Positions 1 to 64,000 of a stretch of 64,000 nt of DNA are shown piece after piece. Position 1 is the stretch's first letter. The number at the start of each line of letters is the position of its first letter. The stretch is from Daucus carota subsp. sativus (lineage: Eukaryota; Streptophyta; Magnoliopsida; Apiales; Apiaceae), in contig NC_030387.2 in the NCBI RefSeq assembly GCF_001625215.2, forward strand, positions 37,099,606 to 37,163,605, read 5' to 3'. The translations under genes and the position numbers were made by a program. The notes under the pieces are model-generated. The model was given only the letters and a program-made list of their open reading frames with translations, had not been told where the DNA came from and ran no database searches.

Positions 1-878
1 AGGGGCTTCTACTAGTTTTTCTCCAGTGGGAAATCCCAAACCCATTTGTTTTTTTTAGTTTTGTTGATTTTCTTTAGAGAAAACCTAATTTTTTTGGATG
101 TTCATGTTTCCATTTTTTTGGAGTTGGTTGTTTTCTCTCCTTTTTTAATGTTTCGTTATATTTTTGTTTATTTATACTTGGATTTATTTAATGTTGAATA
201 TGTTGAGAATGATTTTATTGATGTTTTTGGGATTCAGAAAGCCTGTGTTAAATCCGAGCCAGTGTTAATTATGACAAGAGCTCACCTTTCACAGCTAAAG
301 ATTGTTCATCCGTCAAAGGTTTACACGTTCGACATAGCTATAACTAGTATCTGGCATGTACATAGCTGGGTGCCGCTCCTTCGATCTCAGTTTAAGCGGT
401 AACGATTTTCGAATACTGGTTTAGTAATGATTTTTATGTGATAAGGTCAAGTGTGATGTTGCTGGTTTTTGTTGGTGCAATTTGGATCGCTTGGAGTATC
501 TTTGATTTCATTTTTCTTAAATTCTTTAAATCAAATGATCAAAAAACAAAACAACTAATTATTTTTAATATGTTATTTGTTTTCCAAGTTTGTATGGACA
601 ATTGAGAGTTCATCCTGACTATATTTTATTCTGATCAATGAAAGAGCTTTTCTGGGAAAAAAAACGATTTAAATAAGATAAGCGTACCTCATAGTTCATA
701 CTATAATACTATTAATGAGAGGAGAACACAACATGACTAGTCTTGAATACTTAAGTTTCATTCCCCTGAAACCGTGTCACTTCACTTGACATGAAAAAAA
801 CTGAATATAAGGGAAAATATCAGAGGATGCATGTTTAATTACTTAATTACAATAAGCATACTGGTAAAGCTCAAGTCA
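1..878. other. Left-edge spacer, no gene supported
   Basis: This stretch is T-rich on the left. It holds one 118-codon open frame at 46-402 that I do not recognise and whose composition looks non-coding. A poly-A-like run follows an ATG-poor AT-rich tail near 655-665, which could be the 3' end of an old retroposon, but nothing confirms that. The rest, up to the HIPP stop codon, is likely the 3' flank of that gene. Confidence 0.4.
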
Positions 879-2075
879 TCACATAATGGAACAAGCATTA
901 GGGTTATCATCACTAAACATATGAGTAATCTTCTCGTCTGTAGCATTCGAAGGAGGAACAGCCTGAGTCACGTTTCTGACAAAGCCAGCAGGAGCCCTCT
1001 TGTCATAAGCTCCAGCAACATAGGGATATGATACTAAGTTGTATGGTATATATGGCCAGAACTCTGCTCTCTTCCCTGTGCTCTTTACTCTCTTCAACAC
1101 TTTGTTCGGATCAACGTATCCGCTCACTGTCACTCGGCTCTGCTTCCGGTTGACATCCAGATTTTTTACCCCTACACGACATTCAAATGTTTCGATGGTC
1201 AGTCACAGAAATTTAAATACTCGTTTGCAATTTATCATATATTTGAAAGACTGTGTACATCTTGCCCTTCCTAGATACTGCGACAAGTTATTATACAATC
1301 GAGTCTTCCACAAGAAGGAAGAAAAATTGAGGGATACAACTTGAAGAACAAGTTCTCTATTTGACTCATGTTAAAATATGGAAAAAAGGTTAAGCCTTTA
1401 TCTTATTCTTCTTGGAAGATCATGATGCAAAATTTGCATGAAAAGAAAGATTTTCTATAATTGCCTAGCTCAAAGTGAAAAAAAATCGTATAAGTAGAAA
1501 TAGTATTAACTAATCATCAAAATTCAAATATACCGGTACAGAAGAATCTGCAGGCTCTGCATGATGTATTATTTCAGGTATATTCATTTGCCTGACTTTT
1601 TTTTCTCCGGCCTCTTAGAACGCAAAATTTATCTAATGCATGACAAACAATCTTACACACACACAGTAATAGTCTACCTTTCATGGTTTTGACAGCGTTC
1701 TTAACTCTTCTTTCGCAGCCATCACAGTCCATTTTCACCTTGATCTCAACTGTCTGAGAAAGAAAAAACAACTCGTTCAGTTTACACAGTGACGGAACCA
1801 GAATTTCTACAAAACCAAAGCTAAATTTATTATCACTAATTTTTGGATGTAAGTTGGGCTTAATATATATTTTCCACCAACTTCCATCTAAAAACAAGAG
1901 TTTGGGAAAAAACATTTCCGTAAAATTTTGAAATTCAGTCGGAACTGCAGCCTGGACTACCGAATTCTGAAGGGAGCTAGATGGAAGATGATGAGAGTAG
2001 TACCTGCATTGCCTTCCGTTTGCCTCTGGTGCTGGTGACAGTACAGAAGTTGGAGAGATAGTCAAGAGCGCCCAT
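879..2075 (-). CDS. Heavy-metal-associated isoprenylated plant protein (HIPP)
   Basis: Three exons on the minus strand: 2004-2075, 1678-1753 and 879-1171, each junction GT-AG, giving 146 residues. The start MGALDYLSNF at 2075 is typical of this HIPP clade. Residues 25-90 form one HMA domain with metal-binding Cys34 and Cys37 (MDCDGC). A conserved middle stretch (YVDPNKVLKRVKSTGKRAEFWPY, shortened here to its ends) leads to a C-terminal SDDNPNACSIM. CSIM is a CaaX box, so the protein should be farnesylated and membrane- or nucleus-associated. HIPPs bind copper, zinc or cadmium and act in metal balance and stress responses; the exact metal cannot be read from sequence. It resembles the Arabidopsis HIPP20-24 group by start and length. 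All key residues are present and it looks functional. Confidence 0.95.
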
Positions 2076-5017
2076 TCTTTAATTTCGAAAGAAAGTTACA
2101 GCAAGAAAGGATATATGTTTGTAAAATTGCAAGTAGTATATGAATACACCTGGAACACTTGTGTATGAACACTTCTATATATACAAGGAGCTCGCAAGAA
2201 ATATTATTGTAAAGTAGTGCAGGCCTTGTAGGGTAGGGTTTTACTGTGCAGTAGGACATAGAATTAAAGAGACGTGTGATGATCGAACTAGCACTCTCCT
2301 TTGTCTAGAAAATTCCTTTTAAATCATTTAAATTAAAAATTATAATAATTATTAAATAAAAATAAAGCCCACACTCCTTGAATTTATGAACAGGCTCAGC
2401 AATACTAGCTAAAGCTTTAGAATTTGGTAAGTAATTTATTTAATTAATCAGATCAGATTAGTTAATGGCAAACCATGTCGTAAAGTGCTTTTACATTTGC
2501 TTTCATTTTCTTCCATTGGCTGTGGCTAGCTTTTCCTTTTTAATTAATTAAATAATCTAAACACCCTCAATTATGATCTCCACACTTCGATTCTATCTAA
2601 AGAATTCTGGTATCGAAGATTAATATGACCAGAAGTACTGAGATTTTCATTGGCTCTTATCCTCTCATATTATTCTCAATCATTGTCGTAGATGTTCGCC
2701 TGCAGATATTCATCGACAAAATTGATTAAAACGTTCAATAATTTGTACGCAGCTTAATGCTGATTAATGCAAACATAGCTTACGGAGTTCTTCCACTCAC
2801 ATCAACTTTAAAAAACAGAATAATTTTTTAGAATTTATAATGGGTTGTTGGGCAAATGCAATTTTCATATAGACACTATTCAACTAAAAAAAAAAAAAAA
2901 GACCAAAAACACTGTATAAATTCAGCATGAGTTTGGCTTTTTTGACAGGTAAACTTATATATTTATGTCCGAATAAATTAGGGCTAGCTTATAGCTTTTT
3001 ATCTGTGTGATGTTTAAGTGAGTTTTGATGTTTATATATTTAATTTTTTAAAAGTTTCATTTATATTATGAATAATATTTGAATTTTTAACTAAAAATCT
3101 AAAATAGATTTTTAAATAATTATTAGACATGTTTAGGTTAATCTAAATTTGCTTACTTAAATATCACCTCATGTATGTGTAATTTTTCTTATTTAACATA
3201 CTTTCATCATAAATCCCAAACAAATATTCAGATGGCGAAAATATACAACATGATTTATACTTTTCATCATTGGAAAAAATGCATTAAAACAAAAATAAAT
3301 TAGTTTCCTACATTTTTAAATTAGGATACTGTGAACAAATTTCTGCTTACAATGTACGTGCAAGTAAATAGATTCTTACTATACAGGTCAAAAAATTTGA
3401 AAGATCTCTTAGTTGACCTATATCTCCTTTAGTTTTTTGCCGTTCATATAACGCTTATTCGTTCTCACGTACATAGCTTTCTCTTTAAAAAAAACCCAAA
3501 AAGAATCTCTTTTTAACTTCCTATTCTTGCACCTACTTAGCTTTCGATTCATCAATGGCGGGGCCAAGAAGAGATGGAGAAGAAGAATATGTTTTGCTTT
3601 GAGCTTCAAACATAAAGCAGTTGGTATATGTGTACATATTGGATGGTCGTGATCAGATTCTATTTCGAATTTTTCCTCTTCATAATCTTTGGTTTAAATG
3701 TCATCCACTCTAACATAATCAATAAATATTTGGAAAAAAGTTTATACTAATGAATATCTCGATTCCTTAATTGCAAGAAGCGAAAGTTTAAACGCTCGAA
3801 TCAGAAAAAATTTGTATATTTATAAAAACTAAATTTTATTTATAAATTAATCCGATCGATCTAATTATTTGGTATAATTGCTTCCTCAGTCCTGTTGATT
3901 AATAGTATATGATTCGGAGAGAACGTTCGTCACATATTTTAAAATTCTTATAAAATTTTAAAATGCGTGTCAAGCAACGTGCAAAGTCGTAACGCGTTTC
4001 TTCAGTTTTCAAGGGTGCATGAAGATATGCATGTACATATTCTTGGCATGAGATTGCAACCTTAATTGTATCAATCATGTAGTAGCATGATGCTCGATTG
4101 GTACATTGCCTGAGGAATTTCAATTCTATGCTATTCACAAGCATGGATTAAAACTGTGCCACGGTATATTAAAAGACCCACACATAAACTTTTGAAATGA
4201 ATAAAATGATTCCAAAAAGAAATAAATTAAAAAACTTTTGGCAACTTTTTATCTTTGTAGGTAAAGCCATTTATAAAATTCGACAGCTAAATAAGAAGGT
4301 TTGGCACGGTTAGGTGCACCTTATAAATTGGAATAACTTGCTCAAAAGATGAGCAGGAACATTCACAATTCCTTGCTAGTGAAGAAAGATTGCTTCTTAC
4401 AAAGGCCATCATAAAGTTTCGCTAAAAACAGATTTAATCCTACAAAATTAACTCACATGGTCACAATTCGTTTGCTGGTGCAGCCTAGGAATCCCGAAAA
4501 GTGGTGGTCCATATATCACACAGCATAATCCTTGAAATGATTTTACAAAATAGGCAGTGATAGTCCAAAATCAACAAGCATTGGGCGGTAGAAATATTTG
4601 AGCATATGTACCTGTATGCTTATTAAGTGGAGAATTTCTCGGCTCCTAATGGTCTCTGCAAAGCTTCACAATGCTTGAATCAAACTTAGGTCTGCCTGTA
4701 CTTAATGACATTCGTCCCTGAAACCTGTTAAAAGTAGAAATAAGAACAGAATGGTGAGAAGAGTAACCAAAATTGCCAATACATGATGCTTTTATTTATT
4801 TTTTAAGTTTTTCAGTATTTAAATAGGCTAATTAGATATTAGTAGGACATTAACGGGATTCCAGAGTACTCAAGCATTATGAAGATGAAAAGCATGTTAC
4901 AGACTTTCTTTCTAGAATTTAATTCACTGCGTCTAAAATCCAGATAGCATATCATAAATTCATAATGCCTGGACTATAAATAGGATAGTTAAGGTTTCCC
5001 ATATATACCGAGCATTA
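2076..5017. other. Spacer between HIPP and formyltransferase genes
   Basis: About 2.9 kb without a supportable gene. The right part of 2076-2280 should hold the HIPP promoter and leader. The middle is AT-rich, with many short A and T runs and scattered stop codons in all frames. The last few hundred bases before 5018 should be the 3' untranslated region of the formyltransferase gene. I see no transposon ends or RNA gene. Confidence 0.5.
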
Positions 5018-8000
5018 CTATGCAAGAACAGCGCCAGCCTGACTATATTTCTTCAGCTTCTGACCTCTCAATCCATTCCAAAATGCAGCTGCACTCATCA
5101 CCTTTTTGCTGGGAGGCTGAACTTCGGTCACCTGGCAATGTTTGCAGAGTAATAACTTGATAAAAATTACAAGAAGCTTACAATCACCTCGTGTCAAATT
5201 TAACACAAAATAATACTTTCTGACAGAAACATATCCAGCACTATAAAATAAAGTGCCAGTTATGTTCTGGTGGCTGTACTTTACGCCGGTTTATGAGAAG
5301 ATGGTCAAGCCTCAAAATTCTCCGAAAGGTAAATCGATTTAACATTAAAGGCATAATCGAGTAAAAAGTCATAATCAATAAGTTAGAGATTTTGATCTTC
5401 TTCACATTCCAAAGCTTAGTTATGGATTCTACTCTCCATGTGAATATTTTGTACCTCAAGTGTTGTGCCTCCACCACACGGAATCAGCAGAGAACCTTTT
5501 GTATAAATCACTTCATCAGTTTCGTAACTCTGATTATTGTTAGTGCTGTAGATTCTGGTAGTAATGATTTTGAGCTCAATAACACTCTGCTGGCCACTTT
5601 TCTGGTCCCATACTACAACCTTTGCTCGGGTCCCTGGCCACCCTGCAAATGCCCGAACCTAGAAATGTATGTCACGACTTAAGGCTACATAAACTTAAAC
5701 CTCGATAAATGAATACCCTAGGGACTATAGAATTTTATTCCCTTATCGTGGTTTAAAATACATTGTGAATACCATGTTGGGACCGAGAGTAATTTTAATT
5801 TATTGACGTTCATTAATTATTGGGTTATTCGTTTATCGAGGTTTATCTCTAATCAGTTCTAGAGAAGTAAGTGCATACTTTATTATGCAGGACCGAAGCT
5901 GCTTCATCAAAAGATAGCCAAGACTCCTCAGGTGTTATCTGCCAAAAAGCTACAAGTGTTATTGTTAACATACTGATAAGATACGGTGGTCTCAACTATA
6001 ATACAACAGACTTGGATATATAAGGGCTCATGCACGAGTCAATTCAGATTCAATCCCTGTTCCCGTTTCATTTACACTATTGCTTGCAAAGGAACTGCCA
6101 TATATGCAATATACTTGGGGTTCTCAATGGTCAGACGCAAATTAAGGCTCCGTCTTGGAGAAGTGCTGAATGCAAAAGCTAGCGACTGTTTGCACACACA
6201 CACACACACACAAGTTTTTATTTTTAAATCTTAGAAATAAAATGAATAGGGTTCAGTTCAATGGAGTACCCTTAAATAGAGTACTAATTCGAGGACTATG
6301 TGTTCTGTTTACTAAATATTGTAACACATATTGCAGAACATACGGTCTCCAATTAGTACCCCAGTAGTTTGTACTATGGGTAATTCACCAAGATGCCTAA
6401 AACTACTAGATGGATATTATAATTCCATAAAAATTCAGAATGGTAGTTCATTTCAAGAAAAAATTGGTGAAAAGAGCGCACATCAAGTACTAATTTGATG
6501 TAAAGCAGTGCACTAAAAGTAATTACTCAAGGGTAACTCAATACAACTTTTAGGCTCACAATTGGAGCCTGTTTGGATTAGGGATAAATATCAAGTAGGT
6601 CACTCATTTCGTCCAAATGTATCAATTGAGTCACTGATTCCCAAATTGACTTAAATGAGACACTCATTAGAAAAATTTGTATCAAAAATATCACTCTATC
6701 ATTAGTCGAAATTTTGAGAGTATTATATATTGAGTTTCGCACATTTTTTATAAATGGTATTACATCCAAATGAAAGATTTTGAGTTCTAGCATTTTAGAT
6801 AATATTTTTAGATTTTTAAAAATTTATCTCCTATTTATTTTTATTTAAATCAAATAAAACAACCAAAAAATTAAAAATAAATAGTTGATAAAATTTTAAA
6901 AATCGAAAAATATTAGCGAAAATAGTAGAACTCGGAATCTTTCATTTGGATGTAATACCATTCATAAAAAATGTGTGAAACTCAATATATAATACTTTCA
7001 AAATTACAACTAACGATAGAGTGATATTTTCGATACAAATTTCTCTAATGAGTGTCTCATTTGAGTCAATTTGGGAATCAGTGACTCAATTGATACATTT
7101 GGACGAAACGAGTGACCTACTTGATATTTATCCCGTTTGGATTATCTTGGAAAATCTTACTTTTTACTTTTATTCTAAGCAGCTGATTCCAGAATATATA
7201 AATATCCAAACACTTCGCATCATTATATAATCACTGAATAGCATGTTTACATTGTCTAATTCAGCTGCCAAAATTAAGAACAGAGTATATCTTCGAACAA
7301 GTGGCAAAAATCAAATAATTGTGGATTATATAATAGAGGTGCATTTTTGTATTGATGCTAGTGATATGAAAGTGTGATCTATTGCAGAAAGCTGATCAAT
7401 TTTTATAGTCAAAAACTAAGATGAAATCATACCTTTGGGGCTAAGGTAACTGCAGACTCATCTTGAGGTTTTGCATTAACCATTGCTGATCCATCAAATA
7501 TCGAGGGTAGCTCACGGATCAGAAGCTCCGATCCTGCATAGGGGGGGGGGGAGATGGGGGGGAGGGGCATATAATTGATGCATATTAACAAGGGAATCAA
7601 TAAGCTAATGCTATCTAGCAAATAGAAGCTAATGCTATCTAGCATATACGCAGCATATCAATAAGATAACTCTATTAGTCTATTAGAGCATCTCCAACGG
7701 TGTTGGCTAAAAATGGTTGGCTAAATTGGACTTGTAAGATATTGTGTAAAATTTATTGAACTTGTAAGATATTTTGCTTCGATGGTACTCGCTATATTTT
7801 AAAAATAGTATGTAATTATTTTAGATCGTTATAAATATAAAATATCACTTGGATATGGTAACTGATGATGTGGAATCTTGCCAAGGGTCTCTAGAGGTTG
7901 GCTATATATAGCCAACATCAGGAGGTTGGCTAAAATTATAGACAACAGCATTGTCCCATTGAAGTTGATTTTTTTCACATAATCTCTATAATTTTTATTT

Positions 8001-11000
8001 ATAATATGTATTAATTATTTTTAGCTAAGGGTTCTACGAGGTTGAAGATGTTCTTATTGGGATCTCTAGATAAGGAACACTCCTAACTAGAAACAATAAT
8101 ATGAGACAATTGCAATCCTCATTTAGAAAGAATCGCAATCCTCGTTTAGAAAGATCATGATCCCCCCAAAAATATATTTACATATTGGCGCCATGGGGTG
8201 GGCGAGGGGATAAGTGATGCATATTGACTAGGGAATTAATAGCTGAATCCATGTTTGGTATTGTTGTTATAACTTATTTCCGAAAAGCAGGTAAAAATCT
8301 GTTTGGTAAATCTAAAAACAGCTTTTCTGATGGCAGATTTTTAGGCCCCAATTTTATAGGAGGAAGATCTCAATGAGGAGTCCCCAAGAATATATACACT
8401 GTCCTAATAACTATGGGCAGTGATCACTTTGCACATCCCAGTCAGATATTTATAAGTTATAACTGAGTCACAGAAAAAATAAGATTAATAAATTGGCATA
8501 CTTTAAGCGTGAAAATAATGGAAACAACATACCTCTATTAAATAACAACTCAAGTAACTCTGGTGCCTGCACATACATTAAAAAAATAAGGGTTAGTGGA
8601 TGCCGTTGAAAAAATGAAGCTAGCAGTAGTTAACGCAAAGGTTAACTCTTCAAAAATTAGGTGATAGTCTTCTATAAAGAGCATGTAGTAGGAAGAGATT
8701 ATTATTTACTGGAAGCAGCAAATGATGATAATAATGACCAACTTGACTTGATCAACAAACATAAATCACAATATTGACCAGTGCCGATTTGATCATATAC
8801 TAATTCTTTCATTCATTGGCATGTTTACTCATTAATCTTTCTATAAAATGGTACCTGTCAAGTGTCAGGTGTTGTGCTTACCTTAATATGATCATCAACT
8901 TCCATTCTTTCACAAGAAATAATGGGTCCGGCATCCAGTGCACGGACAGTGAATGCTAATGATACTCCAGTTTCTTTTGCACCATCCTGATGTAGAGCAC
9001 TCAAAGATGAGGTTGAATTTCATAATGACAGATATAGTAACATGATTAGTTGATATTGCACCTGCAATGCTCTTTGAACAGGAGCTGCACCGCGATACAG
9101 AGGCAGCAGACTTGGGTGTATATTAACTGTCCCTGAAAAACAAGTAGTTTCAACTTAGAAGGAATGACCATCATATCAGCAGAATTACATAGTGCAACTT
9201 CGCAAATATAATGCTCTTAAAAAAGAACATCTTTTACTCAAGGATCAATCTGGAAATGAAGTCAATTACCAATACTAATAATCCAACTTATGCAGTGATG
9301 AATAGTCAGAGCAAGAAATTAGAAAATAAGACACAATAGACACCACAAGAAACATAGCTAGACGGTCACGAATCAGACTTTTGACTTGAACAAATATGTC
9401 ACGTACATAGATAGCATAAACGTATAAATCAATGGTGCGTGTAATGACAAAGGTCTCGACTGTCATAGTTCCTATCAGGACAACGGAGCATGACTGCCCA
9501 AGTCATATCTTATGTATCTGGGGCCACTTGTGCAAATTCTTCCTCCTACAGATTTCCAAAGACTGTGAGGTTTGAAAAGTGTTCTACAAATTTTCATGGC
9601 AGATTCCAAGATAGTCCTTGGTGAACATTATACTTCAATACCAAGCTTTATCATGCACCTGCCAAAGAATCTTAGGAATAATAAAAACAAATAGAGTTCT
9701 GACTAACCAAGAGAAGGTATTTTTAGAAACTTGCTAGGTAAAATATTTCCATACGCCGCAGTAATGCAAAGCTCAGGCTCCAAAGCTTTAAGGTTGGCTA
9801 TAAACACATCCTGCATGACAGTAAATGCAAAACAATCTTTTGTTTATGTAGTCTCCGATTGTTCTCATATGAAACAATGAGAAAATTAGAATTCACACTA
9901 ACATTTGTTTACAGTAGTTAGGAGAACAAAATTCATAAGTGAATTTCTACGGAACCAAGATGAGTTCAGATATTCTATCAACAGACTCAATGACAAACTA
10001 TAGCATACTCACTAAAACAGTTCATCCTTGTTGTAGCACCAATCTGACGGACCCTTTTATGCACAGTAACCTGAAACCTATCCTCATGCTTCAAAGAGTT
10101 TCAGTGTCTATACTCTATATAGATTGACAATTTTTTTTCACTTCTACAAAGAACTAAAGGCTATATTTCTGTAAGCCATTATAAACTCTTAAAAAAAATT
10201 CATACGTGCTTAGCATCTCTAATATACTGCCAGCGATAAATTTCTGTTGCTATCTATGTTACTCCGACTCAGGTATGAAGTGTCAAATACATATCCGAGT
10301 GTCGGACTCGAAAAATCTTAAAATTGGGGACACGTTCCTATTTTTTGGACACGGGTACAGGACACGGCATAATACATTAATGAACAAGCATGTAAAATAG
10401 ATACCTTAACAAAAAATAACTATCATGTTATGATCAAACATCAAACACAAATTTGTAAGAAAATTTGCAAATTCAGGATCTTCTGTGCTTGTTATTTTAT
10501 TTATGCTTCTTTCTTTATTGCTTTTCTATTTTACTTAAATGTGGTCTTTTAGTTGGTCAAAGTGTCCACATGTCAGTCAAAGGATCCGACACGGAATAAG
10601 TGTTGTGTTCGAGTGTCCAAGTGTCAGACACGGGTACGACTACCTAAACAGAAGAGTCGGAGTAACATAGGTTGCTATTTCTACAAATAGAACTTTCATA
10701 AGAAGTCTGAAACAATCAGCTATTGTAATCTATTTATCTGTATATGATCTTTATCCCTTTCAATTATTATGCAAAAGTTCAACCCTATGAGACGAAAAAC
10801 ACGGGCGCCTTTACATAAATAACTATATTAACTATGTAGTATTATGATAATAGATAGCAGAATTACCTCGCCAGCTTTTGCAGGTGTGAAAATAAGATCA
10901 GAAGGGAAATCTCTGTCAAGGGCGTGTTGAGCAACAGGAGATGGCATCACTTTTCGCCCCCTATTTCTTCCTGAAGGTGGCTGAGTAACTACTGCTGCAA

Positions 11001-11891
11001 TCTAAAATCAAAAAAAATAGCAACTATAATCACATCCACTTGTCCTTTTAATTTAAAGCAGCATATAAGTGGCGTCCATAAAATCTCAGTGCTCCTTAAT
11101 TTATACTGCATATGCATTCAAAAAAAATCACTGATTGTAAAGCATTGAAAGGATTAGGTTTGGAAAAAGCACCAACGTCAAATAGGTAAATTTTTGGTCG
11201 ATCTAGAAAATGCCATAACAAACAATTTTGGTTTAAGAACTAAACCTTTGGATGATTTCAATTACAAGAAATTTAAACAGTCACACACATTTGTCTCCAC
11301 CGAAACTCAACCTCTTGTTACCAAGGGTAAGGGGTATACACTATGCACTAGGCTAAAATGCTAAAGATCATATTTGAAGTACTTACACTCCAGTGGTCTG
11401 TCCAAACATAATCAATTCACACTAAAGTTGTCGACTTCATGAAATTAACATCCCAAGCTTTACCCGTCATTGATAACTAAAAATGGCATAATGTAAATTG
11501 TAATCGAAATCAAAGACCCAGATTACCAGGAACACATAAAACTAGTATACTGCAAAATTGAGCTTATTTTATACATCAATATGCAAAGATTCGAGATAAT
11601 ATAATCTATTGAATCACTGTTTTGACCAGTTGGGTACCTGAAATAAAGAGTCTGGAGCAGAGGAAGCATTAAAAAGAGCATCAAGAACAGAAGCAGATAC
11701 CTAAAAAACATTCATCACACAATTAACAATTACCTTGAAGAAAAAAAAAAATACTTGATTTTTAATAATAAAATATGTACCTGAGGAGAACCCAAGAACA
11801 CAAGTTGCTTCTTTTTAGTAGATTGACTCACACAGCAAGAAGATGATGAACTACAACAGAAACGCCTAAGCATTTGCGATGATGCAAGCAT
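5018..11891 (-). CDS. FMT: Methionyl-tRNA formyltransferase, organellar
   Basis: Eleven exons on the minus strand: 11781-11891, 11638-11700, 10867-11001, 9708-9810, 9062-9132, 8882-8986, 8533-8566, 7433-7533, 5879-5938, 5455-5658 and 5018-5131. All junctions are GT-AG, the frame is kept throughout, and the product is 366 residues. An in-frame stop lies just before ATG 11891. The protein transfers a formyl group from 10-formyl-tetrahydrofolate to initiator Met-tRNA, so plastids and mitochondria can start translation. The first 25-30 residues are Ser/Cys/Arg-rich, like an organelle transit peptide, and KKKQLVFLGSPQ opens the catalytic domain. Catalytic residues fit the family: Asn141 and His143 in NIHPSLLPLYRG, and Asp179 in ALDAGPI, with the 38-residue N-to-D spacing I recall for E. 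coli Fmt. The C-terminal tRNA-binding domain ends in AAFWNGLRGQKL. The likely Arabidopsis counterpart is At1g66520 (PDE194). Introns 3, 7 and 8 carry miniature transposons. Confidence 0.95.
6191..6212. repeat. (CA)n microsatellite
   Basis: An uninterrupted CA dinucleotide run of about ten units within intron 8 of the formyltransferase gene. It is likely polymorphic. Confidence 0.9.
6581..7134. mobile_element. Foldback Mutator-like MITE, copy 1
   Basis: A 554-base element in intron 8 of the formyltransferase gene. Its two halves are near-perfect inverted copies that start GGGATAAATATCAAG and end in the reverse complement. The flanks carry an exact 10-base target duplication, GTTTGGATTA (6571-6580 and 7135-7144). 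Long inverted arms and a 9-10 base duplication fit non-autonomous Mutator-like elements. No coding sequence. A related copy lies at 45976-46827. Confidence 0.9.
7541..7565. repeat. G-rich homopolymer tract
   Basis: A run of about eleven G, then a short break, then further G runs, lying just intron-side of exon 8 of the formyltransferase gene. In the minus-strand transcript it is a C-rich tract close to the 3' splice site, so it may serve as part of the pyrimidine tract. Confidence 0.8.
7686..8053. mobile_element. PIF/Harbinger (Tourist-like) MITE
   Basis: A 368-base element with imperfect ends GAGCATCTCCAAC and GTTGAAGATGTTC, flanked by TTA on both sides (7683-7685 and 8054-8056). The GAGCATCTCCAAC end and a 3-base duplication are typical of plant Tourist-like elements. 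It sits in intron 7 of the formyltransferase gene and has no coding capacity. Confidence 0.8.
10254..10670. mobile_element. MITE with 17-base TIR and 8-base duplication
   Basis: A 417-base element bounded by perfect 17-base inverted repeats (CTATGTTACTCCGACTC) and an exact 8-base target duplication GTTGCTAT (10246-10253, 10671-10678). The interior has repeated GGACACGG/GTGTCC words. Eight-base duplications are made by hAT and some Mutator-like transposases; the ends do not clearly decide which. It lies in intron 3 of the formyltransferase gene. Confidence 0.9.
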
Positions 11892-13282
11892 TTTGATTTA
11901 TGGGATTTTGGGGGCTTTTTATTAGATTAAATTTGGGTTCGGATTAAAAAAAAATAATCATAACAGAGTATAAATGTGTGTATATGTGTGAACAAGTAAG
12001 CAAGAAGGGCTGCCTGTAAATTTAACTGATAGGGTGCTGGTTGGTTTATCAACATTCAAACACAGACCTCCGTTTTTCCCCAAAATATGTTTTATTCCCC
12101 AAAATTATTATTTATTATAAAATACTTTTTATTTATTAGTTCTTGCAAAAAATATATTCAAATTTTGAATAAGACAGACAAAGATTCGACTTAACATAAG
12201 TTTGCTATAAAACGGAATGATCTTTCAACAGCTAAATTTAAAAAATGAAGGATACAAAAAGATTAGAGCTGCCTTCTACTGATACAGTGATAATTATTTT
12301 TTAAAAAATTTATCCATGAAGATTTATGATTAAGATATTCGAGTCAATAAAATGTATACACACTAAAAAAATCTCTATATAAAAAGCATATCTTACAAAA
12401 CTAAGAGCGGAATTAATCTCGTCTAAATCTGGAATGAAAGGGTGTTGATCCCGGTTATCACAATTTTTAAAAAAATGTCACCGCATATCAATGTTGAATA
12501 AGATGGTCCCGACCTTATTTCACAATCCAAAACACTAGATCATAAGTTGTTTATACTCTTTTTTTTTTAATGTTACACGATTTTATATTTTTGAAATTAT
12601 AAACGCTATTTTATGTAACAGTTTACTTCTAAAATGTCAGATCATTTTACGTCAACACAATCTAACTTTTCTTCTAAAAATTAAAACGTTGGATTACTTG
12701 TCCAAACTCTATGATTTTGAATATCAATAATGAGTTTTGCGAAACGCAGGCCTTTTCTCTAAACCGAATAAGATACTTCCAAAGGTCTCTCTCGAGAAGA
12801 ACAAGTGACACTCGTCAGAGAAGACCAAGACTTCTAATTTCGGCATCACTCCCCGAAGATCTGGATGATCCAACTCTGTCCTTTACAAAGAAGGTAACGA
12901 TGCTCACATGTTACACAAGTTTTAGATATCCAATACCAGAACTTATGATGTGACTGACAATCCTACAAATCACATCCGAATTTTTTTCATAAATTGTTAT
13001 TGCACCCTGTTTTAGATGCGAGACCACATAAACTGATTTACTAGTGATGTTTTGAATGTCTCGACATTGATAGAAAATAATGATCTTTCTTGGTTTTTCT
13101 GAAGGTGTTTTTATTAATGTGAAAGGCTGAAAGCTTCACAAGAAACTAGTTTGGGAAAACAATATTACTGGAAGTTCGTAATACAACAGAAATAAATGCT
13201 TTTGAATTGCAAAATCTCAAAATTCTATTAATAAAATGTTTAACAGAAACTGGGCAATTCTATGGAACTGAACGCTTCTAAT
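11892..13282. other. Spacer with an orphan exon-like stretch
   Basis: The left part, to about 12070, should be the promoter and leader of the formyltransferase gene. The rest is AT-rich with no complete gene. One stretch at about 12753-12892 on the plus strand looks like an isolated coding exon: an AG acceptor, an open frame encoding Ser/Arg-rich then SASLPEDLDDPTLSFTKK, and a GTAACG donor. I cannot identify it or find partner exons. Confidence 0.45.
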
Positions 13283-14933
13283 TCAATTTTCACCTTTGCT
13301 GCGGATGCAAACCTGAATCTTGTGATCCCATGGAGAATCAATGAGATCTTTTGTAACCACAAGAATAGGTTTTGGAGCAAGGCCCCCCGTCCATCTTGGC
13401 AGGCTCTGTGTCACTGAAGTAACTCTCGCGGATCTCTGCACGTTCCCTGCTTCCAGATCATACGAATACTCATTCTGCACAGACCTCGAGCCCACGCAGA
13501 TCACATCAGCCACATTGCCTAATGCATCGACACCGTAGTTAAGGATGAAAAGTGTGTGGTCTCCTGCTTCCTGAAGGAACTTGTACTTCGTATTAGCACC
13601 TATATGAACAGGAAAAGACGAATCAAACGTGAAGCGTATGGCGGAAGCTGAGTGCATTCCTGCAAAGTGCAGATACAAGTCCCTGCAGGAACCATCGAAG
13701 CCACAGCCAGGAAGAGGACAGTGACATGGTTCGTAGGTGCAAGATTGCTGATGCTCGTGTAACTCGCGTTTCATAGTGTAGCTCACGGCTTCTTGGCACC
13801 CGTACTTGCTGTTGAAACAAGTGATTTTGATTGCTTTGAGAAGCTCCTCTAGGACACGGCTACAAGTGTAACCGATGGAGCTGCAAGAAGGGCACGTGTT
13901 TTGAACTCCGTAGTAGCAGGTTGAACAAGTCGTGTGCCCATTGACGCACTACAATGTAATTCAACAAGCAAAAACATAAGATATAGGGCTGTTTGGCGGA
14001 ATTTCTTTTAAGTGCTTATGCGTTTCTTTTAACACTTTAAATTATTTCTACGTACTGTTTGACAAAGACAGAAGTACTTCTTTTGGGTTTTTTAAGTCAG
14101 AAGCTGGAAATCAAAAATGCTAGCTTTTTTTTGGACTTTTTTTAGTGATTGACTCCACAATAGTAAAACCGTCACAATAGTAAAACCGTGTAAAAATTTT
14201 CCAATTCAAAAATTTAGGGAAAAGGGGAGATATATAGTAAGAAACAGACCTCGAAGATAGGGATGTAAAAGGTTTTGAAACAAATGGAGCACTTCAACAT
14301 ATCAATGTTCTCGATGCTCACAATATTTCCACTTCTTATTCCTCCCTCATTCATTTGCGGTTGCAAAAGGGAGCTGAAACCTCCAAGACCATTCGTAGCA
14401 CGCGAGTTATCAATCTCAGGCATCTCAGCAATTTCGGCACCAAAAGAGATGTCAATTCCAGGCCTTATTCCAGTGGCATCAGTAGCATAAGAGGTGCCAA
14501 TTCCAGGCTTACTCGTGGCACTGGAGTTGCCAATTCCAGGCCTTGAAGTACCACCTTCTGAAAATGAACCACGTCCACGTCCATATCCACGTCCACGCCC
14601 ACGACCACGCCCTCGTCCACGACTACGTCCACGTCCACGTCCCTGGGAATGCCCTCTTGTTCCTTCTCTCTCATCATCTTCCTCCTCCTCATACGGTGTA
14701 TACGTATTATCCGACAAATCCTCAGTCCACCCGAATGCATCTTGAATTGCGTCACGGCTACGCCTATTTCTCAGAGTTCGGCCTCCCTTCTCGAATCTTT
14801 CCGGGACTTGGACTTCTCCGCATGGTTCTTGCAATCCATTGCATGTTCGCACCTCTCCAGCTAGGGCTTGGGTTTCATGGGTGTTTCTTTCTTCCCCAAA
14901 TTGTGTATATAAATCATTGGATGATCTTTCCAT
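13283..14933 (-). CDS. SINA-like E3 ubiquitin ligase with RG-rich insert
   Basis: Two exons, 14250-14933 and 13283-13948, give 449 residues. The intron splits the RING domain right before the Cys of CVNGH, the same place as in the second SINA-like gene here. Order: acidic and Ser/Gly-rich N-terminus; an Arg-Gly repeat at roughly residues 98-123; RING from about residue 215 (CSICFKTF, then CVNGHTTC and CPSC); a SIAH-type zinc finger (KYGCQE to CHCPLPGCGF to HFAGMHS); and a TRAF-like substrate-binding domain ending IRSKGEN. SINA proteins work as dimers that pass ubiquitin from an E2 to a bound target. All zinc ligands are present. The RG stretch comes from a CCACGT-type hexamer repeat, unusual in this family, and could bind RNA. 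Substrate unknown. Confidence 0.92.
13985..14190. mobile_element. Possible hAT-like MITE remnant in SINA intron
   Basis: The intron starts with GGGCTGTTTGGCGG, a sequence often seen at the ends of plant hAT-type MITEs, and has internal AAGTGCTT and AAGTACTT words in opposite directions. No clean duplication was found, so the call is weak. A similar sequence occurs near 36070-36290. Confidence 0.3.
14569..14643. repeat. Coding minisatellite (CCACGT-like hexamers)
   Basis: About twelve imperfect six-base units on the plus strand read as Arg-Gly dipeptides in the minus-strand SINA-like gene. The repeat must have grown by slippage. It also creates long spurious open frames on the other strand. 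Confidence 0.85.
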
Positions 14934-17188
14934 TATTCAGCTTAAGCTTCAATGGGTGTGAGTTATATAGTGAGCAAACAAACCATGCATTAATTGTCAT
15001 AACTTTTTTTTCTTTTTTGACGAGGATTGTCATAACTATTTAGTCCAAAAAGAACCACAGCACCATAAGGAATGTAATATTTTGTTATTAGTTGTAACCT
15101 TTACCGGCATCAAAGATAGATGAAATCACTGGTATATAACAGCATTTTCAATGCGGATGCTAAATAAAATTGCTTAAAATGACAAATCATCAAAAATATT
15201 ATTATTTTATTTTCACTTTTTTCATTTGTACTTTTGGCAACTTTTACATAAAATTTTGTTCCAATGATTCACACCTAAACTTGCCACATATATATATTTA
15301 AACAAGTACGAGTATTATAAGATAAGAAACTATATATCATTTTTTTTTCTATTTTAGGAGAGTACCAATGGAGAGCGCCAATGGAGAGCCAACAAGAAAG
15401 TGACATGCCATGACATATGACACTTTAGCACTCTTTTGACATCCCATTAGAATTTTCCCGAATGGTTAAGAAAATGTTAGAAGTATCCAGTTCGGTGAAA
15501 TATGGTATAAAATGAAATTTGAAGTATCCAATTCAGTGAAATATGGTATAAAATGAAATCTCGTATGTGTATTAAAATTTTTAATTAAATCATTTCAAAG
15601 TGTCAAATCACCAGTGTCATGTCATTTTATAATAAATTTTATATAAAATTTTGCATTTCTAGTATTATTTAAAATAGGTTAATGGACACCTAAAAGATGA
15701 TCCACAAACGGAAGAACCATGATTTTTAATTGATCCAACGCACAAATATCATATTTGCATATAATAGCATATCTCAATTCAATATTTTATTAACATGTAG
15801 GTCGATATGTTCAATCGAGAAGTCATAAGTATGCTATTTGAATAAAGAAAGAAATCAGGTGTTATCTCTTATTCACATATATACCTAAAAAGAGTTAAAT
15901 TTTCGGATCCATCTCTTTCATCTATATACAAATATGTCGAGCATAAAAATCAAGAAATAAAAAATATTAAATATCTGAAAAATTATTTAATAAATCTTTT
16001 CAAATACTAATATGAGCTGGTTAATGTTTAACTATATCCTTCTATATATAATAGGATAATTTGATTGTTTGGTACAAAACCGTCGAACACATACAAATCA
16101 TAAATTTTATTGTTTGATAAAGTCAGAACTGTATAAATATAATAATATATTATATAAAACAAAATTTATATTTATTATGTTTAAAATTAAATAGAAGTAG
16201 GTCTTGCAAATAGCATATGTTTACTCTTTTTAAGTTGTAAACAAAACAAAAGGATGATTTATAAAAAATAAGTGAAAAGTAAGTTTATAGTTAAATATGA
16301 CTATTATATCTTATACTTAAATGTCGAAAAATAAGTCGTTATTTTTTATTATTCGATGAACGGTTAAAATTATATAATAATAAGAATAACAAATTCTAAA
16401 GAGTCCTTGATTTATAATTAAAACATATCTTTACCTATTTATTTATAATTTTTTAGATAATTTTAGTTATCAGAACTTCATGTGTCCAGCAAAAATACTT
16501 ATTTAACAGCCAAGAAAAATATATTATTCAAATATGTTTATCAATTATCAATTATTTAGAAATCTATTTTCACTAAAAACATAGATTATTCTAACATAAA
16601 ATTTATCTCTTAGATAGTTAAATTAAATTTATAGCTCACCTACAAATCATAAGCTAATAACAATATTATATTAAATATGGTTAATTCTTAATTATCCATC
16701 CGACTTGCTATGCACCGTACCGTGGCTCCACCAAAACTTAACCAATAAAATTTGAATTTAATCCGACCTGATCGAGACTTGGCCATTTCAATCCGAATTA
16801 AGGCCTAAATCTCAAATTGTCTGGAATTTTACAACATTGATGGTGTTTGTATAACATCTTAATTTTCTGATAATCCTTAAGATGTTTGCAAGAAGCATAA
16901 AATTATATCAGTAAAATAAGCTAAATGGTTAACTTAGAGAGTCCAAAATATGTGACGGACGCTCATTTATAACATATATAAACATTCACGTGTAGGATAT
17001 ATAATTATCCAAAAAATAATGTTATTACAAAGAAATTAAAAAATTATTTAGAATCAAAAAATTACCCGAACGGGCATTTTCATTTGTGTCGACCTTTTTG
17101 ATAAATTAGTTAATTCAATAATAAAAAGTCATACGAAATCTACATAAATAGTCGCGTCGAACAAACAAAACACAAAATAATCACTGAT

Positions 17189-17312
17189 TAATCCATTCTT
17201 ATTGGAGATAAAATCACTTGATTTGTTGAAGAAGACATTTATACATGCTCTAATCCATTCTTGTTCGAGATAAAATCACATGATTTGTTGAAAAAGATAT
17301 TTACACATGTTT
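17189..17312. repeat. 62-base direct tandem duplication
   Basis: Two copies starting TAATCCATTCTT, offset by 62 bases and differing at a handful of positions. Non-coding. Confidence 0.8.
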
Positions 17313-17482
17313 CGTCACTGTCGCTTTCGTCATAACCAGTTTGATATCGACTGAGAATGCAATCTCTAACAACTATTATTACTAAATCAAGCACCTTACT
17401 CACACAAACAGTGAAAAAATAACAGAACTCACGCAGACACTGAGGCAACAAAAAAATAAAACCAAACGCGAAATAAACATGA

Positions 17483-17538
17483 CAAACTAGCAACCTTAGA
17501 CTTACAAATGCAAACTAGCAACCTTAGACTTAGAAATG
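17483..17538. repeat. 28-base direct tandem duplication
   Basis: Two copies of a unit containing CTAGCAACCTTAGACTTA, offset by 28 bases with one difference. Confidence 0.85.
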
Positions 17539-17967
17539 CTTAAATAAAATACTAGCTAAATCAAGACGATCCTCAGACCTAGGAAACAAACCTACAAAAA
17601 CAAAATAACTCGAACCATTTTCGACAACAAAATCACCGGAAAGAACGAGAAATCCGTAGTTCCGTGGAACTGGGATTTGAGAAAAAAAAAAGCCAAATCA
17701 GAAAAGGCTTTGAATCCCTAAATCCGAAAAAACAAACTAATGCCAAAATTCAAAGAGCACAGAGGAAGATTTTTAGGGAAATCAAAACTTTAAATAAGGT
17801 TTATTAAAAGAAGAAAAAGACACAAACGAAATAAAAGATTTTGCGGCTTTACACCGGTATACATCCGATGGATGCTAAGCAAAGAAAAAAAGAGGATGAG
17901 AGAGTTTACCCAACACCTAATATTTTTCACATTTCGTTTCCTTTGTGTCAACCTTAATTAAACAAAA

Positions 17968-18264
17968 GGGTCCAGGTCCCTGACAGCCGTATGCCAGGGA
18001 CTGGTTATACAACTCACAGTTTCTTGGCAACTCACAGTTTCTTGGCCGTTGGATGCATATCCAGCGGCCAGGATCATATTAAAATTTTAATATGTCCGGC
18101 GCTTTTTAGCGCTAGACATGGGAATCCCCGTCCAGCGCTAAAATTTAGCGCCGGACATATTAAAATTTTAATATGATCCTGGCTGCTGGATATGCATCCA
18201 ACGGTCCAGAAACTGTGAGCTGTTTAACTCGTCCACAGCAATCGATTGCTGTGGACCGCTGCCC
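17968..18264. mobile_element. Foldback Mutator-like MITE with long hairpin
   Basis: A 297-base element with related ends (GGGTCCAGGTCC at the left, GGACCGCTGCCC at the right) and an exact 9-base target duplication TAAACAAAA (17959-17967 and 18265-18273). The core, 18031-18219, folds back on itself with arms of about 80 bases and a loop near 18110-18130. A perfect 26-base palindrome follows at 18231-18256, centred on ATCGAT. The left side also has an 18-base direct repeat (CAACTCACAGTTTCTTGG, twice at 18010-18045). No coding capacity. The 9-base duplication points to a Mutator-like source. Confidence 0.88.
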
Positions 18265-18567
18265 TAAACAAAAACGGACAAACAAATACAGCAGCAGATC
18301 CCAAATAGTAAAAGTCAGAAACAACATATCAAGTCAAAGAAGTCTACAATCACAACATATAAATAATTTGCAAATACAATATTCTTAAATTTTTTTAAAG
18401 GGGTTTGAAAGGAAAAAAAATGCCAACTTTTAGGGAAAACTAATAAATTTTTAAAAAGAACGCAACAACTCTCCAGTGGTTCCTGACCTCAATGCTCAAT
18501 GTAATGAGTTTGGATTCGGCAGGTGCCCACTATATTATTAACTAAAGAACTGCTTTCAAGTCGGTTT

Positions 18568-21500
18568 TTAACCTTTTCTGCGGATGCAAATGTTGATCTT
18601 GTGCATCCCAGAAGAGTCAATGAAACATTTTGGAACCACGAGAAAGGATCTCTGAGGCAGGCCAGCCATCCATTTTGGTTGGCTCTGTGTCGATGAAGTT
18701 AACTTGACGGAGCTATCTGCGTAACTTGCTTCCAGTTCATATGAGTACTTGTTCTGTAAAGAGCTCGGGCCAATACAAATTATATTGGCTACATTTCCAA
18801 CAGTTTGGACACCATAATTCAGGATGAAAAGCGAGTGGTCATGTTCTTGAAGGAATTTGTACTTCATATTTGCACCTATATGAACAGGAAAAGAAGCATC
18901 AAACTTGAAGCGAGTGGCTGAAGCTGAGTGCTTGCCGGCGAAGTGCAGATATATATCCTTGTAGGAACCTTCAAAATTACAGCCAGGATGGGGACAACAA
19001 CATGGTTCATAGCTGCAAGATCGCTCATGCTCACGTTTCATATTGTAGCTTACTTTTTCTTTACACCCATACTTGCTGTTCAAACAGGTGATTTTTACTG
19101 CTTCAAGAACTTTCTCTAAGGCACGGCAGCGATTATAACCGATCGACGAACAGCAAGAAGGGCACTTGTTTCGAAGTTTGCCACAGCAGCTGGCACAAGC
19201 AGTGTGCCCATTATCACACTACAATGAAAATTGACAAGCAAAAAAAACTTAAGATGTAGTAGTAATGTAATAAGTAAACACCGAAATTGCTCATTTACAA
19301 ACTGCAATAAATAAGGCTTAGTTTAGAAGAAATTGTGAGTTTCTGTAAGCTCTTACATATTACTAACATTATATAAAAAATAAAATCAGGTTACGAATGT
19401 ATAACAGGGTTAAAAGCTATCAATATGTTGTAATACTGTATTACTAGTTAGAGGCTAGCGAAATATTAAAATATTAGTCTTAGAGAGTTGTCTTCAGGAC
19501 AGAGAAGTCATTAGCAAAAAAAAAAAGAATCACAAGAGTAAAGGAAACAAGACTGATGATTTAAAGCCAGAAAAATCAAGTGAACTACTCGGAGACTGAT
19601 AAACAAGTAGAGAAAAAAAACATGTGACAGCTTTTTGGAACTAAACTTGTCAAACATTTAAGGACTAAACAAATTTACCTTGTGTAGCATTATGCTAAAG
19701 TGGTATATTTCATACTTGGAAGTCATATTGTATTCATTGCCAGAGAAGCAACTTACAAGTTTCACGCTAAAGTATTGCCATTTGTTACATCCTAAAGGAT
19801 TTTTCCTATGTGTTTCATTTTAACACATAAAGCTAACGAATCCAACCCAGGTATAGACTGCAAAGGACTAATTATACTTGTCAGTAGTAGGAACGTGTAC
19901 CCCAGATCAAAAGATACTTTTGCAAGTACTTCTGTGTTCTAGGTATACACAAATATTAAATTTGTTTCACCTGAACTAGGAACACAGTCAAATTTACCAA
20001 CTACCACCTCCATATTAGTTAGAAAGCGTCGTGGACTTGTTTTTCTCTGTGTTTAGTCATGCATCCATAAAAAAACTACTTAAACATTGGATGGTTCATC
20101 ATCCATAGAAGAAGGGGGTTTAGGCTTTAGCAAAGTAATTGTAATTATACATTTATAAAGCATATTTCCAACAAGAAAGAGGTACACCTTTAAGACTTCA
20201 ATCACTTTGTTATATAAACACCTATAAAGAACTTATAATATCATTTCAAAATACTAAAATTTCTTGAAGCATGTGCCACAAATCCAATAGAACCTTAAAA
20301 ACATATATCAAGTATAAAAGAATATCAACAATGAAATCCAATCTTGCAGATATAAATTTGGCTTGATCAAGTTTTAAATTACCGCTATTTCTTTTCTTTA
20401 CTTGAATGCAATATTAAGAGATAGGACGATGCATTAAGTGCAAAATGTCTACAGAAAGATACTCTTCAGCTCTGCTTATATGTTGGTGTAAGTAAAGTTT
20501 GCTACTTGTGTCATCCTTTCACGACAAGTTGGGAATTGAGCACAGCCAAACAGGTTAGTCTCAGAACCTTCAATGGATTGAGTAGGGCGAGGTGTACTTA
20601 AGTCTCAACCTTTACCCTACTTTTAGGAATATAGAGACTTTCCATAAAGACACCCAGCTTTTAAAAAAAGAAAATTCTTGAAAAGTTTCGGAAAATGTTG
20701 AAAATTATAATAAAAATGATTTTAAAAATTTTGAAAGTTTTTGAAAAGCTAAACAAGGTTTGCCACTTGTCAATAAAAAAACCCAAGGTTTGTCACAATA
20801 TATGCAATTTTTACAAACTATGTAAACACTAGATATATACATGCTAAAGCCATGCATACAAAACTAACATGTGCTCTGTAATAGCTGCAAATATAAATAA
20901 TGAATCTACCAAGTTCCACAAAAGTAAAGTAAATGTATTATTGTATTGCTTAATATGTGAGATCCATCTAAGATTTATCATCTTCAAATACATAGAATAC
21001 TCCGCTCCATATAAACTAAGACATGTACTCCCTCCGTCTCAATTTATAAGTCTCTTTTGCTTTTCCAAGGGTCAAATTGACTAATTTTTTACCAATTATT
21101 AAAAAATATTTATTTGTTGTTTTACAAAATAAAAGGTTACATAAAATAGACTTGATTTATCTTTTGATGATATTTTTTTTTATTTTTTTTCAATTATATA
21201 ATATCTATAATTTTCAGTCAAAGTATAGTCAATTTGACTAGTCAAAAGTCAAAAGGGACTTATATATTGAGACGGAGGGAGTAACATTTTCCACAACTAG
21301 ATATGAGGAATGGAAATTTTAATATTCACAGCACAAAAGAACATCGCAATTACCAAACTGCAATAAATAAAGAGAGTAAGGATTTCAGGTAACATAAATA
21401 TAATATTATAATTTACACCTCCGTCTTTAGTTTACTATCAAGATAAGGTATGCCAGACAAAAATAGACATCCAAAGGAAGGTAAACGTAAATATAATTTA

Positions 21501-24500
21501 CACCTCAGTCATTAGTTTACTATCAAGAAAGTATTCCCGACAAAAACAGATATCCAACATGATCAGAGAAAGGAGTCCTATGCTATTAGCTATTACTGTT
21601 TCTACGCAAAAAGATTGTGCTGTCAACTAATCCGCCTTTTGTTATAACTTCTTTAAACTTTCTCAAGTGTATCCCATGTAATTAACAACAAAAACAGATT
21701 GTGGACCTCTTATTGGCAGTTCTATCTATAACTGGCACACCAACAAAATTCTACACAGAAATGTGGTAAGAGCAGTTCAGCACAAATCAAACACTGGCCA
21801 GTATGAAATTTTTATATCTAACCTATGTTTTTAGGGACCTTAATTTTTTTTTATCTTTGGTGGCAAATAATACTGCATCAAGGAGCCATACCATAGTAAC
21901 TCATCATGCCTAAAGTTATTTTCAAACCTAAAGTAGATTGTCTTTGTGACTTTTCCCTAAGAACACCTAGACTTGACCATTCAAATACTTCAAGGTTAAC
22001 TAGCATGACATCACAAAAGAAAAACCAAATAATAAAAATAGCTTAATTGGTGTTACGTCAATGTCCTCAGTAGTCCTCTTACTCATACTTGTCTCCCATT
22101 CCCTTCTTCCTCAACTTCTTCTATAAGAGAACAATTTAGACAAATCATCATTTCTCATAAGTTACCATTTCTCAAGAAAACAGTCTTTTTCAGAAAAAAT
22201 CAAAAAATCTTTCTTCAGGATCAAAAAAGTCATCAGGGTAAGGCTCCGATCTGCCAAAAGGATCAGCAAAATGGTGTGGTTCAGACTCAAGGATGACATG
22301 TTTTACTCCACTAGAACGAAAACGAGGTTTCTTCGTCCGCAAACCAGAGATGCACAACAAGTCTCGGCCCGAAAACGCTGCAAAGCATATTTTATTAGAG
22401 GAATTAATTTACGAAGATTTGTAGTTAGTTGTATGGACTCAAAACATTCATATATTAACCCCTCCCTCTCTCCACAACCTTCTCCATCATCTCCACTCAG
22501 CGACAAATATAATCCATTAAGAAGATAAAGGTTTGTATATGAAGAAGGTGCTATTATGTTGCGAACACCAGATCAGCGAAAAGTGGGACTGGGCATTGTA
22601 GCTCCATCCGACTTCCTTTCCTTACCCCCATCTCAATCGAAAACACGTTGAAGATCCCAGAGGCACTATTGACTGGAATTGTAATCGCAAATTTAATGTT
22701 CAAGTCCTTCTTCGATGCAGGCATAATGACAATCACAGGGCACAGCAACATTATCAGGGAAATTAGGGTTATAATTATTAAAAGATGAAGAAGAACAAGG
22801 AAATAATTGAAGAAGTCGGAGATTTTTGGTGGTGGATTGAAAAATCTGCAAATGTGATGGTTCAATTCAAATTACTAGTAAGTTCATGTGAAGAGAATCA
22901 TGGGCTCAGATACTGTTTTGATCACTTTACGAATCATATGATCAAATTTATGTTTGTGCATGTAAGATATATCTTGTTTTCTTATATGTTGTCATTTTCA
23001 CTTTTTACAAAATACCACACAGGTACACACACAAGCTGCGGGTCTTTATGAAAACGGCCTCTTCATTCTTTTGAGTGAAGGTAAGGCTCTGTACTTCATA
23101 CTCCCCAGAAGCGGTTTTGTTTATCATCTTAGACAGATATGAATCCAAAATCACTTTAAGTCGCATCAGTGATCCGCCACGTGTGGGTCTAAGAGTTAGG
23201 ATTCCTCGAGTCCGGAATCCTGCTCTGTCAAAACTCCTCCCCAGGTTCGGACACTTCTTCCTAGGGTTACATAGGAGTTGCTCCCACATCCTCGGATTTC
23301 AAACTTTTGGCAGATGGGATGGAGACAAGACATTATAATAGATGGTTGTTGTCACATAATCTTTTACAGGATGATACAAATGAAGCGTCCTTAAGCAACT
23401 TGCCGTTACTCAGTTGTACCTATCTAACTCAGGCTTCAGCGATGGCAAACTTGTGTGGTGTGGATGTGATGTGATTTATATACATATTGACAAATTGCCG
23501 GCCTTTTAATACAGGTGCTAGTTCTACTTGAAAATGACTGACGTCGACAGGTAACCAAGTAAATTCTTCGCTTGCATAATTATATTGTTATAAAAAATAT
23601 ATATTAGGAGAAAACTAAGCCTGTATGCTACATCATTACTTCTCCTGCGTGTCCTCCCCAGGACCTTAATTTTTGTTTTTTGTTTAGCAATCACAGAAGC
23701 TGCATCCTAGTAATTCATCATTTCTAAATTTCAAAAAGGTTGGTACCCTAGTAAATCACCATTTTCAAGATTTCAACTGACACACATCTGATTCTGATCT
23801 GGTGTAGTAGACTGTCTTTTATCCAAATCAGAAACCTATTTCCAACTAGACTTCACACTTTAAATACCATGGTGTAGATGACTACCATGAAACCACACAG
23901 ACTATAGGTGCATAATTACAAACATATATATTACACAAATATATTACATACCTATTTCATTTCCGTAATATTTCTCAACTAATTGATTGTTTTGTTTTTC
24001 AGAAATAAAGAATTAGATAACGGTAGAATAAAAAGGTGGAGAAAATTTTGAGGGGAAAAAGAAAAGGAGCGAGAGAGTCCAAAGCCCTATTTTTTTTCAC
24101 TTGTGAACATATGTTCCTCTCTTCTGTTTGAAAAAAAGCCTAGAATTGACTAGCTTTTAGTTTCTAGAGAAATACAATTTTCTTTTATTAATATCATTAG
24201 CATATTACTAAATGATTTCTTCCGTCATTCTTATATTTCTACACTCATATATAAGTTCGTATTTTCTGCCATCAAGCTCCATTAATAGTTTTGGTTTAAT
24301 TGTATATCTTGTTTGCCATGGTCACGTTATAACCAAATACACAGCAATATGTCATTGCAAGACTTTAGCACAGTGCACGCAAATAATTTTACTCATCACA
24401 ACCTAAAATTATAAGGGAGAACAAAGGACAACAAAGAGTAGACGAGGACCCTAATGTTATTAGTACTCAGCCACAAAAATATGGCAGTCGGTAAGGACCC

Positions 24501-25366
24501 TAATTTAATACTCATCCACAAAACAATAGCCATATGCCAAGAAATTTATCAATCAAACAGCAACAAGAACTTTATCCTAGTAACTACATAATTTTTAGAT
24601 TTCAAATCAAACACATTGAATCTCCAATTTTGTAAAGCAATTAATTGTCTTTTCACCCAAATCATAAAGCTGTCACCCGACCCGACCCGACTACTTAACT
24701 AGCATAAAACACAGCACAGCAATCAAAAACAGAAATGCACACATTTATAAATAAACTGGGAGGCAGTAATTTGGGGAAAAAGACAGTCGAAACCTGGTAA
24801 ACAGGACTGGTGAAAGCATCAAAACAAATAGGGCAATCCAACACATCGGTATCGGTCAAAATTGCAGGACCGTGTTCACTAGTTCTCCCTCCACTCCCGG
24901 ATGGAACGACGTCGTTAGAAACAACATTCGCCAAATTCTCAGAAGGATTGTTCATCATAAGCGGTCTTGGAGTAACTGGCGGACTCGGACTCAGTGTCGC
25001 TTCTTCTTCCTCAGAGTCATCATCTTCATCATCAATTTGATCATCTTCACCTTCACTGGCAGACGATGTAGATAAATCATCAGAAGTATCATCAGGAGTT
25101 TCATCAGACTCTGTCTGAGATGTCGATGCGCCAGTAATTGCAGCGGAGGTTGTACCGATGGTCGCAACGGCGGGGGTATCGCTGCTGGTGCCTTCATGGC
25201 GGAGGCGGGAGGGGCCGATGGCGGGGGGATTGCTGTTGCTTCTGCGATAGTAGAGAACGGCAGAGGGGAAAGGCATACAACGTCGTTTGGGGAACCTCGC
25301 ATCTACGTCATATTCCGATTCATCTTCCGATGAGGATGAATTCTCGTCAGTTAAGGATCTGGCCAT
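18568..25366 (-). CDS. SINA-like E3 ubiquitin ligase, proximal first exon
   Basis: Exon 1b (24794-25366) and exon 2 (18568-19218) join in frame across a 5.6 kb intron to give 407 residues. The N-terminal half is acidic and Ser-rich (a nuclear-looking PKRR patch, then Glu/Asp runs). The RING is split by the intron: CPICFDAFTSPVYQ in exon 1, CDNGHTACASCC and CPSCC in exon 2. The SIAH zinc finger (KYGCKE, CCCPHPGC, HFAGKHS) and TRAF-like domain follow, ending ICIRRKG. A second, similar first exon lies upstream at 26266-26799 and could use the same exon 2. The protein should be a dimeric RING E3; its target is unknown. It is a paralogue of the gene at 13283-14933. Confidence 0.88.
19219..24793 (-). 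other. Long intron of the second SINA-like gene
   Basis: The 5.6 kb between exon 2 and exon 1b has no further SINA coding block. It holds a Stowaway MITE (21028-21281) and, at about 22270-23340, short open frames on both strands that I do not recognise. The part nearest exon 1b (from about 24185) is half of a tandem duplication with 25575-26265. Calling all of this an intron assumes exon 1b splices to exon 2. Confidence 0.6.
21028..21281. mobile_element. Stowaway MITE
   Basis: A 254-base element with ends CTCCCTCCGTCTC and GAGACGGAGGGAG, flanked by TA on each side. These are the classic Tc1/mariner Stowaway ends. It lies in the long SINA intron. Confidence 0.95.
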
Positions 25367-25916
25367 GATTGTAAGTGTAATTGTGATTGTGATCTCGGCG
25401 ATGGGGTGTTTGTGTGAAGCCCAGCACAGAGGGTTATCTATTACTCGGTGATACTGGGCCTTTTTATCGTTTATAGGAACATATTCGCCCTTTTTAAATT
25501 ACAAATGTGGGGTTAATCATATGTTTTAAAATATTTTATTTTGTATTCTTTTTTCTATTTTTAATATGTGAAATTATTAATATCATTAGTATATTACTAC
25601 ATTTCTTCCATCATTCTTATATTAATTACTAAACTCATATATAAGTCCGTTTTTTCTGCCATCAATCTCCATTACTAGTTTGTTTAATTGTTTAATCTTG
25701 TTTGCCATAATCACGTTATAACAAAATCCACAACAATATGTCATTGCAAGACTTGAACGGAGTGAGGGCAAATGATCCACTCATCACAACCCTCAAAACA
25801 ACCGAAAATTGAAGGAGTACAAAGGACAACAAAGAGCAGATAAGGACCCTAATTTTATTCATACTCGGCCACAAAATATAGCAGTCGGTAAGGACCCTAA
25901 TTTATTACTCATTCAC

Positions 25917-26051
25917 AAAACAATAGCCATATGCCAAGAAATTTATCAATCAAACAGCACTAAAACAATAGCCATATGCCAAGAAATTTATCAGTCAAAC
26001 AGCACCAAAACAATAGCCATATGCCAAGAAATTTATCAATCAAACAGCACC
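25917..26051. repeat. 45-base tandem repeat, three copies
   Basis: Three nearly identical 45-base units beginning AAAACAATAGCCATATGCCA. The proximal duplication unit near 24520 has just one copy, so the repeat expanded after the segmental duplication. Because 45 is a multiple of three it makes a repeated 15-residue open frame, which I take as chance. Confidence 0.9.
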
Positions 26052-26265
26052 AAGAACTTTATCCTAGTAAATTCAGATTTCAAATCAAACACATTGAATC
26101 TCCGATTTTGTAGAGCAATTAATTGTCTTTTCACCCAATCATAACGCCCTCACCTGACCCGACTACTTAACTAGCATAAAGTCACAGCACAACAATCCAA
26201 AACTAAAATGCACACGTATATAAATAAAACGACAAGCGGTAATATGGGGAGTAGACTGTCGAAAC

Positions 26266-26799
26266 CTGGTAAACAGGACTGGTGAAAGGCTCGAAACAAA
26301 TAGCGCAATCCAACACATCGGTATCAGCCAGAATTGCAGGACCGCGTCCACTAGTTCTCCCTCCACTCCCCGATGGCACGACGTCTTTGGAAGCAGCTTT
26401 CACCAAATTCTTCGAAGAATTGTTTACCAAAAGCGGCCTCGGAGTAACTGCCGGTCTCGGTGTCACTTCCTCTTCCTCAGACTCATCTAATTCATCAATT
26501 TCAACTTCTTCATCTTCACCTTCACTGGCGGAAGATATAAATGAATCATCGGAATCCGCCTGAGATGCCGACGCGGCGACGGTTGCAACGGCGGTTGTAG
26601 CGTTGGAGGCGGGGGTGGTGGTGGTGGCGCCTTCACGGCGGATGCCGGAGGGGCCGGCGGCGGGGGGATTACTGCTGCCGCCGTGACGGTAGAGAACGCG
26701 AGAAGGGAAAGGCATACGACGTCGTTTGGGGACCCTCAAATCTATGTCATCGGAATCCGATGAGGATGATGAATTCTCGCCGATTGTGAAACGGGGCAT
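26266..26799 (-). CDS. Duplicate first exon of SINA-like E3 ligase (exon 1a)
   Basis: An open first exon of 178 codons starting MPRFTIGENSSSS and ending in the RING half-site CAICFEPFTSPVYQ followed by a GT donor. It matches exon 1b (24794-25366) along its length, including the PKRR patch, acidic runs, and SGSGGRTSG linker. No second exon 2 lies between it and exon 1b. It is therefore either an alternative first exon that skips 1b and splices to 18568-19218, or an orphan copy. The frame is intact and both first zinc-binding Cys are kept, which argues for use. An upstream in-frame ATG at 26862 exists, but comparison with exon 1b favours 26799. Confidence 0.75.
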
Positions 26800-26950
26800 G
26801 ATGAGTGAAGTTGTGATTGTAATCTCGGCGAGATGGGGTTGTTGCGGAGAGCTCACACACACGGTTATATATTACTCGCTTCTACTTCCTTCTTTTTTTG
26901 TTTATAGAAACAAATATTTTACCCTTCTGAAATTACAAATGCGGGGTTAC

Positions 26951-29160
26951 TCGTATTGCAAAAAGATTGATTTTGTATAATTTTCTGTTTTAGCAGGTGA
27001 AGTAATTTTAATATTTGTTTGAAAGTTTAATATTTAAATTTAATAACATGACAAATCACTGTAAAATTTTTCGTGTTATCGATTTAGATTGAATGATTAT
27101 ATTTATTATTGAACGACTGAGAAAGATATAGATTATAGATTGTTCAGGAATCTGATTTTATAAACCAGACATGATGTCTCACAACATCATTAGAGTTTTG
27201 CTCAACGGTTATTAGGGTTTCGAATAACAGTCAATATTTAGATGAATGTTATCATCTTTTTTGTAAGGCAAGTTGGAACTATTTGAAACACCATATAAAA
27301 GGACATATGAGAAACTAATCGGAGAGCATCTCTTTAGGGTTAAAAATCAAATAAAGATGGAGGAGAAAGTAATGAATATGTACTTCTGAGAGAACTTCTA
27401 TTAGGTTAAAGAAATCAAGTAATGATAGAGGAGAAAGTAATAATATATATGTATATATATTATTTTCCCAGAGCGCCTGACTAGGGTTTAAAAATGAACT
27501 CTTTGAAAATGATACATGCAGTGATTATAAATACTATTAGATGAGTCGTTTCAACATGCATGAGTTCAATTAGGTTAAATGGAATTTTTGCAATGAGACA
27601 ACTACCAAACATGAATAACTAGAAAAAAATATGTCAGCATGATTACAATATTTAACGGATGATAAAAAGAAATGGTTGGAGAATCCAGTCTGTTATCTTC
27701 CCGACCTTTCTTCTGTTATCGATCTGCTGAGAAGTTTCAATTACGGGGTTCGATATTGATTGATCTTGAATTTTTTTTACTCACCAAATCAGGTCTGCAA
27801 CTTGAACTTGTTAATTTGGATTTGTTCTTGTATGTTGTAACGTTTGTTTCGTGAGAGTATGGGTGAGCAAAATAATTTGAACCCACTCTCACCAATCATT
27901 ACAAACCGTCTAAACTTAAAATTATGATTATCAAATGATTCAGATCAATTGTGATTTCATTTATGCTGAATTTGATTTTATTCAATGAGTGTTTTCTTAT
28001 TGCCGACAGAAGCTTGTGAAGATCTGTAAATGTTGATGACCAAGTTTTGGTGGAAATTTGATACTTCAAAAGATAAAGAGAATATATTGGATGTATTGGT
28101 GTAGATTGTACTTGACAAAAGCAAAAGATGGGATGGGATTTCGAAGCCTCCGTAATTTTAATATTGCAATTCTTGGAAATCAAGCCTGGAGGTTGGTAAC
28201 TTGCCCTAACAAGCTGATGAGTCATATTTTTAAAGGTATGTACTACCCCAATAGTTACTGCTAAAATCAGTTCCAATCCAAGCTACATCTAACAATAGTG
28301 TATAAAGATATGGTACTGGAAGCAGATCGCTTACGACTTTTCATATCTAGAAAAAGTGATTGAGGCGTCCAGGAATTTTTTATTAGGTTTAAGGAATCAA
28401 AATATTATGTTAAAATTTGTGTGCCGGTGTGCGAATAGAATTACTCATGAGATATAGTTGAGAATTACTCATGAGATATAGTTGTTCAATAACTCATCTC
28501 AAATAAGAGGCGGGCGATGTCTACTCATATTTTTATCCTGTTCTATGTAAAGATTTGATCTAGTAATAAAATCTTTACATTCGTGGCCAAAAACATCACT
28601 AATCCTCAGTGATCTAGAATATTATGTGATAACTTTACATGAACCTCTTATTATATGCTCATCTTATATAATTAATAAGTATTTAAATATGATCATTAAA
28701 TATAAAATAAAATTTTGAATTTCTATACTTTAATTTATTTATATAACTAAATTTTTGTGTTGAATAAAATTATTTATTTGTTAAAATTATGAATATCGAT
28801 TGACACAATACGTAAATAATATTATATATTTCCTTTCATTTCATTGTTTACGTTTACGTTTGGCACATAAGATATGATATGAATTTAAAACTTATATATT
28901 ATAAAGTCATAAAATTTCACATGCACTTCCTAGCTCTCTGGTCTCTGAATCAATTTTAAATGACCACATATTTTCTATATTGCTAATTATGAAATCACTC
29001 AAAATAATCGATGTTTAGTGTGACTAAACCGTATATCCTTAAATAAAATGTATATTTATATATTTATTTATTTAAATAATCGATTCAATTTAGCTTGATT
29101 TTTAATTTTTGATTTCAATTTCAATTCAATTATTTTCAGCTCGAATTTTACTATTTTCAC
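26951..29160. other. Spacer between SINA-like and CLPP3 genes
   Basis: About 2.2 kb. Apart from a LINE fragment near 28030-28350 it shows only AT-rich DNA, a loose duplication of an AGGTTAAA...GAGGAGAAAGTAAT block around 27340-27450, and a 24-base tandem duplication near 28438-28485. No host gene is supported. Confidence 0.5.
28030..28350 (+). mobile_element. LINE fragment (non-LTR reverse transcriptase C-terminal region)
   Basis: The plus strand encodes KFWW, then GMGFRSLRNFN, GNQAWRLVTCPNKLMS and FKGMYYPNS. This matches the stretch after the reverse transcriptase domain in plant L1-type LINEs (consensus like [23 protein letters not shown]). The reading is broken by stops and frame changes within 300 bases, and no other LINE part is next to it, so it is an old fragment. 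Confidence 0.75.
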
Positions 29161-29776
29161 TAGAGTTGTAAACGAACCGAACTGTTCGGTAAGCTCGCTC
29201 GGTTCGGTTCGTGTTCGAGTTCGGTAAGCTCGTCCGATAAGCTTACCGAACACGAGTTCGAACAACATTTTCCGTCCGATAAGCTTAACGAACCGAACCG
29301 AATTTTTAGGGTGCTCGGTTTGTGTTCGGTTCGTTAAGCTCGTGCTCGTGTTCGGTTCGTTATGCTCGTGTTCGTTCGACAATATATAAAAATATTTATA
29401 ATATTATATGTAAATATAATATATAATATTCATAATTTAGGTAATAATATTATTTTATAATTGTACATTAATTTAAAATTGATATTGTATATGTTGTAAA
29501 TATATAAATAAAATATTTGAGGTAATTTTTTTATTAAATTAATTTGAAAATAGCCTGAATATTATTTTAAAATATCCATTGTTCGCGAACTGTTCGTGTT
29601 CGGTTCGACATGTTCGTGAACAGTTCGTGTTCGGTTCGGTTCGGTTCGGTTCGTTACCGAACTCGAGTTCGGACATAAAAATTTGTTCGATAAAATTATC
29701 GAACATTGTTCAGTTCGTTAAGATTTTGTTCGAGTTCGGTAAGAGTTCGTCCGAGTTCGGTTCGTTTACGGCTCTA
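29161..29776. mobile_element. hAT-like MITE upstream of CLPP3
   Basis: A 616-base element with ends TAGAGTTGTAAACGAACCGAA and its near reverse complement, flanked by ATTTTCAC / ATATTCAC (8 bases, one mismatch). Both ends are packed with GTTCGGTTCG-type words in both directions, giving hairpin-rich arms around an AT-rich centre at 29395-29575. It ends about 220 bases before the CLPP3 start codon, so it may lie in or next to that promoter. Confidence 0.82.
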
Positions 29777-29997
29777 ATATTCACTTATCACGGCTCGGTT
29801 TGTAACCTTTTTTCGAATTTTTGCTTTCAAATCAACGTACAAGAGGGGCTGGGGCTCCAATATGATTAGCCAGCCGACCCGAATCCACCAAGCCAAACCG
29901 AACAAGATAAGCAAACGACATCGTTCCACGTGACCAAAACCCCGCAGACAGAACATATGTAACTTGCAAGTCACAAACACCAGAACCTCAAACAACA

Positions 29998-32486
29998 ATG
30001 GAGAGCGGATGCCTAACCTTCACAACCCCAGCAGCAGTTCCTTCTCTAATTCCTTCTAGAAGCTTCTGTTCCACCAAGCTCCAGCTCAGCAATCTTGCTG
30101 CTCATCATAGTTGTAGCAGTGGTCTCGAAAGACGAGCAAGAAAAACAACAAAGCCCCTTTTGAATTACTCAAGAAACAGTAGAGCTGCAAGCGCGACACT
30201 TTCGGAGAATTGGGATGTGTGTAATGAATCTTCTGCTTCTTGGATGCCGAGATTCGAGGAGCTCGATACCACCAATATGCTTCTTCGCCAGCGCATCATT
30301 TTCTTGGGCTCTCAGGTTTGTGTATGCTCAATTGGGGATGTTATGTTGTGTTTTTGAGATGGGGTTTTCGATATCGAGTAAATTGGTGATTTTGGTAAAT
30401 GGGTTTTGTGTTGATTGGATTTTTATCGAAATTTTTGTAGAAGTTTGTTGTTATTGGTAGTTTGGTACTTGTCTGATTGATTTGATTGGAATGGGGCAGG
30501 TAGATGATGTGTCGGCGGATTACATTATAAGTCAGCTGTTGTTTCTTGATGCCGAAGATCAAAAGAAGGACATCAAATTGTTCATTAATTCGCCTGGTGG
30601 TTCTGTTACAGCCGGTATATTTATGACTTGCTACTATCTCTATCTATTTGTTGCTTGTCGGGTTCTGTTATGATACAAATTGTTGTCGTTTGCAAAGTTA
30701 TTTGTGTTATACATTACATTGGATACTGGATAGTTATTGTAGAAATGATCATATGCAGAAGATTGTATGTTTTCTCTTTATTGATAGTATTGAGATTTTC
30801 ACAGCTTGCTTACCCCTTGTCCAATCTTTAGGGATTAGGAAGTTAGATGTCAAACTCTTGTAGCACTTGGATTTTTTTCTTGTGGACTCCACTAAGTTAC
30901 TCCATCCTGTTTAAATGTGAAAAATTGATGTTGATATATATAACTTTTTCCTTTGTCATTCTTTTGCTTTTGCATGCAGGAATGGGGATATACGATGCTA
31001 TGAAGTTATGCAAGGCAGATGTTTCTACCATCTGCCTGGGCCTCGCAGCATCTATGGGTGCATTTCTCCTTGCTTCTGGTACTAAAGGGAAACGGTATTG
31101 CATGCCAAATGCTAGGGTGATGATTCATCAACCACTTGGAACTTCTGGAGGAAAGGTAAGTTTCAGCATTTATTGAATTGATCGTCAATTTAAGATTTTC
31201 TCTTATTATTTCCATCTCTGTATGTTTCATGTGGACATAATTGGTACCTGCATCATGAATGCTCCGCAAGGATATACGAGTTTTTATTAGAAGTTTCAGT
31301 TATTATATATATCTTAACGCTTTCTTTTAATCCCCTCCTAATTTAATAGTGATATATGTAACATAGTACGGAAGTACTATGTTGGTTGATTGCACGTCTC
31401 TTATTTGATTCTATCAGAACTGTCGTTTGGTTATTAATGTTGCCGGAGTGACATGGAAGACAGAGGCAGGCTGCACAGAGGCGTAGGGCTGCAAAGTAGA
31501 GTGATGGATGGGTTTACTTAGACAGTAACTGTTGACTTACTAGGGACACTACTTAAGTGTGTAGATTCAGCCTATTAAAGTAAAGTGATAAAGTTAATAT
31601 CAACTACATTATACTCGCACTAGAATGCCGTATGCATATGTGAGTTATGTGTGCAATGAAATAAAATAACTCTGCAGAGTGCAACATCTATTGAAGAACA
31701 ATTACCCCTCACTACTTCGTATTCTAATTTGACTTGCACTAGGACTTTGTGGTAGCATCGAGGAAATATGTGCCTGGTTAATGAACCATACTTTGGTTGA
31801 GCAACAATGCACCTTAATTTATAAGATGACTGATTTATTGAGTAGGGAATATTGTATTATATTTTTGGAAGATGGCAAACAATATTATTATAAACATATG
31901 CTTGAAAAAATAATGTTCCCTTGTGGACAGTTTTTTTTTAAGAGTATGAAGTTTATCTCTACAAAATATATCTTATTGGTTCTACTCTGATGGAATACTT
32001 GATTACAGGCATCAGAAATGAGCATCAGAATAAGGGAAATGGCGTACCATAAGGTTAAGCTGAACAAAATATTATCAAGAGTTACTGGAAAGCCTGAATC
32101 ACAGGTTGGTCAACCGGAAATAATTCTTATGATGATTTATTTCTGTAAAAACACAGTACATAGCATGTATAATTCTAATAATGATTCATTTTCAGGTTGA
32201 AGTGGATACAGATCGTGACAATTTTATGAACCCGTGGGAAGCAGTGGAGTATGGGTTGGTGGATGCAGTTATCGATGATGGGAAGCCAGGATTAGTTGCA
32301 CCTATAGGGGATTCATTGGCTCCACCTAAAACCCGCGTGTGGGATATGTGGAAGGTCGAGGGAACAAAAAAATCCAAGAATAATCTACCGTCAGAAGAAA
32401 GAATACTGCAAAATGGACATGCAAGCAGTCAAGGGAATGATGAAAAAGGCACTGAACAGGAAGCAGAAGCACCTGCTCCTGTATGA
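29998..32486 (+). CDS. CLPP3: Plastid Clp protease proteolytic subunit 3
   Basis: Five exons: 29998-30315, 30500-30614, 30980-31155, 32009-32104 and 32196-32486, all GT-AG, giving 331 residues. Residues 1-75 are Ser/Arg-rich, like a chloroplast transit peptide. The catalytic triad is visible: Ser169 (LAASMGAF), His194 (VMIHQPLG) and Asp243 (DTDRDNF). The core block [20 protein letters not shown] and the tail [14 protein letters not shown] match what I recall of Arabidopsis CLPP3 (At1g66670) rather than CLPP4-6. The subunit joins the ClpP3-6 ring of the stromal Clp protease, which breaks down unfolded or tagged plastid proteins. The C-terminus, past WKVEGTKK, is polar and Glu/Gln-rich. Nothing is missing. 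Confidence 0.97.
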
Positions 32487-33901
32487 GGTGCCAGGTGATG
32501 TTTAGTTTTGTAACACACTTACCAGTTAGTGCAGTTACTGTGGAATGTCCAAACAGATATCCCCGGTCAACACAAAAAGGGTTCATAATTGATGATGCCA
32601 TCCAGTGGATATATACGATTTTCAAGATTCCAAAAATTCCTATTTTTCACGAGGGAATGCTCTCTGATAAATTAGTATGATGCCTGTTTCAAGATACAGT
32701 CATTTTGTGGAAAATGAATATGATTTTTAGTGTTTTTACACTTTCTTATATTTCTTCATCATTTTTCCTTGGGTTTGACACTCATATCAGTGAGTAATAT
32801 TAATGAACTGATGTTATGTTATATTATATCAGCATGTTTATGCAGCCTAAACTGATCTTTTCGGTTAAGCACCTAGACTACCAGTTGATGCATTTTGTTG
32901 TAATTCTGCATTACGATTTGTGGACAACCTGATAGCTAACAGTTGATCAATTAATACTCTAGAAAACATACAATATTATTTAAGGATCTGCCATTTTTGT
33001 AAATCAACATTCGTGATATCGAATTAAGGATTAGTGCAAATAAAAATCTGGTTGCTGTGAAGTTGCTATCAAATCCATCAAATGTTGTACATGTTTGCTG
33101 GAAGTTTCAACAGTGCTTGGTTTATTCTACTGTATATCTTCATCTGTTTTTTTTATGTACTTGGTAAAATTACTCATCCATGAAACTAACTCCTTGTTTA
33201 TTTTGTTTAGTTGGTGAAACAACTTATCCATGGAATCGTCATGCTCTTTTGTTATTCAATACGTCCTTCTCATTAGGCATATATAAAAGATCGAAAATGC
33301 AACTCTTTAGCTTGAAAAGAATTAAATGGAGTATATATATATACCAAAAAGATATCAGATTTTTGTTGAGTCTGGATTGCAGGAGCCAACTTGATGATGA
33401 AAACATAAATGTTATAAGAATAGGTATAATATGAATGTGATCCAGACTCTCTGAATTCTGATAGTACAAATCTCTTAGAGAATGGATGCATTGGGAGAAG
33501 CAGTAGCATTCTGATATTTGTATCTGTGAAGTTGCAGACTTGTGCAATTATAGTTGATGAATACAACGGCCATTTTTAGCTCTTGTAATGCTGATGCTTG
33601 TATACATTAGCATCAGGAGTATATATGTAGTAATTTTTTGGATGCACTTGTAAACTCTTGTTTTGACAGATCTGTGGTTTATGTATGATCTATGTTACCG
33701 GGCTCTCCATTTTTGTGTCTATATTCGTGTCCATCGGACATGAGATGGGTGTGAGTACGGTATTGAGTCGAATCCTTCTTGTTACGACCGGATATTTTAC
33801 TACCAATATGAATTTCTGGTCTTGTTCTAACCTGTTGGTTGAGGTTGAGGTTGAGGTTGATGAATGACTTATTTTATACTATTTTATTAATTTTATGCTT
33901 G

Positions 33902-33937
<36 letters not shown>

Positions 33938-34389
33938 TATAATTGATGTATAATGAATCAGTCTTGCGCGTGTAGTTTAAGTGCCTAAGTTCTAAGTTCT
34001 TGTATGCATGTTTAATTTCGGATTCATGTTAACAAATCCTAATTATTCTAAAATTATGATACTTATGTTCGAGTCTGATATCCATGTTCGGGTCGTGGTA
34101 AGATCTAGTTATTTTTAGGGCTTAAATTTGGTTTGTAGAAACTGAAATTGATATTTAATACTGATTAATTGAAATTATTTCAATTGGGTAACCACTTAAA
34201 AGATAAGAACAAACAAGAAATAGTACCAAACTACCAATATCCCGAGGATAACAAGTGAAAAATATGAGTGGAAGATAATAAACCAAGATTTATTCTAGTC
34301 CTCAAAATAAAAAGATATATACAACAAAAGTAATAGTCCCCTCTGGCAAGAAAATTGAAAAATAGTCCTGAATTCTGTAAAAAAGAAAA
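32487..34389. other. Spacer between CLPP3 and cupin genes
   Basis: The first 200-300 bases should be the CLPP3 3' untranslated region. The rest has no recognisable gene or transposon. It contains a (TAA)n microsatellite at 33905-33938 and, just before it, four GTTGAG units near 33837-33860. Confidence 0.5.
33905..33938. repeat. (TAA)n microsatellite
   Basis: About ten uninterrupted TAA units between two TATATA stretches. Confidence 0.9.
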
Positions 34390-34589
34390 ATGGCACTCCT
34401 CGCGAACACCACTAGTAGTCTAGTACACTCAACACTGGCCTCATCTCTATTGCCCCCATCTCAAAAACCACATCCAAACACGCCCTTATATCATTCCCTA
34501 AAACATCTCATAGTGGCAAAGTGGAGTTGAGCTACAATTCTTACAGCAGACAGAGAAGACTTGTTGTTAGAGCAGCAGAAGCAGACATC

Positions 34590-35744
34590 ATGACCACTGA
34601 GAAACTGGGTATCAAGATTACAAACAACCCACCTGAGTCGAAGCTGTCTGAACTTGGCGTCAGATCATGGCCCAAGTATGTCTCTTTTTCTCTCTGTGTA
34701 TATAATTTTCTGTATAAATGCTGTGTTCAATATCAAAGGAAATTTGCAGAAATATCTATTTCAAACTTATTTTAAAAAATACGGTCGAAATTGTTAATGA
34801 GGTTGGAACGCTCTTTGAAAACCTTAATGGTTGCACCGTATTTTCAAAAAAAGAATTTGTAACTTGGGTATTTTTGATAAAATCCCTAAATATAATACTT
34901 GAAAGTTAGATCTATGTAGTGTATTAGTGAATTGCTGGAACAAGAAGTGAAATTGGTTTCGATTTGTACTAAAATTGTAGCCCAAAATTTATTAATCGCT
35001 TATATTGTATGCATCTAGCATAAAATTTGGAAGAGATATACGTAGCTATTGTGTTTCTTGCGTGGCTTGATGCGAAGCAGATTACTTTCCCCCACATTTA
35101 CGTGATATGATAATTTGGAATCATATGGTAGTATTAATAATTAGATGAAGTAGATTTGAAATGCGATGAATTTGTACCACACAATTTGAGTGTTGGATTT
35201 TGCAGACATTTCTGTTGAATCCCACCAGACTTTTGATTAGAACAGTGTTAAATAATCAACAAATCGCACTATTATAGTGACTGTCACTCGTAGTATTCGT
35301 ACCTGAATCTATATAGTGTAGAGAGGACATATTTGTGAAACGGGAAACTGAAAATGCTGTTTTGAAATGATCAGAATTGGTTTTGTTACCCATTTACTCT
35401 TGATGGCTTGACTATTCTATGTTGTGAATGTCTTATAGCTAGAACTTAAAAAACCTAAATTGTATGCGTCAAGTACCCTGTACTTTTTAATTGGCTGGTC
35501 CGCTCTTTGATGTCTATATACTTGATTGTGAGTGACTAGGTGGGGATGTCCTCCTAGCAAATTCCCATGGACATACTCTGCAAAAGAAACATGTTATCTG
35601 CTGAAGGGGAAGGTGAAGGTTTATCCTGATGGGTCTAACGAGGCTGTTGAGTTTGGAGCTGGGGACATGGTTGTATTTCCGAAAGGAATGAGCTGCACTT
35701 GGGATGTCTCAGAAACTGTGGACAAGCACTATCTGTTTGAATAG
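34590..35744 (+). CDS. Small cupin-domain protein (DUF861/RmlC-like)
   Basis: Two exons, 34590-34675 and 35540-35744, give 96 residues starting MTTEKLGIKI. The body WGCPPSKFPWTYSAKETCYL...GKVKVYPDG...GAGDMVVFPKGMSCTWDV is the single-domain cupin found in plant pTAC18-like and related proteins; function is poorly known. The Glu of KETCYL and the FPKG turn are present. Upstream, 34419-34589 is open in the same frame and reads like a plastid leader ending RRLVVRAAEAD, but it has no ATG in that frame. A good ATG at 34391 (MALLANTTSS) is one base out of frame. So either there is a one-base indel (natural or a sequencing error in the C5 or A5 run near 34453-34467) and the true protein is plastid-targeted, or translation starts at 34590 and the product stays in the cytosol. 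Confidence 0.8.
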
Positions 35745-36719
35745 AAGTGAGATTTATGAACTAGCAAGGAGATGGGATATGGCATTAAAACTTTAGACAA
35801 ATAAGCCATCCTCCGGGATGAAGCCTATATGAATAATATTAATGTACTAGTAAATATGATGTGTAGAGCAGTGATCCACTAGTAAATATGATGAATTATG
35901 CTATTCAAGTATCGAATTATGGAGTTCATTTATGCAGTTATGCCAGTTCTTCGTTTTCATATTGCAAGTTCGCAACTAAGTATTCATATATTATGAAGGT
36001 AACAGAGCTTCAATATCTGCTCATTTTTCTTTCTGTGCTCGACATAACTACATCTCATTGAGAAACTGTGTTATTGGTGGTGTTTGTTTGCGAGAAGCAG
36101 GAGCTGCTTCTGGCTTCTGCTTTTCTTGACCCGTTTGTGTAAAGAAGTAGAAGCTGAGAATGCTAACTTCACAGCTTCTACTTCTTTTTAAAACACTTTA
36201 TCAACTTATTTATTTCTCATATCTACTCCACTTCTTTACTATAAGCAAGAAGTCACTTCTTTTAAGCTAACCTAAACGGCCCCATTGAGATCCATCCGCT
36301 CAATATTCTTTACATCTAAACATTCAAAATATTTCTTCTTCCATATAGTTCATGAGAAAAACATCTTCATGCTCCAATTTGATCATTTAGAAAAAAGTAT
36401 ATATTTTGCAGTTTCCGGAATTATCTTTGGCTAATAACATCATGGTAATGGTTCAAAAAAAAATCGATCACAAGTAACATAATTTCAGTGGGAAAAAGAC
36501 CGGTGGATGGTAAAAATTCCAGGATGAGTGATTTTTTTGTCGAAAAGCACCGGAGTCCCCTTGTATTTTCATCAAAATTAGGGTTATTGTCTTTTAGCTG
36601 AAAAAACTGAAAGACCGGTGGATGGTAAAAATTCCAAGATAAGTGAATTTTTTGCTGAAAGGCCCCGGAACCCTCCCTTAAATTCATCAAAATTTAGATT
36701 ATTGTCTTCCAACATAGTA
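35745..36719. other. Spacer with MITE-like and tandem repeats
   Basis: It contains the cupin 3' end, a possible hAT-type MITE around 36070-36290 (ends near TGTTTGCGAGAAG and AACCTAAACGGCCCC, with AGAAGC/GCTTCT words in both directions) and a 115-base tandem duplication at 36498-36712. No gene. Confidence 0.45.
36498..36712. repeat. 115-base tandem duplication
   Basis: Two units starting GACCGGTGGATGGTAAAAAT, 115 bases apart, about 80-85 percent alike by eye. On the minus strand they make a repeated 35-residue open frame, which I do not regard as a gene. Confidence 0.8.
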
Positions 36720-37000
36720 CTCCCTCCGTCCCTCCCATTTCTTATCGAATGGGTTGGGCACGGAGGTTAAAAAATATGAATAAAGTAGTTGAAAAGAGAA
36801 AGAAAAGTGGGTGAAGTGGTGGGACCCACTGATTTTTAATGTATAAAAAGGAGATAGTGGAGTAAAAGTAGTGTGAAATGGAAAGAAAAGTGGAGAAGTG
36901 GTGGGACCCATTGACCTTATTTGGTAAGTTTTGAAATGTAAAGAATTGGATGGGACACCCCAAAAAGGAAAGTGTAAAGAAATGGAAGGGACGGAGAGAG
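36720..37000. mobile_element. Stowaway MITE
   Basis: A 281-base element with ends CTCCCTCCGTCCC and GGGACGGAGAGAG flanked by TA. The interior has GGTGGGACCCA words shared with the element nested at 46069-46372. Confidence 0.93.
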
Positions 37001-38312
37001 TAATAAACTGCTGATAATACACTACACCGGACCCATAATATCAATCACAAACCCTTAGAAAACCAAAAAGTAACAGAATGTAGTGGAGGGTATGCATTCA
37101 AAGGATCACGGGGTAGAATCTGGAGAGTGACCAAACTAAAGGAACACAAACAGTGTCACACCAAAGAGTGCTTATTTTCAAGGAACTCATTATTTGAAAG
37201 AGACTCGTCAATCACCACTTGATCATTCTTTCACTCTGATGATTCATCCGGCTCTCGGATGATTCACCGCCCAAAGTTTTTTATCTGAATTTTCGAATGA
37301 TAAAAAAATTACAGCCATTACGACTTGAAAATTTTATCAACAAAAACTCGTATTTCAACACAAACCCGACATACCTAACCAACCGGGAAAATGAACTTCT
37401 AAGACCAAAAAAAAGTAATACCGGAGCAGTAGTAATGTACTTGTCTTGGCAAGAAGGATACCAAAACCCCACACTCAATCTCTTGCTTCATTCCAAACTC
37501 TATGGTTATAATTATAGAAAACCCACATTGTAAGAATCAGTTGATAATGTTTGTGGTTTTAGTTTTCTTTGCTTAAGGCATCCCATTGTAGTATAATTAG
37601 CATTGCAAGCTTTCTATTTCTTTCTCAACTTTAATGCCTTTGTTAATAAATTTTTTGAAGGTGGCAACTTTTTATATAGCTATCCTTTGTGATAATAATT
37701 TTTCTGAAAATTTGATCTCATTGTGCTTTTCCAAGAATTGTATCTTTCTTCTTTTTACTCTATCTGATTCTTTTCTGCTTATATTTTTTTTTTCTGGGAA
37801 TTGTTATGTGAACCTTTTCTTCCACAATAAATTTTTTATTACAGATGATTAAAGCACTTTCCTTTTCTTAGAAATAAAGGTGCCCTTCACTTTCTACAAG
37901 TCTTTTAGGCTTACAAGTTTCTCATTTTTGGATCTTCAATTCTCTTTTTCTTTTAATGCTCCACTTTCTGATTCACCCCTTGATTTCACACTGTGCTTTT
38001 AAGAAATGGCATGCCCTCTTCATTATGAATTTGCTTTACCATACAACTCCCTTTCTTTCTTATCATACTTTAAATCATCTTACTTGTTGCAGATCAACCA
38101 ACCATATAATTCATTTGGAAAATGACATAAATTTGTTAATTTTTTTTAATAATGAGTTTAAATTGTTCATGCTGCAGGTGACTACTATTAAGATTTCATT
38201 TCAGACATCCCTGTGAAGAGTTACAACTTACTGCATGGACCAACAGCACTGTATGTGTCACTAAACTCATAATTCAATATATTTAAAAGTAATATGGTAT
38301 GATGTATAGAGG
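37001..38312. other. Upstream region of the RING-CH gene
   Basis: Pyrimidine-rich stretches from 37540 to 38210 look like a leader with introns, suiting a long 5' untranslated region, but exon borders cannot be set. No other gene is seen. Confidence 0.4.
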
Positions 38313-40614
38313 ATGAGGGATCATTTTGTGTTAGTGGCGGATCAGTTGCTTACCGAGTCCATCATTGAGGCTGATATCGTAGGTCTTTTAATACTTTGCA
38401 GCATGCACAATCTTAAAAAATTGAGGACATGGTGAGGAACTTTTCATCAGCTAGAAAAGAACTTGATATTGAATCATCGCCAAGAAAATTAGCAGACTGT
38501 AGGATTTGTCACGATGAAGATGAAGACTCAAATATGGAAGTACCTTGTTCATGCAGTGGTAGCTTGAAGGTAATTCTTCTGTATTTGGATTTATCATTTG
38601 GAAGACATATCAAACTCCTGGAAACTTGGTATTAGTGTTACTTTCAGTAAACCATATTAGGTACGTATTATAGTTTCTAAGAGGGATTATGTGTTTTATG
38701 TGTTAGGACAATGTCAATTTGTCAAGACATTGTTTTTGGAATCACAGTTTTTGTCTGTGTTGTTTACTGTGGTTATCTCTTTAATTAACTTATATATATA
38801 AAAAATTGATGATGATTTCAGATACTGATCTGTATAGCATGACTGCAGATATGTTTGAGTGGGTCAGATATGATTCAAGTTCTTACTATTTAATCTTTAT
38901 TATAGTATGCTCACCGCGGATGTGTCCAGAAGTGGTGCAACGAGAAGGGTGACACAACATGTGAAATTTGTCTCCAGGTCTGTCAAAATGATCCAGGATC
39001 TTAAATTTTCGATATGCATCCAAATTGGCATGTTAGTTCAAATATTATTGCACCATACTCAAGCTAATTTACATGATACTGAGAGGAGGGCATTATTGGC
39101 TTTGTTTTTTCTATTTGTTTTGGGTGCGAGGTTCAGCAATTTAAGCCAGACTATACAGCACCCACACTCCCCCCTTTGTTTCATTATGGTGCTATCCCCA
39201 TGGACTTCAGGTATTTAATTCTATGCTGTAAGATGTTGTTACCAGTTAACTTACTGCACTGAATCTTACAACTCAGAATAACATTTCAACTGGGATTCGA
39301 CGGGGCTGTTTCAGGGGGAGCTGGGAAATCTCTAGGAGGGATCTGCATAATTCGCAACTTATAGCAATGGTTTCCAGGGATCACAGTTCTTCCGATACTG
39401 ACTTTGATGAATATGCACAATCAACTTCAAGAGGCCTGATATGTTGTCGTCTAGTTGCTATAATTGTAATCCCTCTCTCTACCCACTTTCATGTTCTTAC
39501 ATTTTTGTGATTAGTTTTTATGCAAGTTACAACTAGCCAGAGTATTAGCACACATTCAAAAGAGATGTTGCGGTTAATTTTAGGGGCTGATTGGTGAAAA
39601 AGAGCCCTTTATCACCTGATAAATCTTTAAAAGCCCTAATGCTTGGGGTTTTTTTTTCAGTCAATGCCACAAATAGGTTAAGCTTCAATTGATTTCACAG
39701 CCATTGCCTTTTAAGTTTGTTTTAAATCTAGAAAATTCAGGATTCTTGCTGTAACAAATGATTTTGTTTGTGTGGTATCCCTGTATGTGATGCACTCAGC
39801 TGCTAAGTAGACGAGGCAAATTATAGATTAAAACTCTGTGTGATCATGTGTTTAGCAAATCATTTTTACGGATATTAATCTTAGGGATTTTGACCCAAAT
39901 TGTTATTTTCAGTGGATAAATGTCAAAGCCAATGCTTATTCTTGTTTCCATGCATGCAGTTTATGCTGCTTCTAGTGTTACGTCATACTTTACCATTCAT
40001 CGTCAGAGGATCAGGAGAATACTCACTTACATTGTTCACAGTGAGAAAGCTTGCAGTTCATTTTTTCAGAAAAATGATAATGTCTCATCTTACACTGTTG
40101 ATACACTGGCTTTTCTTTGCAGTTACTAATGTTAAGAACTATCGGGATACTTTTACCAATCTTTGTCATGTTCAGAGCATTTGCTGCTGTCCAGCGCCGT
40201 AGGCATCTTCAGGTAAACAGAGATTTAATTTGGCTACAAAGAATCTTTCTTACTTCATCATAGGCTAATTGTAGATTAAGATCCCTGTAGCACTTTTCAA
40301 TTGCATTTGTTTCATTACCAATTTGACAATTGTTAACAATCATGCTGCCATTATAAAGAAATGGCTACTAAGGCAACTAACCTCTGGTAGCAGCTGCTTA
40401 GCCATCAGAAACTGAATGTTAAGATGGAAACTGCGGATTTAACAAAATCATTTCAGTGAATGGAGTGGACACCACTCATCATTCTTAGCCACATCTAACA
40501 AATTCTTTTTATGGGCAGGATATCCGTGACTTCTTGCCTGCCACATCAGATGAAGAAAGCGAGCTGCCCCACTTGCAGCAGCAGCCATCACCACATCTTA
40601 TTCAAGTTCTGTGA
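38313..40614 (+). CDS. RING-CH (MARCH-type) membrane E3 ubiquitin ligase
   Basis: Eight exons: 38313-38378, about 38426-38569, 38906-38977, 39137-39210, 39315-39465, 39960-40040, 40123-40212 and 40519-40614; roughly 257 residues. The N-terminus [20 protein letters not shown] is the usual start of plant RINGv/DUF3675 proteins. The C4HC3 finger is complete: [16 protein letters not shown], then [11 protein letters not shown] and CEIC. After QFKPDYTAP there is a loop rich in Ser and Asp, then two hydrophobic segments (exon 5 end to exon 6, FMLLLVLRH; exon 7, [15 protein letters not shown]) that should be membrane spans, with an RRR stop-transfer. The tail is short and Gln-rich. Such enzymes ubiquitinate membrane proteins. 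The exon 2 acceptor is uncertain because the nearest good pyrimidine tract would give a stop; 38426 keeps the frame. Confidence 0.88.
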
Positions 40615-41711
40615 CTCTTGCAAATTTGAGAAGAGGAGCAAACAGGAGGTTGTCAAGCAAGCAACTTCTTCGGCTCCTGTTTCTGTATCAATACGAAGAG
40701 CATGCCACACAAATTGCTCCTGATTCTTTTGCTCTTGCTAAAACACATCTCTAGTCAGGATCAAAATTTGCAACTGCAGAACTACTTGTACACACCACTA
40801 CTGATTGCAGAAACAACTAGCTAACTACTACTGTCAAATGTAAATACAAAATGTTTGTTTATATCTTATGTATAACATATTTAATAAAAATATAGCCCAA
40901 GTTGAGATTAAATTTTACATTTAAGCCCCAGTTATAATCTGTAGAAGGAATTTTCCTTCCGACTGCAGATATAAGTTCCTTGGTTGGCAGCTGTCAGGGT
41001 AGCGTTTTCACTGACACGTATAGGCCTCGGACATAGCTCCTATGTATTACGCTTATGTTAGCAAATATCTTCACAAGAACATACCTTCCGTTCTTACCTC
41101 ACACACATATTTGCTAAGAAAATTTGCTGCACACACAAACTTATCAGTCAGTGTCACAACTCACAAATGGTTTCTTTACTATATAGCCTCAGATGGACTG
41201 ACAGCTATTTCCTGTTAATTTTGTAATTAAATCAAAAAAAAAAAAAAAGTGATGCAGTCAACTACTAAATAGACAAAGCAAGTTATAGAATCTGGCCATC
41301 AGTAACTGAATGCTAAGACAAAAAACTGGAAACTGCGGAATATTCAACAGAATCATTTCAGCCAAGACACCTCTAGAGCAGTTCTTCACTTATACTTTTC
41401 CTTGCAACTTGAATCTTGATAGCGATGTCAATCTAATCGCCCAATCATCATAGAACATCTGTATATCAGTATATGGTGATGAACATAATGAAAATGAACA
41501 CGGATATTTCCAAGTGAAGTCCTCTTAACTTCCTTGAACTGGGAAGTATGCTCATTCAACAACTCGTTTCCCACTGACACGACTAGGCCACGGACATGGC
41601 TCAATATATACTGGTGTTGCATACATTAGCTAACACCTTCATAAGAACATACCTTCCATTCTTACCTCACACAATTATTAGCTGAAACTTTTCTGCAGGC
41701 ACAAAATTAAC
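40615..41711. other. Spacer with duplicated DC1 upstream flank
   Basis: Two related blocks lie here, about 40380-41160 and 41280-41717. Shared words include AAGAACATACCTTCC and TTCTTACCTCACACA, and each is followed by a TTAGCTGAA/TTGCTAAG-like stretch. The right block runs into the DC1 start codon, so the left block looks like the leftover 5' flank of a lost tandem DC1 copy. No coding part remains with it. Confidence 0.6.
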
Positions 41712-42629
41712 ATGTTCCCAAGGAGCCACTTCATGCATCAGGGTCATCCCCTGCTACAAGGTATTAACACCGAAGGATACCTTTGTGGTGGCTGCAAAAC
41801 CAGTGGCTATGGTCTGAATTTCGGGTGCACGCCCTGCAATTTTCATATGCACGAATTTTGCAGCAATTGCCCGAAAATACTATCCTCCTTTTTGCACCCA
41901 GGACACCCTTTAAGCCTCACGATTAGTAGCCCTCAAAATACCGCGCCTCCTGGGATTTGTGATGTGTGTGAAGATACTGTTGAGGGTTTATATTACTGCT
42001 GTCAGACTTGTCATTTCAATGTGCATCCACTCTGCACTCAGTTTCCCCGGTCTTTACCTCGTCCTCATGCAGTTCATTCTCTCCACCATCTGATGTTCCA
42101 AAAGCCTTATAAAGACGCTCCCTGTCACGTCTGTGGAGCCGTCTGCAACTCCTGGAATTGGAGGTATAGGTGCGGACACTGTGATGGTTTCGATGTCCAT
42201 CTGCAGTGTCTGGCAAAACCACATAATAAAATCACCAGGCCTCAACCGCCTTATAGGCCCCTTTTTGCAAATGTTCAAACAACTTCACCGTATGGCGGAG
42301 TCCCCCATGGCATATATGCACATCAGCCGAACAACTTGTACGGCCAAATGCCTGTTGGCGCACCTTTAAATATGAATTCATCTATCGTGTACAATCCGGA
42401 CCATCCTTTTAATGGAGTGCCTTGCAATACAAATACGTGTAGTACGTGCAACCAGGCACCTTTTCACTCGAATTCACAGCACACGCATATTCACCAAGCT
42501 CCGGCACAAGCTGAGGCTGCCCCGGCTCAAGGTCAAGGACGTCGCAGACTAGGCCGCGAAATTTTTCATATCCTCACTTCTGTGACAAATGGAGTGGTTT
42601 CCAGTTTACTTGCTGATGCTATATCCTGA
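41712..42629 (+). CDS. DC1-domain Cys/His-rich protein
   Basis: A single exon of 305 residues. Three Cys/His-rich C1-like (DC1) modules can be read: residues about 6-50 (HQGHPLL, CGGCKTSG, CTPCNFHMHEFC), 62-109 (HPGHPLS, CDVCEDTVEGLYYCC, CHFNVHPLC) and 119-165 (HSLHHLM, CHVCGAVC, CGHCDGFDVHLQC). The last 140 residues are low-complexity, rich in Pro, Asn, Gln and Ala, with a final amphipathic stretch GREIFHILTSVTNGVVSSLL. DC1 proteins occur only in plants and are often stress-induced; some bind lipids or nucleic acid. No catalytic activity is known. The spacing of the zinc ligands is intact. The start is preceded by the duplicated flank described at 40615-41711. Confidence 0.92.
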   Translation: MFPRSHFMHQGHPLLQGINTEGYLCGGCKTSGYGLNFGCTPCNFHMHEFCSNCPKILSSFLHPGHPLSLTISSPQNTAPPGICDVCEDTVEGLYYCCQTCHFNVHPLCTQFPRSLPRPHAVHSLHHLMFQKPYKDAPCHVCGAVCNSWNWRYRCGHCDGFDVHLQCLAKPHNKITRPQPPYRPLFANVQTTSPYGGVPHGIYAHQPNNLYGQMPVGAPLNMNSSIVYNPDHPFNGVPCNTNTCSTCNQAPFHSNSQHTHIHQAPAQAEAAPAQGQGRRRLGREIFHILTSVTNGVVSSLLADAIS

Positions 42630-43215
42630 GTTGTGATTCATGAAGGTTATGATTCATTTATCTGTCTCTTAAATAAAGATGTATCAGATTAATCGCTATG
42701 TACCTAGCTTAAATTCAGCTGGGGACTTTCATTTCACGGGTCTGAGACATGAAACAGGGAGATGCTGCAACATGACTATTAGTGAACGCTTTGTCTAACT
42801 AAATGATATGTGCCGAGTTAAATTTGTCTCGTCCCGTATCAATTTGCAAACGAATTTTTAGACAAATCAAGCCGAGCCGACTCGATCATCTTATTTCAGA
42901 TTTATTAAACAAACAAATATTTTAGCTTAAAATTAAATCCATGACTTAAAATCCATAAAACATGCTCGAGAACAACTAGTCACATTTCCTTGGTTGAAAT
43001 GATTTTAAGATCTGTGTGGCCCTTGTTTGTTTGCTTTTTGCGAGGAAAAGAAAGTTGTATACTCAAACAATTCTATGTTATATATATTTCAGCATATCAT
43101 TTGTCTTTATTGCCAGCTAAATATTATTGATAACTTTGTATATATAAATATAATTGTCACTAATATATATTTATTCAAAACTACTCTCAAATGGAGACAA
43201 ATACTATACTATATA
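42630..43215. other. Spacer, AT-rich
   Basis: The first 100 bases should be the DC1 3' untranslated region. The rest is AT-rich with no gene or clear repeat end, up to the Helitron start at 43216. Confidence 0.5.
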
Positions 43216-43626
43216 TCTATACTATAATATAATAAGCCAACATAGGTTTAATTGGTAGTCGTACAAAATTTTGGTTTGGTCATCTCTTTTATAACTACAA
43301 GTCGGTCACATGTAGACTTCTTTTACTCTTACAATATTAAAGAGTTTTATACCGTTCAAATTACAAACACTTGTGATGTAATACAAGATAAAAAAACTCC
43401 ACCATTATTCTTTTAGATATAATTTATATATTATTTATAATACTATATTATAATAAACCGATATTGGTATAATTTGTAATCGTCCTAAAATTGTAATCAA
43501 TTGGTAAATATAATCTGGTTAAAATTAATTCATTATACTACTAATAAGATGATGTTAAAATTTAAATTATAATTACTAAATTACGAATTCTATACCCGTC
43601 CGTGCTTCGCACGGGTTAAAGGCTAG
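43216..43626 (+). mobile_element. Non-autonomous Helitron, copy 1
   Basis: A 411-base element starting with TC after an A (A|TCTATACTATAA) and ending with a stem-loop (CCGTGCTTCGCACGG) a few bases before CTAG|T. A 5' TC, a 3' hairpin, a CTRR end and insertion between A and T are the four hallmarks of Helitrons. It carries no genes. Confidence 0.88.
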
Positions 43627-44012
43627 TATAATATAATAAGGCAACATAGGTTTAATTTGTAGTCGTATAAAATTTTGGTTTGGTCATCTCCTTTATATAC
43701 TATAAGTCTGTTGCGTGTAGACTTCTCTTCCTCTTACAATATTAAAGAGTTTTATACCATTCAAATTACAAACACTTGTGATGTAATACAAGATAAAAAA
43801 CTCCACCATTTTTCTTTTAAATATAATTTATATATTATTTATATACTATATTATAATAAACTCCAAATAATGTAATAAGTTGGTAAATATAATCTGGTTA
43901 AAATCTAATTCATTAATACTAAAATACTAATAAGATGATGTTAAAATTTAAATTATAATTAATAAATTACGAATTCTATACCCACCCGTGCTTCGCACGG
44001 GTTAAAGGCTAG
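43627..44012 (+). mobile_element. Non-autonomous Helitron, tandem copy 2
   Basis: A second copy directly joined to the first, sharing TATAATATAATAAG at its left and the same hairpin and CTAG|T at its right (44009-44012). It lacks the first bases including TC, so it is either slightly truncated or arose as a tandem by-product. Confidence 0.85.
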
Positions 44013-44116
44013 TAATAATAAATTCACATAACTTTAAGAACAATTCAAAAAATTCAAATTATTTTCAACATACCTTCTAATTTGGAAAAAAAATATTCAT
44101 ACGGATATTATGTTCA

Positions 44117-44290
44117 GATATACTTCCCTCCGAATAAAATTATTTTCTCCGTCCCAAAATAAGAGTCATTTTGACTTTTCACACGTAATTTGAGGTGTAA
44201 AAAACATGTTTTTTTTCAAAAAAGATTCTGAATAAAAATAAATGCTTAATTTTTATTCAGGAAAAAATGAAAATCCAAAAAATATCAAGA
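44117..44290. mobile_element. One-ended Stowaway-type remnant
   Basis: CTCCGTCCCAAAATAAGAG followed by TTTTGACTTTTCACACGTAATT matches the left part of a Stowaway-type family also seen at 49569-49781. No right end was found. Confidence 0.55.
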
Positions 44291-44489
44291 AAATAAAATC
44301 CTAACAATCCCTAATTCAATTAATTTGAATTTGAATTGAATTTTAAGATCCGAAAGCTATTTGGATTATGATCCGAACCTTACCACTGCCAGCCGGATCC
44401 GGGCCTCGCTTAAAAATAATTAAAAACCACGACCTGATCCATTCATCGCCACATGGCAAATAGCCAAATAGTGCTGCAATTCCCGGGTC

Positions 44490-44582
44490 TGTAATTCTGT
44501 ATGATACCTTTCTTCTACTCTTCTCATCTTCAATCGTTGAAAACCCTAGCTCACTCTCCATCAATTCGTCGTTCAAAGTCAA
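44490..44582 (+). other. Probable 5' untranslated exon of the endosulfine gene
   Basis: A TC-rich stretch with a telo-box-like AAAACCCTAG near 44540, ending AAG|GTTCGC, a good donor. The matching acceptor would be CACCAG at about 45234-45239, six bases before the ATG. Leader introns are common in plant housekeeping genes. The exact transcription start is unknown. Confidence 0.45.
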
Positions 44583-45244
44583 GGTTCGCTCTTTTCCTTC
44601 CTTCACACACAAACACACACTTGACGCCTAAACTAATGCAAGCTAATTTTGTTAATTATGCGTATGTTTTAAATAAAACATTAGTATGAAGTTGTTATAC
44701 ATTTTGATTCGAATTGAAAACGGAGAGTTATTTGATTTTGATTCTGAATTTAGAACGGAGAGTCGTTTAATTGATCATGTTTTCGATGTTTTCTGTTTGC
44801 GTAATTGATATGAGATGTCGAGCATTTAGACTTTGATTTTAGTTTAAGCTATAGAATCTCGATGATAATTGTCGTTCACTCGTTCGTTTCAGTTTTAATT
44901 GAATGACTTTTTTGACATGTGATTGGTGTGTTTTGAGGATGATATGAAAGGGCGTAAAACTCACGAATGAATCGCGGTTCTTACGTGGTGGAATTCTGTT
45001 GGAGTTACGTTGCTGTTGCAAGTTTTGGGATGCTATTTACCGTATATTTAAACTTCTTGTTAATAGTAATAGTCTCCTTGAACATAATTAGGTTATATCA
45101 CGGTAAATTTTGTTAGGAGAGTAGCTGTTTTCTGTGTCATGATTATTCATTTTCTATGTTATGTCTGTGCTAATGTATCAGTAGAAATTTTTGTTGTGGT
45201 AAATGGACTGACTGGCATGAAATGCTCGTGTTCACCAGAGTGCA

Positions 45245-47795
45245 ATGTCAAACCCTGATGATGTTAAACAAGTCGGTGGAGATGTGTCGATGGACTGTGA
45301 TAACTCATCAAATCAGAAAGAGGTTATACTTCCTTCAGTATCTCTTTAATAGCATTGTAATGCATGATAGATTTAAATTATATCTGATTTGCCAACTGAA
45401 TATTTCGGCACTTGTGGAATGCTGTGATCCAATTAAACTTTCTGTTATGCAGGAGGAGGTAATAAAAAGGAAATATGGGGGAATCGTACCTAAGAAGGCA
45501 CCACTCATTTCTAAGGTAATATCAAGGATTTGTTGTAGAAAGTTATGGGTGTGCTTGTCACCTCATAATAAAAAAAATGGTATCCACATGTTCACATTCT
45601 AAGTTTCTGCTTTTATTGTCAGGATCATGAACGTGCCTATTTTGATTCTGCTGATTGGGCTTTGGGAAAGGTACCACTCTCGTTCCTCTGTTTTTGAAGC
45701 TTGGAAATTCTTTGTGTCTGCTTACTATAAGTCTTATGCTTTTAAATTTTTAACAGCAAGGTGCAGAGAAACCTAAAGGACCCCTGGAGGCACTTCGGCC
45801 CAAGTTGCGGGTACAACCAGTAACATGACTCATTTCATTTAGCTAATGCATTTAGATCATATAGATGCAGTTAAAAATTTTCTGTTAGACATGATGCTGA
45901 TTATATTCAGCGGTGGGTCCAAGGGGTGGCACGTGGCAGGGTGGTGCCTGACCTGTCCAGTAAGAATATTTTAAAGGGTTAATTATCAACTAGGTCACTT
46001 TATACACCAGAAAATATCAAGTGGATCACTCGGAAATTTTTGGTCTCATTTGAATCACTAAAGTCATACTCCCTCCGTCCCCCTCAATTGTTTACATTGG
46101 AGGGGGACACGGAGACCAAGACAAAGTATAAAAAATGAGTAAAGTTAGATGAAAAGTGGGTAAAGTGGTGGGACCTATCAATATTTAATAATAGATTTGA
46201 GATAGTGTAGGAAAGTAGTGGGTGTAATAGTAGTTTTTATTGTTAAATATGAGATAGTAGGGAAAGATAGTGGGTGTAATGATGGGGAAAACTTACTATT
46301 TATAGTAAGGTAAAGAAATGAGGGGGACATCCCAAAATAGTAACCGTAAAGAAATGAGAGGGACAGAGGGAGTAAAAAATATCAAATAGATACCTCTAAT
46401 ATCTTTTCGAGAAGTAAACTTTATTTTTCATTGAATTCCACACATTTTTCTTGGTTGTTTTTATAATCAAATGAAAGGTTATGAATTTTAGTATTTATTA
46501 TAATATCTTCAGATTTTAAGAAATTTATTTACTATTTATTTTTAATTTTAAAATTATTTTGTTTGATTTATATCAAATAAATAAATTTCTTAAAAGCTAA
46601 ATATACTATCATAAATACTAGAATTCATATCGTTTCGTTTGATTATACTAACATCAAAGAAAAATGTGTGGAACTCAATGAAAAATAAAGTTTACTTCTC
46701 GAAAAGATATTAAGGGTATCTATTTGATATTTTTTATGACTTTAATGATTCAAATGAGACCAAAAATTTCCGAGTGATCCACTTGATATTTTCTAGTGTA
46801 ATAAGTGACCTAGTTGATAATTAACCCATATTTTAAATCATAATTGGAATTATGCTTAACTGGGATGTAGCTTAGTAGTAGACTGCTTGATTCACATGAG
46901 ACAAGTGGGGGAGTCGGATCTAGGCAGTTAGCTTCAAAGCCAATAGTAGGGTAATGGGATATTTTACCCCCACTGATTTCTTAATAGTTTGTATAGATTT
47001 CTTATATGGTTATCTACCTCATGAATAAGGCACTGGTTTTTTGAATAAACAAGCTAAATGCGGTTTGATTCATACCGCCAGGGCTTTCTTTTTTGGTCTA
47101 TTTCTTTAAGTAGAATATGTATCTATAACCATCAGCTACTAATATAAAACACTAATGGCCTATTGAAGGGTGTGATTTAGAAGATCTTCCTATAACCCCG
47201 AGCCCGATCTTTTCAAAAAAGCACTTACATAAGCACTTTAAATTATTTTTCTTCTGCTGGTTTTCATACCCTAGATGCATCCCTGTTGACAGTAATTGTT
47301 GTCTCTGACTACAAGGCTTTCTTTTCTTTTTTTGCCACAACTACAAGGCTTTCTAAGTGTGCAATTTTTTTCTTTTTGCCGAGTGTGTGCAATGTAAAAT
47401 TTTTAACAAAAAATGTCTGCAATATTATGTATCTCTTTAGATGAACAGATGTATGGTTGCATGTTCATTAGTATCAGACACATGCCCCGTCCCGGTCTTC
47501 TTCATGACTAGGCTATATCATAACCACGGATCAGTTGTTTATAACTTTTTTTTATAATTTTTTTTTGTTATTCTAGCCAACACAGCAACCAACGCGATAT
47601 CGTAAATCTCCTTGTGCTCCCTCGGAAGGAGAAGGTATGCTCCATGATACCATTCCTTGTTTTAATTGCATAAGCTGTCTCTTGATCTAATTGTCTTGGA
47701 GAGGGTATTAACTCGGATTGTTTTTATTGTTTGTATGTGTTTATGTTTTAGAGGCAAGTAATGATCCATCTGAGGACACAACCACAAATGGATGA
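45245..47795 (+). CDS. Endosulfine/ARPP19 family protein
   Basis: Six exons: 45245-45322, 45453-45515, 45623-45670, 45757-45810, 47577-47634 and 47752-47795, all GT-AG; 114 residues. The conserved core reads KRKYGGIVPKKAPLISK, DHERAYFDSADWALGKQG and KPKGPLEALRPKL. In animals and yeast the same domain, once phosphorylated by Greatwall/Rim15 at the Ser of FDSGDY, inhibits PP2A-B55 to let cells enter mitosis or quiescence. Here the site is FDSADW with Ser56 kept. The plant role is not well known. Intron 4 (45811-47576) is unusually long because it holds a Mutator-like MITE, a nested Stowaway and a SINE-like insertion. The tail is acidic and probably disordered. Confidence 0.93.
45976..46827. mobile_element. 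Foldback Mutator-like MITE, copy 2 (host of a nested MITE)
   Basis: An 852-base stretch with long inverted arms starting GGGTTAATTATCAACTAGG and an exact 10-base target duplication ATATTTTAAA (45966-45975 and 46828-46837). End sequence and duplication length make it kin of the element at 6581-7134. Its left arm is interrupted by a 304-base Stowaway (46069-46372). It lies in intron 4 of the endosulfine gene. Confidence 0.9.
46069..46372. mobile_element. Stowaway MITE nested in the Mutator-like MITE
   Basis: A 304-base element with ends CTCCCTCCGTCCC and GGGACAGAGGGAG flanked by TA. Removing it and one TA restores GTCATAAAAAATATC, which equals the reverse complement of the intact right arm of the host element. 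That proves the nesting order. Confidence 0.95.
46858..47050 (+). mobile_element. SINE-like tRNA-related sequence
   Basis: GATGTAGCTTAGTAGTAGAC resembles a tRNA box A, and GAGTCGGATCTA about 40 bases on could be a weak box B. The arrangement suits the head of a tRNA-derived SINE in intron 4 of the endosulfine gene. No poly-A tail or target duplication could be fixed. Confidence 0.4.
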
Positions 47796-48148
47796 GAGGC
47801 CAATTCTGCTCTGTGAGCTTATCAGGGATATACATTGTTTGTCCATTGATATTCAGATAGTCATAAATGTGAGACATCTTTCGCTGTTTTATGAATAAAT
47901 TTTACAGCAACTTCTGAAATGGCTCAAACAAAAAGTGATTTAAAGCCAGATTCCATTTGTGTCTGTCTGTTGTGGAAGAATTTTACTTCAAATACCAGTT
48001 GTTGCTTTGATTGTAGAGATTGGCTTTAGAACTAAAAGGCATCTTTGTTATATAAAAGAAAATTGATTCAGAACTTCAATCTAAACTTCAAAAATAGTGG
48101 CAAAATATAGTTCTTTATATATTCTTAACATAACATGCACTATGGTGA
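47796..48148. other. Convergent 3' flanks
   Basis: This short gap lies between the ends of two converging genes and should be their 3' untranslated regions. Nothing else is seen. Confidence 0.6.
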
Positions 48149-48670
48149 TTATCTTGAAAATATTGGTTCTTCTTCTATGGTTTCCAATAATGGCTTTTTG
48201 GACCTGCACATTGAAAGCCTATGATTAAACTCATGGAATAAAAAATCATCAGTGTCCTCTATATTCAACTTAGGGGCAGCTTCTTCTTCTTTAGTTACAG
48301 CTTCCGGATGATTAATCACCTCAGGCAAGATTCTTGTTTGATTTCCCGTGGTGACTCTTTTGGCCTTGAGAAACAGAGCACCCATATCTGCAGCTGTGAT
48401 GACTGAGTTGACTCTCTTCATTGGGAACATGACATAAGCATTTGCCACTTCGAGGTTTTGATCGGCAGTGAGGGCCACGAATCTCCGACCAATTTGGAGA
48501 GACTTGCTGTTGACGACGAAGAAGTTTGGGGATTCCAGCATTACCTCTGCTGCTTTGACAGGTTCACAGTAATGTCGAACTTCTCCTGTGGGGAATATCA
48601 CCTTTGTCGTAGACTGGAAGTTTTTGATGGCTGTCGATGTTGTCAGAGTGCAGGAAATGTAGTTCCCCAT
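48149..48670 (-). CDS. PADRE-domain (DUF4228) protein
   Basis: A single exon of 173 residues. It starts MGNYISC, a typical pair of N-myristoylation (Gly2) and palmitoylation (Cys7) sites, so the protein is likely anchored to a membrane. Conserved blocks are KVIFPTGEVRHYCEPVKAAEVMLE, shortened to its ends, then FFVVNSKSLQIGRRF and YVMFPMKRV, as in DUF4228. The C-terminal third is polar with an acidic Glu run and ends LLETIEEEPIFSR. Family members are often induced by pathogens, cold or ABA; biochemical role unknown. The length is usual. Confidence 0.92.
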   Translation of the reverse strand: MGNYISCTLTTSTAIKNFQSTTKVIFPTGEVRHYCEPVKAAEVMLESPNFFVVNSKSLQIGRRFVALTADQNLEVANAYVMFPMKRVNSVITAADMGALFLKAKRVTTGNQTRILPEVINHPEAVTKEEEAAPKLNIEDTDDFLFHEFNHRLSMCRSKKPLLETIEEEPIFSR

Positions 48671-49061
48671 GAATTATCAATCTGAGTTTCTGCGAGATAG
48701 ATGAAACAGTTGAAAGCAGTTGGACGGAGAGAATGAAAGAATGATGAAGTTGATTCGAAGTATATATGCAGTATGCATATATAGTATGTGGCATGGTTTA
48801 ACGAATCAAATGCAGTTGAGTCCGCGTCTGGTAAGGAAGCTCAAGAAGATTGCTCGTTTGGTAATAAACAATTATGAACAAGTCAGTGCTAAATTCATTG
48901 TCAAGACACAGCCCAACTATTACTTGATTAGGTCTCATCATTCTTCTCTTTTACGTGGCAAAACTTCTCGTAGAATTCCGGTCTGATCATATTTTTCTCT
49001 ATCGTAGGAAGGCTTCTCATATTATTGCCATATATAAACTTTTAAAAGATTAAAAATGAGT

Positions 49062-49455
49062 GAGCATCTCCAACCATACAAATCTTTTGGCTAAAAAGTG
49101 AGTTGATATTCCAAATATAAAAAATTTAGCGAACCTGTTGAAAAAATCATACTCCAACCACGTGAACCTGTTGTCTATAATTTTAGCCAACCTCCTATGG
49201 ATGGCTATATTTGTCGAACCTCTACAGGTCTGTAAGAAATATGTAGGATGATTGCACATTATTTATTATCATATTAAACTGATATATTCTATTTTAACAA
49301 ACTAAAATATTAATAACATTCTATTTTTAAATTATAGGCAACCAATATAGCCAATATCATTGAAGTACAATATCTTACAGGTTCGGCAAATTTTACATAA
49401 TATCATACAGGTTCAATTTAGCCAACGATTATAACCAACGCCGTTGGAGATGCTC
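49062..49455. mobile_element. PIF/Harbinger (Tourist-like) MITE
   Basis: A 394-base element with matching ends GAGCATCTCCAAC and GTTGGAGATGCTC. The right flank is TAA but the left flank is AGT, so the duplication has decayed or the left border is off by a few bases. Interior GGTTCGGCAAATTTTACA and TTTAGCCAAC words recur in the related element at 7686-8053. Confidence 0.8.
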
Positions 49456-49568
49456 TAAGAATTATTTGTCAAGCTTTCGATAAGGCCAATAATCATGAAG
49501 ATGTTTGAATTTCTTTAAGAAAGAAGCAAATATTTGATTTTGCTCGTAGGTCGAATCTTCAACTATTA

Positions 49569-49781
49569 CTCCCCTTATTTTGAAATATGAGTAAGTCGTT
49601 TGACTTTTTCACACATAATTCTAAATCGTTTGACAACATAGTTAAAATCATTATTTTTATTTTTTAATAAAAATATATGATTGATACTTTAATTTAAAGG
49701 ATTTCATTTTTAAAATTGTGGTCAAAAAAATTAAAATTGTGTGCCAAAAATCAAACAACCTATATTATTAAACGAAAGAAG
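49569..49781. mobile_element. Degraded Stowaway-type MITE
   Basis: TA-flanked, left end CTCCCCTTATTTTG, right end GAAAGAAG; shares CGTTTGACTTTTTCACACATAATT-like text (shortened) with the fragment at 44117-44290. Ends are worn, so it is old. Confidence 0.6.
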
Positions 49782-50945
49782 TAACTCGTAATTTAGTTCC
49801 TCGACCATGGACCAAAATTTGTTAGTAGTTCCATATACGAAACTGCATTGTTTGGATAAGCTTATTTATGAGTCCAAACTACTAGTGATTATTCACAAAA
49901 ACAATCTTGCTCCTCGTAAATGACTAAACACGTAACGAGTAGATTCAGCAAAAAAACAATCGAGGAAACGATTGTAACAAACTTAGGTCAAAGAAAAACA
50001 CAATTGGTGGTATGGCATGATGGGGAAGTTAGAAGTAAAGAAACAATGGGCAGGATGTCATAGTTGAGTAAAAGTTAGTGCATTACATTTTGTCTGCCTT
50101 TATTTGGTTGGGTGGAAGTGGAACGTTTCGTTAATTTTACACTTTTGCTTAATTTGTCAATAAGAAAACAACTAAACAAGTCAAATATTTAAACAATAAA
50201 TAAGTCAGAGAGAACAGAATTTCATTTCGTTCAGAATGCAAATACCACTTGTGTTCTGCAACAACATTTTCTCGTTTGATAGGAGAGAATCACTAAAACA
50301 ACACTACATATTACGGGAAGTTCAATAATGTCCTAACAAATGTCCGTTTTAAATCTTCTCATCCATCTTTCAAATTTTTTGAACATGTAGGGTCGGGAAA
50401 CAAAAATGGCCATTGAGCCAGAAGCTCAGTGCAATGCCAAGTCATGCTCAACAGCTATTGTTCCGCTTCTTTCCATCCAGCATTTGCAAGCATCTACAGA
50501 CTACAAACATAATGATACTCCTCATCAAAGAAAATAAGGATATTGCTCTTAACCACATCATCAAATCATCCTCCTGCATAACACATGTCCTGCAGCTCAT
50601 CATTTTTTGTAGACAAATACATCTTTCGAGTAAAATTATCAATCGCATTGTATCACCAATTCCACGGAATCTAGAAAAAAATATTCAAAGCAGTCTGAAC
50701 ATCAGCACATGAACTCCAATTCAGATTCTCGCCACCACAAAGAGATAGTTTTGCAAGTTCAACATTTCTTTAAAGCAGATAATCCTTGGAACTACCCCAC
50801 AAATAAGCAGGACACAGGAGTCAAAATTGCTTGCTACAATTACAACCTTCAATTACCATTTTCCTTTTAAAAGATTTAAAAGCAAAAATATATAAAGCAA
50901 GACTAAGATTATCATCAGAAAATCATATAGAGCACACAAGTGGAT

Positions 50946-51077
50946 GATATAGGTGGTGTTTCCAGGATGAAATGACATTGAAATAGACATTTATCAGGAT
51001 GACCACTCTTCGCTTTTGCGTCCAAGCCATTATACCTAGGGAAACCAATTTTATTCCCCAGAATTGGTAAAGGACGC
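50946..51077 (-). ncRNA. Structured element D, copy 1 (H/ACA-like)
   Basis: Two hairpins on the minus strand: the first closed by GCGTCC/GGACGC, the second by GTGGT/ACCAC with an internal loop (CATCCTGAT opposite CATCCTGGAA), then ATATCA. Hairpin-hinge-hairpin-tail is the H/ACA plan, but the H box is not convincing and the tail has ATA in place of ACA. Stems are kept in copy 2 with a wobble change. Confidence 0.4.
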
Positions 51078-51115
51078 ATAACTATAAATTATTAATACCA
51101 ATTAAACTGAAGGAA

Positions 51116-51212
51116 TGCTCAGTGGAAGGAGAAGTTTATATCTGAGATTGTGGCAAGACCATTGAGTTCCGTCCACTGCCATATACGTAGAGAAATCTAT
51201 CAACATCAGCAG
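51116..51212 (-). ncRNA. Box C/D snoRNA A, copy 1 (18S rRNA guide)
   Basis: C box CTGATGT (51203-51209), D box CTGA (51119-51122), and a short closing stem TGC/GCA. The guide before the D box, ACTTCTCCTTCC, pairs over 12 bases with GGAAGGAGAAGT near the 3' end of plant 18S rRNA (rRNA text from memory). Copy 2 pairs over 15. Confidence 0.7.
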
Positions 51213-51345
51213 ATGTACAGGGAGTCAGGGACTGATATACACTTTTGACCAAAACATGGGAGAGGCCATTCTGCTAGAAAATGTAGGTCACAAACCCTAT
51301 ACAACTGCAACCATATAATTGACGACTTACATATATAATGAACAA

Positions 51346-51433
51346 GGGCTTCAGTGTGTGTAACAATCAGATCATGGATGTAATTATCTCACTGAAATCC
51401 GCTAAGATATTTGAAAATTATCATCACAAGCCC
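51346..51433 (-). ncRNA. Box C/D snoRNA B, copy 1 (double 25S rRNA guide)
   Basis: Stem GGGCT/AGCCC closes an 88-base RNA with C box GTGATGA (51421-51427) and D box CTGA (51351-51354). The D guide TTGTTACACAC and an upstream guide CTTAGCGGATTTC match neighbouring stretches of 25S rRNA, which I recall as GAAATCCGCTAAG followed by GAGTGTGTAACAA. Two guides against adjacent rRNA make the call strong. The D' box is weak (CAGT). Confidence 0.85.
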
Positions 51434-51451
51434 AAATTTCCTACAGAAAAA

Positions 51452-51531
51452 GCAGATATGTGACATGTGTTTTAGATCTGGGAATTAAACCCAGATCAGA
51501 AACCGTGGTCCACATAAGCCTCATCAGTGCA
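51452..51531 (-). ncRNA. Decayed copy of box C/D snoRNA C
   Basis: A good C box CTGATGA (51521-51527) and the internal TTTCTGA are kept, but the D-box half and its CCCTTGGCTGT guide, present in copy 2, are gone. The internal guide differs too (GGACCACGG in place of GGACTAGAG). A small hairpin, GATCTGGG with CCCAGATC, has taken its place. Likely non-functional, or retargeted. Confidence 0.5.
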
Positions 51532-52522
51532 TCAATAAATCTCTAAACACTAAAACATGATATGTAAGACTGTTAAACACTTGCAAAATACACTAAAACT
51601 CAACTAAAACAAAAGAAACAAAAAAACAGCAACTGTATTTACCCGAGAAGCAAAATCAACAGGAGAAGATAAACCTTTAGTGCCACGCGTGCTGTCACGT
51701 ATGGAAAAGAACTCGCCACAATTTTCAATTACCATAAAAAAATTGGTTCACAAGTGAGATTCATTTCTTCAATTTTCTCATCGAGATTTTTCTTACACAG
51801 GCTGCCATAAGTAACTTGTTCCATCACAGCTTCTCAACTAACATACAGTTCTTAGGTCGATCTTCTATAGCTTTCAGCAAAAAGCATACAGCCACTTCCA
51901 ATCCCTCATTCAGATCATCATCACCAGCTCCAATTCATTATAATCTGAGCGTTTGGCGATAACATAGGATCAGTGACAAAGATTGCTGAGGCTCAGACAC
52001 TTGTGGGTACAACAATAGTCTGAACAACAAAAGTTGTTGTGGTCTGTGTGAGGCGAAGTCGTGCTAATTTCTTTATAGAATCAATGAGCAGCTCAAGTTC
52101 GAAAAAAGTATATTAGTCCATCAATTAGGCATTCCAAGTAATATAATCCTCTCTAATATCTCACCAAAGAACCTCCTTGCATAGCCCAAGTCCCAATCTG
52201 CAATAGGCACTAGAATGGTGATCAACTGGTCATCCTAGCACATCTATTTCAGATCTTTTATCGAATGCATGTCTTGCACTGTTAATTCTACCCAAATCTG
52301 TAGTAAAAACAAATCAAACCAGCCCGAAAAATTAACGTGAGAGGTAAACACATTTCCCCAAAAGCACAGACTACTTCAAATTACACAATTTTTTCCCAAA
52401 AATCCTGGTATGTTACCAATGTCACAGTGCAGGACATTTAATTTTAAATTCTTTAACAATCATAGAAAATTGATCACAATTTGTTAATAGTTATAAAACA
52501 ACTAAAATCCACATGTAATTAA

Positions 52523-52658
52523 GATGATATAGGTGGCATTTCCAGGATAAAATGACATCGATATCGTACATTCATCAGGATGACCACTCTTAACTCTCGC
52601 GTCCAAGCCATTATACCTAAGGAAACAAAATTCATTCCCTAGAATTGGTAAAGGACGC
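52523..52658 (-). ncRNA. Structured element D, copy 2 (H/ACA-like)
   Basis: The same two-hairpin plan as copy 1. GCGTCC/GGACGC is unchanged; the inner stem TAGGGAA/TTCCTTA replaces TGGGGAA/TTCCCTA with pairing kept; the second hairpin has GTGGT/GCCAC. Kept pairing despite base changes suggests selection on structure. Confidence 0.42.
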
Positions 52659-52698
52659 CCAAAACACCAACAACAAACACAACTTAAATTCGAATAAT

Positions 52699-52805
52699 CC
52701 GCTCAGTGGAAGGAGAAGTCGTTTAATAGCGGGATCACGGCAAGACCATCAAGCCTTGTCCACTACCCTAACACACCAAATAGGTGCTTAGCCTCATCAC
52801 AGCAG
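52699..52805 (-). ncRNA. Box C/D snoRNA A, copy 2 (18S rRNA guide)
   Basis: C box GTGATGA (52794-52800), D box CTGA (52703-52706), closing stem CTGC/GCGG. Guide ACGACTTCTCCTTCC (52708-52722) pairs over 15 bases with GGAAGGAGAAGTCGT in the 3' part of plant 18S rRNA. An inner AGTGGAC could pair with nearby GTCCACT of the 18S, but only over 7 bases. Confidence 0.82.
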
Positions 52806-52854
52806 CTATTCTGATCAAAATTCAAATACATGTTAATATAAAAATTCGCAAGAG

Positions 52855-52941
52855 GGGCTTCAGTGTGTGTAACAATCAGATCATAGATGTAATAATCTCA
52901 CTGAAATCCGCTAAGATATTTATAATTTATCATCATAAGCC
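52855..52941 (-). ncRNA. Box C/D snoRNA B, copy 2 (double 25S rRNA guide)
   Basis: C box ATGATGA (52930-52936), D box CTGA (52860-52863), stem GGCT/AGCC. Both 25S guides of copy 1 (CTTAGCGGATTTC and TTGTTACACAC) are unchanged while the rest varies, so both copies look functional. Confidence 0.85.
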
Positions 52942-52986
52942 ACTAATTTTAAACAAAAAAAATTACACACACAAATTCAGACAAGT

Positions 52987-53087
52987 TATGCTCAGACAGC
53001 CAAGGGGTTGTCTTCAGAAACTGGGGGATTAAAATTAAACCCACCAGATTCAGAAACTCTAGTCCACATAAGCCTCGTCAATGCATA
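52987..53087 (-). ncRNA. Box C/D snoRNA C, copy 2 (double 25S rRNA guide)
   Basis: Stem TATGC/GCATA, D box CTGA (52992-52995), and a less typical C box TTGACGA. The D guide CCCTTGGCTGT pairs with ACAGCCAAGGG of 25S rRNA. Before an internal CTGA, GGACTAGAGT pairs with ACTCTAGTCC, which in 25S lies some tens of bases further on. By the D+5 rule the D guide points to the C of ACAGC. I recall yeast snR64 acting at this place, which is not verified here. Confidence 0.75.
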
Positions 53088-53247
53088 CGTTAATTAATTT
53101 AAAACATAAACATAATCATAAGAAATTGTACTAAAACTATGTTGTACTTATCAGATACAGCATAAACTAGAATGAATTATAAGAAGAGAAACAGTGGAGA
53201 CGTGATGCTTTAAACATGAAATTAAATTGATGGGTAGGGGAGGGTGA

Positions 53248-53337
53248 TTTATATAAAGAGGATGGGATAGAGTGTGAGGTTTATCTAGGGTTTTAGATAA
53301 TTTGATACCCGTTCATGGGCTTTCTTACCTCTGGGCT
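53248..53337 (-). promoter_or_regulatory. snoRNA cluster promoter: site II, telo-box, TATA
   Basis: On the minus strand, in order: two AGCCCA site II motifs (53332-53337 and 53316-53321), a telo-box AAACCCTAG (53285-53293) and a TATA box TTTATATAAA (53248-53257). Site II plus telo-box is the usual promoter of plant ribosomal-protein and snoRNA genes. Transcription should begin near 53220. Confidence 0.75.
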
Positions 53338-54946
53338 CTGTCTATGAAATTACACTGGCTTGTAGTTACTTGTAACTTGTAAGTAGTTGTATGATTGAAA
53401 CGTATTTGTTTTAATATATTTTTTATAAGTATGTTATTTAATATGTTAGAAAAGTTTTTTATCGTGAAACCCGTAAAAAGACTAACTAAGAAAATGATCT
53501 GAAGTGATATATTTTAATAATGTTTATATATGATTTAATTATAATAAAAAGATCCGTTAAGTTTAAATACCGACCGGCCAAATTCTTAATGTTTTGATTT
53601 TGTACTTATAATATAGGTTTGATTTGTCATTTCAATTTTTGAGTGACGAAACAAGAATAATAATTTTCCGACAGGAGGTTATTAGTATTTTTATCATAAT
53701 CTAGGCTCCCATTTCAAAAAAGAAAAATTACCGTGTAATAAGAATTTGGAAAACAAAAGACAAGTTAGAGAAAAATTATAGTTGATTCTCTTATTATAAT
53801 GATGTTTTAACTTATTTTGTCAATTGAGAAAACGTGTTTTTTTTTTCTATCGTAGCTTATTTACGTATTCTTGAGAAATTTACCACGTATATTTGAACGT
53901 GCTACCAATTATACACATTTTTATGATCGAAACTTTATCAAAAAAACATACTTCAGAAATGTATTGGTTATCCTGGAGCAACCGGAGGTGCCAAAAAAAT
54001 GTGAAAGTGTGATGTGTGATCCTAGAGCCCTTTGGGACACGGGGATTAGTATTTTTTTATGATTTAGCAATATTAGCGTCCTAAGATTAGCACAATTGCA
54101 TATTCTACCATATGATTTATGCAATCTGGATTTTCTAGTGACTTCCCTTAATGGCTCCATTGTTATACAAACAGAAGAGTCAATTTATAAGAACAGACTG
54201 CAGTATGCTTAACCTTAACATCGACTATGTTCTGGTGTCCTGATCATTAAGAGATTCAGTAAAAGTTGTGATAGCACTTCTTTAAAGGAAATCACAATTC
54301 ACAAGCTTATTTTCGAGAACAACTCCTCAAAGTGAATTTGGTTTCCTCTGCTGCAGTGAATAAGATGCGTGTACTATCTATATCCTTATGCACCTCAAAG
54401 TGAATTTAGGCTCGAGACCATCATCTAGTTAGCAGCAACTCTAAGCAGCTTCATTTCTTGTTCTAGGATCCACACTTTTCATAACTTCTTCAAATTGCAC
54501 ACCCCAAAAACTCATATTATGTTTGATGTATTTGAACAAGTTGTAATTATACAACAGATGTATAAAAGAAACATTCAAAAAGTATTTCCAGCAGATTCTA
54601 TGAAACTGGATCCCGAGGTTCAACTTATGATGCTAAAATATGTCAAGGGATTTCTTTTGAGACGGAGCCATGCAAGTATGCAACTAGATATCATACTTTT
54701 TTATTTGCAGACATTCAGACAACAGACAGAAACTAGTGTGTTACTTAAATTTATTTTTTGTTTTTATCGATAAGTTTGTTACTCTTATTTACGTGCGAGG
54801 AATTTGACAGAACAGAAGAAAAGATTACTATAGTTCATTCTATCCATCCTACAGCCGAAGCCCTTAAAAATGTCAGATGTAAAAGAGAAAAAAGAAGATT
54901 ACAAAGCCGCAGCTAATTAGGAAGCCAAACTTCTGAACCTTGGCTT
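53338..54946. other. Spacer between snoRNA promoter and ATP synthase gene
   Basis: AT-rich DNA with no firm gene. A short minus-strand stretch near 54430-54490 (FEEVMKSVDPRTRNEAA then stop) looks like a C-terminal exon, but no partner exons were found. The last 150-200 bases should be the ATP synthase 3' untranslated region. Confidence 0.45.
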
Positions 54947-57647
<2,701 letters not shown>

Positions 57648-58557
57648 GGATGAATAAATGTTTGTTAGGTTTGTTTAATGAGTGTACATTGAGAATAGAG
57701 TGACAGTAGGGGAGTGCAGAGAGAGTGTTGAGTATATAAGAAAAGTAGTTACCATAATATTTGGATCTCTTTCGTTTGTAACGATCAACACAGTGTTTTG
57801 CGTTTGACAGATTCAAATGAACTTGTCATCCCCGCTATTTTGCCGCTCTTCTTCCTTATCATCTTATTCTTTTTCCTTCAAAATCCTTTTTTTTTTCATG
57901 TTTCATCGTGTAATGTTTTTCTAATAAATACTTTTATATTTTTTTTGAAATTGTTAGATTGTTTGATAAATTAATATACGTATCGAAGGGAGCTGATATT
58001 TTAAGTAAATGAAAATCCTATACAAATCTATCTTTTTTTTTTCCTATTCTCGTATAAAATTATCTTAATTTACTGCTATCCCTTATCATATACATGTGTG
58101 TGAGATTGGGTACTTTTTTTAAAAAAAGGATATATAATTTATCTATATTAAATTTGAAGGAAAAAAATTCAAAATTCATAATCACAAATATTTAAGTTTA
58201 ATTTAACCAGGAAGGCAAGATTATGACATGATATATGTTAAGCTTCTTAAAAGATATATTCATCAAATTTCAGAAAAAAATAATTAAAATAATTACCGAT
58301 AAATAATTCTTGGTGATTGAACGATTCGATTTTAAAAATCCAATTACTTTTTATAAATTTTTCTTAATTGAAGTATATTTAATAATATTAGTCACCAACG
58401 ATTTGATTTTTAAAATTCGATTAATTTTTGAAAATTTTTCTTAATAGAAATATATTTAATAATTTTATTAAAGATAAATTACTATATTTCTTTAAATATG
58501 AATAATTGCAAAATTTATGAGATAATATATACTTTTTTTGTAAATAAATAACTAATA
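57648..58557. other. Promoter side of ATP synthase gene, then AT-rich DNA
   Basis: The first 200 bases should hold the leader and promoter. The rest is AT-rich, with two related blocks around 58310-58360 and 58385-58440 (GATTTTAAAAATCCAATTA-like) that form a loose tandem duplication. No gene. Confidence 0.45.
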
Positions 58558-59010
58558 CTCCCTTAGCCCAGCTATTTGTTTACATATGGTTTGAACACGG
58601 AATTTAGGAAAATAGTATAAGTAAAGGGAAAAAAAAGTGGATAAAGTGGTGAGATTCATTTTAATGTATAAAAGAGAGATAATCGAGTAAAACGAGTGCG
58701 AAAAAGGAGAGTACGATTGGATAGACCAAGGGTTTATCCTTTGTTGTCCCAGATCACCCGGGTTCAACTCCGACTCTCAAAAAAAGTATTTGAACGAATA
58801 TTCATTTGTGAGTGAAAATGATGGGAAGTATTAAAACACATACTCGCTCATTCGGAGAAGTATTAGAACAGATATTCATTTGTAAGGAGAAACGACGGAA
58901 AGTATTAGAACAAATAGTCACGTGTAAGACACACGAGGAAATTGTGCGACTCATCAACTATTTTTTATAAGTTTTGAGATGTAAAGAATTGGATATGTCT
59001 CAAAATTTGT
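58558..59010. mobile_element. Stowaway MITE interrupted by a SINE-like insertion
   Basis: The left end CTCCCTTAGCCC after TA, then AGTGGATAAAGTGGTGAG and a later TAAGTTTTGAGATGTAAAGAATTGG (shortened) match the two halves of the Stowaway at 36720-37000. Between them lie about 230 extra bases (about 58715-58945) with a box B-like GGGTTCAACTCC and repeated AGTATTAGAACA units. The right end is worn. Confidence 0.6.
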
Positions 59011-59321
59011 GTCCCTTTTTTGCACGTGCTTTGAGTTGAAAAAAATTATAATTCCATATATTAATTTTCAAATAAAAAATTACATCCATATATTTATTCA
59101 AAAAGATATTAAAAAATAATATGCGAAGCCATAAATTTTTTACATCTCAACTTACCCGCAAAAGGTCAAAAGGAACGCTTATCTTGGGAGAGTCGAAGTA
59201 TCAACGACGCTTTTACCTTATCCAAGACCAAGAGGAGGGGGAGAGTGTACTGTGTGTTTTTTCCAAACAGGCTCAGTTACTTACTTACTTGTCTCTCGTA
59301 CTTCTACTCTACTTATATATA

Positions 59322-59345
59322 CTAGCTTATAGCCCGTGCAAGACA
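59322..59345 (-). mobile_element. Helitron 3' end (minus strand)
   Basis: Read on the minus strand: CACCCGTGTCTTGCACGGG, a hairpin, then CTATAAG and CTAG|T. This is the same 3' end plan as the Helitrons at 43216-44012. The body would extend to higher coordinates; its 5' end was not found. Confidence 0.7.
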
Positions 59346-60073
59346 CGGGTGCTTTTTAATTAGTTATGAATTTTTGAATATATTTTAGATGGTGTGAAAT
59401 AATTTAATTTACAAAGAATAAACTAAAATTTTTCAGTCAAATAAAGATTTATATTTTAGATTTAACTAATTTTTATTGAAAGTAAAATTATGATAGAATA
59501 ACGTGATTAAATAAAAAAATTATTTAGCAGCTGAATAAATTCTTCAAATAGTTAATTTTAAATTAGGTCAAATATATATGTTTTAATGAGAATGTTAAAA
59601 TATATATTTTTTTACATATTATAATTAAAGGAGGCCTATAAATCCATATATAAACAACCCAATAAACATAATCAGAACTGTTGTAAATTATATAATTTTT
59701 ATATGATGTTCGTATAGTTTAGAATTTATCTTAAATTTTAGTTGAATTGAATCCAAAATATAAGTTTTTCATAATTTAATTTTTTTTTTAAGTTCACTTA
59801 TATTTGATCGGTAATATTCCTACTGGAAAGTTAATTTGCCAACTAAAAACTCAAAAACACATTTGCATTAAGAATACACTGACCATAGGTTTTCAAATGA
59901 AATTTACACAATACACTATCATCTGGAGTAATTTACTGATTGATGAGTAAGTACCTAATTTCATTAAGAATTGGTGTATTGATTGTTCTACTGCTCTACC
60001 TGTATTGTTCTCATGTCAGAGATCAATAATTTTGATGTCACACATATTTAATGCACATATCACACGCTAAACT

Positions 60074-60199
60074 TTACTTACATGGTTCCTGTTGTTGCTT
60101 GTTTTGTTCTTGACGTAGTCTGTACCGTTCTCTACGACCCTTGTTACGTTCAATTCTCCGTTTTTCATTCATATTATTTGATTCGTCATGCAAATCCAT
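60074..60199 (-). CDS. Short exon-like frame, possibly Helitron-linked
   Basis: It reads MDLHDESNNMNEKRRIERNK and continues Arg/Gln-rich for 41 residues. The end GAACCAT|GTAAGT is a strong splice donor, so the frame may be an exon and not a whole gene. About 120 bases upstream on the same strand (60320-60480) are a TATATAAA box, a TC-rich leader and a further donor. The basic, Gln-rich text recalls N-terminal parts of plant Helitron replicases, and a Helitron 3' end lies 750 bases downstream. I cannot confirm the identity. Confidence 0.3.
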   Translation of the reverse strand: MDLHDESNNMNEKRRIERNKGRRERYRLRQEQNKQQQEPCK

Positions 60200-60959
60200 G
60201 TCGTTATCTATGAAAAATTGAATAAATCAATATAATTTAGACAAACAGAAAAAAATAATAAAACAAATACATAGCAATTTATCAAATAGCAGTAAAAAAA
60301 AAAGAGAAGCTAATTACCTTTGTGAGTTTGGTGGAGAAGTTTGGGGAAGAAAGAACTGTTGCAAACTTTGTTAAGATTGAGGCCAAAAGAAACATCGGGA
60401 GATTTCCAAGTTAAAATCTTTGAAGAAGAAGACGCAAGAATGGGGTTAAGATGAGGCTCATATGAGGTAGTTTATATAGAAGATCTCGACAAATTTTATG
60501 TTTCGAAGATTTTGGTTGTAATTTGTTTTTGACTAAAAAAATAAATCATAAACATGCATGCAAGTAGAAGGCATAATTTGTCTTGGATTAGGAAAATGGG
60601 TTAAAAATATGTGTTCTAATATAAATGTATTTTAGAATTATTATAATGCGATTTAATAAAAAAAATCAAAAACACTTGAAAGACAGAATTTGTTTTGGAT
60701 TCAGAAAAGGAATTAAAATGCAAGTAGATATCAGTTGCCTTATAAAACAGAAATTAATTTTGTTCTAATCTAACGGTGCTTATTTATTCAATATACGATC
60801 CAACGGATGATAAACTTTTAGACCAAAGGACCATGCGACCAAATTATCTCTCTTACGCTTATTATATATAAGTAGGTAATAGTAGCCCAACAGGTTCGTG
60901 TCAAGCCTACCTCCTGAGCAAATAAATTACCTAGCTCCGAACCTGAGCCTAACTCCGAA

Positions 60960-61076
60960 CCTAATCTCATCTCATATATATAAAAAAAGATGTTATTCAT
61001 AAGACTCGAACTCAGGACCTCTCCGATACAAACACATCACTCAAACCACTTGAACTGGACAAACAATTAGTTTGTT
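60960..61076 (-). mobile_element. tRNA-derived SINE
   Basis: On the minus strand, CAGTTCAAGTGGTTTGAG (box A-like) is followed about 30 bases later by GAGTTCGAGTC (box B, 61003-61013) and then a T-rich tail with TATATA repeats. Box A and B spacing fits a pol III promoter of a tRNA-derived SINE. Too diverged to be a tRNA gene, as no cloverleaf closes. Confidence 0.65.
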
Positions 61077-63030
61077 ACTCAAAAGCATTAACCACATACT
61101 TTAAGACTTTGTATTTATATTCGTTTCAATATCTTATTTATTTGAGATAAGTTGTTATTTCAGTTAAGTCTCATATATTGTTTACATGATAGATTAATAT
61201 CTATAAATTAATTATTTACGTAAATAAATTTAAAATTGAAAAAGAATATGAATAATCGGGTTCGAGCCATGATTCAGATTTCTAAAAATAGATATAATTT
61301 ATATTCGAATAAAAAAGAACGAATTCGAATCTAACTTAATAGTTTAAACGAGCACCGATACAATATTATTGAAATTTTAAGTCATGAATGTGAGAAATAA
61401 GCACAAAAACTGAGGTTTAAGCGAGCATCTTTGAAAGGAAAAATTGATGGGCTTTCAACATGGACTATGTCATATTAATTTCTTTTATTATAAAAGGCGA
61501 TTTATAAAGAGATTATAATATTTTGGAGAACACGAAATAAGGTGATGGAAAGAATATTCCTATTTAGAATATTTTTTAATTTTAAAGTTATGAATTCAGA
61601 ATTTGATGTGTAACTAAATCGTTTTTTAAAAAAATTATAGATTTAAGAATAGTGACAATACATCAAATTTGGTGTCAGAAAATATATCTAAATGAGGTAA
61701 TTTTGATGATATATGTATTTGAAATACTATAACTTGTGATATGAAGGTGAATTTAAGGAAATCCTATATTGTTAATCAAAAATCAACCATATAATAATAA
61801 AACGCGTTTAAAAGAACTACTAAAAAGATTTGAATTATAAATTTTACTTGATTAAATAAAATAACACAGAGAAATAAATTATATATATTAAAGTCTTAAA
61901 ACTATAATTTTTAATATGCCATCATTCGATATATAACATACCAGTTAAATAAAATGAGTCAAACTACAATTAAATTAATCATTTGCAAATTAAACTAATA
62001 AAATATAATTAATTCTGAACAGGATAATATGAGGCGATACGGTGAAAACTAATATCTGATTAAACGGGATATATTTTTAACAATTGAACATGATATGCCA
62101 CATTGATCACTCCTAATAAATACGAGTATCAAAATATTTAAAAATGTGAGTTTGCACAAAGCTAAAAAAGTAACTACACGACTAATTGAACTAAATATTT
62201 CATGGTTTTATGAACTTCATGAGGCCTAACTCATATCTACTCTCTTTTTGCTATTTGAAATTCCAGAATATCATTTGTTTGGGATCTGGTTTATAACGAT
62301 TACATGAAAAATCATTAAAAGTCTTAATCGACAAGCTCAAAAAATTAATTATAAAAAATTAAAATTTTATAACAAGATATTGTTATAACATACTGTATCA
62401 AAGCAATAATCATCTAATATTTTTAAATTAACAATAAAAATATAATACGTTGAAGTACTATATAATTGATATGAAAAATAGAAGGATAAGACACATCAAA
62501 GGTGTTAGAAATTTTTGGGGTGCAATTATACGGTTAGTAGTTCAATTGATGCTTTTATAATAAAATAAGGTATGTATCTTTTTACATACAACATATGTTT
62601 CAATTTCTATTTATACAAAATGTGTGCAACATATACTATAAAAAATGTGTTGATAATCTGCTTCATCATGTATAACTTTAACAATTATGCAAAAGTACGC
62701 TCAAAAAAGAAGAAATAAATGTAAGACAACGCGGACCACACATCTTCATTGAATCATAATTTTGGATATCGTAATTCACATATCATGAACAAGTTTTCAT
62801 CAAAATTATGGTATATTAGTTGAAATAATTTAATAATTTCAACAATAAATTACAGATACTTTTAATGAGGTATAATATATTTAAAATCTAAAATTTCAGT
62901 ATTAATTTCGAATATAATTTTGAACATAGATAATATGATAATGGTCTCTGTATCCTAACGAATTTTAATGGAGAAATATCAGTTCAAATGTAGTTTTTGA
63001 TCCATAATTTTTTATTTTTTTTGAAATATA

Positions 63031-63341
63031 CTCCATTCGTCCTATTTTAAGTGACCTTATTTGACTTTCACGGAGATTAAGAAAAATGTAGCAAAAAAAG
63101 AGTAAATTTAGTTGGAAAGTGGGTAAAGTGGTGGAACATATCAAAATTTAATAATAGATTTGAGATAGTGGTGGTAAGTAGTGAGTGTAATAATGTTTAT
63201 TTAATATAAAGGAGTATAAAATAGAGACGTAGTGGGTGTGACAGTGAAAAGTAGTGTTTAAAAATAGTAAGTATAATAAGTTCATTATTTTAGAGATGTT
63301 CCAAAAAAGAATAAATGTCATATGAAATGGGACGGAGGGAA
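63031..63341. mobile_element. Stowaway MITE
   Basis: A 311-base TA-flanked element with ends CTCCATTCGTCC and GGGACGGAGGGAA. The interior AGTGGGTAAAGTGGTGGAAC recurs in the other large Stowaways of this window. Confidence 0.88.
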
Positions 63342-64000
63342 TAGTACTTATTATTAATGTTAATGCTATTAGGTTGCAAATATTACATTTTTCATATTTA
63401 CATATTTTGTCAAAAAATAAAACGTAATAATTACGCTCGAAACAATATGATGACACACAGATATTACTAGTTGAGAATCCGCGCGTTGCGGCGGCCTATA
63501 AACATTATATTAACGATTCAATATTAATATTTGTACCATAAAATAATTTTGTGACTGTCTATAAAAACTATATTAACGTTTTAAAATTAATATTTGTAAG
63601 ATAAAATAAATTTTATATTATAAAAATTTTGATGTAATACCAATCAATATACTTATATAAAGGAGAAGCGAGGGGCGTGTATGTGGCGCCTTTCACATCG
63701 CTCCGTTCTATTTTTCTAATTTTTTGGAATTTTTGAATGAAAAATATCAAAAATTAGAACTACATTTTTTAGTTTCGGGTATATTATAAGCAAGTTTCAG
63801 AATTTGATTTTGTTTCAGATTATTTATTAGAATATAGTATTTTGAAAGTTTTAATCTGATTTTGTTTCAGATTATTTAATTATGGTATCCGTGAGGTTGT
63901 AGTATTGAGAGATAAGAGGTTGGGGTATTTATAAGTACAAAGAGACTTGTGTGTTACTCTTTCCCATAATTAAATAATCCGAATTCCGTAAACAATCTGA
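63342..64000. other. Right-edge spacer with a possible Helitron end
   Basis: Near 63466-63500 the minus strand has a GC-rich hairpin (CCGCCGCAACGCGCGG) followed by ATTCTCAA and CTAG|T, as at a Helitron 3' end; its body would run off the window. A TTTGATTTTGTTTCAGATTATT-like word (shortened) is repeated at about 63805 and 63860. No gene. Confidence 0.45.

Follow-up and report, generated by a model that had tools for sequence, protein, structure and literature searches.

Searching the window, a stretch of 64,000 nucleotides from the carrot genome, against Rfam yielded five matches above the family cut-offs (E-values of 1.4 × 10−16 to 1.6 × 10−12). All five lie inside positions 53337-50943 and consist of two copies of snoR11, two of snoR80 and one Z152. 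A permissive search added two matches that score below their cut-offs, a Z157 (E-value of 4 × 10−10) and a second Z152 (E-value of 9.5 × 10−4), and detected no other Rfam family in positions 49800-54000 at E-values up to 1. The seven matches are closely spaced and all on the minus strand. In the direction of that strand, the elements are ordered Z157/R69/R10, snoR11/Z151, Z152/R70/R12 and snoR80, after which the same four are repeated (Table 1). We refer to the two sets as units A and B, and to the copies by the suffixes a and b. Judging by their names, RF00333, RF00349, RF00350 and RF01224 are plant families. All four were matched over their full length in unit A, as were the snoR11, Z152 and snoR80 families in unit B. 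Z157a and Z152b score below the cut-offs.

Table 1. Promoter motifs and snoRNA elements of the carrot locus, with positions counted from the first base of the window.
Feature	Positions	Strand	Evidence
Two site II elements (AGCCCA on the minus strand)	53337-53332 and 53321-53316	-	sequence, pattern list
Telo-box AAACCCTA	53293-53286	-	pattern search
TATA element TATATAAA	53255-53248	-	sequence
Z157/R69/R10 box C/D, unit A (Arabidopsis SnoR37 by target)	53090-52984	-	RF00333, 54.6 bits (cut-off 55)
snoR11/Z151 box C/D, unit A (SnoR22 by target)	52942-52855	-	RF00349, 90.2 bits
Z152/R70/R12 box C/D, unit A (SnoR23 by target)	52806-52698	-	RF00350, 74.5 bits
snoR80 H/ACA, unit A, with lower stem (52658-52653) beyond the Rfam match	52658-52525	-	RF01224, 97.5 bits at 52649-52525 (cut-off 45); two-hairpin fold
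Z157 5' remnant, unit B	51532-51496	-	repeat, BLAST 45/54; seen solely as repeat
snoR11/Z151, unit B	51433-51346	-	RF00349, 91.3 bits
Z152, unit B, degenerate	51213-51114	-	RF00350, 34.6 bits (cut-off 50)
snoR80 H/ACA, unit B, including lower stem (51077-51072)	51077-50945	-	RF01224, 96.6 bits at 51068-50945 (cut-off 45); fold

A reading made from the sequence only had expected standard gene finders to leave this region blank. Rfam at default cut-offs nevertheless detects five of the eight elements, and all four families are already there, so routine annotation of non-coding RNAs would not miss the locus. In the adjoining stretch 50942-50401 we identified no element. A protein-coding reading of the region was discarded, as Pfam gave no match at an E-value of 0.01 for the 109-residue frame at 50383-50712.

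Among the box C/D copies, Z157a, snoR11a, Z152a and snoR11b each have a C box, a D box and a stem at their ends. The latter three have an exact C box (RTGATGA), a CTGA and a stem of four to five pairs. Z157a has its D box at 52995, its D' box at 53053 and a terminal stem, and its C box, TTGACGA (53081-53075), is two bases off. Neither Z157b nor Z152b retains the full set of boxes and guides. Z157b keeps TGATGA and has lost its D box and guides, while Z152b keeps a 12-base D guide, has a changed D' and offers ATGTTGA (51206-51200), one base off, as the best reading of its C box. The two Z157 copies thus fail in complementary ways, with guides kept and the C box weakened at 53090-52984, and TGATGA kept and the guides gone at 51532-51496. 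Where at least five box C/D RNAs had been proposed from the sequence, four copies are well supported and the remaining two are degenerate.

As guide targets we used non-plant eukaryotic rRNA found in assemblies filed as prokaryotes; in the species-representative genome collection, L007, L008, L011, L012 and L013 are eukaryotic rDNA in assemblies filed as bacteria. Eight of 11 guides matched this rRNA over 9-15 contiguous bases, 0-3 nucleotides from a D or D' box. The earlier claim that guides lie directly before D or D' boxes is supported by these eight, against the non-plant rRNA used. Among the box guides of Z157a, snoR11a, Z152a and snoR11b, seven of eight matched over 9-15 bases, the exception being the D' guide of Z152a. 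No match in the fetched eukaryotic rRNA was found for that guide, for the Z157b D' guide or for the guide of an alternative D box in snoR11a. The D and D' guides of Z157a match the large-subunit (LSU) rRNA of L013 over 11 and 9 bases, respectively, those of both snoR11 copies match over 11 bases each, and the D guides of Z152a and Z152b match small-subunit (SSU) rRNA over 15 and 12, respectively. The snoR11 D guide was matched in all four LSU sequences and its D' guide (11 bases) in two, the Z152 guide in two of four SSU sequences, and the Z157 guides in one of four LSU sequences, two of the other three being incomplete.

To put these matches into perspective, we counted them beside all CTGA sites. 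A guide of at least 11 bases accompanied 5 of 26 sites on the minus strand of the region, versus 9 of 414 outside it on both strands (Fisher p = 0.0007). The sequence-only reading had set its threshold at a match of at least 10 bases next to a D box. Such matches do occur near the D boxes, with 7 of 26 sites in the region (two of them in the linker) reaching that length, but so do 28 of 414 sites outside. A 10-base match alone is therefore weak, and it is the family matches that carry the identification. The frequency of these outside sites is also what could be put forward for the view that guides and boxes are chance patterns and that no snoRNAs are present. We regard this as practically negligible: the five above-cut-off Rfam matches, in an order that occurs twice, are decisive against it.

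A scan that required a C box, a D box, a stem and an rRNA guide together returned 11 lines on the minus strand of the region, several per known snoRNA. The plus strand of the region yielded three lines, 50 Markov controls averaged about 2.2 (range 0-9), and both strands of the remaining window gave 41. Z157a was missed because of its weakened C box. The three lines that fall outside the RNAs named by Rfam or miss their boxes (C boxes at 53119, 51924 and 50765) are at chance level, and no further snoRNA was kept from the linkers. Elsewhere in the window, positions 40482-40405 on the minus strand resemble a box C/D RNA, with an exact C box, a CTGA and a six-pair stem that includes G-U pairs. This candidate has a 12-base match to one LSU sequence, three bases before the D box, a length that occurs by chance, and no Rfam match at gathering scores.

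Target nucleotides were predicted by the fifth-base rule and numbered on working sequences of Arabidopsis 18S and part of 25S rRNA, which were checked against Table 1 of PMC8053127. The working 18S sequence agrees with all 35 of the 18S sites in that table. For 25S, anchoring on an assumed length of 3375 fits just 8 of 32 listed sites and was rejected; it had given C2355 and U2411. A single offset fitted on a shortened stretch agrees with 30 of 30 sites, the next best offset with 12 of 21; G3292 and U3301 lie beyond this stretch and were dropped from the fit. In this numbering, the Z157a guides point to 25S C2366 and U2422, and the Z152 guide to 18S A1758. For snoR11, the predicted targets of the two guides are an A and a U, at a distance of 15 bases in each of the four LSU sequences. 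By this spacing and base identity, rather than by numbering, they coincide with 25S A1263 and U1278.

In the Arabidopsis table, C2366 and U2422 are assigned to SnoR37, A1263 and U1278 to SnoR22, and 18S A1758 to SnoR23 (PMC8053127). The five 2'-O-methylations assigned to these three RNAs thus coincide with the carrot predictions, a correspondence by target site. Arabidopsis SnoR10 was also considered as the counterpart of Z157 and discarded, as the sites listed for it, U2651 and G2652, do not fit. The SnoR10 of that table is hence not the RNA labelled Z157/R69/R10 in Rfam.

The two structured elements that had been noted from the sequence are, by inference, most likely the two copies of the H/ACA RNA snoR80. 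Exact H (motif ANANNA) and ACA boxes are found in neither copy. In the Rfam alignment, both have AUA where ACA is expected and an H box that lacks the last A at the aligned place. When we compared 12 variants of the pseudouridylation pocket with six fetched non-plant rRNAs, no convincing fit emerged, the best result being a single partial match in one SSU sequence.

Upstream of the snoRNAs, the stretch 53337-53248 contains a pair of site II elements together with a Telo-box and a TATA element, as found in TeloSII promoters. All three motifs of the ribosome-biogenesis promoter claimed for the minus strand were thereby located. On the plus strand the site II elements read TGGGCY, starting at 53316 and 53332. 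The window contains six Telo-boxes, and the one at this promoter is alone in having a site II within 100 bp. In 200 Markov-shuffled windows, a Telo-box with at least two site II elements within 100 bp never occurred, and one with at least one site II occurred in 30, by a clustering criterion that was picked after the site had been seen. A bacterial promoter and terminator scan gave counts at shuffle level and is irrelevant to a plant. The upstream neighbour on the same strand is a gene resembling the F1 ATP synthase beta subunit, whose last matched frame ends at about 55113 (Pfam); exons of a subunit of the mitochondrial type span 57674-55113.

Units A and B are tandem copies, with 1509-1581 bases between corresponding elements. 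Gapped BLAST identity between them is 89% for snoR11, 78% for the block from Z152 to snoR80 and 83% for the start of Z157, whereas the linkers show no similarity comparable to that of the snoRNA blocks in either the repeat search or BLAST. An exact 21-base match in the comparison of the units arose only because the slices used for it overlap. Outside the region, BLAST gave no match to it in the window. The Rfam scores of snoR11 and snoR80 are similar in the two units. Unit B therefore keeps a sound snoR11 and snoR80, while its Z157 and Z152 are being lost.

Taken together, we interpret positions 53337-50943 of the minus strand as a plant snoRNA polycistron with a TeloSII-type promoter, a set of four snoRNAs and a tandem copy of that set, to which we assign a probability of about 0.93. 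We favour this reading because of the Rfam matches, the conservation that extends over the snoRNAs but not the linkers, the fit of the guides and the promoter motifs, of a type described for plant snoRNA polycistrons (PMC4660826), and because predicted and published modification sites agree and a rice cluster has the same core. The proposal of a snoRNA cluster with its own promoter, made from the sequence, is supported by the family matches and the Telo-box, site II and TATA motifs. The partial decay of unit B and the damaged C box of Z157a could also be taken to mean that both units form a dead duplicate that has fallen out of transcription and use, with working copies elsewhere in the genome. 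Its promoter motifs are intact, however, and both snoR11 and both snoR80 score 90-97 bits with guides kept, which makes this very unlikely.

If the locus is a polycistron, its promoter would drive a single precursor carrying Z157 (SnoR37), snoR11 (SnoR22), Z152 (SnoR23) and snoR80, followed by the tandem set; this common precursor is assumed to span the roughly 1-kb linker that separates the units (52524-51533). Each RNA would then be freed by endonuclease cuts and exonuclease trimming, as in the known plant pathway. The box C/D RNAs would direct 2'-O-methylation to 25S C2366, U2422, A1263 and U1278 and to 18S A1758 (Arabidopsis numbers), and snoR80 would guide a pseudouridylation. The length of the linker would also fit a promoter that serves unit A only, with unit B separate or silent and outside any common precursor. 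The motif search revealed no Telo-box with a nearby site II for unit B: the other Telo-box in the region (plus strand, 51292), tried as a second promoter, lacks a site II at a distance of up to 100 bp. Yet snoR11b and snoR80b are well preserved, suggesting expression, and we consider a promoter restricted to unit A rather unlikely, though less so than a dead locus.

The locus resembles clusters described in other plants. In plants, snoRNA precursors are generally polycistronic and mature through trimming and cuts of the RNase III type, and snoR37 is among the families conserved across land plants (PMC5122169). The same source describes rice snoRNA cluster 20, snoR22a-snoR23-snoR22b, as conserved in some other plants. 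With snoR11 as SnoR22 and Z152 as SnoR23, a link made through target sites and not by comparison with the rice sequence, both loci have two snoR22 copies around snoR23. The text on the rice cluster names neither snoR37 nor snoR80, whereas the carrot locus repeats a whole four-member unit. The promoter arrangement is shared with Arabidopsis TeloSII genes, where a Telo-box, site II and TATA precede clustered snoRNAs; the description consulted does not name the carrot set of snoRNAs as a single cluster (PMC4660826). The full eight-element order was not met in the literature searched, and we do not claim it as a new arrangement.

A polycistronic organisation is usual for the snoRNA genes of plants, and the locus is a real but ordinary further example. 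It is useful mainly as annotation, bringing four established snoRNA families together with their promoter at one locus. As a duplicated cluster it shows some members decaying and others kept, and leaves the knowledge of snoRNA genes unchanged. The linker between the units (about 52524-51533) might, instead of being discarded as spacer, be retained as a long non-coding RNA whose ends are protected by snoRNPs, with snoR80a upstream and snoR11b downstream. Such a plant sno-lncRNA would have been born of a duplicated snoRNA cluster. The sole precedent is the description of Arabidopsis lncRNAs with snoRNA domains (PMC9175010), and we consider this even less likely than a dead locus.

Other parts of the window encode proteins. 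Pfam searches identified a PADRE domain protein at 48670-48149 on the minus strand (E-value of 6 × 10−34) and a C1_2 (DC1-type) domain protein at 41682-42626 on the plus strand (E-value of 8 × 10−20). Two Sina-type zinc finger proteins are located on the minus strand at 13948-13286 and 19218-18571.
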